Shown: piece by piece, positions 1 to 64,000 of the stretch
Position numbering within the stretch: the first letter of the stretch is position 1
Layout of the letters: every line of letters begins with the position of its first letter
Assembly: GCF_000300455.3 (NCBI RefSeq)
Contig: NZ_CP007215.2
Location: forward strand, 4,278,001 to 4,342,000
Origin: Kosakonia sacchari SP1
Lineage (GTDB): Bacteria > Pseudomonadota > Gammaproteobacteria > Enterobacterales > Enterobacteriaceae
DNA: 64,000 bases
Reading direction: 5' to 3'
Program-made: the position numbers and the translations under genes
Notes under the pieces: model-generated
The model's database searches: none
Told to the model about the DNA's origin: nothing
What the model saw: only the letters and a program-made list of their open reading frames with translations

Positions 1-1
1 G

Positions 2-415
2 GAGTTGGTGGAACAGTGTCGCACCATCGCACGTGAAACCGGCGCGCGCATCATGCTCACCGAGGATGTGGAAGAAGGCGTGCAGGGTGTCGATTTCCTC
101 TACACCGATGTGTGGGTGTCGATGGGCGAGCCAAAAGAAGCGTGGTCTGAGCGCGTCAGCCTGATGAAACCCTACCAGGTAAACGGTGCGGTGGTGAAAG
201 CCACCGGTAATCCGCAGGTGAAATTTATGCACTGCCTGCCCGCGTTTCATAACGAGCACACCAAAGTGGGCGGCGAGATCGAAATGGCGTATGGCCTGAA
301 AGGGCTGGAAGTCACCGAAGAGGTTTTCGAATCGCCTAACTCTATCGTTTTTGATGAAGCAGAAAACCGGATGCACACCATCAAAGCGGTGATGGTGGCA
401 ACCCTCGGCGACTAA
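2..415 (+). CDS. ornithine carbamoyltransferase, C-terminal part (5' end outside window)
   Basis: Catalyses ornithine plus carbamoyl phosphate to citrulline, or the reverse phosphorolysis in arginine fermentation. The open frame enters from the left edge, so only about the last 137 residues are present. The ornithine-binding motif HCLPAFH is visible, as are the SMGEP segment and the usual end of the family ([19 protein letters not shown]). Immediately downstream, in the same direction, are a YfcC-type permease and an ArgR-type regulator. That arrangement is typical of arginine deiminase (arcA-arcC-arcB) islands, so this is probably the catabolic paralogue (arcB-like) and not biosynthetic argI/argF. 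The upstream genes that would settle this are not in the window, so no symbol is assigned. Confidence 0.93.
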
Positions 416-462
416 CCACTCCCCCTGCGCGCCGCGGGTGCGCCGGGGTCAAGGAGCACATC

Positions 463-1866
463 ATGGGCAAGTTCAAGTTCCCTTCCGCTTACACCATTCT
501 CTTTTTGTTGATTGCCATTGTCGCCGCGCTCAGTTGGGTGATCCCCGCCGGGCAATACCAGATGGCAATGAACCCAGCCCTCGGTAAAGAAGTACCGATT
601 GCCGGTACTTATGCGCATGTCGCCGCGCATCCTCAAGGGTTAATCGCGGTGATCATGGCACCAATAAGCGGCCTTTACGATCCCGATACCGGCCAGGCCG
701 GCGCAATCGATGTGGCGCTGTTTATTCTGATCATCGGCGGATTTCTGGGCATCGTCACCAAAACCGGTGCCATCGATGCCGGGATCGAGCGCGTCACCAC
801 CCGCTTGCGTGGCCGTGAAGAGTGGATGATCCCGATCCTGATGGCGCTGTTCGCCGCAGGCGGCACCATCTACGGTATGGCCGAAGAGTCGCTACCGTTT
901 TATACACTGCTGGTTCCCGTGATGCTCGCCGCCCGTTTTGATCCGGTTGTCGCCGCCTCCACCGTGCTGCTCGGCGCAGGGATCGGCACGCTCGGATCGA
1001 CCATCAACCCGTTCGCCACGGTGATCGCCGCCAACGCCGCCGGGATCCCGTTTACCCACGGCATTCTCCTGCGTGTCGCGCTGCTGGTGATTGGCTGGAT
1101 CATCTGTGTTGCCTGGGTGATGCGCTACGCCCGTAACGTGCGCGCCAACCCGGCGCTGTCGATCGTCGCCGACAAACAGGAAGAGGATCGCGCGTTTTTC
1201 CTCGGCAATAAGTCGCCGGAGATGCTCGAATTCACCCCGGTGCGCAAACTGATCCTGCTTATTTTCGCGCTGGCCTTTGTGGTGATGATCTACGGCGTGG
1301 CGGTGCTCGGCTGGTGGATGGCGCAGATCTCGGCGGTGTTTCTGGCAAGCGCCATCATCGTGGGTTTGATCGCCCGCATGAACGAAGAGGAGTTGACCTC
1401 AACATTTATCAACGGCGCGCGGGATCTGCTGGGCGTAGCGCTGATTATCGGCATTGCCCGCGGTATCGTAGTGATCATGGATAAAGGTATGATTACTCAT
1501 ACTATTTTGCACAGTGCCGAAGGCATGGTCAGCGGGTTATCCACCGTCGCGTTTATCAACGTTATGTACTGGCTGGAAGTGGTGCTGTCGTTCCTCGTGC
1601 CCTCGTCCTCCGGCCTTGCGGTGCTGACGATGCCGATTATGGCGCCGCTGGCCGATTTCGCTAACGTCAACCGCGATCTGGTCGTTACCGCGTACCAATC
1701 GGCGTCCGGCATCGTCAACCTGGTGACGCCTACGTCGGCGGTGGTGATGGGCGGGCTGGCTATCGCCCATGTCCCCTATGTGCGCTACCTGAAATGGGTC
1801 GCGCCATTGTTGGCGATACTGGCGGTGGTGATCATGGCGGCACTCAGCCTTGGCGCTCTGCTGTAG
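463..1866 (+). CDS. YfcC/DcuC-family membrane transporter, probable arginine/ornithine carrier
   Basis: A 467-residue polytopic inner-membrane protein starting MGKFKFPSAYTILFLL. It has about a dozen hydrophobic segments and the GTLGSTINPFAT and VPSSSGLAVLTMPI re-entrant-type motifs seen in YfcC-like members of the C4-dicarboxylate carrier (DcuC) superfamily. The start is set by an AAGGAG sequence just before ATG 463. It lies 47 bases after an ornithine carbamoyltransferase gene and before an argR-like gene. By context it is likely the arginine/ornithine exchanger of an arginine deiminase pathway. Substrate is inferred from neighbours only; related proteins have also been annotated as short-chain fatty acid or basic amino acid carriers. 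Confidence 0.85.
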   Translation: MGKFKFPSAYTILFLLIAIVAALSWVIPAGQYQMAMNPALGKEVPIAGTYAHVAAHPQGLIAVIMAPISGLYDPDTGQAGAIDVALFILIIGGFLGIVTKTGAIDAGIERVTTRLRGREEWMIPILMALFAAGGTIYGMAEESLPFYTLLVPVMLAARFDPVVAASTVLLGAGIGTLGSTINPFATVIAANAAGIPFTHGILLRVALLVIGWIICVAWVMRYARNVRANPALSIVADKQEEDRAFFLGNKSPEMLEFTPVRKLILLIFALAFVVMIYGVAVLGWWMAQISAVFLASAIIVGLIARMNEEELTSTFINGARDLLGVALIIGIARGIVVIMDKGMITHTILHSAEGMVSGLSTVAFINVMYWLEVVLSFLVPSSSGLAVLTMPIMAPLADFANVNRDLVVTAYQSASGIVNLVTPTSAVVMGGLAIAHVPYVRYLKWVAPLLAILAVVIMAALSLGALL

Positions 1867-1869
1867 CGC

Positions 1870-1938
1870 GCCGGGTGGCGCTTTGCTTACCCGGTCTGTG
1901 GATAATATACAGGCCCGGTAAGCATGGCGTTGCCGGGC
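1870..1938. repeat. pair of inverted REP-like palindromes (BIME-like)
   Basis: Two 25-base units, 1870-1894 and 1914-1938, face each other. The first begins GCCGGGTGGCG and ends TTACCCGG; the second begins CCCGGTAAGCATGGC and ends GCCGGGC. Both resemble enterobacterial REP units, a GCCGGRTGGCG...TTATCCGGC type palindrome. They sit between the permease stop codon and the argR-like gene, so they could stabilise the upstream transcript or attenuate read-through. A TTTTG stretch follows the second unit. Confidence 0.65.
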
Positions 1939-1970
1939 GTTTTGTTTCGGCAACCAATACGGGAAAAGAG

Positions 1971-2450
1971 ATGATGGAATATGGAGATTATTCACCGAAA
2001 GAGCAGCTACAACTGGCGGTCTGCCAGCGCCTGATTAGCGAAAAAAGTTATCTTTCACAGGAGGAGATCCGCCGCGATTTGCAGCGCCACGGCTTCGACA
2101 GTATCAGCCAGTCCACCGTTTCTCGCCTGTTGACGCTGCTCGGTGTAATCAAAATCCGCAACGCCAAAGGACAAAAAATTTATTCGCTGAATCCGCAGTT
2201 GCGCCCGGTGCCGGACGCCGCCCGCTCCGTCTCCGAAATGGTGGTTAGCGTTGAGCATAATAGCGAATTTATCCTTATTCACACCGTGGCGGGATATGGC
2301 CGCGCAGTGGCACGTATTCTGGATTACCACCAGTTGCCGGAGATCCTCGGCGTAGTGGCAGGAAGCAGTATCGTCTGGGTCGCGCCAAGAATCGTGAAGC
2401 ACACGGCGCTGGTGCATAAGCAAATTAATTATTTACTTAGAACGCATTAA
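1971..2450 (+). CDS. ArgR-family transcriptional regulator with altered arginine-binding motif
   Basis: A 159-residue protein, close to the 156 of ArgR. The N-terminal winged helix (about residues 1-75) keeps the SQSTVSRLLTLLGVIKIRNAKG segment typical of ArgR DNA recognition. The C-terminal oligomerisation/arginine-binding half (about 85-159) is recognisable by IHTVAGYGRAVARILD. The ArgR signature GTIAGDDT reads GVVAGSSI here, so both aspartates of the arginine site are replaced by serine. Start chosen at ATG 1971 (ATG 1974 is equally possible) next to GGGAAAAGAG; a longer frame upstream runs through the REP pair and is unlikely to be translated. Last gene of the arginine cluster; it probably regulates it. 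Confidence 0.85.
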   Translation: MMEYGDYSPKEQLQLAVCQRLISEKSYLSQEEIRRDLQRHGFDSISQSTVSRLLTLLGVIKIRNAKGQKIYSLNPQLRPVPDAARSVSEMVVSVEHNSEFILIHTVAGYGRAVARILDYHQLPEILGVVAGSSIVWVAPRIVKHTALVHKQINYLLRTH

Positions 2451-2496
2451 TATTCAAAGAGAACCGTTTGCATTGCGTAAAATGTGCATCAATCGC

Positions 2497-2537
2497 TTGA
2501 TCCGCGAAAACAGCTGCGTATAATCCGGGACAATTTG
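2497..2537 (+). promoter_or_regulatory. pyrBI promoter with UTP-sensing initial transcribed region
   Basis: TTGATC at 2497-2502 and a perfect TATAAT at 2519-2524, 16 bases apart. The predicted start falls at AATTTG (2532-2537), the same initially transcribed sequence as E. coli pyrBI. In E. coli, high UTP there causes reiterative U addition and abortive release. The identity of the sequence is seen; the mechanism is carried over from the E. coli operon. Confidence 0.8.
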
Positions 2538-2549
2538 CCGGGAGGAAGC

Positions 2550-2696
2550 ATGAACCAGTGTGTACGACAAACTGTCTTACCGCGTCTGAAAAAAGGCGCT
2601 GGCCTGCCGTTTTCCTTCCCGTTGATCACCGAATTCCACAGCCCCTCTATTGAGGGGCTTTTTTTTGCGCAGTCGTCAGGAGATAACCATGGCTAA
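2550..2696 (+). CDS. pyrL: pyrBI operon leader peptide
   Basis: A 48-codon leader starting [18 protein letters not shown], clearly homologous to E. coli PyrL (44 aa). It is preceded by GGAGGAA. Translation of this frame is coupled to transcription through the U-rich pause region. When UTP is low, the ribosome follows polymerase closely and prevents the attenuator hairpin at 2641-2666 from forming. The frame runs through the attenuator and overlaps the first bases of pyrB (start 2689), as in related enterobacteria. Confidence 0.9.
2641..2666 (+). terminator. pyrBI attenuator
   Basis: A 7-bp GC-rich stem, GCCCCTC/GAGGGGC with a TATT loop, followed by eight T. It lies inside the 3' part of pyrL and 23 bases before pyrB, the position expected of the UTP-controlled intrinsic attenuator. 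Confidence 0.92.
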
Positions 2697-3624
2697 CCCG
2701 CTATATCAGAAACATATCATTTCCATAAACGATCTCAGCCGCGAAGAACTCGAACTGGTGCTACACACCGCCGCACGACTGAAGGCCAACCCGCAGCCGG
2801 AGTTGCTCAAGCATAAAGTGATCGCCAGTTGCTTCTTTGAAGCCTCCACCCGCACGCGTTTATCGTTTGAAACCTCCATGCACCGCCTCGGCGCGAGCGT
2901 GGTCGGTTTCTCCGACAGCAGCAACACGTCGCTGGGCAAAAAAGGCGAAACGCTGGCCGACACCATTTCGGTGATCAGTACCTATGTGGACGCTATTGTG
3001 ATGCGCCATCCGCAGGAGGGCGCGGCGCGACTGGCAACCGAGTTTTCCGGCGGCATTCCGGTGCTCAACGCCGGTGACGGAGCTAACCAGCATCCGACGC
3101 AAACGCTGCTCGATCTGTTCACGATTCAGGAAACGCAAAGCCGCCTTGAGAACCTCAATATCGCGATGGTTGGCGACCTGAAATATGGCCGCACTGTCCA
3201 TTCGCTGGCGCAGGCGCTGGCGAAATTCAGCGGCAACCGCTTCTACTTTATCGCCCCGGACGCGCTGGCGATGCCGCAGTACATTCTCGATATGCTGGAC
3301 GAAAAAGGCATGGCCTGGAGCGTACACGCCAGCATCGAAGAGGTGATGGCAGAGGTGGATATTCTCTATATGACGCGCGTGCAGAAAGAGCGTCTGGACC
3401 CGTCGGAATACGCCAACGTCAAAGCTCAATTTGTTCTGCGCGCCAGCGACTTAACCAACGCGCGCAGCAATATGAAGGTGCTGCACCCACTGCCGCGCGT
3501 GGATGAAATTACTACCGACGTGGATAAAACGCCGCACGCCTGGTATTTCCAGCAGGCCGGTAACGGCATCTTCGCGCGCCAGGCTCTGCTGGCGCTGGTT
3601 CTCAATCGCGATTTGGCGCTGTAA
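2689..3624 (+). CDS. pyrB: aspartate carbamoyltransferase catalytic subunit
   Basis: Makes N-carbamoyl-L-aspartate from carbamoyl phosphate and aspartate, the committed step of pyrimidine synthesis, as part of the c6r6 holoenzyme. The product is 311 residues, identical in length to E. coli PyrB. It shows the carbamoyl-phosphate motif [12 protein letters not shown], the 80s-loop [17 protein letters not shown] and the aspartate-domain LHPLPRVDE. The start at ATG 2689 gives [10 protein letters not shown], the same N-terminus as E. coli; it lies after AGGAGATAACC and overlaps the pyrL end. pyrI follows 11 bases later. Expression is controlled by the attenuator upstream. Confidence 0.98.
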
Positions 3625-3635
3625 GGAGAGAGACA

Positions 3636-4097
3636 ATGACACACGATAACAAACTGCAGGTCGAAGCCATCAAACGCGGCACCGTGATTGACCACATTCC
3701 CGCCCGCGTCGGGTTTAAACTGCTGACGCTGTTTAAGCTGACAGAAACCGACCAGCGCATCACCATCGGCCTGAATCTGCCGTCCGGCGAGATGGGGCGC
3801 AAAGATTTGATCAAGATCGAGAACACGTTTCTTACCGACGAGCAGGTAAACCAACTGGCGCTGTACGCACCGCAAGCCACCGTTAACCGCATTGATGAGT
3901 ATGAAGTGGTGGGTAAATCGCGCCCGAGCCTGCCGGAGCGCATCACTGGCGTGCTGGTGTGCCCGAACAGCAACTGCATCAGCCATGCTGAACCGGTTGC
4001 CTCCAGCTTTGCGGTGAAAAAACGTGAAAGCGACATCGCGCTGAAGTGTAAATATTGTGAGAAAGAGTTCTCGCACCATGTGGTGCTGGCTAACTAA
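3636..4097 (+). CDS. pyrI: aspartate carbamoyltransferase regulatory subunit
   Basis: A 153-residue regulatory chain. The N-terminal allosteric domain (about 1-100) binds ATP, CTP and UTP. The C-terminal domain carries the structural zinc site Cys109, Cys114, Cys138 and Cys141 (CPNSNC and CKYC), through which it contacts PyrB. The length matches E. coli PyrI. An AAGGAGAGAGAC ribosome-binding site precedes ATG 3636. Cotranscribed with pyrB. Confidence 0.98.
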
Positions 4098-4171
4098 TTG
4101 CGGTTGGTATTGCGTTTTTCCCTCCCTATAATGGGGCGGAACCTCAATACCGCTGTCATTCAGGAGTTATT

Positions 4172-4558
4172 ATGACCAAAGTTATCGCCACGGAAAACGC
4201 GCCAGCAGCGATTGGCCCTTATGTTCAAGCTGTTGATCTTGGCAACATGATCCTGACCTCGGGTCAGATCCCGGTTGATCCGAAAACCGGTAGCGTACCG
4301 GAAGATGTGGCGGCGCAAGCACGTCAGTCGCTGGACAACGTGAAAGCGATTGTTGAAGCGGCGGGTCTGAAAGTGGGCGACATCGTGAAAACCACCGTTT
4401 TCGTGAAAGATCTCAACGATTTCGCTACTGTTAACGCCACGTATGAAGCCTTTTTCAATGAACATAACGCCAGCTTCCCGGCGCGTTCCTGCGTGGAAGT
4501 CGCGCGTCTGCCAAAAGACGTGAAAATCGAGATTGAAGCCATCGCCGTTCGCCGTTAA
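4172..4558 (+). CDS. ridA: 2-iminobutanoate/2-iminopropanoate deaminase
   Basis: A 128-residue RidA (YjgF/YER057c/UK114) protein. It hydrolyses reactive enamine/imine intermediates released by PLP enzymes such as threonine dehydratase, protecting branched-chain amino acid synthesis and other PLP enzymes. The active-site Arg105 is seen in SFPARSCVEVARLP, and the GQIP and YEAFF blocks are conserved. It has its own ribosome-binding site (CAGGAG) and follows pyrI by 74 bases, as in E. coli, where it may be read as part of, or just after, the pyr operon. Confidence 0.97.
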   Translation: MTKVIATENAPAAIGPYVQAVDLGNMILTSGQIPVDPKTGSVPEDVAAQARQSLDNVKAIVEAAGLKVGDIVKTTVFVKDLNDFATVNATYEAFFNEHNASFPARSCVEVARLPKDVKIEIEAIAVRR

Positions 4559-4579
4559 TGGCGGCTAAGCGAGAGATAA

Positions 4580-4604
4580 AAGGCAGCTTACGCTGCCTTT
4601 TTTA
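4580..4604 (+). terminator. intrinsic terminator after ridA
   Basis: AAGGCAGC-TTAC-GCTGCCTT stem-loop followed by a T-rich run, 21 bases after the ridA stop codon. The preceding A run may let it work for the opposite strand as well. Confidence 0.9.
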
Positions 4605-4745
4605 TTGCCCACTTAAAACGTAACCGGTTTTTGGCTCTGCCCGCTTACCTTTAAATTTAAATCTCACAGGCTGTCAGAGGTTTCTTTTGAAGAAGTGGGT
4701 ACACCCTTCCAGGGAATCAATTTATTACGCTTATCACCCTGGCGT

Positions 4746-7130
4746 TCACCGGTTGCGCGTGGCGCGCAACAGTTTTTCCAACGGATAGACCGCCGCTATC
4801 ACCACTTCGTCCTGAATTTGCGCCGCGTTATCCAGCTCGCGCTGAATAGACGCTATCTCGCCATCGTCCAGCGTCCCCTGACGCGCTACCAAATCCGTCA
4901 GCCGCAGCCCAATAGTGGCGAGCTTATCCACCTGCAAAATCACCGGACGCATCGCTTTTAGCTGATAATTGCTGTCGCTGAGCGCCAGCGCGTCGCTGGT
5001 GTTACCCTGCCAGCGGCTAAAGAGGTGGCGCAGCGCCACCGCGCTGGTGTTGTCTTCCGCATCGCTCACCAGTCTGTCGACCCACTGGTTCATCTGGCGA
5101 ACGGTACTGCTCTCCGGTGCCAGCGCATCGGCAAAGCGGTTCAGCGGCTCGAACTGATGATAGTTACTGGCCTGGAATTTCAGATGCTGGCGCGTGTAGT
5201 AATGCGCCGGTTCGACAGACTGGGCGAGGATTTGCAGCGGCAATGTATCGGCGCTGTTCGCAAGGCGCATGAACTGCGCCAGTTGCTGGCTATGTTGTTG
5301 CAGGCCGACTGATACCGTCGACCAGCTGTCCATCGCCTGCAAACGGCTGTACATGTTGTCGGTGTCATTCACATCCTGCGCCGACCATAAACGTTCCGCC
5401 ACGGCAAACGCGCGCGGCCACAGTTTGATATCCAGCACCGGCGCGACCACATTTTCCGCCCACAACGCGGCTTCGCCACCGAGCAAATTCGCCTGCTGGC
5501 TGGCGTCCGGTACGGCGGGCTCAACCCCTTTCGGCACTTCGTTTAGCCTCGCGCCGGTGACTGGATAGCGCGCGTTGCCCAGCAAGAAGTAACCGCCAAG
5601 TTTATCGTCGGTGAGGGTGATAACCGGGCGGGTTTCGCCCATCCATGTATCGACGACAAAACTCACCTGGCGATCGCTGCGCCAGTCGATATGCTGCACG
5701 GCGCGGCGGGATTTGCCTTTGAAATCAATAAATCCGCGCCATCCACTTTCGCCTTTCACCAGCGTAAACGTCCCTTCCACCGGGCTGCCTTTCAGGCGCG
5801 GCATCGAAAACGACCAGCTTTGCGCACTGTCGTTATCGGCAATCACATCCACACCATTTAAGCCCTGCGGCACAATCTCATTGCGGTAGTGATAGGCGGT
5901 GTACTGCGGCTGATCGAGGTAAAAACCGGTAGAGAGAATGCCTTTGTAACCCTGCTTTGCCACCTCGCCCAGCGCGTCCTGTCCCTGCCAGGACTGGATA
6001 ACAATGCTTTTGGGCAGATCCGGGTGGAAGATCTCATCCCAGCCCACCATCTGGCGCTGATGTTTTTCGAGGATCGCCTCCAGTTTGCGGTTGAAATAGG
6101 CTTGCAACGCATGGCTGTCGGTAAGTTTGTTGTCGCGCATAAATTGCTGGATAGCCGGGTTGTTTTTCCACTGCGTATCGTCCACCTCATCGCCGCCGAT
6201 ATGCAGATACGCATCCGGGAAGATCGCCGCCAGTTCGCTGACCATCGCCTCCGCAAAGGCGTAAGTCGCCGCTTTTGTCGGATCAAGCACCGGTTTCAGC
6301 ACACCCCAGTGGCGCTCCATCTGATACGGCCCCGGCGCACTCATCAGTTCCGGGTAGGCGACGGCAATCGCCGACGCGTGGCCTGGCATGTCGATTTCCG
6401 GCACCACGCGGATGCCGCGCGTTGTGGCGTAGCGCACCACATCGCGCATTTGTTCTTCGCTGTAAAAGAGACCATCGCTGGCAAGCTGCGTCAGTTTGGG
6501 GTAGCGCTTCGAGCTAAAACGCCAGCCCTGGTCGTCGGTTAAATGCCAGTGCAGCACGTTCAGTTTCGCCGCCGCCATGCCGTCGATCTGCCGTTTGATA
6601 TCCTCGACCGGCATAAAATGACGGGCAGAATCGAGCAGCAAACCACGCCACGGGAAGCGCGGCGCATCGTCAATGGTCACCCACGGCAAGGTGGTATTTT
6701 CCGTGCCGTTTTGTATCAGCTGGAGCAACGTTTCCATGGCACGCAGCGCGCCAAAGCGGGTATTGGCGGCGATCTGCACGCCATTCGCATCACTGGTCAG
6801 CGTGTAGTGCTCATCGCTACCCAGCTTCGGCAGCGGTGCCACTTTTTTGGCAATGGTGATGGTAATTGTGGGATGTTGCGGTTTTTCGGCCTGCGGTTGT
6901 AGCGTCCAGCCGGTTTGCCGGGCGATGCGCTGGCGCAATCGCGTAACGGCGTCGCCCAGATCGTCGCCGCTGACGCTGACAGAGAGCGTGTCCGTCAGAA
7001 CCAGCGAGCCCTGTGTTGCCGGACGTTCAACCTTGGCCGGCCACGGCATCAGTGGCAAGTCGCCTGTGGGCGCAGCAAAAGCGGAAGAACCGAGCAGCAA
7101 CCCGGCAGTTAACAGGCTGTAACGCAACAT
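4746..7130 (-). CDS. exported beta-N-acetylhexosaminidase, GH20 family
   Basis: A 794-residue glycoside hydrolase predicted to release terminal GlcNAc/GalNAc from chitooligosaccharides or glycans. A signal peptide spans about residues 1-20 (LLLGSSAFA-A). The N-terminal GH20b-type domain covers about 25-155 and the TIM-barrel GH20 domain starts near 156 (FPWRGLLLDSARHF). The substrate-assisted catalytic pair is Asp314-Glu315 in HIGGDEVDD. The C-terminal third is less conserved. The gene is alone on the minus strand between ridA and mgtA, a position that is empty in E. coli K-12. It is probably periplasmic or outer-membrane associated. Confidence 0.93.
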   Translation of the reverse strand: MLRYSLLTAGLLLGSSAFAAPTGDLPLMPWPAKVERPATQGSLVLTDTLSVSVSGDDLGDAVTRLRQRIARQTGWTLQPQAEKPQHPTITITIAKKVAPLPKLGSDEHYTLTSDANGVQIAANTRFGALRAMETLLQLIQNGTENTTLPWVTIDDAPRFPWRGLLLDSARHFMPVEDIKRQIDGMAAAKLNVLHWHLTDDQGWRFSSKRYPKLTQLASDGLFYSEEQMRDVVRYATTRGIRVVPEIDMPGHASAIAVAYPELMSAPGPYQMERHWGVLKPVLDPTKAATYAFAEAMVSELAAIFPDAYLHIGGDEVDDTQWKNNPAIQQFMRDNKLTDSHALQAYFNRKLEAILEKHQRQMVGWDEIFHPDLPKSIVIQSWQGQDALGEVAKQGYKGILSTGFYLDQPQYTAYHYRNEIVPQGLNGVDVIADNDSAQSWSFSMPRLKGSPVEGTFTLVKGESGWRGFIDFKGKSRRAVQHIDWRSDRQVSFVVDTWMGETRPVITLTDDKLGGYFLLGNARYPVTGARLNEVPKGVEPAVPDASQQANLLGGEAALWAENVVAPVLDIKLWPRAFAVAERLWSAQDVNDTDNMYSRLQAMDSWSTVSVGLQQHSQQLAQFMRLANSADTLPLQILAQSVEPAHYYTRQHLKFQASNYHQFEPLNRFADALAPESSTVRQMNQWVDRLVSDAEDNTSAVALRHLFSRWQGNTSDALALSDSNYQLKAMRPVILQVDKLATIGLRLTDLVARQGTLDDGEIASIQRELDNAAQIQDEVVIAAVYPLEKLLRATRNR

Positions 7131-7244
7131 AAATGTTCCTTCAGACGACGTCAGGCGAGGGAAAACATTTTGTTAACATGCGCCCTCAGGAGCGTCAAGC
7201 ACGCCGGGCGACAGGGATCACAGCTTGTGGGAATTGAGAGAAAT

Positions 7245-7275
7245 ACCCGGCCTGCGTGCTAAGCACAAGCCGGGT
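7245..7275. terminator. bidirectional hairpin downstream of mgtA
   Basis: A long imperfect stem (ACCCGGC...GCCGGGT with an inner GTGC/GCAC) lies 12 bases after the mgtA stop codon and upstream of the hexosaminidase gene. There is no strong T run, so its terminator function is likely but not certain. Confidence 0.55.
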
Positions 7276-7287
7276 TCAGGAGAAGGT

Positions 7288-9996
7288 TTACTGCCAGCCG
7301 TAGCGGCGGCTGTAGAACCCTTTCATCCACTGCGTGAGCGTCATGTAACCTGCGAGGATCGCCACCAGCCACGGGAAGTACGCCAGCGGCAGCGCCTGCA
7401 ATTGCAGGTATTGCGCCAGCGGCGAGAACGGCAGCGCGATGCCGACACAAATCACCATCAGCGTCATCGCCACCAACGGCCAGGCGGCGCGACTCTGGAT
7501 AAACGGCACGCGGCGGGTGCGGATCATATGCACAATCAGCGTTTGTGACAGCAAACCGACGACAAACCAGCCGGACTGGAACAGGGTTTGCGCTTCCGGC
7601 ACGTTAGCTTTAAATACCCACCACATTACGCAAAACGTCACGATGTCGAAGATCGAACTGATCGGACCGAAGAAGATCATAAAACGCCCCAGATCCGCCG
7701 GGTTCCAGCGCTGCGGTTTGGCGATCTGTTCCTCATCGACGTTATCAAACGGGATCGCCACCTGCGATACGTCATAGACCAGGTTCTGGATCAGCAAGTG
7801 CAGCGGCAACATCGGCAAAAACGGCAGAAACGCGCTCGCCACCAGCACACTGAAGACGTTACCGAAATTGGAACTGGCAGTGATTTTGATGTATTTCAGC
7901 ATGTTGGCAAAAGTACGGCGGCCTTCGATCACCCCCTCTTCCAGCACCATCAGGCTCTTTTCCAGCAAAATAATATCGGCCGCTTCGCGGGCGATATCCA
8001 CCGCGCCATCGACGGAAATCCCGATGTCCGCCGCGCGCAACGCCGGAGCGTCGTTAATGCCATCGCCCATAAAACCGACCACATGCCCTTCGCGTTTCAG
8101 CAGCCGGACAATGCGCTCTTTATGCATCGGCGTCAGACGGGCAAACAGCGTAATGTGCTTCGCCATTTGCGCCAGCTCATCATCGCTCATGTGCTCAATT
8201 TCGCTGCCGGTCAGCGCATCGCCCACTTCCAGCCCCACTTCGTGGCACACTTTCGCCGCCACCAGTTCGCTGTCGCCGGTAAGGATTTTGACGGTGATCC
8301 CGCTGGCTTTTAGCGCTTTGAGCGCCGGTGCGGTGGTCTCTTTCGGCGGATCGAGGAAGGCGATATAACCTTCGAGGATCAGATCCGACTCATCAATACG
8401 CTGGTAGTCACCGCTACGCGCTGGCAGATATTTGGTCGCCACCGCCACCACGCGCAGCCCCTGGCGGTTTAGCGTGCTGGTCACGCGCTCAATGCGGCGC
8501 AGCATGGTGTCGTCCAGCGGGAAGATCTCGCCGTTGAAACGCACCTGCGAGCAGACGCTGAGGATCTCCGTTAACGCGCCTTTGCAAATCAGTTGATGAA
8601 CATCCTCCTGCTGCGCCACCACCACCGACATGCGGCGGCGCTCGAAATCAAAGGGGATCTCATCCACTTTGCGCCAGCTCGCCGCCAGCGTTTGCGCCGC
8701 TTCCGCATCCACGCCTTCCAGCACGGCGGTATCCAGCAGGTTTTTCAGCCCGGTCTGGTAGTGGCTGTTCAGCCAGGCGCTGTGCAGCACTAATTCGCTG
8801 ACTTTACCGCTGATATCCGTGTGATTTTCCAGCACGATTTTGTCCTGCGTCAGGGTGCCGGTTTTATCGGTACAGAGGATATCCATCGCGCCAAAGTTCT
8901 GGATGGCGTCAAGGTGTTTAACGATCACTTTCTGTTTCGACAGTTTCACCGCACCGCGCGCCAGCGTGGAGGTGACAATCATCGGCAACATTTCCGGTGT
9001 CAACCCCACGGCAACCGACAGCGCAAACAGCGCCGCTTCCCACCAGTCACCTTTGGTAAAGCCGTTGATCAGCAGGACAATCGGCGTCATCACCAGCATA
9101 AAGCGGATCAACAACATGCTGACGCGACTGATGCCTTTCTGAAACGCGTTTTGCTCGGTTTCCTGCTCACTGACACGCCCGGCCAGTTGGCCAAACCAGG
9201 TATTGCCGCCCGTGGCGATGACCATCGCCTGTGCCGTGCCGCTCACCACATTGGTGCCCATAAAGCACAGGGTGTCCGCTTCCAGCGGGTTGCGCTGCGC
9301 GGCCTGGCGCGTGGTCGCCACTTTCTCAACCGGCAAGGATTCGCCGGTTAGCGAGGCCTGAGCGACAAACAGATCCCGCGCCTGCAACACGCGCAGATCC
9401 GCCGGGATCATATCCCCTGCGGCCAGCTTGACGATATCGCCCGGCACCAGTTGATTGATAGGCAATTCGCACCAGCCATTTTCGCCCTTTCCATTCACCA
9501 CGCGCAGCACCGTCGCGGTGTTGCTGACCATCGCTTTCAGCGCATCGGCCGCTTTGGTCGAACGCGCCTCTTGCAGGAAGTTGAGCAGTGTAGAAATCGC
9601 CACCATCAGCGCAATCACGCAAGCGGCGAACAGATCTTCCGAAGCATAGGAAATAATGCCTAAGCAGGTCAGCAGCAGGTTAAACGGGTTGCGATAGCAC
9701 ACCCACAGATGCACCCACCAGGGGGCGGGTTTCTGCGCCGGGATCAGGTTTTCGCCGTGGGTTTCCCGCGCCAGCTCCACTTCCTGCGGGTTCAGCCCTT
9801 CCGGGTGGCTGGCAAAGGTTTGCCAGAGATTATCGTGTTCCATCGCAGCAATCTGCAGGCAGCGTTCGCCCATCGAGGCGGGGATAGTGCCCTGGGCGAT
9901 ATGTTGCACGCCGGGGAGCGGATCGCGCTGCACCAGACGACGCGGTAAATGACGGTTGAGGCGAGCGAAAAGCTGCCGGGTAATATTTTTCAGCAT
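7288..9996 (-). CDS. mgtA: magnesium-transporting P-type ATPase
   Basis: A 902-residue P3B-type ATPase that imports Mg2+ into the cytoplasm at low external magnesium. The phosphorylated Asp377 is in DKTGTLT. The actuator loop SLTGES (about 215-220), the hinge MGDGINDAPALRAADIG and about ten membrane segments are visible. The N-terminus with basic repeats (RLNRHLPRRLVQRD) and the total length agree with enterobacterial MgtA (898 aa in E. coli). The gene is preceded by a long leader with an mgtL open frame and a PhoP box, implying control by PhoPQ and by leader-mediated attenuation. Confidence 0.97.
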   Translation of the reverse strand: MLKNITRQLFARLNRHLPRRLVQRDPLPGVQHIAQGTIPASMGERCLQIAAMEHDNLWQTFASHPEGLNPQEVELARETHGENLIPAQKPAPWWVHLWVCYRNPFNLLLTCLGIISYASEDLFAACVIALMVAISTLLNFLQEARSTKAADALKAMVSNTATVLRVVNGKGENGWCELPINQLVPGDIVKLAAGDMIPADLRVLQARDLFVAQASLTGESLPVEKVATTRQAAQRNPLEADTLCFMGTNVVSGTAQAMVIATGGNTWFGQLAGRVSEQETEQNAFQKGISRVSMLLIRFMLVMTPIVLLINGFTKGDWWEAALFALSVAVGLTPEMLPMIVTSTLARGAVKLSKQKVIVKHLDAIQNFGAMDILCTDKTGTLTQDKIVLENHTDISGKVSELVLHSAWLNSHYQTGLKNLLDTAVLEGVDAEAAQTLAASWRKVDEIPFDFERRRMSVVVAQQEDVHQLICKGALTEILSVCSQVRFNGEIFPLDDTMLRRIERVTSTLNRQGLRVVAVATKYLPARSGDYQRIDESDLILEGYIAFLDPPKETTAPALKALKASGITVKILTGDSELVAAKVCHEVGLEVGDALTGSEIEHMSDDELAQMAKHITLFARLTPMHKERIVRLLKREGHVVGFMGDGINDAPALRAADIGISVDGAVDIAREAADIILLEKSLMVLEEGVIEGRRTFANMLKYIKITASSNFGNVFSVLVASAFLPFLPMLPLHLLIQNLVYDVSQVAIPFDNVDEEQIAKPQRWNPADLGRFMIFFGPISSIFDIVTFCVMWWVFKANVPEAQTLFQSGWFVVGLLSQTLIVHMIRTRRVPFIQSRAAWPLVAMTLMVICVGIALPFSPLAQYLQLQALPLAYFPWLVAILAGYMTLTQWMKGFYSRRYGWQ

Positions 9997-10224
9997 GATA
10001 GTGTCCTTGCCCCCGCGTCACGCGGGTGCGCTTGACAACTGGCGTAGCAATGCCGCGCCAGCTGGCGTTTTTAATCGGGCAGGGACGAAAACGACGTCGC
10101 TGCCTTACGCATCCGGTAAGGCAGCAACAGCAGGCTTACCGGAGAAAGTATCTCCGTCGCGGGAGAGGGGTGGGATCGGGATCCATCTGGCCTCCGGTAA
10201 GGTGTGAAGGGCGAATCATAACGT
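9997..10224 (-). promoter_or_regulatory. mgtA 5' leader (Mg2+/proline-responsive leader region)
   Basis: About 230 bases of untranslated RNA separate the predicted transcription start (near 10224) from mgtA. It contains the mgtL frame and, between mgtL and mgtA, a strong stem-loop at 10100-10124 (CTGCCTTAC/GTAAGGCAG). In E. coli and Salmonella the equivalent leader switches between alternative hairpins with Mg2+ and with MgtL translation, exposing a Rho-dependent terminator. Conservation of position, peptide and hairpin is seen here; the switching is inferred from those relatives. Confidence 0.75.
10136..10186 (-). CDS. mgtL: mgtA leader peptide
   Basis: A 16-codon frame reading [16 protein letters not shown], preceded by an ACCGGAGG ribosome-binding site. 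It matches E. coli MgtL ([17 protein letters not shown]) in its proline-rich and triple-arginine parts. Slow translation of the Pro codons, or destabilisation of the ribosome by the acidic/Pro N-terminus at low Mg2+, is known to favour transcription into mgtA. The peptide is too short for ordinary gene finding. Confidence 0.9.
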   Translation of the reverse strand: [16 protein letters not shown]

Positions 10225-10230
10225 AGCGGT

Positions 10231-10265
10231 ATCATAGCTCCGCTGAATTAAACCAAACGTATACA
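10231..10265 (-). promoter_or_regulatory. PhoP-dependent mgtA promoter
   Basis: Read on the minus strand, TGTATA (10265-10260), five bases, then GGTTTA (10254-10249) form a PhoP box of the (T/G)GTTTA-N5-(T/G)GTTTA type. A TATGAT -10 element (10236-10231) lies 12 bases downstream. Box-to-minus-10 spacing of this size is typical of promoters directly activated by PhoP. Confidence 0.75.
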
Positions 10266-10381
10266 CGCCATCAATCGGTAGCACAAAGTGCATAAACCAG
10301 ACTTTGCTCATTGCTGGCGCTTGGAAGGGATGCAAAACTCCTTTATCCTGCAACCCGCCCCCATCAGGAAAGGATTGAAGT

Positions 10382-11329
10382 ATGCAAAACCGGCTGACAA
10401 TCAAAGACATCGCACGCTTAAGCGGCGTGGGCAAATCCACTGTTTCCCGTGTGCTGAATAACGAAAGCGGCGTCAGCCAGCGCACACGCGAACGGGTGGA
10501 AGCGGTGGTCAATCAGCACGGTTTCTCCCCTTCCCGCTCCGCGCGCGCCATGCGTGGGCAGAGCGATAAAGTGGTGGCGATTATCGTTTCGCGTCTGGAT
10601 TCGCTCTCGGAAAACCTTGCCGTACAGACCATGCTTCCGGCATTTTACGAACAGGGTTATGACCCGATTATGATGGAAAGCCAGTTTTCGCCGCAGTTAG
10701 TCGAAGAGCATTTGCAGATGCTGAGCCACCGTAATATTGATGGTGTAGTGCTGTTTGGCTTTACCGGCGTCACTGAAAGCCTGCTCACGGCCTGGCAGTC
10801 GTCGCTGGTGCTGCTGGCGCGCGACGCCAGTGGTTTCGCCTCGGTCTGTTACGACGATGACGGCGCAATCCAGCTGTTAATGGAAAATCTTTATGCCCGT
10901 GGGCATCGCCATATCAGTTTTATTGGCGTACCGCATAGCGATGCCACCACCGGCAAACGCCGCCACGACGCGTATATGGCGTTCTGTCAAAAACACCAGC
11001 TCGAACCCACGTTCGCCTTACCGGGCCTTGCCATGAAGCAGGGTTATGAACATGTCGCTAACGTTTTAACCCCTGACACCACCGCGCTGCTCTGCGCGAC
11101 CGACACACTGGCGCTCGGTGCCAGTAAATATTTGCAGGAACAGCGCATTGATAATCTTCAGTTGGCCAGCGTCGGCAACACGCCGCTGATGAAGTTTCTG
11201 CACCCGGAAATTGTGACTGTCGATCCCGGTTACGCCGAAGCGGGCCGCCAGGCTGCCGCGCAATTAATAGAACAGGTCAATGGCCGCGCCACGCCTCGCC
11301 AAATCGTGATCCCTGCCCGCCTCGTTTAA
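10382..11329 (+). CDS. treR: trehalose operon repressor
   Basis: A 315-residue LacI/GalR-family repressor, the same length as E. coli TreR. The N-terminal helix-turn-helix with hinge spans about 1-58 (TIKDIARLSGVGKSTVSRVLNNES), followed by a periplasmic-binding-protein-like effector domain. TreR binds trehalose-6-phosphate as inducer and represses treBC. It is followed by treB 127 bases later, with a matching operator in between. Start at ATG 10382 after AGGAAAGG. Confidence 0.97.
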   Translation: MQNRLTIKDIARLSGVGKSTVSRVLNNESGVSQRTRERVEAVVNQHGFSPSRSARAMRGQSDKVVAIIVSRLDSLSENLAVQTMLPAFYEQGYDPIMMESQFSPQLVEEHLQMLSHRNIDGVVLFGFTGVTESLLTAWQSSLVLLARDASGFASVCYDDDGAIQLLMENLYARGHRHISFIGVPHSDATTGKRRHDAYMAFCQKHQLEPTFALPGLAMKQGYEHVANVLTPDTTALLCATDTLALGASKYLQEQRIDNLQLASVGNTPLMKFLHPEIVTVDPGYAEAGRQAAAQLIEQVNGRATPRQIVIPARLV

Positions 11330-11366
11330 GCCGCTTTATCGTTTATTGTGATCCTCGCCAAGTTTC

Positions 11367-11378
11367 GGGAACGTTCCC
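11367..11378. promoter_or_regulatory. TreR operator candidate
   Basis: A perfect 12-bp palindrome, GGGAACGTTCCC, lies 90 bases before treB. LacI-family operators have such central CG palindromes, and TreR sites with GAACGTTC cores are known. A half CRP-like TGTGATCC lies just upstream at about 11347. Confidence 0.75.
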
Positions 11379-11456
11379 ATTTTTAATTTTTTTGCCTGCG
11401 GTTACGCTTTGCCTCGGTCAAGTTACGCATCATTTCTCCCCCCGAGAGGCACCAGG

Positions 11457-12875
11457 ATGAGCAAAGTAAATCCATCAGATATTGAACAACTTATTGCGCT
11501 GGTTGGCGGGCGCGAAAACATCGCGACTGTCAGTCACTGTATTACCCGTTTGCGTTTTGTATTAAACAACCCGGCCGCCGCCGACCCAAAAGCGATTGAT
11601 CAGCTACCGATGGTCAAAGGCTGTTTCACCAACGCCGGGCAGTTCCAGGTGGTGATTGGCACCAACGTCGGCGACTACTATCAGGCGCTGCGCGCCGCCA
11701 CCGGTCTGGCCCATGCGGATAAAGAGCAGGCCAAACAGGCAGCGCGACAAAATATGAAATGGCATGAGCGCCTAATCTCCCATTTCGCGGAAATCTTCTT
11801 CCCGCTGCTGCCCGCGCTGATTAGCGGCGGTTTGATCCTCGGTTTTCGCAACATTGTCGGCGATGTCCCGATGAGCAACGGCCAGACGCTGGTGCAGATA
11901 TTTCCGTCATTGAAAACCGTGTATGACTTTCTCTGGTTGATTGGTGAAGCGGTCTTCTTCTACCTGCCGGTCGGCGTTTGTTGGTCCGCGGTGCGCAAAA
12001 TGGGCGGGACACCAATCCTCGGTATCATCCTCGGCGTGACGCTGGTTTCACCCCAGTTGATGAATGCGTATTTACTGGGTTCGCAAGTGCCAGAAGTGTG
12101 GAACTTTGGTCTGTTCAGCATCGCGAAAGTGGGCTATCAGGCGCAGGTGATCCCGGCGCTGCTGGCGGGGCTGGCGCTCGGCATCATTGAAACGCGGCTC
12201 AAAAAACTGGTACCAGATTCCCTCTATCTGGTGATTGTTCCGGTCTGTTCGCTGATTCTGTCTGTATTCCTGGCGCATGCGTTAATCGGCCCGTTCGGCC
12301 GCATGATTGGTGACGGCGTGGCGTGGGCGGTTCGCCATCTGATGACAGGCAGCTTCGCCCCGATTGGCGCGACACTGTTTGGTTTCCTCTACGCGCCGCT
12401 GGTGATTACCGGTGTGCATCAGACCACGCTGGCTATCGACATGCAGATGATTCAGAACATGGGCGGGACACCGGTGTGGCCGTTGATTGCGCTGTCAAAC
12501 GTTGCACAGGCATCTGCGGTGGTGGGCATCATTATCTCCAGCCGTAAAGAAAATGAGCGTGAAATTTCGGTTCCGGCAGCTATCTCCGCGTTTCTCGGCG
12601 TCACCGAACCTGCCATGTACGGCATCAACCTGAAATACCGCTTCCCGATGCTGTGCGCGATGATCGGCTCCGGACTTGCCGGGCTGCTGTGCGGTCTTAA
12701 CGGTGTGCTGGCGAACGGGATTGGCGTGGCGGGTCTGCCGGGTTTTCTCTCGATTCAACCCGCTTTCTGGCAGGTCTTCGCACTGGCTACAGCGGTGGCG
12801 GTTGTCATCCCGCTGGTGCTGACCTCCTTTGTTTATCAGCGTAAGTTCCGTCACGGCACATTGCAGATTGTGTAA
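11457..12875 (+). CDS. treB: PTS trehalose-specific EIIBC component
   Basis: Imports trehalose and phosphorylates it to trehalose-6-phosphate. The protein is 472 residues (E. coli 473). The N-terminal EIIB domain (about 1-90) carries the phosphocysteine in the SHCITRLRF motif. The EIIC domain (about 105-470) has roughly ten membrane segments and the GVTEPAMYG motif. There is no EIIA domain, so EIIA-Glc (Crr) supplies phosphate. The start is ATG 11457 (MSKVNPSDIEQL); a longer upstream frame lacks a ribosome-binding site. treC follows; a small GGGGCGCG/CGCCCC hairpin at 12880-12899 separates the two. Confidence 0.97.
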   Translation: MSKVNPSDIEQLIALVGGRENIATVSHCITRLRFVLNNPAAADPKAIDQLPMVKGCFTNAGQFQVVIGTNVGDYYQALRAATGLAHADKEQAKQAARQNMKWHERLISHFAEIFFPLLPALISGGLILGFRNIVGDVPMSNGQTLVQIFPSLKTVYDFLWLIGEAVFFYLPVGVCWSAVRKMGGTPILGIILGVTLVSPQLMNAYLLGSQVPEVWNFGLFSIAKVGYQAQVIPALLAGLALGIIETRLKKLVPDSLYLVIVPVCSLILSVFLAHALIGPFGRMIGDGVAWAVRHLMTGSFAPIGATLFGFLYAPLVITGVHQTTLAIDMQMIQNMGGTPVWPLIALSNVAQASAVVGIIISSRKENEREISVPAAISAFLGVTEPAMYGINLKYRFPMLCAMIGSGLAGLLCGLNGVLANGIGVAGLPGFLSIQPAFWQVFALATAVAVVIPLVLTSFVYQRKFRHGTLQIV

Positions 12876-12920
12876 TTTTTGGGGCGCGTTTGCGCCCCTT
12901 CGTTTTCGCAGGAAATCATG

Positions 12921-14576
12921 ATGAATACCCTTCCCCATTGGTGGCAAAACGGCGTTATCTACCAGATTTACCCAAAAAGTTTTCAGGACACGACCGGCAC
13001 GGGCACCGGTGATTTACGCGGCGTGATTACGCGCCTCGACTACTTACAAACCCTCGGCGTCGACGCCATCTGGCTGACGCCATTTTATATTTCCCCGCAG
13101 GTGGATAACGGCTACGACGTGGCGAATTACACCGCCATCGATCCGCTTTACGGCACACTGGCAGACTTTGATGAACTGGTCGCCCAGGCGCACCAGCGCG
13201 GTATCCGCCTGGTGCTGGATATGGTGTTTAACCATACCTCGACCCAGCATGCCTGGTTTCAGGCGTCGCAGGATCCGGCAAGCCCCTACCGTTCTTTCTA
13301 TATCTGGCGCGACGGCGAACCAGAAACGCCGCCGAATAACTGGCGATCGAAATTCGGCGGCAGCGCATGGCGCTGGCACAGCCAGAGCGGTCAGTACTAT
13401 TTGCATCTGTTCGCGCCGGAGCAGGCCGATCTCAACTGGGAAAACCCGGCGGTACGCGACGAGCTGAAAAAAGTCTGCACCTTCTGGGCCGATCGCGGTG
13501 TCGACGGTTTGCGTCTCGATGTGGTCAATTTAATCTCGAAACAGCAGGATTTCCCCGACGATCACAGCGGCGACGGACGACGTTTTTATACCGACGGCCC
13601 GCGCGCCCATGAATTTTTGCAGGAGATGAGCCGTGAGGTTTTTCGCCCGCGCGAGTTGATGACGGTTGGTGAGATGTCCTCTACCACGCTGGAACATTGC
13701 CAGCGCTACGGTGCACTCGACGGCAGCGAGCTATCGATGACGTTTAACTTCCACCATCTGAAAGTCGACTATCCCGATGGCGAAAAATGGTCGCTGGCGA
13801 AACCGGATTTCGTGGCGTTGAAATCGCTGTTCCGCCACTGGCAGCAAGGAATGCACAACGTAGCGTGGAATGCGCTGTTCTGGTGTAACCATGATCAACC
13901 GCGCATTGTGTCGCGCTTTGGCGATGAAGGCGCGTTGCGCGTGCCCGCCGCCAAAATGCTGGCGCTGGTGCTGCACGGCATGCAGGGCACGCCGTACATT
14001 TATCAGGGCGAAGAGATCGGTATGACCAATCCGCATTTTGCGCGCATTACCGATTACCGTGATGTGGAAAGCCAGAATATGTTTGCCGAACTCCGTGCCG
14101 CCGGACGCGAGCCGGAAGCGCTGCTGGCGATCCTCGCCAGTAAATCGCGCGATAACAGCCGCACGCCCATGCAGTGGACCGGCCGCAAAAACGCTGGTTT
14201 CACCACCGCCGATCCGTGGATTGGTCTGTGCGATAACTATCGGGAAATCAACGTCGAAAACGCGGTCAACGATCGCGATTCGGTGTTCTATACCTATCAG
14301 TCGTTGATTCGCCTGCGGAAAAACTTGCCGATACTCACCTGGGGCGATTATCAGGATCTGCTCCCCACTCACCCGCACTTATGGTGTTACCGCCGTCAGT
14401 GGCAGGGAGAAACGTTGTTGGTTATCGCTAACCTCAGCAATCAATTCCAGCCGTGGCGGCCAGAAACCTTGCCGGGAGACTGGCAGGTTGCCATCAGCAA
14501 CTATGCGGAAGTTTCCCCTGCTCCTGCTGAAATGACCCTGCGACCGTTCGAAGCCGTTTGGTGGCATCAAAAATAA
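12921..14576 (+). CDS. treC: alpha,alpha-phosphotrehalase (trehalose-6-phosphate hydrolase)
   Basis: Hydrolyses trehalose-6-phosphate to glucose and glucose-6-phosphate in the cytoplasm. A GH13 enzyme of 551 residues, as in E. coli. The GH13 regions are DMVFNHT, GLRLDVVN (nucleophile Asp), VGEM (acid Glu) and NHDQPR (transition-state Asp). Two adjacent ATG codons (12918, 12921) could start the protein; 12921 is chosen for its spacing from GCAGGAAA and for length agreement. Second gene of the tre operon under TreR. Confidence 0.96.
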   Translation: MNTLPHWWQNGVIYQIYPKSFQDTTGTGTGDLRGVITRLDYLQTLGVDAIWLTPFYISPQVDNGYDVANYTAIDPLYGTLADFDELVAQAHQRGIRLVLDMVFNHTSTQHAWFQASQDPASPYRSFYIWRDGEPETPPNNWRSKFGGSAWRWHSQSGQYYLHLFAPEQADLNWENPAVRDELKKVCTFWADRGVDGLRLDVVNLISKQQDFPDDHSGDGRRFYTDGPRAHEFLQEMSREVFRPRELMTVGEMSSTTLEHCQRYGALDGSELSMTFNFHHLKVDYPDGEKWSLAKPDFVALKSLFRHWQQGMHNVAWNALFWCNHDQPRIVSRFGDEGALRVPAAKMLALVLHGMQGTPYIYQGEEIGMTNPHFARITDYRDVESQNMFAELRAAGREPEALLAILASKSRDNSRTPMQWTGRKNAGFTTADPWIGLCDNYREINVENAVNDRDSVFYTYQSLIRLRKNLPILTWGDYQDLLPTHPHLWCYRRQWQGETLLVIANLSNQFQPWRPETLPGDWQVAISNYAEVSPAPAEMTLRPFEAVWWHQK

Positions 14577-14599
14577 GCGTTTTTCACTTCCCTGGCGCA

Positions 14600-14631
14600 A
14601 AAAAACAGCAGGCATAAACCTGCTGTTTTTG
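14600..14631 (+). terminator. intrinsic terminator after treC
   Basis: AAAAACAGCAGG-CATAAA-CCTGCTGTTTTT stem-loop with T run, 23 bases after the treC stop codon. Confidence 0.92.
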
Positions 14632-14742
14632 TTGACTTTTTAGTCAAAACGAGAATGCCTGAATTTACATTTCCTCTGAGTGCCCGTCCGCTGCGCTATC
14701 CGGTTTTTACTTTGTTCTGAGTCAATAAAAGCGTAAACATGT

Positions 14743-14756
14743 TTGATGCAAATCAC
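14743..14756. promoter_or_regulatory. FNR box upstream of nrdD
   Basis: TTGAT-GCAA-ATCAC fits the FNR consensus TTGAT-N4-ATCAA with one mismatch, about 205 bases before nrdD. FNR activation of nrdDG under anaerobiosis is established in E. coli. Confidence 0.75.
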
Positions 14757-14799
14757 TATATATAGAAATTAGAATGCACCCCAGCCCTATATGTTGTAT
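14753..14799. promoter_or_regulatory. two NrdR boxes upstream of nrdD
   Basis: Two 16-bp sites, 14753-14768 (core CTATATATAG) and 14784-14799 (core CTATATGTTGT), match the strongly conserved positions of the NrdR consensus acaCwAtATaTwGtgt. They are exactly 31 bp apart, three helical turns, the usual arrangement for this repressor of ribonucleotide reductase genes. The first overlaps the FNR box by four bases. Confidence 0.72.
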
Positions 14800-14848
14800 T
14801 AATCGACTATTATTCGAACAAGCTGACCACCGCAAAAGCGATACACGC

Positions 14849-14936
14849 TGTGGATAACATGGGCCAGGACGGGACAAACTTATTGGTTTTAGTAATGAAT
14901 AACCAGCCAGTCGGCGCGTCCTCATATTGTGGATAA
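14849..14936. promoter_or_regulatory. two perfect DnaA-box sequences upstream of nrdD
   Basis: TGTGGATAA (reverse complement TTATCCACA, the high-affinity DnaA box) occurs at 14849-14857 and again at 14928-14936, 24 bases before the nrdD start. DnaA control is known for aerobic nrdAB; for nrdD it is only an inference from these sites. Confidence 0.5.
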
Positions 14937-14960
14937 CCTGTTTTCTAAAATGGAGTGATC

Positions 14961-17096
14961 ATGACACCGCATGTGATGAAACGAGACGGCTGTAAAGTGC
15001 CTTTCAACTCAGAGCGCATTCAAGAAGCGATTTTGCGTGCAGCTAAAGCAGCGGGAGTCGATGACGCAGACTATTGCGCCACCGTCGCAGAGGTAATTAG
15101 TCGTCAGATGCAGGGCCGATCGCAGGTCGATATTAGCGAAATCCAGACTGCCGTCGAAAACCAGTTAATGTCCGGGCCGTATAAACAACTGGCGCGCGCC
15201 TACATTGAGTATCGCCACGATCGCGATATCGCCCGGGAAAAACGCGGCCGTCTGAACCAGGATATTCGCGGTCTGGTTGAGCAAACCAACTCGGCGTTGC
15301 TCAATGAGAACGCCAACAAAGACAGTAAGGTGATCCCGACTCAGCGCGATCTGCTGGCGGGCATTGTCGCCAAACACTACGCTCGCCAGCACTTGCTGCC
15401 GCGCGATGTGGTACTGGCGCACGAACGCGGTGAAATCCACTACCACGATCTCGACTATTCCCCGTTCTTCCCGATGTTCAACTGTATGCTGATCGATCTG
15501 AAAGGCATGCTGACCCACGGCTTTAAAATGGGCAATGCGGAGATTGAACCGCCAAAATCGATCTCTACCGCCACGGCGGTTACCGCGCAGATTATCGCCC
15601 AGGTCGCCAGCCATATTTATGGCGGCACCACTATCAACCGGATCGATGAAGTGCTGGCACCGTTCGTCAGCGCCAGCTTCGAAAAACACCGCAAAGTCGC
15701 CACCGAGTGGAATATTCCTGACGCCGATGGTTATGCACGCAGCCGCACCGAGAAAGAGTGTTACGACGCGTTCCAGTCGCTGGAATATGAAGTTAACACC
15801 CTGCACACCGCGAACGGCCAGACACCGTTTGTCACCTTCGGTTTCGGGCTGGGCACCAGTTGGGAATCCCGTTTGATCCAGCAGTCGATCCTGCGTAATC
15901 GCATTGCGGGTCTGGGTAAAAACCGTAAAACCGCCGTGTTCCCGAAACTGGTGTTCGCCATTCGCGACGGTCTGAATCACAAGTTCGACGATCCGAATTA
16001 CGACATCAAACAGCTGGCGCTGGAGTGCGCGAGCAAGCGCATGTATCCGGATATCCTCAATTACGATCAGGTCGTGAAAGTGACCGGCTCGTTTAAAACG
16101 CCGATGGGCTGCCGCAGCTTCCTTGGCGTGTATGAAGAGAACGGCGAACAAATTCATGACGGGCGCAACAACCTCGGCGTCATCAGCCTTAACCTGCCGC
16201 GCATCGCGCTGGAAGCGAAAGGTGATGAAGCGGCGTTCTGGAAACTGCTGGACAGCCGCCTGCAACTGGCGAAAAAAGCGCTGATGACCCGTATCGCGCG
16301 CCTCGAAGGGGTGAAAGCCCGCGTTGCGCCAATCCTCTATATGGAAGGGGCTTGCGGCGTGCGCCTGAAAGCGGACGACGATATTGCGCCGATCTTTAAA
16401 AACGGTCGCGCGTCGATTTCGCTGGGTTATATCGGCATTCACGAAACGATCAACGCGCTGTCTGGCAATAAGCACATCTACGACAGTGAAGCACTGCGTG
16501 CCAAAGGCGTGGCAATCGTTGAGCGTCTGCGCCAGGCGGTTGATCAGTGGAAAGAGGAGACCGGTTACGGTTTTAGCCTTTACAGCACGCCGAGCGAGAA
16601 CCTGTGCGACCGCTTCTGCCGTATCGACACCGCTGACTTCGGCGTGGTGGAAGGGGTAACCGATAAAGGTTACTACACCAACAGCTTCCACCTTGATGTC
16701 GAGAAAAAGGTGAACCCGTACGACAAAATCGATTTCGAAGCGCCGTACCCGCCGTTAGCCAGCGGTGGCTTTATCTGCTACGGCGAGTACCCGAACATTC
16801 AGCACAACCTGCGCGCACTGGAAGATGTCTGGGATTACAGCTACCAGCACGTGCCGTATTACGGCACCAACACACCTATCGACGAGTGCTACGAGTGCGG
16901 TTTTACCGGTGAGTTCGAATGCACCAGCAAAGGTTTTACCTGCCCGAAATGCGGTAACCACGACGCGTCCCGCGTCTCCGTTACCCGCCGCGTTTGCGGC
17001 TACCTCGGCAGCCCGGACGCACGTCCGTTCAACGCTGGCAAGCAAGAAGAAGTGAAACGCCGCGTGAAACACCTCGGCAACGGGCAAATCGGTTAA
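14961..17096 (+). CDS. nrdD: anaerobic ribonucleoside-triphosphate reductase
   Basis: Class III ribonucleotide reductase, reducing NTPs to dNTPs with formate under anaerobic conditions. The protein is 711 residues (E. coli 712). The N-terminal ATP-cone spans about 1-95. The catalytic ten-stranded barrel follows. The C-terminal zinc motif is CYECGF...CPKCG. The glycyl radical residue is Gly680 in RVCGYLGSPDARPFNAGK. The start at ATG 14961 (MTPHVMKRDG) matches E. coli; an in-frame GTG six bases earlier is ignored. The activase NrdG is encoded downstream after a repeat-containing gap. Confidence 0.98.
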   Translation: MTPHVMKRDGCKVPFNSERIQEAILRAAKAAGVDDADYCATVAEVISRQMQGRSQVDISEIQTAVENQLMSGPYKQLARAYIEYRHDRDIAREKRGRLNQDIRGLVEQTNSALLNENANKDSKVIPTQRDLLAGIVAKHYARQHLLPRDVVLAHERGEIHYHDLDYSPFFPMFNCMLIDLKGMLTHGFKMGNAEIEPPKSISTATAVTAQIIAQVASHIYGGTTINRIDEVLAPFVSASFEKHRKVATEWNIPDADGYARSRTEKECYDAFQSLEYEVNTLHTANGQTPFVTFGFGLGTSWESRLIQQSILRNRIAGLGKNRKTAVFPKLVFAIRDGLNHKFDDPNYDIKQLALECASKRMYPDILNYDQVVKVTGSFKTPMGCRSFLGVYEENGEQIHDGRNNLGVISLNLPRIALEAKGDEAAFWKLLDSRLQLAKKALMTRIARLEGVKARVAPILYMEGACGVRLKADDDIAPIFKNGRASISLGYIGIHETINALSGNKHIYDSEALRAKGVAIVERLRQAVDQWKEETGYGFSLYSTPSENLCDRFCRIDTADFGVVEGVTDKGYYTNSFHLDVEKKVNPYDKIDFEAPYPPLASGGFICYGEYPNIQHNLRALEDVWDYSYQHVPYYGTNTPIDECYECGFTGEFECTSKGFTCPKCGNHDASRVSVTRRVCGYLGSPDARPFNAGKQEEVKRRVKHLGNGQIG

Positions 17097-17157
17097 CGCG
17101 TTGATCGCGGATGACGGCTTATCCTGTCTGCGAATCATCTGCAATATATCCGCAACG

Positions 17158-17262
17158 CAATTGGCGTCAGAACAAGGCGGCAATGGCGAGTGTCCCGGGG
17201 AGCTTACATAAGTAAGTGACCCGGGCGCACGCCAGCAGCCAACGCCGTTATGGCGTCAATTG
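17158..17262. repeat. ERIC-like repeat between nrdD and nrdG
   Basis: An imperfect palindrome of about 105 bp with CAATTGGCG and GGCGTCAATTG ends. Its centre, GGGGAGCTTACATAAGTAAG followed by TGACCCGGG, is the core of enterobacterial repetitive intergenic consensus (ERIC/IRU) elements, as are the GCAGCCAACGCC segment and the C-rich left arm. It ends 21 bases before nrdG, so it will be transcribed within the nrdDG message and could fold into a long hairpin. Confidence 0.85.
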
Positions 17263-17283
17263 ATAAGCGGATTAGAAGGGAAA

Positions 17284-17748
17284 ATGAATTACCACCAATA
17301 CTACCCAGTCGACATCGTCAACGGCCCCGGCACACGCTGCACACTGTTCGTCTCCGGCTGCGTCCATGAATGCCCGGGCTGCTACAACAAAAGCACCTGG
17401 CGGCTGAACTCCGGCGTGCCGTTTACCACGGAAATGGAAGATCGGATCATTGCCGATCTCAACGATACGCGTATCAAGCGCCAGGGGATTTCACTCTCCG
17501 GCGGCGATCCGCTGCACCCGCAAAACGTACCGGATATTTTAAAGCTGGTGACCCGTATCCGCGCCGAGTGCCCCGGTAAAGATATCTGGGTGTGGACCGG
17601 TTACAAAATGGACGAACTGAACGCCGCGCAGCTGGAGGTAGTCGGATTGATCAACGTGCTGATCGACGGCAAATTCGTTCAGGATCTGAAAGACCCGATG
17701 CTTATCTGGCGCGGCAGCAGCAACCAGGTTGTGCATCACTTGCGTTGA
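17284..17748 (+). CDS. nrdG: anaerobic ribonucleotide reductase activating protein
   Basis: Radical SAM activase that installs the glycyl radical on NrdD using a [4Fe-4S] cluster and S-adenosylmethionine. It has 154 residues as in E. coli. Cluster cysteines Cys26, Cys30 and Cys33 form CX3CX2C (SGCVHECPGC), and the glycine-rich SAM motif is SLSGGDPL. Start at ATG 17284 after AGAAGGG. It is normally cotranscribed with nrdD; here a 187-base gap containing an ERIC-like element separates them. Confidence 0.97.
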   Translation: MNYHQYYPVDIVNGPGTRCTLFVSGCVHECPGCYNKSTWRLNSGVPFTTEMEDRIIADLNDTRIKRQGISLSGGDPLHPQNVPDILKLVTRIRAECPGKDIWVWTGYKMDELNAAQLEVVGLINVLIDGKFVQDLKDPMLIWRGSSNQVVHHLR

Positions 17749-17753
17749 CCACA

Positions 17754-18038
17754 TTAGAGCCGCTTGCTGGCATCCTGATAAGCGGCGGCTTTTTCGCGTT
17801 TACCGATAGACACAACGAATACCGTCACCACATGGTCTCTGACCTGATAGACCAACCGGTAGCCTGATGATCGCAATTTGATCTTGTAGCAATCCGGAAA
17901 TTGATGCAGTCGGGTCTTTTCAATTCTGGGTTGAACCAGCACAGCCGCCAGTTTCTTTTTGAACTGTGTTTTTACCGTGGCACCGAGTTTTTTCCATTCT
18001 TTGTATGCGCGGGGATCAAACACCAGCTCATAATTCAT
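17754..18038 (-). CDS. RelE/ParE-family toxin
   Basis: A 94-residue basic protein with the RelE fold features YELVFDPRAYKEWKKLG at the N-terminus and KIKLRSSGYRLVYQV in the core. RelE toxins cleave mRNA in the ribosomal A site; the basic residues of this family are present (Lys14, Lys16-17, Arg56 and Arg61 region). It overlaps the 3' end of the upstream antitoxin gene by 11 bases and ends five bases from nrdG, convergently. Start ATG 18038 is chosen by this overlap and by family length. Confidence 0.9.
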   Translation of the reverse strand: MNYELVFDPRAYKEWKKLGATVKTQFKKKLAAVLVQPRIEKTRLHQFPDCYKIKLRSSGYRLVYQVRDHVVTVFVVSIGKREKAAAYQDASKRL

Positions 18039-18270
18039 CCAGATTAACCTTGATGCCTTTTTGCGGGTTCGCCAGGCGCTCCCGGACAATCTCCAGCAAC
18101 GCCGATTCGTCCTCGCTCACCGTCACTGTTTTGATCGGCATACGCCCGTTTTCAGCGACATATTGGAACAGTAAGCGAACGGCTTCGGTTGGGGTGATAT
18201 TGAGTTTTTCCAGCACGCGCCAGGCCTCTTCTTTGAGTTTGTCATCCAGTCGAACATTTAGCGTCGCCAT
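18028..18270 (-). CDS. RelB/DinJ-family antitoxin
   Basis: An 80-residue antitoxin. The N-terminal ribbon-helix-helix (MATLNVRLDDKLKEEAWRVL) binds DNA, and the acidic C-terminal tail (about 50-80) should wrap the toxin. It is upstream of and overlapping the relE-like gene, the usual antitoxin-first order. Start ATG 18270 follows a GGAGGC ribosome-binding site. The promoter region contains three copies of an 8-bp operator half-site, suggesting autoregulation by the RelB-RelE complex. Confidence 0.9.
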   Translation of the reverse strand: MATLNVRLDDKLKEEAWRVLEKLNITPTEAVRLLFQYVAENGRMPIKTVTVSEDESALLEIVRERLANPQKGIKVNLDEL

Positions 18271-18294
18271 TATGCCTCCGGTAAAAAGAGAATG

Positions 18295-18327
18295 TGTAAT
18301 GCAATATAGCATTACATGCGCATTACA
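18295..18327. promoter_or_regulatory. relBE operator array
   Basis: TGTAATGC at 18295-18302 forms an inverted repeat with GCATTACA at 18309-18316, and a third GCATTACA lies at 18320-18327. These sit 25-57 bases upstream of the antitoxin start, as expected for cooperative ribbon-helix-helix repressor binding. Confidence 0.7.
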
Positions 18328-18362
18328 TGCATTTATGGAAAGAAGCTCTCATTCTCGCTCTT

Positions 18363-19283
18363 TCAGTGCGACGAGATATATTCCGACGCTGAATGCGCCG
18401 GAGGAACGGCAAAACTGTTTTGCATACGTCTGACCTCCTCCGCTGGCGGTAAACCGAAGAGCCGTTTGAACTCGCGATTAAACTGTGACGGGCTTTCGTA
18501 ACCAACAGCGTAACAGGCCGCTGCGGCAGTGAGTCGCTGGCGAACCATTAACATCCGCGCCTGGTGCAGCCGTACCGATTTCACATACTGCATCGGCGGC
18601 ATCTGGGTTATCGCTTTGAAATGGCTGTGGAATGTCGGCACACTCATCCCGGCTTGCTGAGCCAGTTGCGACAGCGTAAAGGATTGAGCATAAGTCGCGT
18701 GAATGTAACGCAGCGTTTTGCCAATTTTACCGAACTGCCCCTGCAAGGCTAACGCGGCGCGCATCGCATTGCCTTGTGCGCCAGTCAACACTCGAAAATA
18801 GAGTTCCCGCACCCGCGCCGGGCCAAGGATCGCCGCTTCAAGCGGGTTGCCGAGCGTCTCCAGTAAACGCAGTACCGCGCTTTTCAGTGTCTCGTCCATC
18901 GGGCTGGACATCATACTTTGCGGCGAAGCGGATAATAGTGGAAAACCGTGCTGTTCAATTTGCAGCATCACATCTGCGGCGACCTGAAAATCCAGATGCA
19001 TGTAAATCGCCAGCAGCGGGTGGTCAGCCGATGCATCGGTTTCCATCACAAAAGGCACCGGAACCGATACCGCCAGATAGTGCTGCTCGTCGTAAAGATA
19101 GATCCGTTGGCCGAAATAACCCCGCTTGCTGCCCTGGCAGACAATCACAATCCCCGGATCGTAAAGCACCGGTGTGCGGGCCAGCGGGCGATCGGAACGC
19201 AGAATACGCACATCCGCCAGCGCTGTCAGGTTGTACCCCTCCTGCGGGGCAAGTTCCATTAACCTCGCGATCATGTCAGCCAT
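18363..19283 (-). CDS. AraC-family transcriptional regulator
   Basis: A 306-residue protein with an N-terminal AraC_N-type cupin domain (about 15-170, with PGIVIVCQGSKRGYFG) and a C-terminal double helix-turn-helix (about 195-290: LSQLAQQAGMSVPTFHSHFKA and YAVGYESPSQFNREFKRLFG). It is divergent from a short-chain dehydrogenase gene, a very common pairing in which the regulator controls the oxidoreductase. Start ATG 19283 is chosen because GAGGTG lies just upstream; longer starts are possible. The inducer is not known. Confidence 0.92.
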   Translation of the reverse strand: MADMIARLMELAPQEGYNLTALADVRILRSDRPLARTPVLYDPGIVIVCQGSKRGYFGQRIYLYDEQHYLAVSVPVPFVMETDASADHPLLAIYMHLDFQVAADVMLQIEQHGFPLLSASPQSMMSSPMDETLKSAVLRLLETLGNPLEAAILGPARVRELYFRVLTGAQGNAMRAALALQGQFGKIGKTLRYIHATYAQSFTLSQLAQQAGMSVPTFHSHFKAITQMPPMQYVKSVRLHQARMLMVRQRLTAAAACYAVGYESPSQFNREFKRLFGLPPAEEVRRMQNSFAVPPAHSASEYISSH

Positions 19284-19387
19284 CGCGCACCTCATAAGAT
19301 CAGGCAATAAAAAGAGAAGATATGGCCTAAAAAGCCAGCAGGCAAGAGAATAATATGCAGCTTCCATTTTTCATGGGAGTAAGCGTT

Positions 19388-20221
19388 ATGTCACCTGTAA
19401 AAACACTTTTTATCACTGGCGTCAGCAGCGGCTTTGGTCGCGCGCTGGCGCAGGAAGCATTGGCTGCGGGTCACACCGTCATTGGCACAGTGCGCAACCG
19501 CGACGCGCAGCAGGCATTTGAAGCCCTGCATCCGCATCGGGCATTTGCTCGCCTGCTTGATGTCACTGATTTTGCGCAAATCAATGACGTAGTCGCAGAA
19601 GTTGAATCACGCATCGGGGCCATCGACGTGCTGGTAAACAACGCCGGTTACGGCCATGAAGGGATCATGGAAGAGTCCTCGCTTGCAGAGATGCACCGCC
19701 AATTCGACGTCAATGTGTTTGGTGCCGCGGCCATGATGAAAGCCGTGCTGCCCGGCATGCGCCAGCGCCGCAGCGGGCACATTATCAATATCACCTCGAT
19801 GGGCGGTTATATCACCATGCCCGGAATAGCCTGGTATTGCGGCAGCAAATTCGCGCTGGAAGGGATCAGCGAAACACTAGGCAAAGAGGTGAAGCCTTTT
19901 GGTATCCACGTGACGGCAGTAGCGCCGGGATCGTTTCGTACCGAGTGGGCCGGGCGCTCAATGATCCGCACGCCCCGCGCCATTGCCGATTACGATGCGC
20001 TTTTTGATCCGATTCGCCAGGCGCGCGAGGAAAAAAGTGGAAAGCAGCCCGGCGATGCCGTCAAAGCGGCTCGCGCCATGCTGGCGATAATAGACAGCGA
20101 CACACCGCCCGCGCACCTGTTGCTGGGCAGCGATGCGCTCAGTCTGGTGCGGGGAAAACTGGCGGCACTCACTGCGGAGATTGACGAATGGGAGGCACTG
20201 ACCCGCTCTACCGATGGTTAA
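19388..20221 (+). CDS. short-chain dehydrogenase/reductase
   Basis: A 277-residue classical SDR. The NAD(P)-binding motif is TGVSSGFGRA near the N-terminus, followed by NNAGYG and the catalytic Ser...Tyr-X3-Lys (TSMG and YCGSK). An Arg in VRNRD after strand 2 suggests NADP preference. The gene is divergent from the AraC regulator with about 100 bases between. The start ATG 19388 (MSPVKTLFITG) is preferred over ATG 19355 on family length. Substrate unknown. Confidence 0.92.
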   Translation: MSPVKTLFITGVSSGFGRALAQEALAAGHTVIGTVRNRDAQQAFEALHPHRAFARLLDVTDFAQINDVVAEVESRIGAIDVLVNNAGYGHEGIMEESSLAEMHRQFDVNVFGAAAMMKAVLPGMRQRRSGHIINITSMGGYITMPGIAWYCGSKFALEGISETLGKEVKPFGIHVTAVAPGSFRTEWAGRSMIRTPRAIADYDALFDPIRQAREEKSGKQPGDAVKAARAMLAIIDSDTPPAHLLLGSDALSLVRGKLAALTAEIDEWEALTRSTDG

Positions 20222-20227
20222 CAGGCA

Positions 20228-20245
20228 CGGGGCGCGAAAGCGCCC
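20228..20245. terminator. shared hairpin between convergent genes
   Basis: GGGGCGCGAAAGCGCCCC is an 18-base hairpin with a tight GAAA-type loop between the SDR gene and the 3' end of the large minus-strand operon. It lacks a long T run, so it may act mainly as a transcript-end stabiliser. Confidence 0.55.
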
Positions 20246-20255
20246 CGGAATGGGC

Positions 20256-22166
20256 TCAAAAGCGGCTCAGCGACTCCATCGCCACACTTTTAAACGACGC
20301 GAAATCGGCACAGGCACAGAGTCGCGCCGTTACGCGTTCGCGCAGGAAGGTAACGAAAATATCGTAGATCGCCATCGCCTCTTCATACTCACTCTTGCTG
20401 ATCGCCAGCAGGAAGATGACATGCGCGGTTTCATCACCCCATGCGATCCCCTCAGGTGCCAGCACGGTATAGACCACCGTTTTTTTCGCCAGCAGCCCCA
20501 GGGCGTGCGGCAACGCGATGCCCTCGCCGAGCAGGGTGCTGACAATCGCTTCGCGCTCGACCACCGAATCGAGAAACTCCGCGTCGACAAAGCCTTCATC
20601 CTGCAATTGGTGACACAAGGTGTTGAACAGCGTTTGTTGATCCATCGCGCCGTCGATGATGCGGAAATGCGCGGCATCAAAATACTTTTCCAGCATCCAC
20701 GGACGCGTTCGGTCTACCAGCACCAGCTTGCCGATCTGCTCCAGTTGATACTCGCTGGGAAACGGCGCGATGGTGACGACCGGCTTATCTTTTTCATTCA
20801 CCCGCGCGGTGGAGATAACAAAATCCTCCGCGATGCCGTCGCACTGCTCGTACTCACGCAGCGTCACGGTACGCGTCACCACAATCTGCGGATATTTACG
20901 CGCCAGCACCGCCTCAATCATCCGCACCATCGCATTGCCGACATCGCACACCAGCAACACGCGCGGCTGGCGCTGATAACCCACGTTGTAATGGCGCTCA
21001 AGACCCACGCCGATATGCAGCACCAGAAAACCGATCTCGTTTTCGCTGATCACATAAGGCGTGTATTTCCCCCAACTGGAGACCGCCGCCAGCGTCATAT
21101 CCCACGCCATGGGATAGTGCTGTTTAATGTTATCCAGCAATGGGTTAGGGATCATTATCTGGTAGCGCACGCGGGTGATCATGGTTTTGATATGCGTGAG
21201 CAGATCCGCGTGCAACTGGTCATCGTTTTGCAGGTTGTAGTTATAGTGCGTATTGATATAGCCGAGGATGTAGTTGACCAGCGCTTCGTCGTCATCGGCG
21301 CTGATGGCGCTGGGCGCAATCTCTTGTACGCGCCGTCCGGCGATATGTACCCGCAGCCAGTGCTCCTCCGCCGCCGCCAGCGGTTTTCCCGCCAGCTGTT
21401 GCAGCGCAGAAGAGATATCCCGCGCCGCCTCTTTGACATTGTCGTCCCCATCTTCGGCGCTGAATTCAGAGAGCGGATAGCCCTCGCTGATGCGGCGAAC
21501 CGCCACCGCACAGTAAAGGCGGATAAACAGATCGCCCTCATCCGTGAGGCGAATATGGTGGCAGTTAAAACAGTCATGCAGAATGGCAGCCAGCGCCTCC
21601 AGTACGCCCGGATTGAGCGCTTCTTCGGTGATCAGCGGGTTATCGGCATTTTGCTGCGCCAGTTCCCACAACAGATCCGTCAGACAGGCGCGCAGCGCCA
21701 TTTCGCTGCCAAACAGTTTCATGCCGTGACGCGGACGGGTTTCCAGCGTCAGACGGTAGCGGGAAAACCACTCGCGCACCTCGGTCATATCATTTTGCAG
21801 CGTGGCGCGGCTGACAAACCACTCATCCGCCAGATCTTCCAGCTTAAGCGAGAAGGCGGACGTGAGAAAACGCACCACCAGGTAATGCACACGCTCCGGC
21901 CCGCTGCGCGGAATGCGCAGCGCACGCGGGCGCGCCGCCTGCAAGCTCTGGTAACGCGTGGCGTCATCAATTTTCAGTTGATAGCCGCTGCCGCGCGTCA
22001 AAATAAACTGCGCACCGTGGTGCAGCAGTAGCGCATTCAGTGCGGTGATATCGGCCCGAACGGTACGCGTCGAGACCGACAAGCGCTGTGCCAGCTCATC
22101 CTGCGGTAGCGTCTCGTTTTGCAACATCATAAACAGTTGCGCCAAACGTTGGTTCGGGAATCGCAC
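20256..22166 (-). CDS. PRD/EIIB/EIIA-containing transcriptional regulator (BglG/MtlR-like)
   Basis: A 636-residue multidomain regulator. An N-terminal HTH (about 5-45: QDELAQRLSVSTRTVRADI) and a second Mga-type HTH (about 105-135) indicate DNA rather than RNA binding. Two PRD domains follow (about 195-285 and 295-395). An EIIB-Gat-like domain has Cys407 (VLLVCDVGNA), and a C-terminal EIIA-like domain has His554 (GIALPHA). PRD2 keeps His325 and His384. The first PRD1 histidine position appears to be lost (RLYCAVAVRR), while His274 is present. Such regulators read PTS phosphorylation state. It is the last gene of the ten-gene operon, 14 bases after the lactonase, and probably controls it. Confidence 0.9.
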   Translation of the reverse strand: MRFPNQRLAQLFMMLQNETLPQDELAQRLSVSTRTVRADITALNALLLHHGAQFILTRGSGYQLKIDDATRYQSLQAARPRALRIPRSGPERVHYLVVRFLTSAFSLKLEDLADEWFVSRATLQNDMTEVREWFSRYRLTLETRPRHGMKLFGSEMALRACLTDLLWELAQQNADNPLITEEALNPGVLEALAAILHDCFNCHHIRLTDEGDLFIRLYCAVAVRRISEGYPLSEFSAEDGDDNVKEAARDISSALQQLAGKPLAAAEEHWLRVHIAGRRVQEIAPSAISADDDEALVNYILGYINTHYNYNLQNDDQLHADLLTHIKTMITRVRYQIMIPNPLLDNIKQHYPMAWDMTLAAVSSWGKYTPYVISENEIGFLVLHIGVGLERHYNVGYQRQPRVLLVCDVGNAMVRMIEAVLARKYPQIVVTRTVTLREYEQCDGIAEDFVISTARVNEKDKPVVTIAPFPSEYQLEQIGKLVLVDRTRPWMLEKYFDAAHFRIIDGAMDQQTLFNTLCHQLQDEGFVDAEFLDSVVEREAIVSTLLGEGIALPHALGLLAKKTVVYTVLAPEGIAWGDETAHVIFLLAISKSEYEEAMAIYDIFVTFLRERVTARLCACADFASFKSVAMESLSRF

Positions 22167-22180
22167 GTCGCTCTCCAGAC

Positions 22181-23329
22181 TTAAGGGTGAGAAGAAATAA
22201 CCATCTGAGATGGACTGCCTACCGGCGTGTAGTCCGGCTCAAAATGCAGTTTCCCGTCACGTTCCACGCGAAAACGGGTGATGTTATCGCTGCGCTGGTT
22301 CATCACGTATAGCCAGCGACCATTGTCCGCCAGCGTCAACGTGCGCGGGTAATCGCCGCGCGTCCAGACATCGTCTTGATGGGTTAGCGACCCATCGGCT
22401 TTCACCGTAAAGTGCGCGATGCTGTTATGCAACCGGTTGGCGACATACAGCTGTTTCCCGTCACCACTTAATACCAGCCCGGCGGCAAAACTGGTGCCTT
22501 TATACGCTTTCGGTAGCGCCGAAAAGGTTTTCCCCGGCAACAACGTGCCGGTGGTTTTGTTCAGCGCGTAGTGCGTGAGCGTCGAGGCTTCTTCATTGAT
22601 CAGCCACAGGCCATCGCCCTTTGGTGTGAACACAAAGTGGCGCGGCCCGGCACCTTGCGAAGAGGCGCTAATAAAGGGTGGATCATTCGGCGTTAACGCG
22701 CCCGTTTTGCCATCAAACTGATACTGATAAATGCGATCCAGCCCAAGATCGGTAGAAAAGACGAATTTCCCGCTCGGATCGGCGGCGATCATATGCGCAT
22801 GCGGGCCATTATGATCGCTAATCGCAAAACTGCCTTCCACCGCCGCAGCCGGTTTCGCCGCGCCCGGTTCGCCCTGATCCTGACGCGTATCCACCGCCTC
22901 ACCGAGGCTACCATCTGCTTTCACCGGCAGCACGGCAATCGATCCGCTGATATAATTCGCCACCAGCAAAAAATGTCCATCCGGCGTCAGCGACAGATAG
23001 ACCGGTCCGGCACCACCGGACGCCACCTGGTTCAGCACGCTCAACTCACCGTTATCGCCAATACGCAGCGCCTGCACCGCGCCCTTTTCCACCTCGCTGG
23101 CGAGATAGAGTGTTTTACCATCCCGCGCCACCGTTAGTTGCGCCGCGTTCGGCAACGGGCTGACCAGCGTTTTATTGCCCAGTGCCCCGGATTGCGGGTC
23201 AACGGTAAAGCGATAAAGCCCTTCACCGTTCGGGTTGTAGGTTCCCACCCAGGCGTATTGCGTTTGAGCCATGGCGCTGGTCGCCAGCAGAGAAAGTGAA
23301 ACGGTAAGCAGATGACGAGTGGTAAGCAT
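22181..23329 (-). CDS. exported lactonase, beta-propeller family (6-phosphogluconolactonase-like)
   Basis: A 382-residue seven-bladed propeller protein of the lactonase (YbhE/Pgl-like) family, with repeated blades such as GAGPVYLSLTPDGHFLLVAN and GPRHFVFTPKGDGLWLINE. Unlike cytoplasmic YbhE it starts with a clear signal peptide (MLTTRHLLTVSLSLLATSAMA-Q), so it should be periplasmic. It sits between the dgaF-like gene (57 bases) and the regulator (14 bases) in the operon. A reasonable role is opening an aldonolactone before uptake. That is inference; some members of this family have no proven activity. Confidence 0.88.
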   Translation of the reverse strand: MLTTRHLLTVSLSLLATSAMAQTQYAWVGTYNPNGEGLYRFTVDPQSGALGNKTLVSPLPNAAQLTVARDGKTLYLASEVEKGAVQALRIGDNGELSVLNQVASGGAGPVYLSLTPDGHFLLVANYISGSIAVLPVKADGSLGEAVDTRQDQGEPGAAKPAAAVEGSFAISDHNGPHAHMIAADPSGKFVFSTDLGLDRIYQYQFDGKTGALTPNDPPFISASSQGAGPRHFVFTPKGDGLWLINEEASTLTHYALNKTTGTLLPGKTFSALPKAYKGTSFAAGLVLSGDGKQLYVANRLHNSIAHFTVKADGSLTHQDDVWTRGDYPRTLTLADNGRWLYVMNQRSDNITRFRVERDGKLHFEPDYTPVGSPSQMVISSHP

Positions 23330-23386
23330 GAGAGCTCCTTACGTGACGAGGGGAGTTTCCCCTCCCTTATCGGGAGGGAAGGCCGT

Positions 23387-24127
23387 TTACTTCACCAATC
23401 TTTTGGTCATTTCCAGCAACTGGCGAACATCCGCCGGGCGCGTGTCACCACTCGCCTTATCAATGATTGAACTGTAAATATGCGGGATCACTTTACGCAC
23501 ACCCGCATCCAGCGCGATTTGCAGGATTTCACTGAAGTTTTCGAGATCGATTCCACCGGTCGGCTCCAGCCAGAAATCATGGCGTGCACAGGCTTGCGCC
23601 ACGGCGATGAATTCGTCGCGGCATTTCAACCCGCCCATCGGGAAGTATTTAATGGAGCTGCCGCCCATATCTTTTAGCAGCGCAATAGCCGTTTCCACCG
23701 GCACAATGCCGTCTGGCGCCTGGCTGCTCAACGGCCCGGTGGAGATTTTTACCATCCCCGGCGTGCCGGTTGGCGAGACCAGACCGTTAACCACCGTGTC
23801 GTGCTGCCCGAGCAGCGCGCGGCTGGTCGCCACGCCAGTGAACACCTGGTTAACGTGCTGCGGTTGAACTTCACGGGAGATGGCGCTGACCATGGCCGAC
23901 TGGTTCGGATCGCCCGCACCAAGGCCAACGGAAAGCGCATTATCAATACGTGCTGCGTAGTCGCGCATATCCGCGACGGCAGTCGCCACATCCGGGTAGT
24001 TTTTCGACAGCACGCCCACCAGCACATGGCCTTCCGCGGCCTCGTAAATTGCGCTGGCGTTCTCTTTGCTGCCCGCCAGTACGTTCAGACATACGCGGTC
24101 GCGGTAAAAATTCGGCGTTAGTTTCAT
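23387..24127 (-). CDS. dgaF: KDGP aldolase, DgaF family
   Basis: A 246-residue protein of the family whose characterised Salmonella member DgaF cleaves 2-keto-3-deoxy-6-phosphogluconate to pyruvate and glyceraldehyde 3-phosphate. The likely Schiff-base residue is Lys160 in SSIKYFPMGGLK, resembling the KFFPA motif of KDPG aldolases. A glycine-rich SVGLGAGDP is near 67. It overlaps the dgaE-like gene by four bases (ATGA), so the two are translationally coupled. Homologues in other bacteria occur in the same unusual cluster with DUF4310-4312. The symbol is used by homology; the true substrate here is unproven. Confidence 0.85.
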   Translation of the reverse strand: MKLTPNFYRDRVCLNVLAGSKENASAIYEAAEGHVLVGVLSKNYPDVATAVADMRDYAARIDNALSVGLGAGDPNQSAMVSAISREVQPQHVNQVFTGVATSRALLGQHDTVVNGLVSPTGTPGMVKISTGPLSSQAPDGIVPVETAIALLKDMGGSSIKYFPMGGLKCRDEFIAVAQACARHDFWLEPTGGIDLENFSEILQIALDAGVRKVIPHIYSSIIDKASGDTRPADVRQLLEMTKRLVK

Positions 24128-25242
24128 ACGTTGGATCCCTTGTTCAGTTCTTCGGCGATGCGGCGGTAAATAATCATCAGTTGTTCAGCGGTGACGCTGC
24201 GCACATCAGCTTCGATAATCCCTTCGTTGGCTTTATAACCACGGAAGTAAATGGCGTATTCGCCCTGTTTCAGGGCGCTGACCAGCTCGCCGGTAGCGAT
24301 CCCGGTGACGGCTTCATCAAATTTGATTTCGCTGCGGGCAATATCGCGCCCGGCGCTGTCCCACACCACGCGGGCGCGCACACCTTGCAGCGTGTTTAGC
24401 TGGTCGATAAACGGCGTCATTTTGGCGACCATTTCCGCCCCGCTCTCTTTGCTGGCAGAAAGATAATGCTCAATGGCGCACGTCAGGCCGAGAATGCCCT
24501 CTTTGCCCACTTTCATCGCCCGGCCAATGCCCGCCGTCTGGCGTTTTACCCACTCTACATACTGCGTTTTGCCGATCACCAGCCCGCTGGTTGGCCCTTC
24601 AATCGCTTTTGCGCCGCTGTAGATAACCAAATCCGCACCGGCGCGGTAGTAGCACTGCAAATCCTCTTCCGCCGCCGCATCAACAATCAGCGGCAGGTTG
24701 TGCTTGCGCGCCACCACAGCGGCCTGTTCCACGCTGAGCATGCTTTTCTGTACACAGTGATGAGATTTGATAAAGAGGATCGCCGCCGTGCGCGGCGAGA
24801 TTGCCGCCGCCAGTTGATCGGCAGAGCATTCATTGGCGTAACCGGCTTCCACCACTTTGCCGCCGCCCAGCGCCACCATGGTGCCAACCGGCGCGCCAAA
24901 GTTAACGTTGTGCCCGCGCGGCAGCACGATTTCGTTGTTCTCAATTGGCGTGCTGTGCAGGTTTTCCAGCAGCCAGTCGCTGTCTTTCACCAGCACGGCG
25001 GCGACGGACTGGGCAATGCCGGCCGACGCGCACGACACCACCGTCGCGCCTTCAACTTCCAGCAGTTTGGCAATGTATTCGCCAGTTTTATTCACCAGAT
25101 CTTTCATTTCGAAGTAGTGATTCATGCCACTTAATACGGCGTCGACCACTTCCGGGCGTGGCGTGGAAACGCCGAGCGCCGTCATGCGCCCGGAGGCGTT
25201 AATCACCTGTTTCAACTGGTACTTATCATAAATCGAAGGCAT
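24124..25242 (-). CDS. dgaE: PLP-dependent D-glucosaminate-6-phosphate ammonia-lyase, DgaE family
   Basis: A 372-residue fold-type I PLP enzyme of the SelA/DgaE branch. DgaE converts D-glucosaminate-6-phosphate to 2-keto-3-deoxy-6-phosphogluconate plus ammonia. The PLP lysine is Lys212 in YSGAKAIEGPTSG, and the ring-nitrogen Asp188 is in LIVDAAAEED. A CASAG phosphate-cup motif is at 71-75. Start ATG 25242 is chosen because AAGGGAG lies eight bases upstream; an in-frame GTG at 25251 would add three residues. It overlaps the amidohydrolase end by 17 bases and dgaF by four. The symbol is by homology to the Salmonella enzyme. Confidence 0.87.
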   Translation of the reverse strand: MPSIYDKYQLKQVINASGRMTALGVSTPRPEVVDAVLSGMNHYFEMKDLVNKTGEYIAKLLEVEGATVVSCASAGIAQSVAAVLVKDSDWLLENLHSTPIENNEIVLPRGHNVNFGAPVGTMVALGGGKVVEAGYANECSADQLAAAISPRTAAILFIKSHHCVQKSMLSVEQAAVVARKHNLPLIVDAAAEEDLQCYYRAGADLVIYSGAKAIEGPTSGLVIGKTQYVEWVKRQTAGIGRAMKVGKEGILGLTCAIEHYLSASKESGAEMVAKMTPFIDQLNTLQGVRARVVWDSAGRDIARSEIKFDEAVTGIATGELVSALKQGEYAIYFRGYKANEGIIEADVRSVTAEQLMIIYRRIAEELNKGSNV

Positions 25243-26359
25243 GTGCGGCACTCCCTTGTTCGGTCATATAGCCCTTGCCTGCACGAATCGCGGCAAGCGG
25301 CGTGAGGATCTGTTCGGCCTGTAACGTCTCGTTTTCCGCATCGGTGAACAGCACCGGCTGGCGTTTCAGGTCGAAAATGGTCAGGTCGGCGTCGAAACCC
25401 ACGGCAAGACGCCCTTTATGCTTCAGGCGCAAGCCATCGGCAGCGTGGTCGGTCACACAGGCGATCACCTGCGGCAGCGACATGCCAATGGCGAGGAATT
25501 TGGACATCACATTCGCCAGCGAGCGTACTGGGCCATCGATACGGTTGCGGCAGTAAATGTCGGAACTGATGGTCTGCGGCAAAATGCCAAGCGCGATAGC
25601 TTGCTGTGCCACCGCAAAGCTGAAACTGGCGCTGCCGTGTCCAACATCAAGGCGCACACCGCGCGCAATTGCGTGAGTCACGGAAGCTCGCAGCTCGCCA
25701 GTTGGCGTCAGAATGCGGTTTGGCTTGCCGTTATAGCAGTGGGTAATGATGTCGCCGGAAGTGAGTAGATCGGCGATTTCATCGAGATTGGGCGGGTTGT
25801 TGCCAATATGCACCATCAACGGCAAATCCCCGTTCTGTTGCTGAATAGCTTTGGCGCGTTGCAGCGGCGTGATGCCGTTGTCGCCGACCACGCTACTGCT
25901 CATGCGCGCTTTCAGGCCGACAATAAAATCCGGGTGGCGTTTTATGGCATCGCGCGCGGCATTAGCGTCGATATTGTTCAGGTTCGCCAGTTCGTTTTGC
26001 GCAATCAGACCAACGCGCGAGATATTCAGCAGCGCATAGACGTCCGTCGACGCCTTGCGGGTAATGGCATAAAAATCATCGATGTCATCCGCGCCGGTGC
26101 TCCCGGCGTCAATCACCGTGGTAACACCGGTCTGAATGCCGACGCTATCGGGCTCGTCGTGATAAATGGGTGAGTTCGGGTAACAGTGGACATGGGAGTC
26201 GATCCACCCGGCGCTGACATAGTGTTCGCCATGTAAATCCACGATTTTTGCCGCCGGGCCGTCGATATCGCCAAGCGCCGCGATTTTGCCCGCCGCGATG
26301 GCAATATCCGTCACCGTGTCGTCAACCAGACGCGCCCGGCGCAGGAGTAAATCAAACAT
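25226..26359 (-). CDS. metallo-dependent amidohydrolase/deacetylase
   Basis: A 377-residue amidohydrolase-superfamily enzyme. Metal ligands are visible as His57 and His59 (GWIDSHVH). Lys150 in VGLKARMSS is a likely carboxylated bridging lysine. Later histidines in MVHIG and ITHCYNGK and the Asp in SSDIY complete the typical HxH-K-H-H-D set. The family includes dihydroorotase-like and N-acyl amino-acid/amino-sugar deacetylases. Because a DgaE-type enzyme follows in the same operon, a role in deacylating an N-acylated amino-sugar acid is plausible, but the substrate cannot be read from sequence. It is preceded by the DUF4310 gene 42 bases upstream. Confidence 0.87.
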   Translation of the reverse strand: MFDLLLRRARLVDDTVTDIAIAAGKIAALGDIDGPAAKIVDLHGEHYVSAGWIDSHVHCYPNSPIYHDEPDSVGIQTGVTTVIDAGSTGADDIDDFYAITRKASTDVYALLNISRVGLIAQNELANLNNIDANAARDAIKRHPDFIVGLKARMSSSVVGDNGITPLQRAKAIQQQNGDLPLMVHIGNNPPNLDEIADLLTSGDIITHCYNGKPNRILTPTGELRASVTHAIARGVRLDVGHGSASFSFAVAQQAIALGILPQTISSDIYCRNRIDGPVRSLANVMSKFLAIGMSLPQVIACVTDHAADGLRLKHKGRLAVGFDADLTIFDLKRQPVLFTDAENETLQAEQILTPLAAIRAGKGYMTEQGSAAHAFDL

Positions 26360-26401
26360 GCGAATCTCCAGGAGTAACGGGCGCCGCAGCGCCCGTGGGT
26401 G

Positions 26402-27043
26402 TCAGAGGGCTACCGGGAAAATGGAGCCCAGCAGCATCGCACCGAGGATCGCGCCCCCGGTGATCGGCTTCTGCCAGAGGTAAAACAGCAGCGCGCCAAT
26501 CAACGAACCAATGCCAATCGGAATAGAAGCGGTCATCGCGCTGAGGATAATCAACGGGCCGAGGAAGCGGCCGGAGGCGTTACCCGCGCCCATCATCACG
26601 TCTGCGCCGTAGGTGGAGTCGCTCTGATTAATGGTGAACTTACGCGCCAGAATAATCAGGTAGCCGATCGCCAGGCCGATGATCAGCCCGGTTGCCAGCG
26701 AAGCCATAAAGTTCGCCACCGGGAAGACAAATCCTGCGCCGAGCAGCAGCGCCGGCACGCCAAGGCCAACCCCGGTCTGGATAGCTCCACCGATATCCAG
26801 GATGCCGACCAGCGAGCCTTCGATAATGCGGGCGAACAGGAAGCTCGCGCCAAACGCCGCCACCGCGCCATAAACGCCGGTATCCATGCCGGAACGCAGC
26901 ATTGAAACAAACGCCACTTCGTTAAATGCGCCAATGCCGTACAGGTAGTACATGTGTGTCCCGGCGAACACGCCGGAAGAGAGCAGGCCGACGAAAATCG
27001 GGAATGACCAGTCGGCGTACCAAAAGCCTTTATTCTGTTCCAT
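26402..27043 (-). CDS. DUF4310-family membrane protein, putative transporter subunit
   Basis: A 213-residue integral membrane protein with about six to seven hydrophobic segments rich in small residues (GVGLGVPALLLGAGFVFPV, ATGLIIGLAIGYLIILA, IPIGIGSLIGALLFYLW). It belongs to a family found only together with DUF4311, DUF4312, the SFCGS protein, a small PRD protein and DgaE/DgaF-like enzymes in scattered Gram-negative and Gram-positive bacteria. No biochemical function is established to my knowledge. It lies nine bases after the DUF4311 gene, so the two probably form one membrane complex. Confidence 0.85.
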   Translation of the reverse strand: MEQNKGFWYADWSFPIFVGLLSSGVFAGTHMYYLYGIGAFNEVAFVSMLRSGMDTGVYGAVAAFGASFLFARIIEGSLVGILDIGGAIQTGVGLGVPALLLGAGFVFPVANFMASLATGLIIGLAIGYLIILARKFTINQSDSTYGADVMMGAGNASGRFLGPLIILSAMTASIPIGIGSLIGALLFYLWQKPITGGAILGAMLLGSIFPVAL

Positions 27044-27052
27044 CTCGGTTCC

Positions 27053-27829
27053 TTATTTGCCGCTGAGCGAGTTGTGGATAAGCGACAGCCAGTCCGGCGC
27101 GCTCAGGTGGAAGGACTCGATCATTTTCAGGTCAAAGCCGCGGAAGAATGCACTCAGCACAAACAGCGCGACAATCGCCGTCATCATCACTTTGGTGACG
27201 CGGTTCCAGCCGCTCTCTTCCACACCTTTACCAATCAGAATGCCCAGCACCAGACCCGGTACGGCGTTACCCATAATCAGCTGCGCCGCGCCGCCAAAGA
27301 CGGTCGCCCAGAAGCCGGATTTCTTGCCCGCATCAATCGCTGCCAGCCAGAAAATCACCGGCATCACGGTGTTGACCAGCAGGTTCGCGGCCGGAACCAG
27401 CACTTTCACCGCCGTCACCTGCAATGCCGCCGGAACGGAGGAGGCGGTCAGGTTGAGGAAGGTGACGACCACCATGCCGATAAGCCCACAGGCGATAGCC
27501 ATCTTTTTCGGATCATGCAGGGTTTCACCCACGTTGCGGTTTTTCACCATCAACGCCGCAGCGCCCCAGTTCGGAATAATGCGGTGGTCAACGTCCTGCG
27601 TGAACGACCCTGCCGCAACGGACGACGCCCAGGCGTTAAAGAAGAAACCCAGACCAAACGAGAAGTGCGAAGCCGGGTCCCCTTCGCAGGAGTTCAGTTC
27701 GCCCAGTGTACGAAATGCGCCCATCCCTTGCGTGGTCGGCGCGTGGAACATGCGTGCAGCCCCTGCGCCCACACCGACGCCCACCAGGCCGCCGATAATG
27801 AGCGATTTTATTAGTATGATTAAGAACAT
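27053..27829 (-). CDS. DUF4311-family membrane protein, putative transporter subunit
   Basis: A 258-residue integral membrane protein with an N-terminal segment MFLIILIKSLIIGGLVGVGVGAGAA and several further transmembrane stretches (IACGLIGMVVVTFLNL, LLVNTVMPVIFWLAA, IVALFVLSAFFRGF). A soluble-looking loop contains LNSCEGDPASHFSFG. The start ATG 27829 has GAAGAGGG upstream; a longer GTG start at 27865 lacks one. It is the probable partner of the DUF4310 protein in an uncharacterised permease. Confidence 0.83.
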   Translation of the reverse strand: MFLIILIKSLIIGGLVGVGVGAGAARMFHAPTTQGMGAFRTLGELNSCEGDPASHFSFGLGFFFNAWASSVAAGSFTQDVDHRIIPNWGAAALMVKNRNVGETLHDPKKMAIACGLIGMVVVTFLNLTASSVPAALQVTAVKVLVPAANLLVNTVMPVIFWLAAIDAGKKSGFWATVFGGAAQLIMGNAVPGLVLGILIGKGVEESGWNRVTKVMMTAIVALFVLSAFFRGFDLKMIESFHLSAPDWLSLIHNSLSGK

Positions 27830-27880
27830 CAGTCTGCCCTCTTCTACCCTGTGATACTGGCTCACGGGGTATGCGGTGAG

Positions 27881-28177
27881 TTATTGCGTGACGAAATCCA
27901 CTTTATCGAGATTGATGGCGGTCACGTTGACGGTGACGTCCAGCTCCACGCTGTACGTGCGTCTTATCCGGCGCAAAAAGAGGAACAAAAAGGCCTCTTT
28001 ACGCGTCGTTTCCTGCGCCTGAACAACCTGCACGTCCTGTGGCTCAATGCGCAGTAAAATGTGCGGCGACGATTTCATCACCGCGGCCTGAACATGGTTC
28101 AGCGCATCGGCAAAGGCGCGCGCTTTCGCATCGCCCTTGCCCTTTACCCTGACCGTGGTGGTGAACTGTTCTTTCAT
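27881..28177 (-). CDS. DUF4312-family small protein
   Basis: A 98-residue soluble protein (MKEQFTTTVRVKGKGDAKARAFADALN...). It has no membrane segment and no known catalytic motif, and looks like a small alpha/beta domain. The gene starts two bases after the SFCGS gene stop and is followed 51 bases later by the DUF4311 gene. The family is confined to this cluster type. Function unknown; tight coupling to the glycine-rich protein suggests a cytoplasmic complex. Confidence 0.82.
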   Translation of the reverse strand: MKEQFTTTVRVKGKGDAKARAFADALNHVQAAVMKSSPHILLRIEPQDVQVVQAQETTRKEAFLFLFLRRIRRTYSVELDVTVNVTAINLDKVDFVTQ

Positions 28178-28179
28178 GG

Positions 28180-28542
28180 TTATGCGCCGTATTTTTTCTG
28201 CCACGCCTGCACCAGACGCTCGCCTAACTCTTCTTTGTCCATAAAGCCAAAGCCCAGCACGTTGCAACCTTCGTTAATCGCCGTCACGCCCTCTTCCACA
28301 GAACGCATGCCGTATTTGGCTTTGTAGCCATGTTTGTTTTGCGCGGTGATAGCCCCCGCGCCGCCGCTGCCGCAAAAGGAGATGCCAAAAGTGGCGTTTT
28401 CCGTTTTCATGACGTCGCCAAGCTTCATATCCGCCGCCACGCCCGGCACGACCACCGCGCGGCCGCCCGCTTTTTCCACACCTGCCGCCACTTTCTGGCC
28501 TTTACCCAGGCGGTCACCAATCACTACGGTAATCTGTTCCAT
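28180..28542 (-). CDS. glycine-rich SFCGS-family protein
   Basis: A 120-residue protein with a Rossmann-like start (ITVVIGDRLGKGQKVAAGVEKAGGRAVVVPG) and the signature GISFCGSGGAGAIT, with Cys57 at its centre. A single exposed cysteine in a small alpha/beta protein of about 100 residues recalls PTS EIIB domains, but sequence similarity to EIIB is not evident to me. Start ATG 28542 has AAGGAGCG upstream. It lies between the PRD-like gene (10 bases) and the DUF4312 gene (2 bases). Confidence 0.83.
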   Translation of the reverse strand: MEQITVVIGDRLGKGQKVAAGVEKAGGRAVVVPGVAADMKLGDVMKTENATFGISFCGSGGAGAITAQNKHGYKAKYGMRSVEEGVTAINEGCNVLGFGFMDKEELGERLVQAWQKKYGA

Positions 28543-28552
28543 TTTTCGCTCC

Positions 28553-28888
28553 TTAAAGGTTGTCTTTCGCCACTTCGAAGTGCACCGACAGCAGCCAGGC
28601 TTCTTCTTCCGGAAGGTTGCCAAAGGCCGCCACGACGTCGCGGGCAAGGCTCATGGAATCCGCCGAGATCTCGTCGAACAAGCTGGCGTCCACTTCTGGC
28701 AGCGGTTCGCCGGTCACCGACCGGTGTGCCATCGCGCGGACATGAGAAGTCAGCATCTGTTGCTGCACCGCGTTCGGCGTAATGTTCTGAGAACTGAGTA
28801 AGGCATACACCTGCTTCAGCATGCGTTCAGCTAGGGTTGCCGTTTGCGCAGCCTGCTCCGCGTCGTTTATTACCGCTCCGTTATTCAC
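28553..28888 (-). CDS. small stand-alone PRD-domain-like protein
   Basis: A 111-residue alpha-helical protein resembling a single PTS regulation domain. It has a SHVRAMAHR segment around His49/His54 and LLSVHFEVAKDNL with a second histidine near residue 103, the two places where PRDs carry phosphorylatable histidines. It has no DNA-binding domain. The start is GTG 28888 with a weak ribosome-binding site (ACGGGGT). It is the first gene of the ten-gene operon, after a 250-base region with a 20-bp palindrome. A role as a PTS-responsive switch or phosphocarrier for the system is inference. Confidence 0.78.
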   Translation of the reverse strand: MNNGAVINDAEQAAQTATLAERMLKQVYALLSSQNITPNAVQQQMLTSHVRAMAHRSVTGEPLPEVDASLFDEISADSMSLARDVVAAFGNLPEEEAWLLSVHFEVAKDNL

Positions 28889-28956
28889 TCGTCGTACCCC
28901 GTTAATGGCTTCGGAATAAAACTAACGTTGCAGGTTAAGAGTTTGTAGCGAGGAGT

Positions 28957-28976
28957 TTTCCACTTCGAAGTGGAAA
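28957..28976. promoter_or_regulatory. perfect 20-bp palindrome upstream of the DUF4310-4312/dga operon
   Basis: TTTCCACTTCGAAGTGGAAA is a perfect inverted repeat 69 bases before the first start codon, in the 250-base region between the operon and the LysR gene. It is the most obvious operator or activator site for the PRD/EIIB/EIIA regulator. The inner 12 bases recur at 28571-28582 inside the first gene. Nothing else recognisable was found in 28889-29138 beyond a GC-poor stretch and a possible TATACA -10 around 29032. Confidence 0.55.
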
Positions 28977-29138
28977 CGCGGAAGGCTTTAGTGATCTGCG
29001 CCGCAAAATGAGGCCGCTCAGGGATTTTTCACTGTATAGCGGTCACAATTTTGACCTAAAGAGGCGGAAAAGCAGCAGCCCCAAAGCACAAAAAAACGGC
29101 GGGCGGGAAGGGAAAAGTGTGAGGTGAATAAGGTTTAC

Positions 29139-30032
29139 TTATTCCTGCCCGTTATTCAACGCCCGCAACAGATAATCCGTGAATGACGACACCAGCGGCA
29201 ACAACGGCCTGCCGGGTAAATGTAATAAGTGCATCGGGCGCGGCGGCGGCAAATAGCCCGGCAGCACGGAACACAGGCGGCCTGCATCAATATCCCGCTG
29301 CAACATGATGTCGGCGTGCTGCACAATCCCCAGCCCGGCCAGCGCCGCCTGGCGAATCGCTTCGCCGGAATCCACCATCAGCCGCGGCGTAATCGGCACC
29401 TCGTGCTTACCGTCCGGCCCGTCCAGTTGCCAGCTGTGATCGGATCTCCACTGGCTAAAACTGATGCAGTGGTGCTGTTTCAGCGCCTCCGGGGTTTCGG
29501 GCGTGCCGTGGCGAGCCAGATAGTCTGGCGATGCGGCGAGGATCATCTGGTACGGCGCCAGCGGAATGGCAATCATCCCCTCGTCGTTGATAGCGCCGAC
29601 GCGAACAGCGAGCTGGAAACGCTCCTCAATCAGCGAGACTTTGCGATCGCTAAGCACCATTTCCGCATCCACGCCGGGATATTGTTGTAAAAAACGCGAC
29701 AGAATGGGGGTTAAAACATGGTTGCCCCAGGCCACCGGCGCGCTGATGCGCAGCAGGCCAGAGACATTTTCATAAAGGTGATTAGCTAACCCGTCCGCTT
29801 CGCGAACGGTGGCGAGGATTTGCAGGCCATACTGGTAAAAACGCTGACCGGCTTCGGTTAGCCCCTGGCGGCGCGTGGTGCGGTGTAGCAGCTTGCAACC
29901 GGTGCGGCGTTCCAGTTCGCGCACATGTTTACCAACCATCGCCGGGGTGATGCCTAACGAGTCGGCGGCGGCGGTAAAACTGCCGAACTTGATAGTGCTG
30001 ACAAACGACTCCACGCATTTGAGATAATCCAT
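29139..30032 (-). CDS. LysR-family transcriptional regulator
   Basis: A 297-residue LTTR. The N-terminal winged helix (about 1-60: FTAAADSLGITPAMVGKHVRELERRTGCKLLHRTTRR) and the type-2 periplasmic-binding fold (about 90-295) are clear. It is divergent from a quinone oxidoreductase gene 110 bases away, which is its likely target. It lies upstream of the DUF4310-4312 operon on the same strand but 250 bases away, so it is probably a separate unit. Confidence 0.93.
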   Translation of the reverse strand: MDYLKCVESFVSTIKFGSFTAAADSLGITPAMVGKHVRELERRTGCKLLHRTTRRQGLTEAGQRFYQYGLQILATVREADGLANHLYENVSGLLRISAPVAWGNHVLTPILSRFLQQYPGVDAEMVLSDRKVSLIEERFQLAVRVGAINDEGMIAIPLAPYQMILAASPDYLARHGTPETPEALKQHHCISFSQWRSDHSWQLDGPDGKHEVPITPRLMVDSGEAIRQAALAGLGIVQHADIMLQRDIDAGRLCSVLPGYLPPPRPMHLLHLPGRPLLPLVSSFTDYLLRALNNGQE

Positions 30033-30141
30033 TTTTCACCCGCATTCTAAACTCACAGTATTAAATGAAGATAACAACGCCCCATTTATCCGCAACAGGA
30101 CGCGGGAAATAATAGCGCCATTATCGTTTGTTGGATTCTTA

Positions 30142-31104
30142 ATGATGCAATCGCTGGTTTTCAATGAGTTTGGCGCATCGGATGTGCTCTTCATGCGCAA
30201 TCACCCTACGCCGCAGCCCGGCGCGGGCGAGTTGCTGGTCGACGTGTCTGCCGCCGGGCTGAATTTTGCGGATATTTATCGCCGCCAGGGGCGTTACCCA
30301 CTGGCAGGAAACGCCCCCTGGGTTGCCGGGTATGAAGGTGCCGGACAGGTGATTGCCGTGGGGAGCGGAGTGAACGGCTGGCAGCCGGGCGATCGTGTGG
30401 GTTTTGCCGATGTGCCGCTGGCGCACGCCAGCCATATTGTGGTGGCACAGGAACACGCCATCCGCCTTCCCGACTGGCTTTCTGAAGCGCAGGCGGCGTC
30501 GATTTTGTTGCAAGGCTTAACCGCAGATTATCTGGTGCATGACGTATTACCGGTGGTACCCGGCATGCGTGTCGCCGTGCTGGCCGCCGCTGGTGGCGTG
30601 GGCAGCCTGCTGACGCAAATGCTGGTACACCGGGGGGTGCTGGTATTCGCCGTGGCATCAAACCAGATCAAGCAGCACCGCTGTCTGCGTAACGGTGCAG
30701 ACGCCGCCGCCGATTACGACTCGTGGCCTGAACAGGTTCGCGCCTGGCATACAGCGGGTTGTGACATCGTGTTTGATTCGGTTGGCAGCACACTATTACA
30801 AAGCCTGGAGAGCCTGAAAGATGGCGGGCGCGTGGTGCTGTTCGGTATGTCCGGCGGCACGATCCCCACGCCGGATCCTGCACAGTTTTTGCTGCGTTCC
30901 ACCGGCATTATCGGTGCCGATCTGTGGACTTACCTGACATCGCAGCAAGAGCGGCAGCGCCGCGCCGATCGCCTGTTCGCGCTGTTAAAAGAGGGACATA
31001 TTAAATTGCCGGAGGTGACATCTTTTCCACTCTACCGGGGTAAAGAGGCGCATGACTTGCTGGAAAACAGAGGGTTTAGCGGGAAAGTGATTTTGATCCC
31101 CTGA
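30142..31104 (+). CDS. NADPH:quinone oxidoreductase-like zinc-independent alcohol dehydrogenase (MDR superfamily)
   Basis: A 320-residue medium-chain reductase related to QOR/zeta-crystallin. The GroES-like domain is N-terminal (about 1-125), and the NADPH site VLAAAGGVGSLLTQ is near residue 155. No catalytic zinc ligands are seen, as expected for quinone reductases. Its divergent LysR neighbour suggests inducible detoxification of quinones or enals. Two consecutive ATG codons (30142, 30145) could both start it. Confidence 0.92.
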   Translation: MMQSLVFNEFGASDVLFMRNHPTPQPGAGELLVDVSAAGLNFADIYRRQGRYPLAGNAPWVAGYEGAGQVIAVGSGVNGWQPGDRVGFADVPLAHASHIVVAQEHAIRLPDWLSEAQAASILLQGLTADYLVHDVLPVVPGMRVAVLAAAGGVGSLLTQMLVHRGVLVFAVASNQIKQHRCLRNGADAAADYDSWPEQVRAWHTAGCDIVFDSVGSTLLQSLESLKDGGRVVLFGMSGGTIPTPDPAQFLLRSTGIIGADLWTYLTSQQERQRRADRLFALLKEGHIKLPEVTSFPLYRGKEAHDLLENRGFSGKVILIP

Positions 31105-31572
31105 CATAACGCGTTTTAAAAATGAAATAGCACCAGGGGAGCCCATAATAAAAAAGCATTCACCAACTAACAGGTGAAATGCCAGGTAAGTAAGCGTTGT
31201 TATTTAAGATATGTGGAATTGTTCCGTTCATTAATAGAACGGTTTTCTGAATAGACGTCCGTGTCGTGAACGGGATAAGGGGGACACCGCGTCCCCCTTA
31301 TCAATCCCCGCAGCCCCGCGAGAAATTGGTGCTACGCACTACGCTCACCTCCCGAGTGTCTGTCTTCGGTCGGCTCGACTCGACGTCGTGTCTCGTTTCG
31401 CCTCTGGTCGCCATCCCTGGCGCCCAGACCTTGCCATTCACTCTTCGGTTCGCCAATTTCAGCGGGGACTCAACCCCTTCGCTTCAACATTAAAACCTGA
31501 AACAGCAGATGCATCGCTATAAAAAAAATGGCCGCAACGTTGCGGTTGCGGCCATTTCAAATCTATTGCTGA
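31105..31572. other. 468-base non-coding stretch with strong secondary structure
   Basis: No convincing gene between the quinone oxidoreductase and cybC. It holds a perfect 12-bp hairpin at 31276-31306 (GATAAGGGGGAC...GTCCCCCTTATC). About 190 bases of unusual sequence follow, bounded by a long-range inverted pair: CCCCGC plus AAATTGG near 31309-31330 against CCAATTT plus GCGGGG near 31452-31467. The cybC terminator then closes the region. Composition differs from neighbouring genes. It may be a dispersed intergenic element or a structured RNA. Confidence 0.6.
31525..31558 (-). terminator. intrinsic terminator after cybC
   Basis: On the minus strand, AAATGGCCGCAACC...GTTGCGGCCATTT followed by a long T run (the A run at 31520-31527 on the plus strand), just after the cybC stop codon. 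Confidence 0.9.
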
Positions 31573-31959
31573 TTAACGGTATTTCTTGTGATAGGTGTTG
31601 CGGGTATCAATGAACCCTTTGGCGGCGTCCTGCGCCTCTTTCACTTTGCCTTCGTTAGCCAGTTTCAGCGCGCCGTCAATCTGCCCGACCAGCACATCAA
31701 AGCCGTGGCGGAAATCTTTCATCTCCGCGCTGTCTGCCGCTTTACCTTCCAGTTTCGGCGGCGTCGCTTTTTGTGCATCTAATGCAGCGGTACGCATTTT
31801 GGTTAATGCATCTTTCATCTCGCCGGCGTCGCTGGTTTTCTGCACCACTTTGAGATTGTCATTCAGGGTACCCATATCATCTTCAAGATCGGCGGCGAGC
31901 GCCGAAGACCCAATAAATAACGATGATACAGCCAGGATCGCTAACAGGTTTTTACGCAT
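31573..31959 (-). CDS. cybC: soluble cytochrome b562
   Basis: A 128-residue periplasmic four-helix-bundle haem protein. The signal peptide is about residues 1-22 ([11 protein letters not shown]), leaving a mature protein of 106 residues. The axial ligands are Met7 of the mature protein ([10 protein letters not shown]) and His102 (NTYHKKYR). The b-type haem is non-covalent, as no CXXCH is present. The gene lies downstream of pmbA on the same strand, as in E. coli. The exact physiological role of cytochrome b562 is not settled. Confidence 0.95.
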
Positions 31960-32015
31960 TGCTCACTTCCTTTTTTATTATTCACGCTAAAGGCGCAGCT
32001 CTGTGCGCCACGGAG

Positions 32016-33368
32016 TTATTGTCCGGCGATTTTCATCTCCGGGAGTAACACTGAACCACACTGAATATTGCTACGGTGTTCGATATCGTCACCAACGGTA
32101 ACGATATTACGCCACATATCTTTCAAATTTCCTGCAATGGTAATTTCGCTCACTGGATACTGGATTTCACCATTTTCTACCCAAAAACCGGACGCACCGC
32201 GCGAATAATCACCGGTAATGCCACTCACGCCCTGGCCCATAAGCTCGGTGACAACAAGCCCGGTACCCATCTCTTTGAGCATTTGCTCAAAGCTCAAACC
32301 GCGCCCGGCAATGCGCCAGTTATGAATGCCGCCCGCATGTCCGGTGCTTTTCAGCCCCAGCTTACGCGCGGAATAATTGGTCAGCAGCCACTGCATCAGC
32401 ACGCCATCTTTAACGATATCGCGGCGTTCGGTACGCACGCCTTCGCTGTCAAACGGTGAAGATGCCAGCCCTTTAAGCAGGTGCGGATGTTCTTCGATAG
32501 TCAGCCATTCCGGCAGGATCTGCTTACCGAGATAGTCCAGCAGGAACGTCGATTTGCGGTAGACAGAGCCGCCGGCAATCGCGCCTACCAGGTGACCAAA
32601 CAGGCCGGTCGCCACTTCGTGACCGAAAATGACCGGCGCTTTCATGGTCGGCAGCTTGCGCGGCGACAGGCGAGACAACGTGCGACGCGCACACTCTTCG
32701 CCTACCCATTCCGGTGTTTGCAGTTCGCTAATGTCGCGGCTGATGGTGTACGCGTAATCGCGCTCCATGTCGCCATTCTCTTCGGCAATCACGCAGCTCG
32801 ACAGAGAGTGGCGCGTAGAGCAGTAGCTTTGCAGCATGCCGTGGCTGTTGCCGAAGACTTTAATGCCGTAGTGGCTGTTGAAGCTGCCGCCTTCGGTATT
32901 ATTAATGCGTTTATCCGCTTTCAGCGCCGCCTGTTCCGCGCGCGCGGCCCATTCGATGGCTTCATCCGGTGTCACTTCCGCCGGGTGGAACAGATCAAGA
33001 TCCGGTGCCTCAAACGCCAGCAGCTCTTTATCTGCCACGCCCGCGTAAGGATCCGGCGAGGTGTAGCGCGCGATATCAAGCGCGGCCTGTACGGTGCGGG
33101 CAATCGCATCCGGGCTGAGATCGGTTGACGAGGCGCTACCTTTACGGTTCTGGTGATAAACGGTGATCCCAAGCGCACCATCGCTGTTAAATTCGACATT
33201 CTCCACTTCGCCGTAGCGCGTGCTGACGCCAATCCCGGTGGTTTTGCTAACAGCCACTTCCGCACCGTCCGCTTTTCCGGCGGCTAATTCCAGCGCTGTG
33301 GTAACCGCCTCTTCCAGCGTTTTGCGTTGTTGTGCAACTTGTGTGATGACTTTCATTGCCAATGCCAT
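32016..33368 (-). CDS. pmbA: metalloprotease TldE/PmbA
   Basis: A 450-residue subunit of the TldD-TldE heterodimer, which unfolds and degrades small peptides; it matures microcin B17 and degrades CcdA antitoxin in E. coli. Length and N-terminus ([11 protein letters not shown]) match E. coli PmbA; a longer frame upstream is not supported. TldE lacks the HEXXH zinc site of TldD, consistent with this sequence. The gene is divergent from darP with 95 bases between. Confidence 0.97.
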
Positions 33369-33463
33369 AATTAAGGGAGAGATTCTTTGAAGTCTAACAG
33401 AGAACCGTTTTTCAGTGCGCGCCTTAACTGGTAACATTAGCCTCTTTTTTTAAGGAGCCTGAG

Positions 33464-34018
33464 ATGACAAAGCAGCCCGACGACTGGCTCGACGACGTGC
33501 CCGGTGATGATATTGAAGACGAAGATGATGAGATCATCTGGGTCAGTAAGAGTGAAATTAAGCGCGATGCTGAAGAGTTAAAGCAGCTCGGCGCGGAAAT
33601 GGTCGATCTTGGCAAAAACGCGCTGGATAAACTCCCGCTCGACCAGGATCTGCGCGACGCCATTGAACTGGCGCAGCGCATTAAGAAAGAGGGTCGCCGC
33701 CGTCAGTTGCAGTTGATCGGTAAAATGCTGCGTCAGCGCGATGTCGATCCGATTCGCCAGGCGCTGGATAAGCTGAAAAACCGCCACAACCAGCAAGTGG
33801 CCTTTTTCCACAAGCTGGAGCAGATCCGCGATCGCCTGATTGAAGAGGGTGATGATGCGGTGCCGGAGGTGCTGAACCTGTGGCCAGATGCTGACCGCCA
33901 GCAGTTACGCTCGCTTATCCGCAACGCGAAGAAAGAGAAAGAAGGCAACAAACCGCCGAAATCCGCGCGTTTAATCTTCCAGTATCTGCGTGAACTGGCT
34001 GAAACCAGCGAGCAATAA
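33464..34018 (+). CDS. darP: ribosome biogenesis factor DarP (YjgA)
   Basis: A 184-residue acidic/helical DUF615 protein that associates with late 50S precursors and helps 50S maturation. The acidic N-terminal segment ([22 protein letters not shown]) precedes helical regions with [16 protein letters not shown]. It is divergent from pmbA as in E. coli. A hairpin terminator follows. Confidence 0.96.
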
Positions 34019-34032
34019 CCTTTCTGCATTAT

Positions 34033-34057
34033 CCCTCTCCTGCGGGAGAGGGCTTTT
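34033..34057 (+). terminator. intrinsic terminator after darP
   Basis: CCCTCTCC-TGC-GGGAGAGG stem followed by CTTTT. The rest of the gap 34058-34321 is AT-rich with no gene and probably holds the promoter of the next gene; I see no clear operator there. Confidence 0.8.
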
Positions 34058-34321
34058 CCCGCGTCCCTTTTCCTGTTTCATTTATTTCCTTCTGAATACA
34101 ATCAAAATTAAGCTGAATCGTTAAAGCTAAAAACATCCAACTTCACATATTTACAGCGCATATCGATTTCATTTCATAAATAAATGCGATCAATACCAAC
34201 TATTTTCCTTCTCATCATCGCTCATTTTCAGCAAATGAAACGGATCACATTTTATCCCCTGCGCAAAACGTAGATTTCAGCCGTGGTGAAAATAATCGAT
34301 TCAGCTAAAAAGGACGAAATG

Positions 34322-35530
34322 ATGAAAAAAATCGTAATGCTTTCCGCACTTGCGCTGCTTGTTTCTGGTCAGGTAGCGGCAAAAACCTGGGTGCTGACAA
34401 GTGCTGAAGGCGGCGTTGAGCAGGGAAACTGGCGGATCAGCAGCGATCAGCTGAACATCAAAGATCAGCATTTCAGCATTGAGCAGGTAGTGCTGCACGG
34501 TGGTAAACAAGAGGGCAGCAAAGTCATCAAACTGAGCAGTAAAAACGGCCTGACCATCGCGCTGAGCCCGACGCGTGGCATGAATTTGCTCTATGCCGAC
34601 GGTTTTGGCGTGCATATGGGCTGGAGTTCACCGGTAAAAGAGGTCGTTAACCCGGCATTCATCAATCTGGAAAGCCGCAATGGCCTCGGTTGGCTGGAAG
34701 GTTTCAACGAAATGGTGGTGCGCTGCGGTTACGAATGGACCGGTCATCCGGTAACGGCAGACGGGCAGATTTACACCCTGCACGGCAAAGTTGGCAACAC
34801 GCCCGCTTCGCAGGTTTCTGTCGATGTTAGCGAAACTGCGCCGTATGAAATTCGCATTCGCGGATTAGTGAAAGAGAGCACCTTCAAAAAAGCGGATCTG
34901 CAAACGGAAATGGAACTGCGCTACATTCCGGGCAGCAACAGTTTCAGCCTGCATGACGTGCTGACCAACCACGCTGACTATCCGCACGATTACCAAATCA
35001 TCTACCACAGCAATTTCAGTAAGCCGATCCTTGAACAGGGCGCGCGCTTTATTACGCCGTATGAAAACGTCAGCCCGTTCAATGATTACGCCAAAAAAGG
35101 GTTGAAAGAGTGGCAAACCTACGCCGGGCCAACCAAAGGCTTCGACGAAATGGTGTTTAATATCAAGCCGCTGGCTGACGCCAGTAAACAGACCGTCGCG
35201 GCATTGCTGAACAAGGCCGGAGATAAAGGCGTGGCGATTAGCTACAACACCGAACAGTTGCCGGTACTGACACTGTGGAAAAATACCGACACGGAAAAAC
35301 AGGGCTACGTCACCGGTATCGAACCGGGCACCAGCTACGCCTATCCGGTCACTATTGAACGTGAACAAAAACGCGTGAAACAGTTGCAGCCAGGCCAGAG
35401 CACCCGCTTCGATTTAACCTATATGCTGCTGCACAACAGCAGTCAGGTAGCTGAAGTAGAGAAACGCGTGCAGGAAATTCAGGGCAGCAAAACTCCGCAG
35501 TCGATTGAAACGCCGATGGCGAAAGAGTAA
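34322..35530 (+). CDS. exported aldose 1-epimerase-like protein (DUF4432-type)
   Basis: A 402-residue protein with an N-terminal signal peptide (MKKIVMLSALALLVSGQVAA-K) and a galactose-mutarotase-like beta-sandwich. Likely active-site stretches are SPTRGMNLLYADG, FNEMVVRCGYEW and IIYHSNFSKPIL (a His in the expected place). It belongs to the DUF4432/aldose 1-epimerase-family group, for which no defined substrate is known to me. ATG 34322 is favoured over ATG 34319 because of spacing to AAGGA. Periplasmic mutarotases are uncommon. It is absent from this locus in E. coli K-12 and converges with mpl. Confidence 0.85.
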   Translation: MKKIVMLSALALLVSGQVAAKTWVLTSAEGGVEQGNWRISSDQLNIKDQHFSIEQVVLHGGKQEGSKVIKLSSKNGLTIALSPTRGMNLLYADGFGVHMGWSSPVKEVVNPAFINLESRNGLGWLEGFNEMVVRCGYEWTGHPVTADGQIYTLHGKVGNTPASQVSVDVSETAPYEIRIRGLVKESTFKKADLQTEMELRYIPGSNSFSLHDVLTNHADYPHDYQIIYHSNFSKPILEQGARFITPYENVSPFNDYAKKGLKEWQTYAGPTKGFDEMVFNIKPLADASKQTVAALLNKAGDKGVAISYNTEQLPVLTLWKNTDTEKQGYVTGIEPGTSYAYPVTIEREQKRVKQLQPGQSTRFDLTYMLLHNSSQVAEVEKRVQEIQGSKTPQSIETPMAKE

Positions 35531-35541
35531 CGCGCAGGCAC

Positions 35542-35575
35542 AAAAAAACCGCGCCAGGTTTCGGGCGCGGTTTTT
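35542..35575. terminator. bidirectional terminator
   Basis: AAAAAAACCGCGCCAGG...CGGGCGCGGTTTTTAT between the epimerase-like gene and mpl, with A and T runs on both sides serving the two convergent genes. Confidence 0.9.
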
Positions 35576-35590
35576 ATTTACTTAGTGCGA

Positions 35591-36973
35591 TCAGGCGTTT
35601 TCAGCAGCGAGCTGCGCTTTTTTCGCCAGCCCGTCGAGCAGCTTCTGGTGGATACCACCAAACCCGCCGTTGCTCATCACCAGAATGTGATCGCCCGGCT
35701 GGGCGCTTTTGACAATCATCTCCGCCAGCGTATCCACATCCGCACTCCAGTACGCAGGCTGCACGCAGGCATCTGCCACTTCCGCCACCTGCCAGGGAAT
35801 ATGCGGCGGCTGCAGCAGATACACTTCATCCGCACGTCCCAGCGACGGCGCCAGATCGTCTTTGCAGATGCCCATTTTCATGGTGTTCGAGCGTGGCTCC
35901 AGCACGGCGATAATTTTCGCGGTGCCGCCCACTTTCCCGCGCAGCGCCGCGAGGGTTGCCAGAATTGCCGTCGGGTGATGGGCAAAATCGTCATACACGG
36001 TCACGCCATTGGCTTCACCACGCAGTTCCAGACGACGACGCGCATTGATGAAAGAGCCCAGCGCGTTCGCCGCTTCTGCCGGTGCAACACCAACATGACG
36101 CGCGGCGGCAATCGCCATCAGGCCATTGTGCATGTTGTGCTCGCCCACTAAGCCCCAGTTAACCTGGCCGACGCATTCGTTATCCAGCCACACTTCCCAA
36201 CTGGAGGCGTCAGTATTCAGTTTTTTCGCCTGCCAGTGGCCCTGCTCGCCAACCAGCTCCTGCTCGCTCCAGCAGCCCATCGCCATCGTCTGTTTCAGGT
36301 TGATGTCGTTTTCCGGCCAGATAATTTTCCCCTGCCCCGGCACGATGCGCACCAGGTGGTGGAACTGTTTCTGAATCGCTTTCAGGTCGTCGAAAATATC
36401 CGCATGGTCAAACTCAAGGTTATTGAGTACCAGCGTGCGCGGGCAGTAATGAACGAATTTGGAACGTTTGTCGAAGAAGGCGCAGTCATATTCATCGGCT
36501 TCAATCACGAAGAACGGGCTCTCGCCCAGACGCGCCGAAACATCAAAATTGCCCGGTACGCCGCCAATCACGAAGCCCGGTTTGTAACCACAGGCTTCCA
36601 GAATCCAGGTCGCCATGCCTGCCGTGGTGGTTTTACCGTGCGTACCGGCAATGGCGACAACCCAGCGGTCGCGCAGCACAAAATCGTGGAGCCATTGCGG
36701 ACCCGACATAAACGGAATGTTCTTTTCCAGCACCGCTTCCACACAGGGATTACCGCGCTTCATCACATTGCCGATGATGACCAAATCCGGTGCCGGATCG
36801 AGCTGGCTTGCGTCATAACCTTCAATCAGTTCAATCCCTTGGTTCTCAAGCAGCGTGCTCATCGGCGGATAGACACTGTCGTCCGAGCCCGTTACCTGGT
36901 GTCCCAGCGAGCGCGCCAGCATTGCCAGCCCGCCCATGAAAGTGCCACAAATCCCCAATATATGAATGCGCAT
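35591..36973 (-). CDS. mpl: UDP-N-acetylmuramate:L-alanyl-gamma-D-glutamyl-meso-diaminopimelate ligase
   Basis: A 460-residue Mur-ligase-family enzyme that joins recycled murein tripeptide to UDP-MurNAc in the cytoplasm. The N-terminal Rossmann-like domain is MRIHILGICGTFMGG, the ATP loop is GTHGKTTT (about residue 112), and the C-terminal domain carries the DDFAHHP motif. Length is close to E. coli Mpl (457). It diverges from fbp across a 280-base region, as in E. coli. Confidence 0.97.
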   Translation of the reverse strand: MRIHILGICGTFMGGLAMLARSLGHQVTGSDDSVYPPMSTLLENQGIELIEGYDASQLDPAPDLVIIGNVMKRGNPCVEAVLEKNIPFMSGPQWLHDFVLRDRWVVAIAGTHGKTTTAGMATWILEACGYKPGFVIGGVPGNFDVSARLGESPFFVIEADEYDCAFFDKRSKFVHYCPRTLVLNNLEFDHADIFDDLKAIQKQFHHLVRIVPGQGKIIWPENDINLKQTMAMGCWSEQELVGEQGHWQAKKLNTDASSWEVWLDNECVGQVNWGLVGEHNMHNGLMAIAAARHVGVAPAEAANALGSFINARRRLELRGEANGVTVYDDFAHHPTAILATLAALRGKVGGTAKIIAVLEPRSNTMKMGICKDDLAPSLGRADEVYLLQPPHIPWQVAEVADACVQPAYWSADVDTLAEMIVKSAQPGDHILVMSNGGFGGIHQKLLDGLAKKAQLAAENA

Positions 36974-37253
36974 ACGTCATTATCCTTTCTTAAACTGGCG
37001 CACATTTTACTCATATGTTTAACCGCAGAGAAATGCATTTCAGGATAATCCGCATGTAGCTGGCGCGATTCACCTGTGCGCGGACTTTTGAATGTTTGTT
37101 AGTATTGTTGCATGACCTTCGCGTTTTCGTTTGCGAAAGCTCTGGCTGTTACGGCGTCAGCTGTTTACTATCCGGAACTTGCTGTGAGCAGCAACCTGAA
37201 AACCACAGGCTACAATCGCTTTACTCCATCATGAAAAATGCAGGGAAAGTGTT

Positions 37254-38252
37254 ATGAAAACGTTAGGTGAATTTATTGTCGAAAAGCAGCATGAGTTCTC
37301 GCATGCAACGGGTGAACTGACTGCTTTGCTGTCGGCGATAAAACTGGGCGCCAAGATCATTCATCGCGATATCAATAAGGCCGGTCTGGTCGATATCCTG
37401 GGTGCAAGCGGTGCTGAAAACGTGCAGGGTGAGGAGCAACAAAAACTCGACCTGTTCGCGAACGAAAAACTGAAAGCCGCTCTCCGCGCCCGCGATATCG
37501 TGGCTGGGATCGCCTCTGAAGAAGAAGATGAGATCGTCGTTTTCGAAGGCTGCGAACACGCCAAATATGTGGTGCTGATGGATCCTCTGGATGGTTCCTC
37601 CAACATCGACGTTAACGTCTCCGTCGGGACAATTTTCTCCATCTATCGCCGCGTAACGCCAGTCGGCACGCCGGTCACCATGGAAGATTTCCTGCAACCG
37701 GGCAACAAGCAAGTCGCTGCGGGTTATGTCGTTTACGGTTCGTCCACCATGCTGGTTTACACCACCGGCTGCGGCGTACACGCCTTCACGTACGATCCGT
37801 CACTTGGCGTGTTCTGCCTGTGTCAGGAGCGTATGCGCTTCCCGGAGCGTGGCAACACATACTCCATTAACGAAGGCAACTACATCAAATTCCCGCAGGG
37901 CGTGAAGAAATACCTGAAGTTCTGCCAGGAAGAAGATAAAGCGACCAACCGCCCTTACACCACGCGCTACATCGGCTCGCTGGTAGCGGATTTCCACCGT
38001 AACCTGCTGAAAGGCGGGATCTACCTCTACCCAAGCACCGCCAGCCACCCGGAAGGGAAACTGCGTCTGCTGTACGAATGCAACCCGATGGCGTTCCTCG
38101 CAGAACAAGCAGGCGGTAAAGCCAGCGACGGCAAAAACCGTATTCTGGATATCCAGCCAGAAAGCCTGCATCAGCGTCGTCCGTTCTTTGTCGGCAACGA
38201 GCACATGGTGGATGACGTAGAACGCTATATGCGTGAGTTCCCGGACGCCTAA
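37254..38252 (+). CDS. fbp: fructose-1,6-bisphosphatase class I
   Basis: Gluconeogenic enzyme hydrolysing fructose 1,6-bisphosphate. It has 332 residues as in E. coli. Metal and substrate motifs [22 protein letters not shown] and the EEDE acidic cluster are present. Residues for AMP inhibition and PEP/citrate activation lie in the N-terminal half and central domain. It is monocistronic, with a terminator directly after. Confidence 0.98.
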
Positions 38253-38270
38253 TCGGCCGGGTACAACGAG

Positions 38271-38299
38271 AAAGCGCCACGATTGTGGCGCTTTTTTTT
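38271..38299. terminator. terminator after fbp
   Basis: AAGCGCCAC-GATT-GTGGCGCTT stem followed by eight T. The last T bases also form part of the stop codon of the convergent gene. Confidence 0.9.
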
Positions 38300-38795
38300 A
38301 GCGTACAAACGTACGTTTAACGCGCACGGACACCAGGAAATAGGGGATCCAAATCGCCGCACTTACCGCGTTACGCAGCAACGGCTTAACGTTATCGTAG
38401 ACGTAAGGCAGACCCATAAGCTGATGTGCCAGCACTAAATCCATCCCGTAAAACGCAAGCCAAAGCAGCAGAAAACCAATGAAAAAACGCGGAAGCTGAC
38501 GCTTTTTGCGAAAGAACAGGCTCGAAACGAACAGCGTGTAGGCAAACATCGCCACAAAGAAAACCAGTTCGAAAACAAGCAGCCCTTTCTGCCCTGCGAC
38601 GAACGCGCCGTCGTTCTCCATCAGAGCTTTGACGGTGGTATTGATCGACACCACAATCGTCAGCAGAGAAAGCACCAGCGAGATCGCCGGCACAAACAGC
38701 CAGCCGCGAATTTTTTTAAACTCGCGCGCCTCGCACTCCGCGCAGAAATCACTCTCTTTCAGCGCGTCCTTATCGCATTGAATACAGGTTCCCAT
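38298..38795 (-). CDS. DUF2569-family membrane protein with N-terminal zinc ribbon
   Basis: A 165-residue protein. The N-terminus has CX2C...CX2C (CIQCD, CAEC), a short zinc-ribbon-like segment (residues 4-21). Four hydrophobic segments follow (FVPAISLVLSLLTIVV, LLVFELVFFVAMFAYTLFV, FFIGFLLLWLAFYGM, AVSAAIWIPYFLV), typical of DUF2569. It lies 14 bases downstream of a chemoreceptor gene on the same strand, so the two are probably cotranscribed. Function unknown. Confidence 0.85.
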   Translation of the reverse strand: MGTCIQCDKDALKESDFCAECEAREFKKIRGWLFVPAISLVLSLLTIVVSINTTVKALMENDGAFVAGQKGLLVFELVFFVAMFAYTLFVSSLFFRKKRQLPRFFIGFLLLWLAFYGMDLVLAHQLMGLPYVYDNVKPLLRNAVSAAIWIPYFLVSVRVKRTFVR

Positions 38796-38809
38796 GACGT
38801 TGCCTTTCG

Positions 38810-40375
38810 TTATCCCTGCGTCTGTAAACGGAATGAAGCCATTGCCTGCAACAACTCGCGCGACTGCTCTTCCAGCGAACGGGTCGCCGCGGAAGATTGC
38901 TGCACCAATGCCGCGTTTTGCTGCGCGGTTTCATCCATCTGGCTGACGGCGATATTCACCTGCTCAATACCGCGACTCTGTTCCTGCGATGCATTGGCGA
39001 TTTCGCGCATCAGTTTGGTCATTCGCAACACTTCTTCGGCGATTTCGTCCATCGTTTCACCGGCCTGCATCGCCAGATCGCTGCCTTCAGACACCTGCGC
39101 CTGCGAGCTGCTGATGAGCGCCCGGATCTCTTTCGCCGACTCGGCGCTGCGGCTGGCAAGGTTACGCACTTCACCGGCAACCACCGCGAAACCACGCCCC
39201 TGCTCACCCGCGCGCGCGGCTTCAACGGCGGCGTTGAGCGCCAGAATATTGGTCTGGAAAGCAATAGCGTCAATCACGCTAAGAATGTCGGCGATACGAT
39301 CGGAGCTGGTAGAGATATCGCGCATTTTTTCAATAACATAGCAAACCATTTCGCTGCCGCGATCGGCGGTATCGGAAACCGTCTTCGCCAGTTTATGCGC
39401 CTGCTCCGCATTGTCGGCGTTTAGTTTCACTGTGGCCGTGATCTGCTCCATGCTGGCTGCGGTTTGCTCCAGCGATGTGGCGGTAGATTCCGTACGCTGC
39501 GACAAATCGATGTTGCCCGCCGCTAACTCACGGCTGCCGGTATCAATTTGCGAACTGGCATCACGCACGCGGGTGACTGAACCCACCAGCGACTGGCGCA
39601 TCTCTTCGATAGCCGCGTTCAGCCGGTTAAATTCTTTGCTACTGACATCGGTTTTCAGGTAGGTCAAATCCCCTGCCGCCACCTGTTCCAGTTGCTGAAT
39701 TGAGGTATCCAGCGGCTTGAGCAGTAAATGGCGCAGCGCCAGCCAGGCCAGCACGATGATCCCGGCCACCAGCAACGCCACTACCAGAATCAGCAGCATA
39801 ACGCCGTTTTTACTGCTCTGAACGGCGCTCACTTCCGCTTTGCCGCGCACTTCGCCCCACTTCTGGAAGGCCTGCATGTCGTTATCAAACTGGCGGGAGA
39901 TAGGGATCAGTTTGTTTTCCAGCAGGTCGTAATAGGCATCGGCGCTCTGTTGGTTGAGCGCATCCTGCATTGGTTTAATGCCCTGATTGACATAGTCGCC
40001 GTAGCTTTTCGCTAACGCCGCCAATAGCGCGGAGCCCTGCTCATCATCCACGCCCGCCTTAATCACGCCGGTCAGCGCGCTTTCGCCGCGATCAATTTCG
40101 CCATTGATCATTTTCACCGATTTGGCGGCATCATCCAGCAAACCGACTTCCATCATGCGCACGGCCTGGCCCGCTTCATTACGCGCACGCAGGATCAGCG
40201 TGTAGCCATCGCTCAGGCGCGCCATTTTTTCGCCTTGTAGCTGGCTAATGCGTTCCAGCGAAGAGGAGCTTTTATTCAGTGCATAAATGCCAATACCGCT
40301 GACCAGCAGCAGCAGAAGCGTCATAACAGCCAACAAAGAAAGTAAACCAGTACGGATCGAAAGCGTTTTAAGCAT
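38810..40375 (-). CDS. methyl-accepting chemotaxis protein
   Basis: A 521-residue chemoreceptor. Membrane segment 1 is at about 10-32 ([23 protein letters not shown]), a periplasmic four-helix ligand domain spans about 35-190, and segment 2 about 191-213 ([23 protein letters not shown]). A HAMP domain follows, then a cytoplasmic signalling hairpin whose tip ([32 protein letters not shown]) binds CheW/CheA. It ends ASFRLQTQG with no NWETF-type pentapeptide, so its methylation would depend on other receptors for CheR tethering. The ligand is unknown. It is followed by the DUF2569 gene. Confidence 0.94.
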
Positions 40376-40485
40376 GATGTGAATCCCGGTAGCAGCGATA
40401 CTTTTTGGCGTAAATTAAGCCGATTCGTCAGTTATCGACCGCTACCGGAATTACTTTAGGGAAAAATAGTCATTTCAATATGTTA

Positions 40486-41484
40486 TTACTTTGTTGCCGT
40501 TGTGCTAACGCGCGTAACAGGTGAGCTTTGGCGGTTCTCCCACAACACCGTTAAGCCACGTTGCAACGCGATAAAAATAAACAACAGAATGCCGATGGCA
40601 ATCTTGGTCCACCAGGAACTGAGCGTGCCATCGAAGTTAATATAGGTCTGGATAAGCCCCTGAATACCCACGCCAAACAGCGTGCCGAGCACCGTGCCGA
40701 CGCCGCCACTCAGCAGTGTACCGCCAATCACCACCGAGGCGATCGCATCCAGCTCAACCCCCACGCCCGCCAGCGCGTAACCGGCCTGGGTGTAAATGGA
40801 GAAGACAATCCCCGCCAGCGTCGCCAGCCCGGTCGAGAGCATATAGATACGAATGGTGGTACTGCGCGTTGAGATACCCATCAGGTTCGCGGAAGTGGCA
40901 TTACCGCCAATCGCGTAAACTTCGTTGCCAAAACGAGTGCGGTGTGCGAGGAAAATACCGATCACCACCACAAACAGCATTAGCAGCCCCATTGCGCTCA
41001 AACGTCCACCGCCGGGGATCATCCATGCCATGCTGGAGAGTGAATCATAAATCGGGTGATTAATCGGAATCGACTCTTCCGACAGCAGGTAACTGACGCC
41101 GCGCAGGAAAAACATCCCCGCCAGGGTGATGATAAACGCCGGGATTTTTAACGCGTCGATCAAAAGCCCCATAAACGCGCCAAACGCGGTGCCCATTAGT
41201 AAAATTAACGGGAATGCCAGCAGCGGCGATATGCCCCAATCGCCAATGGCTTTCGCCAGAAAAACGCCGGTGAAAGCGATCACCGATCCGACGGATAAAT
41301 CAATGCCACCAGAGAGGATCACGAAGGTCATACCAACGGCGATGATCCCCAAAAAGGCGTTATCCGTCAGGATGTTGCAAATCACGCGTGTCGACGCAAA
41401 ACCGGGAAACTGCGTCAGGCAGTAGAGATAGCCAAGCACAAACACGCCCAGCGTTATCATCAGCGGTAAATTACGTTTTATCAT
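40486..41484 (-). CDS. yjfF: galactofuranose ABC transporter permease
   Basis: A 332-residue BPD_transp_2-type permease with about eight to nine membrane segments and the ribose-transporter-family motif GGIDLSVGSVIAF. It pairs with YtfT in the YtfQRT-YjfF galactofuranose importer. Its start overlaps the ytfT end by 14 bases. Last gene of the operon. Confidence 0.96.
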   Translation of the reverse strand: MIKRNLPLMITLGVFVLGYLYCLTQFPGFASTRVICNILTDNAFLGIIAVGMTFVILSGGIDLSVGSVIAFTGVFLAKAIGDWGISPLLAFPLILLMGTAFGAFMGLLIDALKIPAFIITLAGMFFLRGVSYLLSEESIPINHPIYDSLSSMAWMIPGGGRLSAMGLLMLFVVVIGIFLAHRTRFGNEVYAIGGNATSANLMGISTRSTTIRIYMLSTGLATLAGIVFSIYTQAGYALAGVGVELDAIASVVIGGTLLSGGVGTVLGTLFGVGIQGLIQTYINFDGTLSSWWTKIAIGILLFIFIALQRGLTVLWENRQSSPVTRVSTTATK

Positions 41485-42496
41485 GACCGCGAGCTCCTTT
41501 AATCAGCGCGATAAAGCGCGGCGACTGAACAATCAGTACGCACATCACCACCACCGCTTTCACCACCTGGTTGAGTTCCGGCTGGAAACCGGAGAGCAAA
41601 ATGCCGGTGTTCATGCCTTGAATAATCAGCGCACCCACCACCGACAGCACAAGATTAAAGCGCCCGCCCATCAGCGAACCACCGCCGATAACCACCGCCA
41701 GAATCGCGTCCAGTTCCAGCCACAGTCCGGCGTTGTTGGCATCCGCACCGCGAATGTCCGCCGCGACAATCACCCCGGCTATCGCCGCGCACACGCCGCT
41801 CAGCACATAAGTCAGCATCACCACAACACGGGTATTCACACCGGCGTTTTTCGCCGCGCGAATGTTAATGCCCACCGCTTCAATGAACATGCCGAGCGCG
41901 GTTTTGCGGGTGAACACCCAGAACAGCACCAGCGTGACCAGCGCGATAATCACCGGGGTGGGAAACAGCAGCAGCGAACCGCTGCCCAACCAGGCCAGCG
42001 ACGGGGCGTTAAAGGTGACAATCTGCCCGGAGGTGATCAACTGCGCGACGCCGCGCCCGGCGACCATCAAAATTAGCGTGGCGACAAACGGCTGGATCTT
42101 CAAAATCGCCACCAGAATACCGTTCCACAATCCAGCCAGCACACCAGTGCCAATCGCCGCCAGCAGCACCACCGTCAAGCTGTATCCGGCGACCGTTAAC
42201 GACGCCGCCGTCGCGCCAGCAATCGCCATTACCGCCCCGACCGACAGATCAATGCCGCCGGTGGCAATCACCAGCGTCATTCCAATGGCCAGCAGCGCCA
42301 CCGGCGCGGCGCGGTTAAGAATGTCTATCGGGCTACCGAACAGGCGAGCATCCTGTAACACCACCTGATAAAAATGCGGTGCAACCAGGCTATCCACCAC
42401 CAACACCAGCAGCAGCGCTATCAACTGCGGCGTTCCGGTCGGCCAGTTAAAACGGCGCTTTGGCGGCGTCGTTTGGCCAAGTGATTGAGGCATCAC
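41471..42496 (-). CDS. ytfT: galactofuranose ABC transporter permease
   Basis: A 341-residue inner-membrane permease of the ribose/xylose type (ATGGIDLSVGAVMAIAG), matching E. coli YtfT in length. It is ten bases after ytfR and overlaps yjfF, so it is translationally coupled with yjfF. Confidence 0.96.
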   Translation of the reverse strand: MMPQSLGQTTPPKRRFNWPTGTPQLIALLLVLVVDSLVAPHFYQVVLQDARLFGSPIDILNRAAPVALLAIGMTLVIATGGIDLSVGAVMAIAGATAASLTVAGYSLTVVLLAAIGTGVLAGLWNGILVAILKIQPFVATLILMVAGRGVAQLITSGQIVTFNAPSLAWLGSGSLLLFPTPVIIALVTLVLFWVFTRKTALGMFIEAVGINIRAAKNAGVNTRVVVMLTYVLSGVCAAIAGVIVAADIRGADANNAGLWLELDAILAVVIGGGSLMGGRFNLVLSVVGALIIQGMNTGILLSGFQPELNQVVKAVVVMCVLIVQSPRFIALIKGARGHDKT

Positions 42497-42506
42497 ACTT
42501 TACTCC

Positions 42507-44009
42507 TTACGCCGCAATGGCATTCATGATCGCCGGAACGGACAACTCAGCGAGCGGGATCTCCGCCACTTGTTTACGATCGCGCATGATAATCACCCGA
42601 TCCGCATAGCCCACCAGCTCTTCCAGTTCGGACGAAATAACCAGCAGCGCGAGCCCATCGGCACAGAGGGTTTCGATCAGGCGAATGATCTCCGCATGCG
42701 CCCCCACATCGATACCGCGCGTCGGCTCATCGAGGATCAGGAATTGCGGGCGCGTCAGTAGCCAGCGCGAAAGCAGCACTTTCTGCTGGTTGCCGCCGGA
42801 AAGAAACTCAATCGGCTGTTCGGCGCTCGGTGTGCGAATGCCAAGCTGGCGAATAAAACGCTCGGCAATCGCGTTCTGCTCTTTGCGTGGGATTGGCCGC
42901 AGCCAGCCGCGCTGCGCCTGCAACGCCAGCACGATATTTTCCCGCACCGACGCGGCGGCGATAATGCCGTCGGTTTTGCGGTCTTCCGGGCAAAAACCGA
43001 TGCCCAGACATGAGGCCTGGTGTGGTGAACGTAAAGATTGTGTTTTGCCTTTGATGGTGGCACTGCCGCTGTCGGCGGGTTTGATGCCAAAAATCACTTC
43101 GGCGGTTTCCGTGCGACCTGAGCCTAACAGCCCCGCCAGCCCAACGATTTCGCCGGGACGCACTTCCAGATCGAACGGCGCGATCACCCCTTTTTTGCCG
43201 TAACCATTGAACGCCGCGACCGGTTTTTCACTCAGCAGCGTGCGTCCGGCGCGTTGCAGGGCGTTGCTTTCCAGCTCACGGCCGAGCATCATTTTGACCA
43301 GCTCGATTTGCGGCAACTCGCTGGTCGGTTTGCAACCAACAAAGCCACCGTTGCGCAGCACCGTGATGCGGTCGCTCACTTCATAGACTTGATCGAGAAA
43401 GTGGGTGACGAAGATCAGGCTGACGCCCTGATCGCGCAACTGGCGCATCAGGGTAAACAGCATCTCCACTTCCTGGGTATCGAGGCTGGCGGTGGGTTCA
43501 TCAAGGATCAGCACTTTGGCGGAGAGATCGATGGCGCGGCAAATGGCCACAATCTGCTGCATCGCCACCGAATAGCGGTTAAGTGGCTCGCGCACATCCA
43601 GTGAAAAGCCGTAGGATTCCATCAGTTCAGTCGCGCACTTTTCCATCTCTTTACGACGCAATAAACCAAAACGCCGGGGTTCGCGGCCAATAAATAAGTT
43701 ATCCGCCACCGACATATTCGGCAGCAGGTTGACTTCCTGATACACCGTCCCGATGCCAAGCTGCTGGGCGTGGGCGGTGTTTTTCGGATTGATTTGCTGG
43801 CCTTCCAGCCATATAGCGCCTTTATCGGCGTGGTAAACGCCGGTTAACGCTTTAATCAGCGTCGATTTTCCCGCGCCGTTTTCCCCAAGCAGGGCCATGA
43901 TTTCGCCGCGGCGCAGGCTGAAATCCACGTTATCGAGCGCTTTTACGCCGGGAAAGAATTTACTTAAGCCTTCGGTACGCAGGATTTCCTGGTGTGCTTC
44001 CGCGTTCAT
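42507..44009 (-). CDS. ytfR: galactofuranose ABC transporter, duplicated ATP-binding protein
   Basis: A 500-residue ATPase with two ABC domains. Domain 1 has Walker A GENGAGKST and Walker B VLILDEPTAS. Domain 2 has a degenerate Walker A (GLLGSGRTE), LSGGNQQK and LILDEPTRG. This is the sugar-importer (RbsA/MglA) pattern. Start ATG 44009 agrees with E. coli YtfR length; a longer frame to 44027 is less likely. A CCCTCTCCCCG/CGGGGAGAGGG hairpin lies between ytfQ and ytfR. Confidence 0.96.
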   Translation of the reverse strand: MNAEAHQEILRTEGLSKFFPGVKALDNVDFSLRRGEIMALLGENGAGKSTLIKALTGVYHADKGAIWLEGQQINPKNTAHAQQLGIGTVYQEVNLLPNMSVADNLFIGREPRRFGLLRRKEMEKCATELMESYGFSLDVREPLNRYSVAMQQIVAICRAIDLSAKVLILDEPTASLDTQEVEMLFTLMRQLRDQGVSLIFVTHFLDQVYEVSDRITVLRNGGFVGCKPTSELPQIELVKMMLGRELESNALQRAGRTLLSEKPVAAFNGYGKKGVIAPFDLEVRPGEIVGLAGLLGSGRTETAEVIFGIKPADSGSATIKGKTQSLRSPHQASCLGIGFCPEDRKTDGIIAAASVRENIVLALQAQRGWLRPIPRKEQNAIAERFIRQLGIRTPSAEQPIEFLSGGNQQKVLLSRWLLTRPQFLILDEPTRGIDVGAHAEIIRLIETLCADGLALLVISSELEELVGYADRVIIMRDRKQVAEIPLAELSVPAIMNAIAA

Positions 44010-44030
44010 TGTTGACCCCTTACACATTTA

Positions 44031-44053
44031 CCCTCTCCCCGCCGGGGAGAGGG
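44031..44053. other. intercistronic hairpin between ytfQ and ytfR
   Basis: CCCTCTCCCCG and CGGGGAGAGGG form an 11-bp stem with a minimal loop, ten bases after the ytfQ stop. On the transcribed (minus) strand no T run follows, so it is more likely to protect the 3' end of ytfQ mRNA, giving excess binding protein, than to end transcription. Confidence 0.6.
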
Positions 44054-44063
44054 TTTTTGCGAC

Positions 44064-45020
44064 TCAGTAACCCATGTTTTTCTTTTTCTCTAACTCCTCT
44101 TTCGCCGTATCCGGCAGATAGAGCGTCGATTTGGTAATGGTCAACTTCGGCGGCATGGTGCCATCTTTTTTGTATTTCTCCAGCGCGTCGAACGCCGGGC
44201 CTGCCATATTTGGCGTCAGCTCAACGCTGGCATTGGCTTCGCCGTCGATCATCGCTTTATAGATATCCGGCACGCCGTCAATAGAACCGGTGAGAATGTC
44301 TTTACCCGGTTTCAGCCCCGCTTCTTTGATGGCCTGGATAGCGCCGATCGCCATGTCATCGTTGTGGGCGTAGACCATGCAGATGTTTTTGCCGTTGTTT
44401 TCCGCCTTGATAAAGCTCTCCATCACCTCTTTACCTTTACTGCGGGTAAAGTCACCAGACTGAGAACGGATGATTTTGATGTTAGAGGCTTTCGAAATGG
44501 CTTCGGCAAACCCTTTCTTACGATCGATCGCCACGCTCGCACCCACGGTGCCTTGCAGCTCAACGACGTTACACGGTTTGCCATCGACCGTTTTCACCAG
44601 CCAGTCACCAATCAGCTTGCCTTCCAGAATGTTGTCGGCGGTAACGGTGGTCATGTAGAGCGATTTGTCTTTGACATCGATGGAGCGGTCGAGCAAGAAC
44701 ACCGGGATTTTGGCGTCTTTCGCTTCTTTCAACACCGGTTCCCAGCCTGTCGCTACCACCGGCGCGATAAAGATGGCATCAACGCCCTGGGCGATGAACG
44801 AACGTACCGCTTTGATTTGGTTTTCCTGCTTCTGCTGGGCGTCAGCAATCTTCAGCGTAATGCCGCGCTTGCTGGCTTCGCTTTTGGCGACGTTGGTTTC
44901 AGCGGCTCGCCAGCCGGATTCAGAACCAACCTGCGAAAATCCTACGGTTAACGGGGCGGCCATCGCCATAGACGACATGGCTGCCGAAACTGCTGTGACA
45001 AGAAGTAAGCGCTTCCACAT
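44064..45020 (-). CDS. ytfQ: galactofuranose-binding periplasmic protein
   Basis: A 318-residue periplasmic sugar-binding protein, the length of E. coli YtfQ, which binds galactofuranose. The signal peptide is about 1-21 (LLLVTAVSAAMSSMAMA-A). The two-lobed fold starts LTVGFSQVGSESGWR. It is the first gene of the ytfQRT-yjfF operon and is separated from divergent ppa by 399 bases with two operator-like inverted repeats. Confidence 0.96.
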   Translation of the reverse strand: MWKRLLLVTAVSAAMSSMAMAAPLTVGFSQVGSESGWRAAETNVAKSEASKRGITLKIADAQQKQENQIKAVRSFIAQGVDAIFIAPVVATGWEPVLKEAKDAKIPVFLLDRSIDVKDKSLYMTTVTADNILEGKLIGDWLVKTVDGKPCNVVELQGTVGASVAIDRKKGFAEAISKASNIKIIRSQSGDFTRSKGKEVMESFIKAENNGKNICMVYAHNDDMAIGAIQAIKEAGLKPGKDILTGSIDGVPDIYKAMIDGEANASVELTPNMAGPAFDALEKYKKDGTMPPKLTITKSTLYLPDTAKEELEKKKNMGY

Positions 45021-45085
45021 AAGAGCATCCTCGAGGGTTATTGTTGGCTACAACTTCACCTGCGAGAAAACTATAGACAATCGAG

Positions 45086-45108
45086 GATGTAACAGAATGC
45101 GTTACATC
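45086..45108. promoter_or_regulatory. inverted repeat overlapping the probable ytfQ promoter
   Basis: GATGTAAC-N7-GTTACATC, an 8-bp perfect inverted repeat 66 bases upstream of ytfQ. A possible -10 (TATAGT on the minus strand) lies at about 45071-45076, so a bound protein would cover the -35 region. Confidence 0.5.
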
Positions 45109-45241
45109 ACAAATCGGAAAAGTGAATGAATTGTTGATGACCAGTTGCGATCTGGCGCGCGAAAAGCGCGGTTTTAATTCACCTCATTTATCCATTGAAA
45201 TTGCAGAAATTTACTGCGTACGGATTAGAACGAAATTTCGC

Positions 45242-45255
45242 TGTAATCGGTTACA
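45242..45255. promoter_or_regulatory. GalR/GalS-like operator candidate between ytfQ and ppa
   Basis: TGTAATCGGTTACA is a near-perfect 14-bp palindrome with the TGTAANCGNTTACA layout of GalR/GalS-type LacI-family operators. It is about 220 bases upstream of ytfQ and 165 bases upstream of ppa. A galactose-responsive site for the galactofuranose transporter is plausible. No gene was found in the remainder of 45021-45419. Confidence 0.5.
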
Positions 45256-45351
45256 CAAAATTATTGATGATGCTGCTATGCTTATGGATAAAACGGTCAA
45301 AAACGGGTGTCAGAAAGCGTCTGAAAAAGTGTGAGGAAGTTAAAACAGCCC

Positions 45352-45379
45352 AAGACATTCACCGCCAGTTGGCTATAAT
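45352..45379 (+). promoter_or_regulatory. ppa promoter
   Basis: A perfect TATAAT at 45374-45379 with AAGACA at 45352-45357, 16 bases upstream. The transcript would carry a short leader of about 35 bases to the ppa start. Confidence 0.65.
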
Positions 45380-45419
45380 ACCCGGCACTTGTTTGCCACA
45401 CATTTTAAAGGAAACAAAC

Positions 45420-45950
45420 ATGAGCTTACTGAACGTCCCGGCGGGTAAAGATCTGCCAGAAGATATCTACGTTGTTATCGAAATTCCGGCTAACGCTGAC
45501 CCGATCAAATACGAAGTCGACAAAGAGAGCGGCGCGCTGTTCGTTGACCGTTTCATGTCCACCGCGATGTTCTATCCGTGCAACTACGGTTATATCAACC
45601 ACACCCTTTCGCTGGATGGTGACCCGGTAGACGTGCTGGTGCCGACGCCGTACCCGCTGGAGCCAGGCTCTGTGATCCGCTGCCGTCCGGTTGGCGTGCT
45701 GAAAATGACCGATGAGTCTGGCGAAGATGCCAAACTGGTTGCCGTTCCGCACACCAAACTGAGCAAAGAGTACGATCACATTAAAGATGTGAACGACCTG
45801 CCGGAACTGCTGAAAGCACAGATCACCCACTTCTTCGAGCACTACAAAGATCTCGAAAAAGGCAAATGGGTGAAAGTAGACGGCTGGGACAACGCTGAAG
45901 CTGCTAAAGCAGAAATCATTGCCTCTTTCGAGCGCGCAGCGAAGAAGTAA
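45420..45950 (+). CDS. ppa: inorganic pyrophosphatase
   Basis: A 176-residue family I soluble pyrophosphatase that drives biosynthesis by hydrolysing PPi. The signature DGDPVDVLV (metal-binding Asp cluster) and YPCNYGYI are present. Length and sequence match E. coli Ppa. A strong AAAGGAAAC ribosome-binding site precedes ATG 45420. Confidence 0.98.
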
Positions 45951-45964
45951 TCCGCTTTATCTGA

Positions 45965-46003
45965 AAAAGCCCTGGTGCGTGTGATGTGACCGGGGCTTTT
46001 TTT
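45965..46003 (+). terminator. intrinsic terminator after ppa
   Basis: AAAAGCCC...GGGGCTTTTTTT with a variable apical part, 15 bases after the ppa stop. Confidence 0.85.
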
Positions 46004-46094
46004 CGTCCTGGTTTTGTGAGCTGTCGGGTTAATGGCTCCTGATCCAGGCGACGAAATGGCAGAGAGCGGATAAACAGAGCGCGCGTTGGCACTT

Positions 46095-46547
46095 TTACGC
46101 TAGTCGGGCTTTTTGCCGCCAGGCAGAGAATGCCAGCACAATAACCGTGCTCAGCACCCGTTCCGGATGGAAATAGTCGTGAGCGACATTCACGCTCACA
46201 CCTGGTGGTATTTGCGGCGCCAGCAGGAATTTATGCCCGGCGACAAACAGGCTAAACAGCGCCACGTTCCCCAGCGCGATCCCCAGGCTTCTTACCACAA
46301 TCCCCTGCGCGGAAAAACGCTGCCGGGCATTTTGTCGTAGCATCAAAACCAGTATCAGCAAGCCAGAAAAAGCAAACAGCAGACCGTTAATCAGCGTCGC
46401 CAGCATAGCGGCGGAAACAGAGGTCGTTACCAGTCCGGCATGTCCCCAGAAAAAGTGGAGAAAAGGGTAATAAGTGAGGTAGCCAAAACTAAAGAGACCC
46501 GCCAGCAGCAGCGCTGCGGCAACTACCCAGGCTGTCTTACGTAACAT
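46095..46547 (-). CDS. small membrane protein of unknown function
   Basis: A 150-residue protein with four predicted membrane segments: VVAAALLLAGLFSFGYLTYY, SAAMLATLINGLLFAFSGLLILVLML, LGIALGNVALFSLFVAGHKF and a final STVIVLAFSAW. A periplasmic-type loop carries PPGVSVNVAHDYFHPE. I do not recognise the family. It stands alone between ppa and ytfP on the minus strand, after the tamAB-ytfP terminator, so it needs its own promoter. The frame is well preserved and hydrophobicity is consistent, so I accept it as real. Confidence 0.7.
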   Translation of the reverse strand: MLRKTAWVVAAALLLAGLFSFGYLTYYPFLHFFWGHAGLVTTSVSAAMLATLINGLLFAFSGLLILVLMLRQNARQRFSAQGIVVRSLGIALGNVALFSLFVAGHKFLLAPQIPPGVSVNVAHDYFHPERVLSTVIVLAFSAWRQKARLA

Positions 46548-46573
46548 GCTTTTCGTCCTTATTCTGCTGCAAA

Positions 46574-46599
46574 GAAAAACCGCGCCAGCGGCGCGGTTC
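46574..46599 (-). terminator. intrinsic terminator of the tamA-tamB-ytfP operon
   Basis: On the minus strand AACCGCGCC-GCT-GGCGCGGTT followed by TTTCTTT, 12 bases after the ytfP stop. Confidence 0.85.
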
Positions 46600-46610
46600 T
46601 CTAAGCGTGA

Positions 46611-46961
46611 TTACTTCTGGTACTGCTCGCGGTCAAGCCAGTTACCGCTCTCGATTAAGGTTTTTCCCTCAACCGAACGCTGGTAAACATACATCCAGGC
46701 GCTGCCATAAGGCGTCTGGATCAACTGGCGTTTGTACTCGCCGCCCGCGGTGCGCAGAGCGTCCAGCTCACCGAGCGTTGCTGCGTCGATACGATAAACT
46801 TCGCCCTTGACGCTTCCTTCACCGACTACCGCGCCGGGATAGTGCCCCAGACTATACAGCTGATGATTTTCGACACAAAAGTCCCCCAGCCACTGAGCAT
46901 TGGTCATCCAGTGGCTGTTGCCCTGCTTGCGTCGTAAACTGCCGTAGACAAATATTCGCAT
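46611..46961 (-). CDS. ytfP: gamma-glutamylcyclotransferase-fold protein YtfP
   Basis: A 116-residue AIG2/GGCT-like protein (E. coli YtfP 113 aa). The substrate-loop motif FVYGSLRRKQGN is at the N-terminus and GEVYRID is in the core. Cellular role not defined. It starts two bases after tamB, so it is the third gene of the tamA-tamB-ytfP operon. Confidence 0.95.
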   Translation of the reverse strand: MRIFVYGSLRRKQGNSHWMTNAQWLGDFCVENHQLYSLGHYPGAVVGEGSVKGEVYRIDAATLGELDALRTAGGEYKRQLIQTPYGSAWMYVYQRSVEGKTLIESGNWLDREQYQK

Positions 46962-46963
46962 TG

Positions 46964-49900
46964 CTAAAACTCAAACTGATAGAGCAAATCTAGTGCCTGA
47001 TCTACGCCAGACACCGCTTCAAGATACAGCTTAGGCATCAGGCGATAACGTAACGTGAGAGTCGCCAGTGAGTCAAAAATTCCTACACCATATTTTACTT
47101 GTAGACCCGGTAGCACATAGCCGCTAACCACCACCTGCGAGGAGTCACCGACGCCCTGGGTGTCCAGCGCCAGATTGCTGACGCCAAAAGTCTCGCCGAT
47201 TTTACCCACAACCTGACCACTTTGTGCAACCCCTAAGCCAATCAGCATCGATGTCATCGCCGCACTGTCGCTCTGTTCGCTCTCCAGCCCCTGACCACGC
47301 AGCAGGTACGAGAGCGCTTCTTGCTGCGACATCGCCGGATCGGAGAAGATCTCCGCTTTCGGCTCATCGGCGGTACCGGTGACGCGGACCCCGGCAATCA
47401 CATCGTTTTCTGTCGATTCCGGGTTACGAATCGCTTCGATATTCAGCATCGGCTGATCCGGCGGCCCGGAGAACAGCAGCTCGCCTTTACGCACCAGCAA
47501 ATCCTGACCGTAAGCATGGAAACGCCCTTCCGGGATATTGATCTGCCCGTTCAGGCCCAGCCCCTGCTTATCCTGCGCCACTTTCAGATCGCCCGTCAGC
47601 CGCGCTTTCAGGCCGAATGCATCGAGCCGCACGTTGTTGCCGACATGCACCGTCAGGTTGCTGTTGATCGGAATCGACGCGCTTTTGGGTTGTTCAGGCT
47701 GCAAATCGTTATTCAGCATCACTTCATCACTGGAGACGCCGACTGCGCTTTCTGGTAAGTCATGCACCACAATGCGCGCCCACGGCACATCCACGTTGCC
47801 ATCCAGCGTAAACAGGCTTGGTGTCGCTTCGAATACCACATCCGGCGAGACATCCAGGCGCACCATCGGCGGCACGGTAATACGCACTTTGCTGCCTTTC
47901 GCCGCCACGCGCGCGCGCCAGTTATCAATCTGGCTCCAGTCGGCATCGCCGCTCAGGTTGATCTGCCCCTGCCCGGTACGCACCACGCCCTGCAAGGTCG
48001 AACTCATGCCGTTGAAATTCATCGCCAGCTGGCTGGGTTGCATATCAAACGGCATAAAGTTGCCGTCAATGTCCAGCCCGTTCAGCCCCAGTTGCCCGAA
48101 CAACTGCGGGCTTTGTACGTTGCCGCCCAGGCGTAAACTGGCATTCAACGTGCCTGCCGCTTTCTCGCCCCGGCTGAAAATGGCGTTCACCATCGCCAGC
48201 GAGAAGTTGCGAATATTAACGTTGCCGCCCAGATTACGCCGCCCTTGCGGATCGGTGACCTGCACCTGGCCGTCGAACTGGCCGTTATTGGTCAGGCGGA
48301 TCAGCCAGCCGAGATCGGCCCGGTTATCGCGCAGTTTTGCGTTGAGATTAAGGGTGTCAAACGCGAGCGGCAGCGGCGCGTCATTCACCACCTGCGTCAC
48401 TTTCACGCCGCGCCCGGAGAGCGTCACTTCACCCTGTGGTAGCCCCTCTTTGGTGGTGTCCCAACTGACATCCGCTTTACCGCTGAACACACCGCTTGCT
48501 TGCGTGGTTTCAGGCATAAAGGGCTTCAGCATCGCCAGGTCGAAGCGGTTCAGGTTCACCACCGCGCGGCCTTCTGCGCCTGCGTCGATGGTTTGCGGAA
48601 TGCAAAGTTCAGCGTTCGGGTTCAGCCAGCAGTGCGGGCCGATGGCGATTTTCTGTTCCTGATTGCGGTAATCCAGCGTTACCGGACGGTTAATCGACCA
48701 CGGACCAACCGGCGTGGCAAAACGTGTATCGCTCAATGTCCCTTTCCAGCGCTGCTGCTGGCGATCAAAGCTGCCCGCCAGATTAAGCTGGCCGGAAACT
48801 GGCTCGCCCTGCACGCGCAACTGCAGTTTATGCTGCTGCTCATTGCCGTCCGCCGCCAGCGTCGCCAGGCTTACGTTAACGCCTGGCTGGGAAATACGTT
48901 CCACGCGCACATTCAGTTTGCCACCAATCTGATCGCTGGATTTCACATCGCCTTCCACCCGCACGCGAGCCACGGAAAGATCCTGCCAGCGCAGGTTATT
49001 GGCGGTGATATCCGCCAGCGCCTGCGGCGCATCCACCGTACCGCGAATTTTCACCAGCCCCTTCGCCGTACCACCCAGGCCTGGCAGCGCGTTATTCAGC
49101 CCCGGCGCATCAATCGTGGCATCGAGGTTGAGATCTTTAACGCCCAGCTCGCCTTTGATATCGGCGCTGTTTTTTCCCAGTTCGAGGTGCAGGCCGGGAA
49201 TTGTCCACTGCAAATAGCTGTTACCTTTAAGCTGCCCGTCAACGTTGACCTTGTTCTGCTTCACGTTGCCGCTCAGTTTCAGCTCCGGCACCTCCATTTG
49301 CCAGCTACCGCCATACAGACTGCCGCGCGTTTTGATGAGTCCATTCAGTTTTGATGGCCACTCCGGGAAGGCTTTCGCGGTATCGATATCTTTCAGTGTT
49401 AATTCACCGCGCCAGCTAATCGCCTGCTGCCAGTCGAGCAGCGCTTTCAACTCGGTTTTGCCTTCCAGCGCTGCAATCACCAGTTTATCGAGGTTCAGTT
49501 GCTGCTCGTTGCCCTTACCATCAAGCGTAATGGTCGCAGGCGGTAGATCCTGGCCTTTCACCGCCGTGCGAAACGCCAGCGTATAGTCGGTCATTTTGCC
49601 GGTGAGTTTCAGATTCAGGTCATCGGCCTGGTACTGTTTTTCCCCGGTAAACGGCCAGTAAAGCTGCTTACTGGTTATCTCCAGATCCAGCGGCAAACCG
49701 GCTTCGGCCAGCTGGGTTTGCGCACGCAAATCCATGTCGACCGGACCGGAAAGATTCACGCCAACGTCGAGTTGCTTACGCATTTCGCCGCCGACTTTCA
49801 GTTTCACCTTCTCGCCTTTCAGCGGATCGATATTCAGCGTGGAATTGAGCGTAATATCCACCGGCCAGCTATCGCGCAACTGGGCGCTACCGGTGGCGCG

Positions 49901-50740
49901 CACCTGCCCCTGGTTGGAATCCACATCCAGTGCGTCGAGCTTCATCTGTCCGTCGATACTGCTCACTTTCAGCAATAAGCTGCGCACCAGAATGTCTGTA
50001 TCGCCGGTGAGACGCAGTTGTTCGCCGCGAAACTCTTCAATATTGAGATTGAGCGGCAGGTGAACATCGGTCATTTCCGGCAGCAGCGGCTTTTCAAACA
50101 GCGCTTTCATGGTTTCACCGAGCGGTTTTTCCTGCGGCTGCGGGTTCTGGATTTTCGGTTCTACGACCTCTTCTTGCGCCACATCGGCCACTTTCGGCAG
50201 CGCAATCAGTAGACCTTGTAGCGAAGTGGGTTTCAGCGTCAGGTTTTTCTCCTGCCAGTTCAGGCCAGTGCTGAAATCCATCACCGAGACGGTGGTGTCG
50301 TCAATTTTGATGTTGACATTGTTGAGCGCCACCCGGCTAAGCGTTATCGGGTATGGCGTGGAGAGGTTCAGCGGCCCGCTCTCTTCCTCTTTTACCGGTG
50401 CGGCGGGCAGCATTTTTTTGCTGTCGATAACAACATTGATATCTTTCAACGACAGATCGTTCACGCACAGGCTGCTGTCGCGCAGGCAGCCGAGCTTCAC
50501 CGCCAGATGCACTTCGCCCGCGTTAACCGCCACGCCCGGCTGGGTAAAACGGATATTTTTTAGCGTAAGATCGCGCCAGCCGCCGGTGACCTGGCTAATT
50601 TCCAGCCCCGGCACCCAGCGGTTGGCCGCGTTAAATAGCAGATGCAGCCCGCTGGTGGTGCCCACCAGAAAGACCACGGTACCCAGCACCAGCAGGATAA
50701 ACACCAGGACGCAGAGGCTGATTTTCTTCCATAAACTCAT
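46964..50740 (-). CDS. tamB: translocation and assembly module protein TamB
   Basis: A 1258-residue AsmA-like/bridge protein, matching E. coli TamB (1259). The N-terminal signal anchor is at about 7-29. A very long beta-taco body is made of repeats, and the C-terminal DUF490 domain ends [10 protein letters not shown]. It spans the periplasm and, with TamA, assists outer-membrane protein insertion and phospholipid transport to the outer membrane. ATG overlaps the tamA stop by four bases (translational coupling). Confidence 0.97.
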
Positions 50741-52470
50741 AATTCCGGCCCCAACCCGATGTAAAACTGTAATCCGTGTTCTTCTTTATCGCCGACCGGC
50801 ACCGCGAAATCGAGCTTGATCGGCCCGACCGGCGACTCCCAGCGCACACCAACACCCGCGCCGGTTTTCACATTGCTGCGACGGATGTCGCTCACCGCTT
50901 CGCCGCTGTCGACAAACGCCGCCCCCCACCATTTACCGGTGACGTTGTACTGATACTCCAGTGAACCGGTCGCCAGTTTGGAGGCACCAATCAGCTTGCC
51001 GCTGTCATTTTTAGGCGCGATAGATTTGTACTTGTAGCCGCGAATACTGCGATCGCCCCCGGCGAAGAAGCGCAGATCCGGTGGTACGCGATCAAAATCG
51101 CCGGTTTCGATCCAGCCCAGATTGCCGCGCATCACAAAGCGGTGACGATCGTAAAGGGTGCGGATCCAGACGTTTTGCGCCTGCAATACAAAGAAGTCGA
51201 CATCCGATCCCCAGGCGGTATTCGAATAATCCACCGAGTAGCGCTGCGAATCGCCCCAGGTTGGCATCAGGCCGCCGCGCGAACGGGTACGGCTGATCAT
51301 CACGCCGGGATAAAGCAGCATCGTGGTGTTGGTGACATTCGCCTGGGTAAAGTGGTCGAGGCTCCAGCGCAGGTTAATGGCGCGCTGCCAGCCGCTGGAG
51401 AGATCCCAGTATCGAGACAGCGCGAGCGTGGTGGAATCCGCTTCGGTATCGTTCAGATCGGTACGCTTAAAGCCGCCCTGCACCAGGTAATATTGCTCCA
51501 GCGGGTTTTTCAGCAGCGGCATCTTGTAGCTGAAATCAAGCTGCTGTTCCGGCGCGGAGATGCTGGTGCTGGTGGTCAGGCTGTGACCGTAAGAGTTCAT
51601 CCACGGCTTTTTCCATGTTGCTTTGACACGCGGCCCGACGTCGGTCGAGTAGCCTACCCCGGTTTCAATGGTATTTTCCGTACGCGGTGACACCACGCCT
51701 TTAAGCGGCAACACTTTGGTTTTACGCGCTTTATCAAACTCTGGCGCGACAACTACCGAATTAAACCAGCCGGTGGCGGAAAGGCGGCGGTTTAGCTCTG
51801 CCAGATCCTGCGTCTGGTAATAATCGCCTTCGTGGAAGGGCACCAGGTTTTGCAGGTATTCGTCGCGGATTTGCGAGCCTTCAAATATCACTTTACCAAA
51901 GCGGTAACGCTGGCCGCTGTCGTAATCGATATCCCAGAACGCCTGACGGCGCTCAAGGGCAATGCCAAGCTGGCTTTTAAGGAACTGACTGTCGAAGTAG
52001 CCTTTACGTAGCGCCACGCTGGTGAGCGATTTTTTGAAATTGTCGTAATCGTTATGGTGCAGCACCGTGCCGATAGCGGGACGTTTTTTGAGTAAGTCGA
52101 GATAATCACTGTCCGTACGCGCGCCGCCGCGCAGGATCACGCTATTGCCACCAATGCGCACCGGTTCACCGGCTTGCACACGCGCAATCAGTACCTGGCG
52201 CCCTTTCGCCGGCGGCGGCCGCAGTTCGAAATCGATGGTGGGTTCGTAATAGCCTAAGGCTTTTAACCCTTCGCGAATGGCGTCATCCACGCGCGCCTGA
52301 AAACGGCGGTCCGGGGTCACTTCATCACTTTCAATGGTAGACAACTGGGCGCGCACGTTTTTTTGCAGCTCCCCAGTTAGCCCCTCCAGTTGCAATCGCA
52401 CGTTGGCGGCGAAAGCCGTTTCGCCCACCAGCAGTAAAGCGGCAAAACATAACAGACGGATCTTTGGCAC
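50737..52470 (-). CDS. tamA: translocation and assembly module outer-membrane protein TamA
   Basis: A 577-residue Omp85-family protein, equal to E. coli TamA. The signal peptide is about 1-21 ([17 protein letters not shown]). Three POTRA domains span about 22-265, and a 16-strand barrel has the conserved loop motif [15 protein letters not shown] and ends [13 protein letters not shown]. The start is GTG 52470 with AGGAGAGAAC directly upstream; the longer in-frame extension is rejected on length and homology. Divergent from msrA. Confidence 0.97.
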
Positions 52471-52715
52471 GTTCTCTCCTGAATATCCTTGTTCCCACCC
52501 CTGGAAGGAAACGTAAGCGCAGCTCCGCGCTGAGCCAGGTTTTGCCTTATGACAGAACACAAGCCGATAAAAACCCGTTAACACAGGTTGAAAAACGGAC
52601 GACTACCCCAAAATTTCTTATGTTTAAATCTAGTCTGATTTATGGCGTTTATTGTGTTAAAACACAGGCCGCAACACAACCCTAACCGCAATTAGCCCCT
52701 CCGGGAGGTATCACC

Positions 52716-53360
52716 GTGAGTCTGTTCGATAAAAAAGAGCTTGTTTCCCAATCAGATGCATTGCCCGGACGCAATACACCGATGCCCGTTGCCAGTTTAC
52801 ATGCTGTTAACGAGCATTCAATGAGTCATGTTCCGGAAGGGATGGAGATTGCCCTGTTCGCAATGGGCTGTTTTTGGGGCGTGGAACGCCTGTTCTGGCA
52901 GTTAGACGGGGTTTATAGCACGGCTGCTGGCTATACCGGCGGCTACACGCCGAATCCGACCTACCGCGAAGTATGCTCCGGTCTGACCGGCCACGCGGAA
53001 GCGGTGCGCGTGGTATACGACCCGAGCGTAGTGAGTTATGAAAAACTGCTGCAGGTGTTCTGGGAAAACCACGATCCGGCCCAGGGCATGCGCCAGGGCA
53101 ATGATTCGGGCACCCAGTACCGTTCCGGGATTTACCCGCTGACGCCAGAGCAAAGCGACGCCGCACAAGCCAGCCTTGCGCGCTTCCAGCAAGCGATGCG
53201 CAGCGCAGGCGACGCCCGCCAGGTGACGACCGAAATCAAAGCCGCGACGCCGTTCTATTACGCAGAAGATGAGCATCAACAATATCTGTATAAAAACCCG
53301 CACGGCTACTGCGGTATCGGTGGCATTGGTGTTTGTTTGCCACCGCAGCTTAACCCTTAA
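52716..53360 (+). CDS. msrA: peptide methionine sulfoxide reductase A
   Basis: A 214-residue MsrA that reduces methionine-(S)-sulfoxide in proteins with thioredoxin. The catalytic Cys52 is in GCFWGVE, and the resolving cysteines are in the C-terminal [11 protein letters not shown]. The start is GTG 52716 after GGGAGG, a GTG start shared by relatives. It is divergent from tamA (245-base gap). Confidence 0.97.
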
Positions 53361-53541
53361 AAATATGCGGGTTTTATCGCCGAAAATCGGCGCATATTAA
53401 GCCTCTGGCAGCCTGCGACAGGCTTACGCTATACTACCCCTCGAAATTGCCGGTCCACCGCTTCGGGCCGGCTTTCATTAGTGTTTACCACATGGATATT
53501 CAAAACCCCTTCCGAGGATCCGGTTAATAGCTGGATAAATT

Positions 53542-54876
53542 ATGTTAAACAGTATCTTAGTCATACTCTGTCTGATCGCGGTAAGTGCGTTTTTCTCGTT
53601 GTCCGAGATCTCACTCGCCGCATCGCGAAAAATTAAGCTCAAACTGCTTGCCGATGAAGGCAATATCAACGCGCAACGCATTTTAAAAATGCAGGAAACG
53701 CCTGGTATGTTCTTTACGGTGGTGCAAATCGGTCTTAACGCCGTTGCCATTCTTGGCGGTATCGTCGGCGACGCAGCGTTTTCCCCCGTTTTTCACGGCC
53801 TGCTGATCAATGTCGTTTCACCGGAGCTTGCCGAACAACTTAGCTTTATTATCTCTTTCTCGCTGGTGACCGGGTTATTCATTCTTTTCGCTGACCTGAC
53901 ACCGAAACGCATCGGTATGATTGCGCCTGAAGCCGTGGCTTTGCGTATCATCAACCCGATGCGCTTCTGCTTATTTGTTTTCCGCCCGCTGGTCTGGTTT
54001 TTCAACGGCCTGGCCAACGTCATTTTCCGCATTTTCAAACTGCCGATGGCGCGTAAAGATGACATCACTTCTGACGATATTTACGCGGTGGTGGAAGCCG
54101 GTGCATTAGCCGGGGTGCTGCGTAAGCAGGAGCACGAACTGATTGAGAACGTGTTTGAACTGGAATCGCGCACCGTGCCGTCATCCATGACCTCACGCGA
54201 GAACGTCATTTGGTTTGATCTACACGAAGATGAACAGAGCCTGAAAAAGAAAGTGTCGGAACATCCGCACTCGAAGTTTCTGGTCTGTAACGATGATATC
54301 GACCACATTGTCGGCTATGTCGACTCCAAAGATCTGCTGAACCGCGTACTGGCAAACCAGAGCATGGCGCTGAATAGCGGCGTGCAGATCCGCAATACGC
54401 TGATTGTTCCGGATACATTAACGCTCTCTGAAGCGCTGGAAAGTTTCAAAACCGCGGGCGAAGACTTCGCGGTGATCATGAACGAATACGCGCTGGTAGT
54501 AGGCGTCATCACGCTTAACGATGTAATGACGACATTGATGGGCGATCTGGTCGGCCAGGTGGAAGAGATGATCGTCGCACGTGATGAAAACTCGTGGCTG
54601 ATTGACGGCGGTACACCGATTGATGACGTGATGCGCGTGCTGGATATCGATGAATTCCCGCAGTCCGGTAACTACGAAACCATCGGCGGCTTTATGATGT
54701 TTATGCTGCGTAAAATCCCGAAACGCACCGATGCGGTGAAGTTTTCCGGCTACAAATTCGAAGTGGTGGACATTGATAACTACCGCATCGATCAGCTGCT
54801 GGTAACTCGCATTGATACCCGCGCGGCGGTGTTAACGCCGAAGCTGCCGGATGCCGAAGGTAAAGGCGCGGCGTAA
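53542..54876 (+). CDS. ytfL: PaeA/YtfL, CNNM-type polyamine exporter
   Basis: A 444-residue membrane protein. The DUF21/CNNM transmembrane domain spans about 1-190, two CBS domains about 205-330, and a C-terminal CorC/HlyC domain about 350-430. The E. coli homologue (YtfL, renamed PaeA) exports cadaverine and putrescine and protects stationary-phase cells. It is monocistronic with a strong terminator; 180 bases upstream carry its promoter. Confidence 0.95.
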   Translation: MLNSILVILCLIAVSAFFSLSEISLAASRKIKLKLLADEGNINAQRILKMQETPGMFFTVVQIGLNAVAILGGIVGDAAFSPVFHGLLINVVSPELAEQLSFIISFSLVTGLFILFADLTPKRIGMIAPEAVALRIINPMRFCLFVFRPLVWFFNGLANVIFRIFKLPMARKDDITSDDIYAVVEAGALAGVLRKQEHELIENVFELESRTVPSSMTSRENVIWFDLHEDEQSLKKKVSEHPHSKFLVCNDDIDHIVGYVDSKDLLNRVLANQSMALNSGVQIRNTLIVPDTLTLSEALESFKTAGEDFAVIMNEYALVVGVITLNDVMTTLMGDLVGQVEEMIVARDENSWLIDGGTPIDDVMRVLDIDEFPQSGNYETIGGFMMFMLRKIPKRTDAVKFSGYKFEVVDIDNYRIDQLLVTRIDTRAAVLTPKLPDAEGKGAA

Positions 54877-54893
54877 TCTACCGCAGAAATGTC

Positions 54894-54919
54894 AACGGCC
54901 CCTTTGGGGCCGTTTTTTT
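54894..54919 (+). terminator. intrinsic terminator after ytfL
   Basis: AACGGCCCC-TTT-GGGGCCGTT stem with seven T, convergent towards ytfK. Confidence 0.93.
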
Positions 54920-54950
54920 ATAGTACTTGAACTACTGCATAGCACAACTG

Positions 54951-55157
54951 TTAAGCCATCTCGGTCTGCAAACGCAGCACCTGACGGTTAACTTCAGACA
55001 TGACAGACAGATGCTGTTTGTCTTTCACTTTCGGGATCAGGATTTTGCCCTTATCGAACTCGAAAGCGCCAACGTCCTTGATATACAACCGTCCACGAAA
55101 CAGGATTTTTACGTACTTAGCCACCTGAAGTGGGTTGTAACGCTGGAAAATTTTCAT
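54951..55157 (-). CDS. ytfK: SpoT-activating stress protein YtfK
   Basis: A 68-residue DUF1107 protein, near-identical to E. coli YtfK ([17 protein letters not shown]). In E. coli it tilts SpoT toward (p)ppGpp synthesis during phosphate or fatty acid starvation. It has its own promoter in the 335-base region toward ytfJ. Confidence 0.96.
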
Positions 55158-55370
55158 TCTTGTATCTCCTGTGAAACATTACGCTCTTGCGGTTCCACAA
55201 TCGGACCAACGTAGATGAGCGCAAATTTTAATGCTCAATGACTATAGTTCAGAACCTAACCCATACATAGTGTGAATAACTTTATTTACCTTTTGATGAC
55301 AATTATTCAGAATATTCTTTTCAACACCTTACTCTGCGCAGTATAAGCCCACATTTTTTCACGGTTATGT

Positions 55371-55412
55371 GCGTTTGCCCGCAAACTGGCATCCAGATTG
55401 CGGGCAAAACGC
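55371..55412. repeat. long inverted repeat between ytfK and ytfJ
   Basis: GCGTTTGCCCGCAA pairs with TTGCGGGCAAAACGC, one bulged base, around a 13-base loop, 81 bases before ytfJ. The rest of 55158-55492 is AT-rich promoter-like sequence with no gene. The repeat could be a protein site or an RNA hairpin in a ytfJ leader. Confidence 0.6.
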
Positions 55413-55492
55413 ATTGATCGCATTTATGATTAAAACGCGAACCCAAGTGGTCGGATCACCTGCACAAACACAAGAGATAATAAGGAAACGCC

Positions 55493-56050
55493 ATGACCCT
55501 ACGTAACATCCTGGCAGCGACATGCCTGTTACTGCCGTTGGTTGCTTCAGCCCATAATTTTGAGAACAACCAACGCGTGCCGCCTGTGGGCATAGCCGAC
55601 AGAGGGGAGTTGATACTGGATAACGACAAGTTTAGCTATAAAAAATGGAATAGCGCCCAACTTCCAGGCAAAGTGCGAGTGGTGCAGCATATTGCCGGTC
55701 GAACCTCAGCAAAAGAGAAGAATGCCGCGCTGATTGAAGCGATCAAATCCGCAAAACTGCCGCACGATAAATACCAAACCACCACCATCGTTAACACCGA
55801 TGACGCCATTCCCGGCAGCGCGATGTTTGTGCGCAGCAGTATCGAAAGCAATAAGAAGCTCTATCCGTGGTCACAATTTATTGTGGATAGCGAAGGCGTG
55901 ACGCGCAAAGCCTGGAAACTGGACGAGGAGAGCTCGGCGATTGTGGTGCTGGATAAAGACGGGCGCGTACAGTACGCAAAAGATGGTGGTCTGAGCCAGC
56001 AAGAGGTGCAGCAAGTCATCGACCTGCTGCACAAACTGCTTAATCAGTAG
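55493..56050 (+). CDS. ytfJ: periplasmic YtfJ-family protein
   Basis: A 185-residue exported protein (E. coli 184) with signal peptide [21 protein letters not shown]. The mature part has a thioredoxin-like fold ([17 protein letters not shown]) but lacks a CXXC pair. Function unknown. Its 3' end overlaps the convergent cysQ end by seven bases. Confidence 0.94.
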
Positions 56051-56784
56051 AGCGAAACCCGAAAGCCGGGGTTGAGGAAGGATTCGCGCGGGGTGTAATC
56101 CAGTGTGCGCCCCTGCCAGTCGTGAACATGCGCCCCGGCGGCAACCGCCACCGCATGGCCTGCCGCCGTGTCCCAGACGTTGGTTGGCCCAAAGCGCGGG
56201 TAAAGCTGCGCTTTACCTTCCGCCACGAGACAAAATTTCAGCGAGGAACCAATCGCCGTAGTCTGGTGTTCGCCAAGGTGCTGTAAATACTCTTTCAGTT
56301 CATCGTCCGCATGTGAGCGGCTCACCACCACCAGCGGCGGGCGCGCATCACGAACCTGAATCTGCTGATGATGCCCCGCCTCATCTTTCCACGCTTTCCC
56401 TTCTGCGGCGGAATACATCACTTTCAGTACCGGTGCGTAAACCACGCCGAGCACCGGTTTTCCGTCCTCAATCAGGGCGATATTGACGGTAAATTCGCCG
56501 TTGCGTTTGATGAACTCTTTGGTGCCGTCCAGCGGGTCCACCAGCCAGTAACGCCCCCATGTCTGGCGAACCTCCCAACTGGGCGGATCTTCTTCTGACA
56601 GCACCGGAATGTCCGGCGTCAACGCCTGTAAACCGCGCACAATCACCCCGTGGGCAGCAATATCTGCGGCGGTTACCGGTGAGTCATCCACTTTGCTGGT
56701 GACTTCCATCGGCTTATGCCCATCGTAGACCTGCATAATGGCATCGCCCGCTTCGCGCGCGAGCTGGCAAATTGCATCTAACAT
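56044..56784 (-). CDS. cysQ: 3'(2'),5'-bisphosphate nucleotidase
   Basis: A 246-residue inositol-monophosphatase-superfamily enzyme that hydrolyses 3'-phosphoadenosine 5'-phosphate (PAP), recycling the by-product of sulfate assimilation. Metal-binding motifs are [14 protein letters not shown] and the C-terminal WDTAAGHAV. It is divergent from cpdB. Confidence 0.97.
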
Positions 56785-56973
56785 TTTCCACCTCTTCTGT
56801 TCAGTGGTTTGTAACTCATTGTTTTACTTATATCGTATTGCGGCGGAATCTGCCATCTGTGATAGCGATTGCGTTTTCTTTGCGCGCTTTTATGGCAGTA
56901 TTCACAATTCTGTAAGCAACAAAATGTACATAACACTTTCTTTTGTGGCTTAGATCGAAAAAGGATGCCTCTG

Positions 56974-58917
56974 ATGATTAAGTTTAGTGCAACGCTTCTG
57001 GCCACGCTGATTGCGGCCAGCGTGCAGGCTGCAACGGTGGATTTACGTATTCTGGAAACCACTGATTTGCATAGCAACATGATGGATTTTGATTACTACA
57101 AAGACACGGCGACGGAAAAATTCGGCCTGGTACGCACCGCAAGCCTGATTAACGCCGCGCGAAATGAAGTCAAAAACAGCGTGCTGGTGGATAACGGCGA
57201 CTTAATCCAGGGCAGCCCGTTGGGCGATTATATGGCGGCGAAAGGGCTGAAAGCCGGGGAGGTTCACCCGGTGTATAAAGCGATGAACACCCTTGATTAC
57301 GCCGTCGGCAACCTGGGCAACCACGAATTCAACTACGGTCTGGATTACCTGCACAAGGCGCTGGCTGGCGCGAAATTCCCGTATGTAAACGCCAATATTA
57401 TTGATGCGAAAAGCAAAAAGCCGCTCTTCACACCTTACTTAATCAAAGAGACGCCGGTCACCGACAGCGACGGCAAAACGCACACGCTGCGCATCGGTTA
57501 TATCGGCTTTGTGCCGCCGCAGATCATGGTCTGGGATAAAGCCAACCTGAGCGGCAAAGTGACGGTGAACGACATCACCGAAACCGCGCGTAAATATGTG
57601 CCGGAAATGCGCGCCAAAGGCGCGGATCTGGTGGTCGTTGTCGCCCACTCTGGGCTGTCGGCTGAGCCGTATCAGGCGATGGCGGAAAACTCCGTTTATT
57701 ACCTCAGTGAAGTGCCGGGTGTTGATGCGATCCTGTTTGGCCACGCCCATGCCGTCTTCCCGGGTAAAGATTTTGCGGCGATAAAAGGCGCGGATATCAA
57801 GAAAGGAACGTTGAACGGCATTCCGTCCGTGATGCCGGGCATGTGGGGCGATCATCTTGGCGTGGTCGATCTGGTGCTGAACAATGATTCTGGTAAATGG
57901 CAGGTGCGCGAATCCAAAGCCGAAGCGCGCCCGATTTATGACGCCGCGGCGAAAAAAGCCCTCGTTGACGAAGACAGCAAGCTGGTGCAGATCCTCAAAC
58001 ACGATCACGACGCCACCCGCGAGTTTGTCGGTAAACCGATCGGCAAATCCGCCGACAACATGTACAGCTACCTGGCGCTGGTGCAGGACGATCCGACCGT
58101 GCAGGTGGTGAACAACGCGCAAAAAGCCTACGTTGAGCACTTTATTCAGGGCGATCCGGATCTGGCAAAACTGCCGGTACTTTCCGCTGCCGCACCGTTT
58201 AAAGTGGGCGGTCGCAAGAATGATCCCGCCAGTTATGTCGAAGTGGAAAAAGGGCAGTTAACCTTCCGCAATGCCGCCGATTTGTACCTCTACCCGAACA
58301 CGCTGGTGGTGGTGAAAGCGACCGGCAAAGAGGTGAAAGAGTGGCTGGAGTGCTCCGCCGGTCAGTTTAACCAGATCGATCCACACAGTGCTAAGCCGCA
58401 AAGCCTGATCAACTGGGATGGCTTCCGCACCTATAACTTCGATGTCATTGATGGTGTGAACTACCAGATTGATGTGACGCAACCGGCGCGCTACGACGGC
58501 GAATGCCAGAGCGTTAACCCGCAGGCGGAACGTATTAAAAATCTGACCTTTAACGGCAAGCCGATTGATCCGAACGCGGTGTTCCTCGTCGCGACCAATA
58601 ACTACCGCGCCTACGGCGGCAAGTTTGCCGGTACCGGCGACAGCCATATTGCCTTTGCCTCGCCGGATGAAAACCGCGCGGTGCTGGCGAAATGGATAAG
58701 CGATGAAACCAAACAGAAAGGGGAAATCCATCCGGCTGCCGACAACAACTGGCAACTGGCGCCCATTCACAGCGACACGAAGCTGGATATTCGTTTTGAA
58801 ACTGCGCCCACGGACAAAGCCGCCGCGTTTATCAAAGAGAAAGCTCGCTATCCGATGACGAAAGTCGCCAACGACGAGATCGGCTTTGCTATCTATAACA
58901 TTCAGTTAAACAAGTAG
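56974..58917 (+). CDS. cpdB: periplasmic 2',3'-cyclic-nucleotide 2'-phosphodiesterase/3'-nucleotidase
   Basis: A 647-residue bifunctional enzyme, equal to E. coli CpdB. The signal peptide is [20 protein letters not shown]. The metallophosphoesterase domain (about 20-300) has motifs [22 protein letters not shown] and FGHAHAVF. The C-terminal 5'-nucleotidase domain binds the substrate. Start ATG 56974 matches E. coli; ATG 56965 is possible. It ends one base before the ytfH stop on the other strand. Confidence 0.97.
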
Positions 58918-59328
58918 TTATTCAACCAACGACTGCTGGCCTTCCTGTTCATCGCGGAAGGCCAGTACCCGCGGAACATTCAGTTCTATCCAGTCAGCAA
59001 GCGCAGCAACTTTCTCGCTTACCTGCTCACCCAGCGGGGTCAGGCTATACTCGACATGCGGGGGCACCACCGGATAAGCCACACGGTTGATAAAGCCATC
59101 CTGCTCCAGCCATTGCAGGCTTTGCGCCAGCATCTTTTCACTCACGCCGCCCATTTTGCGGCGCAAGTCGCTAAAGCGGTGAGTGCCATCGCGTAGCGCC
59201 ATCAGAATCAGCACACCCCAGCGGCTGGTGACATGTTTCAGAACCTCCCGCGAGGGACACTGCTCGGCGAACAGGTTGCCATTGCGCACCAGTTCACTCA
59301 GCGTTTGTGGTTGGGTGTCGGTTTTCAT
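58918..59328 (-). CDS. ytfH: HxlR-family transcriptional regulator
   Basis: A 136-residue winged-helix protein of the HxlR family with KHVTSRWGVLILMALRDGTHRFSDLRRKMGGVSEKMLAQSL. An N-terminal cysteine (EQCPSRE) is in the position used by redox/quinone-sensing members. It is divergent from ytfG, which it likely represses; an inverted repeat lies between them. Confidence 0.94.
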   Translation of the reverse strand: MKTDTQPQTLSELVRNGNLFAEQCPSREVLKHVTSRWGVLILMALRDGTHRFSDLRRKMGGVSEKMLAQSLQWLEQDGFINRVAYPVVPPHVEYSLTPLGEQVSEKVAALADWIELNVPRVLAFRDEQEGQQSLVE

Positions 59329-59348
59329 ACTTACCTTTTTGTACGTAC

Positions 59349-59366
59349 TTACTAAAAGTTAGTTAA
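59349..59366. promoter_or_regulatory. candidate HxlR operator between ytfH and ytfG
   Basis: TTACTAA-AAG-TTAGTTA is a 7-bp inverted repeat with one mismatch, placed centrally between the two divergent genes. It lies inside a larger GTACG...CGTAC frame. Confidence 0.45.
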
Positions 59367-59413
59367 GGTGGTAGCGTACCACAACACTCACCGAACACCG
59401 AAGGAGAATACTT

Positions 59414-60262
59414 ATGATCGCACTCACCGGCGCGACCGGCCAACTGGGCCAGTTTGTGGTAGAAGAACTGCTGAAAACCGTGGCGGCAAAAGAGATTGTC
59501 GCTATCGTTCGTAACCCGGCGAAAGCCGAAGCGCTCAGTAAGCAAGGTGTGCTGGTACGCCAGGCTGATTATGGCGACCAGGCCGCGTTAACCCAGGCGC
59601 TGGCGGGCGTGAACAAGCTGCTGCTGATCTCCAGTAGCGAAGTGGGCCAGCGCGCCGCGCAACACCGCAATGTGATAAACGCCGCCAAAGCCGCCGGGGT
59701 GAAATTCATTGCTTACACCAGCCTGCTGCACGCCGATAAATCCCCGCTTGGTCTGCATGTTGAACATGTTGAAACCGAGAAAATGCTCGCCGATTCCGGC
59801 ATTCCTTACACCTTGCTGCGTAACGGCTGGTATAGCGAAAACTACCTGGCAAGCGCGCCAGCGGCACTGGCGCACGGGGTATTTATTGGCGCCGCCGGTG
59901 ACGGCAAAATCGCCTCCGCCACCCGCGCCGATTACGCTGCCGCCGCCGCGCGCGTGATAAGCGAAGAAGGGCATGCGGGCAAAGTCTATGAACTGGCCGG
60001 TGACAACGGCTGGACGCTCACTGAACTGGCCGCGTTACTCAGCAAAGCCAGCGGTAAAAACGTGGTCTATCAGAACCTGAGCGAAGCCGATTTCACCGCC
60101 GCGCTGAAAGGCGCTGGCCTACCGGACTGGCTCGCCACCATGCTCGCGGATTCCGATGCAGGAGCCGCCAAAGGTGGTTTGTTTGATGACAGTAAAACGC
60201 TCAGCAAATTGATTGGCCGCCCGACTACGTCGATTGAAAAGAGCGTCAACGACCTTCTGTAA
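59414..60262 (+). CDS. ytfG: NAD(P)H:quinone oxidoreductase, QorB-like
   Basis: A 282-residue NmrA-like atypical SDR (E. coli YtfG/QorB 286 aa). The Rossmann motif is TGATGQLGQFVVEELL. It reduces quinones with NADPH in E. coli. It is divergent from the HxlR regulator. Confidence 0.95.
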   Translation: MIALTGATGQLGQFVVEELLKTVAAKEIVAIVRNPAKAEALSKQGVLVRQADYGDQAALTQALAGVNKLLLISSSEVGQRAAQHRNVINAAKAAGVKFIAYTSLLHADKSPLGLHVEHVETEKMLADSGIPYTLLRNGWYSENYLASAPAALAHGVFIGAAGDGKIASATRADYAAAAARVISEEGHAGKVYELAGDNGWTLTELAALLSKASGKNVVYQNLSEADFTAALKGAGLPDWLATMLADSDAGAAKGGLFDDSKTLSKLIGRPTTSIEKSVNDLL

Positions 60263-60343
60263 AGGTTACAAAGTGGTTAATTTTTGTAGCCTCCCGCCGG
60301 GCCATCCCTAATAATGAAGGGATGACCCGTGTGGAGAGAGATC

Positions 60344-61168
60344 GTGGAAGGCGTACCTGAGCAGTTTACTGACGAGCGAGATTGCGCACGCTTTCGCCAC
60401 CTGGCGTTACTGCCGGGGGTGGAGCTGTACCACGCGCATATTTCGCGTTACGCCTTTGAGCCGCACACTCATGAAGCGTTTGGTATTGGCGCTATTGAAG
60501 CCGGTGCCGAACGCTTTCGTTATCGCGGTACGCAGTATGTCGCGCCGATGCATTCCGTGGTCACCATGAACCCTGACGAGCTGCACACCGGCGAGGCGGA
60601 AACCGCCGACGGCTGGCGCTATCGCATGGTTTACCTTGAGCCAGATCTCCTGGAGAAAGTGACCGGGATCCGCCACTGGTGGTTTAGCGATGTCATGCGT
60701 CACGATCCGCTGCGCACCCGGCAAATCTGCACCCAGATCCACGGCTTGTGGCACACCGACGATCCGCTGGCACAACAGGGGATTTTGCTGGATCTCATTG
60801 ATACCTTCCGCCCGCTGGCGCACCATGCGCCACAGCGCCCGGAAGGCGCGCACCGGTTTGAGCGCGTGCGCGATTACCTGCATGACAACTATATGCACAA
60901 CCTGACGCTCGACGAATTGGCGAAAGTCGCGGCGCTCAGCCCGTACCATTTTCAACGCCAGTTCAAGGTGCATTTTCATGTCACCCCGCACCAGATGCTG
61001 ATGGCGATCCGCCTGTGGCGTGCCAAAGCGTTTCTGACGCAGGGCATGCCCGCCGCCGATGTCGCCGCCGTTACTGGCCTCACCGATCAATCACACCTCA
61101 CCCGCGCATTTACGCACCGCTACGGCATCACGCCGGTGCGTTACCAAAAGCAAGTCACGCGCCGTTAA
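60344..61168 (+). CDS. AraC-family transcriptional regulator
   Basis: A 274-residue regulator. The N-terminal AraC-binding cupin (about 20-150) has metal-site-like histidines (YHAHISRYAFEPHTHEAFGIG). The C-terminal HTH pair spans about 175-270 (LDELAKVAALSPYHFQRQFK, DVAAVTGLTDQSHLTRAFTHRYG). The start is uncertain: GTG 60344 with GGAGAGAG upstream is preferred, while GTG 60329 would add five residues. It is followed 75 bases later by the ytfF exporter gene on the same strand, which it may control. Not in this place in E. coli K-12. Confidence 0.9.
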   Translation: MEGVPEQFTDERDCARFRHLALLPGVELYHAHISRYAFEPHTHEAFGIGAIEAGAERFRYRGTQYVAPMHSVVTMNPDELHTGEAETADGWRYRMVYLEPDLLEKVTGIRHWWFSDVMRHDPLRTRQICTQIHGLWHTDDPLAQQGILLDLIDTFRPLAHHAPQRPEGAHRFERVRDYLHDNYMHNLTLDELAKVAALSPYHFQRQFKVHFHVTPHQMLMAIRLWRAKAFLTQGMPAADVAAVTGLTDQSHLTRAFTHRYGITPVRYQKQVTRR

Positions 61169-61243
61169 TGCGCAATCTCATACAATATTCCCGCGCGTTG
61201 CTCTCCTACACTGTCCGCTGCCGATGTAAATGTAGGTGGAAAG

Positions 61244-62209
61244 ATGATTAGTGGTGTGTTGTATGCCCTGCTTGCCGGGCTGTTGTGGGGGCTTATTTTT
61301 GTCGGCCCGTTGATCGTGCCGGATTACCCGGCGGCGCTGCAATCTACCGGGCGCTATCTGGCGCTGGGGATTATCGCCCTGCCGCTGGCGTGGCTGGGTC
61401 GTGCGCGCTTGCGCCAGCTTACGCGCAGCGACTGGTTCACTGCTTTATGGCTGACGATGATGGGCAACCTTATCTATTACGTCTGCCTGGCAAGCGCCAT
61501 TCAGCGCACGGGCGCGCCGGTGTCGACGATGATTATCGCCACGCTACCGGTGGTGATCCCGGTGTGCGCTAACCTGCTCTACAGCCAGCGTGACGGCAAA
61601 CTTTCGTGGCGGCGGCTTGCTCCCGCGCTGCTCTGTATTGCGCTGGGGTTAGGCTGCGTGAATATCGCCGAACTGCGCAACGGACTGCCCAATTTCAGCG
61701 GCTGGCGCTACGGCTCCGGTATTGTGCTGGCTTTCACTTCGGTCGCCTGTTGGGCCTGGTATGCGCTGCGCAATGCCCGCTGGCTGCGGGAAAACCCGGA
61801 CAAAAACCCGATGATGTGGGCCACAGCACAAGCGCTGGTGACACTGCCGGTGTCACTGGTGGGTTATATTGCGGCATGCCTGTGGCTTGGTGTTCAGCAA
61901 CCTGATTTCACCCTACCCTTCGGGCCGCGTCCGCTGGTGTTTATCACGCTGATGTTCGCCATTGCGGTACTCTGCTCGTGGGTGGGCGCATTGTGCTGGA
62001 ACATTGCCTGCCAGCGCTTACCGACGGTGATTGTCGGCCCGCTGATTGTCTTTGAAACCCTGGCCGGGCTGCTCTATACCTTTGTGCTGCGCCAAAGCCT
62101 GCCGCCGCTGCTCACCGTCTGCGGCATTATCTTGCTGGTCGGCGGCGTGCTGATGGCGGTGCTGTCGAAACCGGAAAGAGCCAGCGTCACCGCCCTGAGC
62201 GCCGAATAA
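61244..62209 (+). CDS. ytfF: EamA/DMT-superfamily transporter YtfF
   Basis: A 321-residue inner-membrane protein with ten membrane segments in two EamA halves (MISGVLYALLAGLLWGLIFVGP at the start), closely matching E. coli YtfF. Probable metabolite exporter; the natural substrate is not established. Confidence 0.95.
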   Translation: MISGVLYALLAGLLWGLIFVGPLIVPDYPAALQSTGRYLALGIIALPLAWLGRARLRQLTRSDWFTALWLTMMGNLIYYVCLASAIQRTGAPVSTMIIATLPVVIPVCANLLYSQRDGKLSWRRLAPALLCIALGLGCVNIAELRNGLPNFSGWRYGSGIVLAFTSVACWAWYALRNARWLRENPDKNPMMWATAQALVTLPVSLVGYIAACLWLGVQQPDFTLPFGPRPLVFITLMFAIAVLCSWVGALCWNIACQRLPTVIVGPLIVFETLAGLLYTFVLRQSLPPLLTVCGIILLVGGVLMAVLSKPERASVTALSAE

Positions 62210-62351
62210 AAACCGTCTTCGCATTGGTTTCGCGCCGATAAACGGCGCGAAACTCAGGCCTCAGCCCGTTCGGTGAGAGCGTATGCCACGCAATCAGGCA
62301 TAACCACTCTGTGTCGATGAGTGCCCCCGCCTGTGATTTTCAAATAGGCAT

Positions 62352-62377
62352 AAAAAAACCCGGCATATGCCGGGTTT
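62352..62377 (-). terminator. intrinsic terminator after the right-edge chemoreceptor
   Basis: On the minus strand AACCCGGCA-TATGCCGGGTT followed by seven T, 22 bases beyond the stop codon of the chemoreceptor. The gap 62210-62399 contains nothing else recognisable. Confidence 0.9.
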
Positions 62378-62399
62378 CGGGAGCGCGACGCAACCGTTA

Positions 62400-63998
62400 T
62401 CAGAACGTTTCCCAGTTGGCTTCGCTGAAACTTTCGGTCGCTTTGGCCTGCGGTTTGCTGGCTGGCGTGACTAATGCCGGACGGCGTGCGCTACGCGTAC
62501 GGTTGACCTTGAATACCGCCACGGTTTCAGTCAGGCGCGCGGCCTGCTCTTCCAGTGCTGCAGCGGCAGCGGCAGACTCTTCTACCAGCGAGGCGTTCTG
62601 CTGGGTAACGCGGTCCATCTCGGCAACGGCCTGACCCACCTGATCGATACCACGGCTCTGCTCGTCAGACGCAGACGAGATTTCGCCCATAATGTCGGTC
62701 ACGCGCGTGACGGCGCTGACGATTTCAGCCATGGTTTCCCCGGCTTCATGCACCAGTGCGGCACCCGCATTGACACGATTACCAGAGTCTTCAATCAGCC
62801 CTTTAATCTCTTTCGCTGCCTGCGCGCTACGCTGCGCCAGGGTACGCACTTCGCCCGCAACCACGGCAAAGCCACGGCCTTGTTCGCCCGCGCGCGCCGC
62901 TTCAACGGCGGCGTTTAGCGCCAGGATGTTGGTCTGGAAGGCGATACCGTCAATCACGTTGGTAATCTGCGCGATTTTGCTGGAACTGGTGGCAATCTCA
63001 TCCATGGTGCGCACCACACCATCCACCACGTCACCGCCTTTCTTCGCAGTACCGGACGCATTCAGCGCCAGTTGCGTTGCCTGACGGGCGTTGTCGGCGT
63101 TCTGTTTCACCGTCGCGGTGAGCTGCTCCATGCTAGCAGCGGTCTCTTCCAGAGAAGCAGCCTGCTGCTCAGTGCGTGAAGAGAGATCGTTACTGCCGGC
63201 AGAAATTTCACCCGCGCCAGTGTAAATGGTGTCTGCGCCATCACGAACGACGCTCACGGTTTTCACCAGCGACTGCTGCATTTCCTGAACATTCTGCGCC
63301 AACAGCGCCATTTCGTTTTTGCCTTCGGCGTCGATGTTATGCGTCAAATCGCCGCTTGCGATGTGGCGGATATGGCTCATCACCTCATGCAACGGCTTCA
63401 GCAGAACGCGCTGCATCGCAACCCAGCTCATGACAATCACCGCCAGCACAACCAGCATCACCGTACCGAGGATCCACAGGATACGCTGGTAATCGCGTTC
63501 ATTCTGGACGATCCCTTCACTCGCCAGTACGGTTTGCGCATCGCGCCACGCGCGATAGCTCTTCTGCATGGCAACTTGTTTCGCTTCGGCGTTCTGGCGG
63601 AACATATCTTCCAGATTCCCGGCGAGCAGCAGACGGTTCATCTCTGTCAGCGTCGCATGGTAGATGCCGTATTGCGTTTCCAGATCTTTCGACAGGTTTT
63701 TATCCAGCCCTGGGGTGTCCGGAATAGTTTTGTACTTCTCGAAATGCTGTTGCGCCTGGTTCAGCAAGTTGGTGGCCGTTTGCGCCAGTTCATTAAGCTG
63801 GCCGCCATTAATCTGGCTGGCAGTGCTGCTTTGCAGACGCAGCATGCCGCGGTTCAGCGTCACACGCGCCTGGTTGAGACTGATCCAGGCATCGGTAAAT
63901 TCGGAAACGTTCTGGCTGGAAACCTGAGAAACGTTGAAGTTGTTTTTATCGTTATTAAGCGCACTGATGAACACGCCAGCGGAGATCAGCTGCATGGC
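62400..63998 (-). CDS. methyl-accepting chemotaxis protein, Tsr/Tar-like (5' end outside window)
   Basis: About 533 residues are present; the N-terminal few (membrane segment 1) run past the right edge. A Tsr/Tar-like periplasmic four-helix domain ([19 protein letters not shown]...) is followed by membrane segment 2 ([19 protein letters not shown]), HAMP, methylation helices and the signalling tip [32 protein letters not shown]. It ends NWETF, the pentapeptide that tethers CheR and CheB, so it is a high-abundance-type receptor. Its position next to ytfF differs from E. coli tsr; the ligand cannot be assigned. Confidence 0.95.
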
Positions 63999-64000
63999 AC

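Follow-up and report, generated by a model that had tools for sequence, protein, structure and literature searches.

A ten-gene operon of Kosakonia sacchari probably encoding a PTS-linked permease for an N-acyl-glucosaminate-like acid

Ten genes on the minus strand of the Kosakonia sacchari SP1 genome, at positions 20256–28888 of the window (the whole 64,000-nucleotide stretch of DNA that was analysed), join a five-gene module of small and membrane proteins to enzymes of the DgaE/DgaF type. Our best reading of the sequence is that the module would act as a permease linked to the PTS, probably a phosphorylating one, with an N-acyl-glucosaminate-like acid as its substrate. The explanation as a whole, in which this plant-associated enterobacterium would import and degrade an N-acylated 2-amino-2-deoxy-aldonate by PTS-type group translocation, is given slightly less than an even chance.

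Judged by its layout, the ten-gene run is an operon. The open reading frame coordinates confirmed all ten genes, with starts picked from the upstream sequence and from annotated relatives, and their spacings in transcription order are 10, 2, 51, 9, and 42 bases, an overlap, a second overlap (ATGA), and 57 and 14 bases. Coordinates, order, and spacings thus agree with the sequence-only reading of this DNA, which had described ten genes on one strand with gaps of no more than 57 bases and two overlaps. All ten exceed the curated cut-off of at least one Pfam or NCBIfam family. The gap between the transport half and the enzyme half (26360–26401, minus strand) has the features of an intercistronic hairpin, with a folding energy of -16.1 kcal/mol in the window; the same gap in 82 loci has a median z of -2.58 against base shuffles, with 54 of the 82 below -2.

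Seven of the genes score above the cut-offs of TIGR03577, 03578, 03579, 03580, 03581, 03582, and 03583, models of the cluster EF_0829–EF_0839/AHA_3910–AHA_3917, and an eighth belongs to the DgaE subfamily TIGR01437. The cluster is therefore already known, but its models give the module no function, and the DUF families of the module are named in no paper of the literature library searched. The Enterococcus cluster carries the five module genes in the order of the window, together with a lactose/cellobiose-type PTS EIIC, a MupG-type protein, and a KDG-kinase-like gene, whereas the lactonase is an addition of the window. New here are the linkage in 69 of 69 genomes, the substitution in the PTS slot, the Bartonella HPr-EI gene, the invariant PRD histidines, and the relation of the SFCGS protein to RpiB.

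The order PRD-SFCGS-DUF4312-DUF4311-DUF4310 is constant in 90/90 scored loci, those of Enterococcus and Bartonella among them (DUF4310 is truncated in L096), which argues that the clustering is non-random. As these loci were collected through DUF4311, the count shows that the five genes travel together, not how frequent they are. Among 149 Enterobacteriaceae genomes, DUF4311 and the KDGP aldolase co-occur in the identical 69, one weak DUF4311 match having been dropped before counting, and the distance from DUF4311 to DgaF is 3.4–3.9 kb in every one of the 69. Loss of the membrane genes in relatives that keep the enzymes, which the sequence-only reading had named as counting against its proposal, was not seen: DUF4311 is missing from 0 of the 69 genomes that carry a KDGP aldolase.

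Eleven of the 69 module genomes contain a second, diverged DgaE/DgaF pair. These 11 extra pairs, 41–49% identical to the DgaE and DgaF of the window, adjoin mannose-family PTS (ManX/ManY/ManZ-like) genes at 11/11 loci, so that the extra aldolase copies of the 69 aldolase-bearing genomes sit beside a PTS and not beside the module. Neither a module gene nor an amidohydrolase was found in the 15–16 kb around each sister locus (tblastn, 1e-5). The five-gene module therefore appears to fill the slot of the PTS. The Salmonella-type dga operon (DgaABCD, DgaE, DgaF) shares DgaE and DgaF homologues with the window and, according to PMC9529869, brings the acid in phosphorylated by its mannose-family PTS. 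In the window, the module replaces that PTS, an amidohydrolase and, as in many such loci, a lactonase are added, and the regulator is of the PRD/EIIA type; no mannose-family DgaABCD gene was detected among the ten genes with Pfam and NCBIfam. From the linkage (69/69) and the substitution (11/11) we infer that the five genes take up an amino-sugar acid, as had been proposed, although the non-PTS nature then assigned to the system has become doubtful.

Several observations argue for a link to the PTS. The last gene (20256–22166, minus strand) encodes an HTH-PRD-PRD-EIIA transcription regulator (PRD, PTS_EIIA_2, HTH_11, and Mga), and its EIIA His554 is kept in 83/83 regulators passing a 75% coverage filter (L083 and L094 fall below it); a domain scan detected no EIIA domain in the Enterococcus regulator. 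The first gene (28553–28888, minus strand) encodes a stand-alone PRD protein of 111 aa of the EF_0829 family, which passes in NCBIfam only (TIGR03582, 139 bits, cut-off 69) and stays under the cut-off of Pfam PRD (E=0.068). It is the most variable of the five module proteins, with 16 of 111 positions invariant among 83 distinct sequences. Its invariant polar residues are Q42, H49, R56, E96, H103, and E105, of which H49 and H103 are candidate phospho-histidines, and we propose the protein as a phosphohistidine carrier or gate. On both Bartonella plasmids (2/2), a gene annotated ptsP and of equal length lies directly downstream of the operon; a domain scan of one of the two identified it as an HPr-EI fusion, the general phosphate donor of the PTS. 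This gene, the invariant H49 and H103, and the invariant Cys57 of the SFCGS protein together point to the PTS, although the Bartonella HPr-EI may serve just to phosphorylate the PRD regulator. The earlier statement that no PTS gene is present thus stands for EII permease genes, and a family search found no free EIIA or EIIB among the ten genes, but an EIIA sits inside the regulator beside its two PRDs and the first gene is itself a PRD. A non-PTS system is made doubtful by the invariant PRD histidines, the EIIA histidine (83/83), the Bartonella HPr-EI, and the DgaE arginines described below (84/84).

PRD domains are regulatory, and a PTS EIIC adjoins the Enterococcus module, both of which would suit a membrane sensor in which the five proteins serve the PRD/EIIA regulator while another permease imports the substrate. 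We regard this as very improbable, as the enterobacterial and Bartonella operons carry no other permease and two conserved multi-pass proteins exceed the needs of a sensor.

The second gene (28180–28542, minus strand; PF14272, TIGR03577), whose start follows the ribosome-binding sequence AAGGAG, encodes the glycine-rich SFCGS protein of 120 aa. LacAB_rpiB is matched by 33/33 SFCGS members at E<=1 (best 0.0013), under the Pfam gathering score (17.7 bits against 24.7), and in the same scan the unrelated family DUF1685 matches 16/33 members with a best E of 0.006. In RpiB, Cys66 is catalytic, and His99 and the C-terminal Arg133/137 have functional roles. The SFCGS protein has in common with the RpiB/LacAB isomerases an NVL-FG stretch and the CGxG loop with Cys66, to which its C57, invariant in 53 distinct sequences, aligns. 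In contrast, it has Asn90 at the place of His99 and ends before the C-terminal Arg133/Arg137 segment, and is therefore no canonical isomerase. On these features, and with weak scores, we read the protein as a probable RpiB/LacAB relative in shortened form, with the cysteine retained and the isomerase histidine lost. We propose Cys57 as a phosphocysteine site and the protein as an EIIB-like subunit, although we know of no RpiB-like protein that carries a phosphocysteine.

The channel would be formed by DUF4310 (26402–27043, minus strand; PF14187 355 bits, TIGR03579 389 bits) and DUF4311 (27053–27829, minus strand; PF14188 402 bits, TIGR03580 513 bits), for which a simple hydropathy scan gave four strong hydrophobic segments and six segments, two of them overlapping, respectively. 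The remaining small protein, DUF4312 (98 aa; 27881–28177, minus strand; PF14189 113 bits, TIGR03578), has R43 and R70 as its only invariant polar residues. DUF4310 and DUF4311 match no PTS family in Pfam or NCBIfam, and hhalign against single E. coli sequences found no sequence relation of these two to ManY, ManZ, SrlA, SrlE, or UlaA (E 0.025–0.4), nor of SFCGS to GatB or UlaB. The AlphaFold models of the two membrane proteins (pLDDT 47 and 41) are too poor for fold comparison, so the lack of EIIC/EIID homology holds at the level of sequence only. An ion-driven transporter for the same acid, built of DUF4310/4311, DUF4312, and SFCGS and gated by phosphorylation of the PRD protein, would account for membrane proteins unlike the EIIC/EIID compared, for a PRD that lacks any DNA-binding domain, as would suit a PTS-controlled gate, and for an SFCGS protein that may retain an RpiB-like ligand-binding loop. 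However, an unlinked kinase would then have to phosphorylate an unusual acid, the enterobacterial and Bartonella operons are kinase-free, and the module occupies the place of a phosphorylating PTS; we consider this transporter rather unlikely.

The enzymes bear on the substrate. The EF_0837-type amidohydrolase (25226–26359, minus strand; TIGR03583 573 bits, cut-off 432), with the solved relatives 8wzy (687 bits) and 2ics, is present in 89/90 module loci and 0/11 mannose-PTS loci, which suggests an N-acyl substrate; we propose that it is the N-deacylase of the imported acid. To the D-aminoacylases of the PDB, which the OngB-type deacetylase of the Ong route resembles, its similarity is remote (E about 4e-4). 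The DgaE-family PLP ammonia-lyase (24124–25242, minus strand) is placed at ATG 25242 after an annotated Klebsiella gene, the longer reading frame starting at GTG 25251. With 606 bits against a cut-off of 385 it is a member of the DgaE subfamily TIGR01437, yet its 378 bits miss the cut-off of 600 for NF047797, the equivalog of the characterised D-glucosaminate-6-phosphate lyase. Module-type DgaE proteins keep equivalents of His163 and Arg301/332/346 in 84/84 and of His162 in 83/84. According to the DgaE study (PMC9529869), the substrate phosphate was docked near these three arginines. The conserved arginines and the lack of any kinase gene in the enterobacterial and Bartonella operons argue for a phosphorylated substrate, although the arginines leave it unproven, as the cluster is shared with the more distant solved relative 8t7j. 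The DgaF-type KDGP aldolase (23387–24127, minus strand) exceeds the cut-off of NF047796 (393 bits against 300) and has a close solved relative in 3m0z (478 bits).

In marine bacteria, GlcNAc1A is deacetylated and deaminated without phosphorylation, as PMC11653859 states, citing Jiang et al., and PMC12017989 likewise. By analogy with this Ong route, uptake might be non-phosphorylating: DgaE would convert the free acid to KDG, which a chromosomal or linked KdgK would phosphorylate before DgaF acts. Kosakonia does encode a KdgK (524 bits), unlinked to the operon, and the Enterococcus cluster has its KDG-kinase-like gene, which with the PTS EIIC makes later phosphorylation, or another permease feeding the enzymes, possible there. 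Still, we hold this route to be improbable in view of the arginine equivalents in 84/84 DgaE proteins and the homologous DgaE/DgaF pair found elsewhere with a phosphorylating-type PTS.

The ninth gene (22181–23329, minus strand; PF10282 315 bits) encodes an accessory lactonase of the seven-bladed propeller type with an apparent signal peptide ending in A-x-A, as seen by eye and with a simple pattern. It has a tblastn match in 48/90 loci and is missing from 34 loci with the other nine genes, 6/90 being too short to judge. Chitin oxidation as the source of the substrate finds no support: LPMO genes show no association with the operon, occurring in 14/69 genomes with it and 13/80 without it (p=0.53), and no LPMO gene was found in the K. 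sacchari genome.

Upstream of the first gene lies the perfect, strand-neutral 20-base palindrome TTTCCACTTCGAAGTGGAAA (28957–28976), a candidate operator recognised by its conservation in the upstream alignment. Of 85 sequences compared (the window plus 84 loci), 79 have TTTCCA-N8-TGGAAA upstream of the first gene; the exceptions are L023, L076, L087, and the loci of Aeromonas, Bartonella, and Enterococcus. Mean column identity reaches 99% in the palindrome, against 69% and 80% in its two 60-base flanks, and a whole-genome scan found the exact palindrome once and a looser pattern at one more site. The PRD/EIIA regulator probably binds it. A weak site, TGCGGCGCAGATCACT (28990–29005, minus strand), with the consensus TGTGGcACAGATCACT in the upstream regions of relatives, is presumably CRP-like.

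In the favoured group translocation, the substrate would most likely be N-acetyl-D-glucosaminate, whose lactone the exported lactonase, where present, would open outside the inner membrane. DUF4310 and DUF4311 would form the membrane channel, with the small PRD protein, SFCGS, and DUF4312 as cytoplasmic subunits, and PEP would donate phosphate by way of EI and HPr to a histidine of the PRD protein (or of the EIIA of the regulator), whence it would pass to SFCGS Cys57 and on to the entering acid. No relation of these parts to the EII permeases used for comparison was detected. By homology, the amidohydrolase would then take off the acyl group, DgaE would eliminate ammonia to give KDGP, and DgaF would cleave KDGP to pyruvate and glyceraldehyde 3-phosphate, while the PRD/EIIA regulator would sense the same phosphate flow.

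The E. coli yhf cluster (YhfS-YhfT-YhfU-Php-YhfW-YhfX-YhfY) resembles this arrangement in part. YhfY is similar to the small PRD protein (hhalign E=2.1e-4), and YhfU/DUF2620 to SFCGS, both being small with a Cys loop; DUF2620 is matched by 12/33 SFCGS members (best E=0.0045), hhalign alone giving a weak E of 0.065. A PLP enzyme and a hydrolase are likewise common to the cluster and the window, as is a large membrane protein, but YhfT has no similarity to DUF4310 or DUF4311 and the PLP enzyme is of another family. Tentatively, and with more doubt than confidence, we suggest a separate class of PTS permease, with PRD as EIIA, an RpiB-derived cysteine-loop protein as EIIB, and a channel of two membrane families unrelated to known EIIC/EIID; yhf (YhfY, YhfU, YhfT) would then represent another branch of this class.

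If these proposals are true, Pfam and NCBIfam families now named by number or motif would be a sugar-acid importer in 69 of the 149 Enterobacteriaceae genomes sampled, close to half, as well as in Enterococcus and on Bartonella plasmids. PEP would then be coupled to transport in a new way, the stand-alone PRD protein would gain a function, and there would be a first hypothesis open to test on the uncharacterised yhf cluster of E. coli K-12.

The operon comprises ten minus-strand genes (20256-28888), and gene calls together with family searches give the order of transcription as those for a small PRD protein, the SFCGS protein (start 28542), DUF4312 (start 28177), DUF4311 (start 27829), DUF4310, an EF_0837-type amidohydrolase, a DgaE-family lyase (start 25242), a DgaF-type aldolase, a lactonase (22181-23329), and an HTH-PRD-PRD-EIIA regulator. 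The four starts given were preferred over those of the longest open reading frames. The first five genes constitute what we refer to as the module. Across the query, its DUF4311 protein shares 100% identity with those of Kosakonia pseudosacchari and K. quasisacchari. The lactonase is similar to 6-phosphogluconolactonase, with a score under that model's cut-off; owing to its apparent signal peptide and its patchy presence among relatives, its expected substrate is an unphosphorylated lactone located outside the cytoplasm. Hairpins lie in the gap that separates DUF4310 from the amidohydrolase (26360-26401; median z -2.58, 54 of 82 loci below -2, -16.1 kcal/mol in the window) and in that between dgaF and the lactonase (23330-23386; median z -6.06, 42 of 46 loci below -2, -22.1 kcal/mol in the window), whereas three other gaps have median z values of -0.08 to 0.54, all against base shuffles. 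With these positions, the two hairpins mark off a transport, an enzyme, and an accessory part of the operon, and mRNA stability may be set by them.

Upstream of the first gene, a 20-base palindrome (28957-28976), a candidate operator, occurs in 79 of 85 upstream regions, where no other stretch is conserved as well. A second palindrome, GGTCAAAATTGTGACC, was rejected as an operator since just 3 of the 85 regions retain it. The upstream consensus also contains a CRP-like box, which is weaker in the window. A scan for sigma-70 promoters performed no better than chance (3 found, 4.4 expected), and a count of terminator-like sites over both strands gave 19 where 11.4 were expected, several of them within operon genes.

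Among 98 loci gathered, 90 were scored by tblastn at an E value of 1e-4, the eight omitted being two copies from the window's own genome, two weak DUF4311 hits, three own-genome PEP-utilizer loci, and the E. coli yhf locus. All ten genes occur in the same order at 48 of the 90, and another 34 show this order without the lactonase; six, of 3.6 kb each, stop short of the enzyme genes, the Enterococcus locus has the regulator placed in front, and an Aeromonas caviae record has lost the amidohydrolase and DgaE. Because the 80 loci from genome contigs are the best 80 of 494 encoding a relative, the sample is nearly all Enterobacterales with shared recent ancestry. At the Aeromonas locus (10663-11274 of L096), the start of DUF4310 is fused in frame to the last part of dgaF, apparently through a deletion whose ends lie in two short stretches of similar sequence. 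This operon adjoins genes whose translations, read by eye, resemble an HPr-like protein, RapZ, and PtsN.

DUF4311 and the KDGP aldolase are present in the same 69 of 149 sampled Enterobacteriaceae genomes, 3.4-3.9 kb apart in all 69; the aldolase gene is broken in two of these (G789 and G872), as is DUF4311 in G789. Weak DUF4311 matches (21-27 bits), which came from some Enterobacteriaceae and from the E. coli control, were discarded. Only one of them, locus L009, was read by eye, its translation being that of a DjlA-like J-domain protein, and the rest were dropped by analogy, including genome G867 (26.9 bits, 28 with neighbours), which was listed as over the cut-off and whose removal turns 70 of 149 into 69. 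DUF4311 is uncommon across Pseudomonadota, two overlapping samples having it in 7 of 299 and in 12 of 398 genomes, all of them Enterobacteriaceae, and SFCGS was found in one of 369 sampled Gammaproteobacteria genomes, namely that of the window. The operon had no blastn match (2,487 bases) in 5,426 E. coli genomes, and none of 279 pattern matches in viral contigs was confirmed as a relative. Six plasmid-collection records carry DUF4311 (two Klebsiella, one Aeromonas, two Bartonella, one Enterococcus), of which one Klebsiella record and the Aeromonas record, 4.9-5.4 Mb long, are probably chromosomes. The Enterococcus cluster (8941-20263 of L094) joins the module with a lactose/cellobiose-type EIIC of the phosphotransferase system (PTS), a MupG-type protein, and a KDG-kinase-like gene. 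In this strain, the reading frame of dgaF stops early, at 163 aa. On one Bartonella plasmid (1-7085 of L095), annotated replication and partition genes adjoining the operon occur twice as an inverted duplication, with type VI secretion genes annotated on the other side. Literature searches gave no match for the module's DUF names, for "glycine-rich SFCGS", or for 8WZY, Atu3266, and related terms, and the passages found for the EF locus tags of the cluster concern EF0839 only.

Whether the enzymes act on a phosphorylated substrate can be approached through DgaE. In passages of PMC9529869, its substrate phosphate is docked near Arg301, Arg332, and Arg346, and His162 and His163 are named near the active site. 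The equivalents of the three arginines and of His163 are retained in all 84 module-type DgaE sequences, and that of His162 in 83, the exception being from Bartonella. The arginines are found as well in the solved relative 8t7j; therefore, they are a family marker and by themselves no proof of a phosphorylated substrate. Family searches and gene annotation revealed no kinase gene within the enterobacterial operon, and KdgK is encoded elsewhere in the Kosakonia genome. LPMO genes, which would suggest oxidised chitin as a source of the substrate, show no association with the operon.

A link to the PTS is suggested by plasmids of Bartonella sp. HY761 and HY406, where the operon lacks the lactonase and has a gene annotated as ptsP 64 bases beyond its end. 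The HY761 product is a 671-residue HPr-EI fusion with HPr, EI N-terminal, mobile, and PEP-binding domains well over cut-off; that of HY406 is known from its annotation and equal length. An operon that encodes a general PTS donor probably depends on such a donor, although this dependence may perhaps be the regulator's only. The small PRD protein, whose Pfam PRD match is weak (E = 0.068), varies more than any other module protein, with 16 of 111 positions invariant and 77% mean identity to the window, as compared with 17-58% of positions invariant in the other four. Nevertheless, its H49 and H103 are unchanged throughout 83 distinct sequences, and these residues would occupy the positions where PRDs bear phosphorylatable histidines.

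The SFCGS protein of the window matches LacAB_rpiB weakly in Pfam (E = 0.0037) and the NCBIfam RpiB models at E values of 0.0023 and 0.0045. All 33 aligned members match LacAB_rpiB at E up to 1, in scans where the unrelated DUF1685 matches 16 of 33 (best E 0.006) and the unrelated Cecropin reaches 0.0032 in one member. Its best PDB match is E. coli RpiB (E = 0.56 alone, 0.17 as a profile), in a search that also returned a viral fusion protein at 0.31. With hhalign, RpiB is matched at 2.4e-4 (probability 44), and GatB and UlaB at 0.24 or more. The likeness gains weight because several RpiB models agree on the same stretch. In the alignment, C57 corresponds to Cys66, S59 to Thr68, and N90 to His99, and the SFCGS chain stops before the position of RpiB Arg133/137; thus, the cysteine and the glycine-rich loop are kept and the rest of the isomerase apparatus is missing. 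The cysteine could accept phosphate. As a precedent, an EIIB cysteine reportedly exchanges phosphate with a PRD histidine in BglF/BglG.

A possible parallel is the yhf cluster of E. coli K-12, which encodes the small PRD protein YhfY, YhfU (DUF2620), the large membrane protein YhfT, the hydrolase Php, and the PLP enzyme YhfS. The module PRD aligns with YhfY in hhalign (E = 2.1e-4), and DUF2620 is matched by 12 of 33 SFCGS sequences (best E = 0.0045), the direct comparison of SFCGS with YhfU being weak (E = 0.065). YhfT showed no relation to DUF4310 or DUF4311 in hhalign, which likewise gives no support to YhfT as a fused DUF4311-DUF4310. This parallel may serve as a lead rather than a result. 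AlphaFold models of DUF4310 and DUF4311 (mean pLDDT 46.5 and 40.6) were both unusable, probably because the input relatives are 89-99% identical.

An argument on the function of the module comes from genomes with a second aldolase match away from it (11 of 69), for all of which the stretch was fetched. Each of the 11 has a diverged DgaF (46-49% identical) and DgaE (41-44%) beside ManX-, ManY-, and ManZ-like genes, and tblastn at 1e-5 found no match to the other eight operon proteins in any of the fetched stretches. This is the gene layout of the characterised dga system, in which, according to passages of PMC9529869, a PTS delivers D-glucosaminate 6-phosphate to DgaE. Within the family, and even in a single genome, homologous enzyme pairs thus receive their substrate in one of two ways, through a mannose-family PTS or through the module. 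The proposal of the sequence-only reading, that the module is an uptake system for an amino-sugar acid or a derivative in place of a PTS, stands as regards uptake. The module version adds the amidohydrolase, a likely deacylase, at 89 of 90 loci. On these comparisons of gene content, the module would most simply be a permease of equivalent output for a substrate bearing an N-acyl group. We give a little less than an even chance to the view that this uptake system is PTS-linked and probably phosphorylating.
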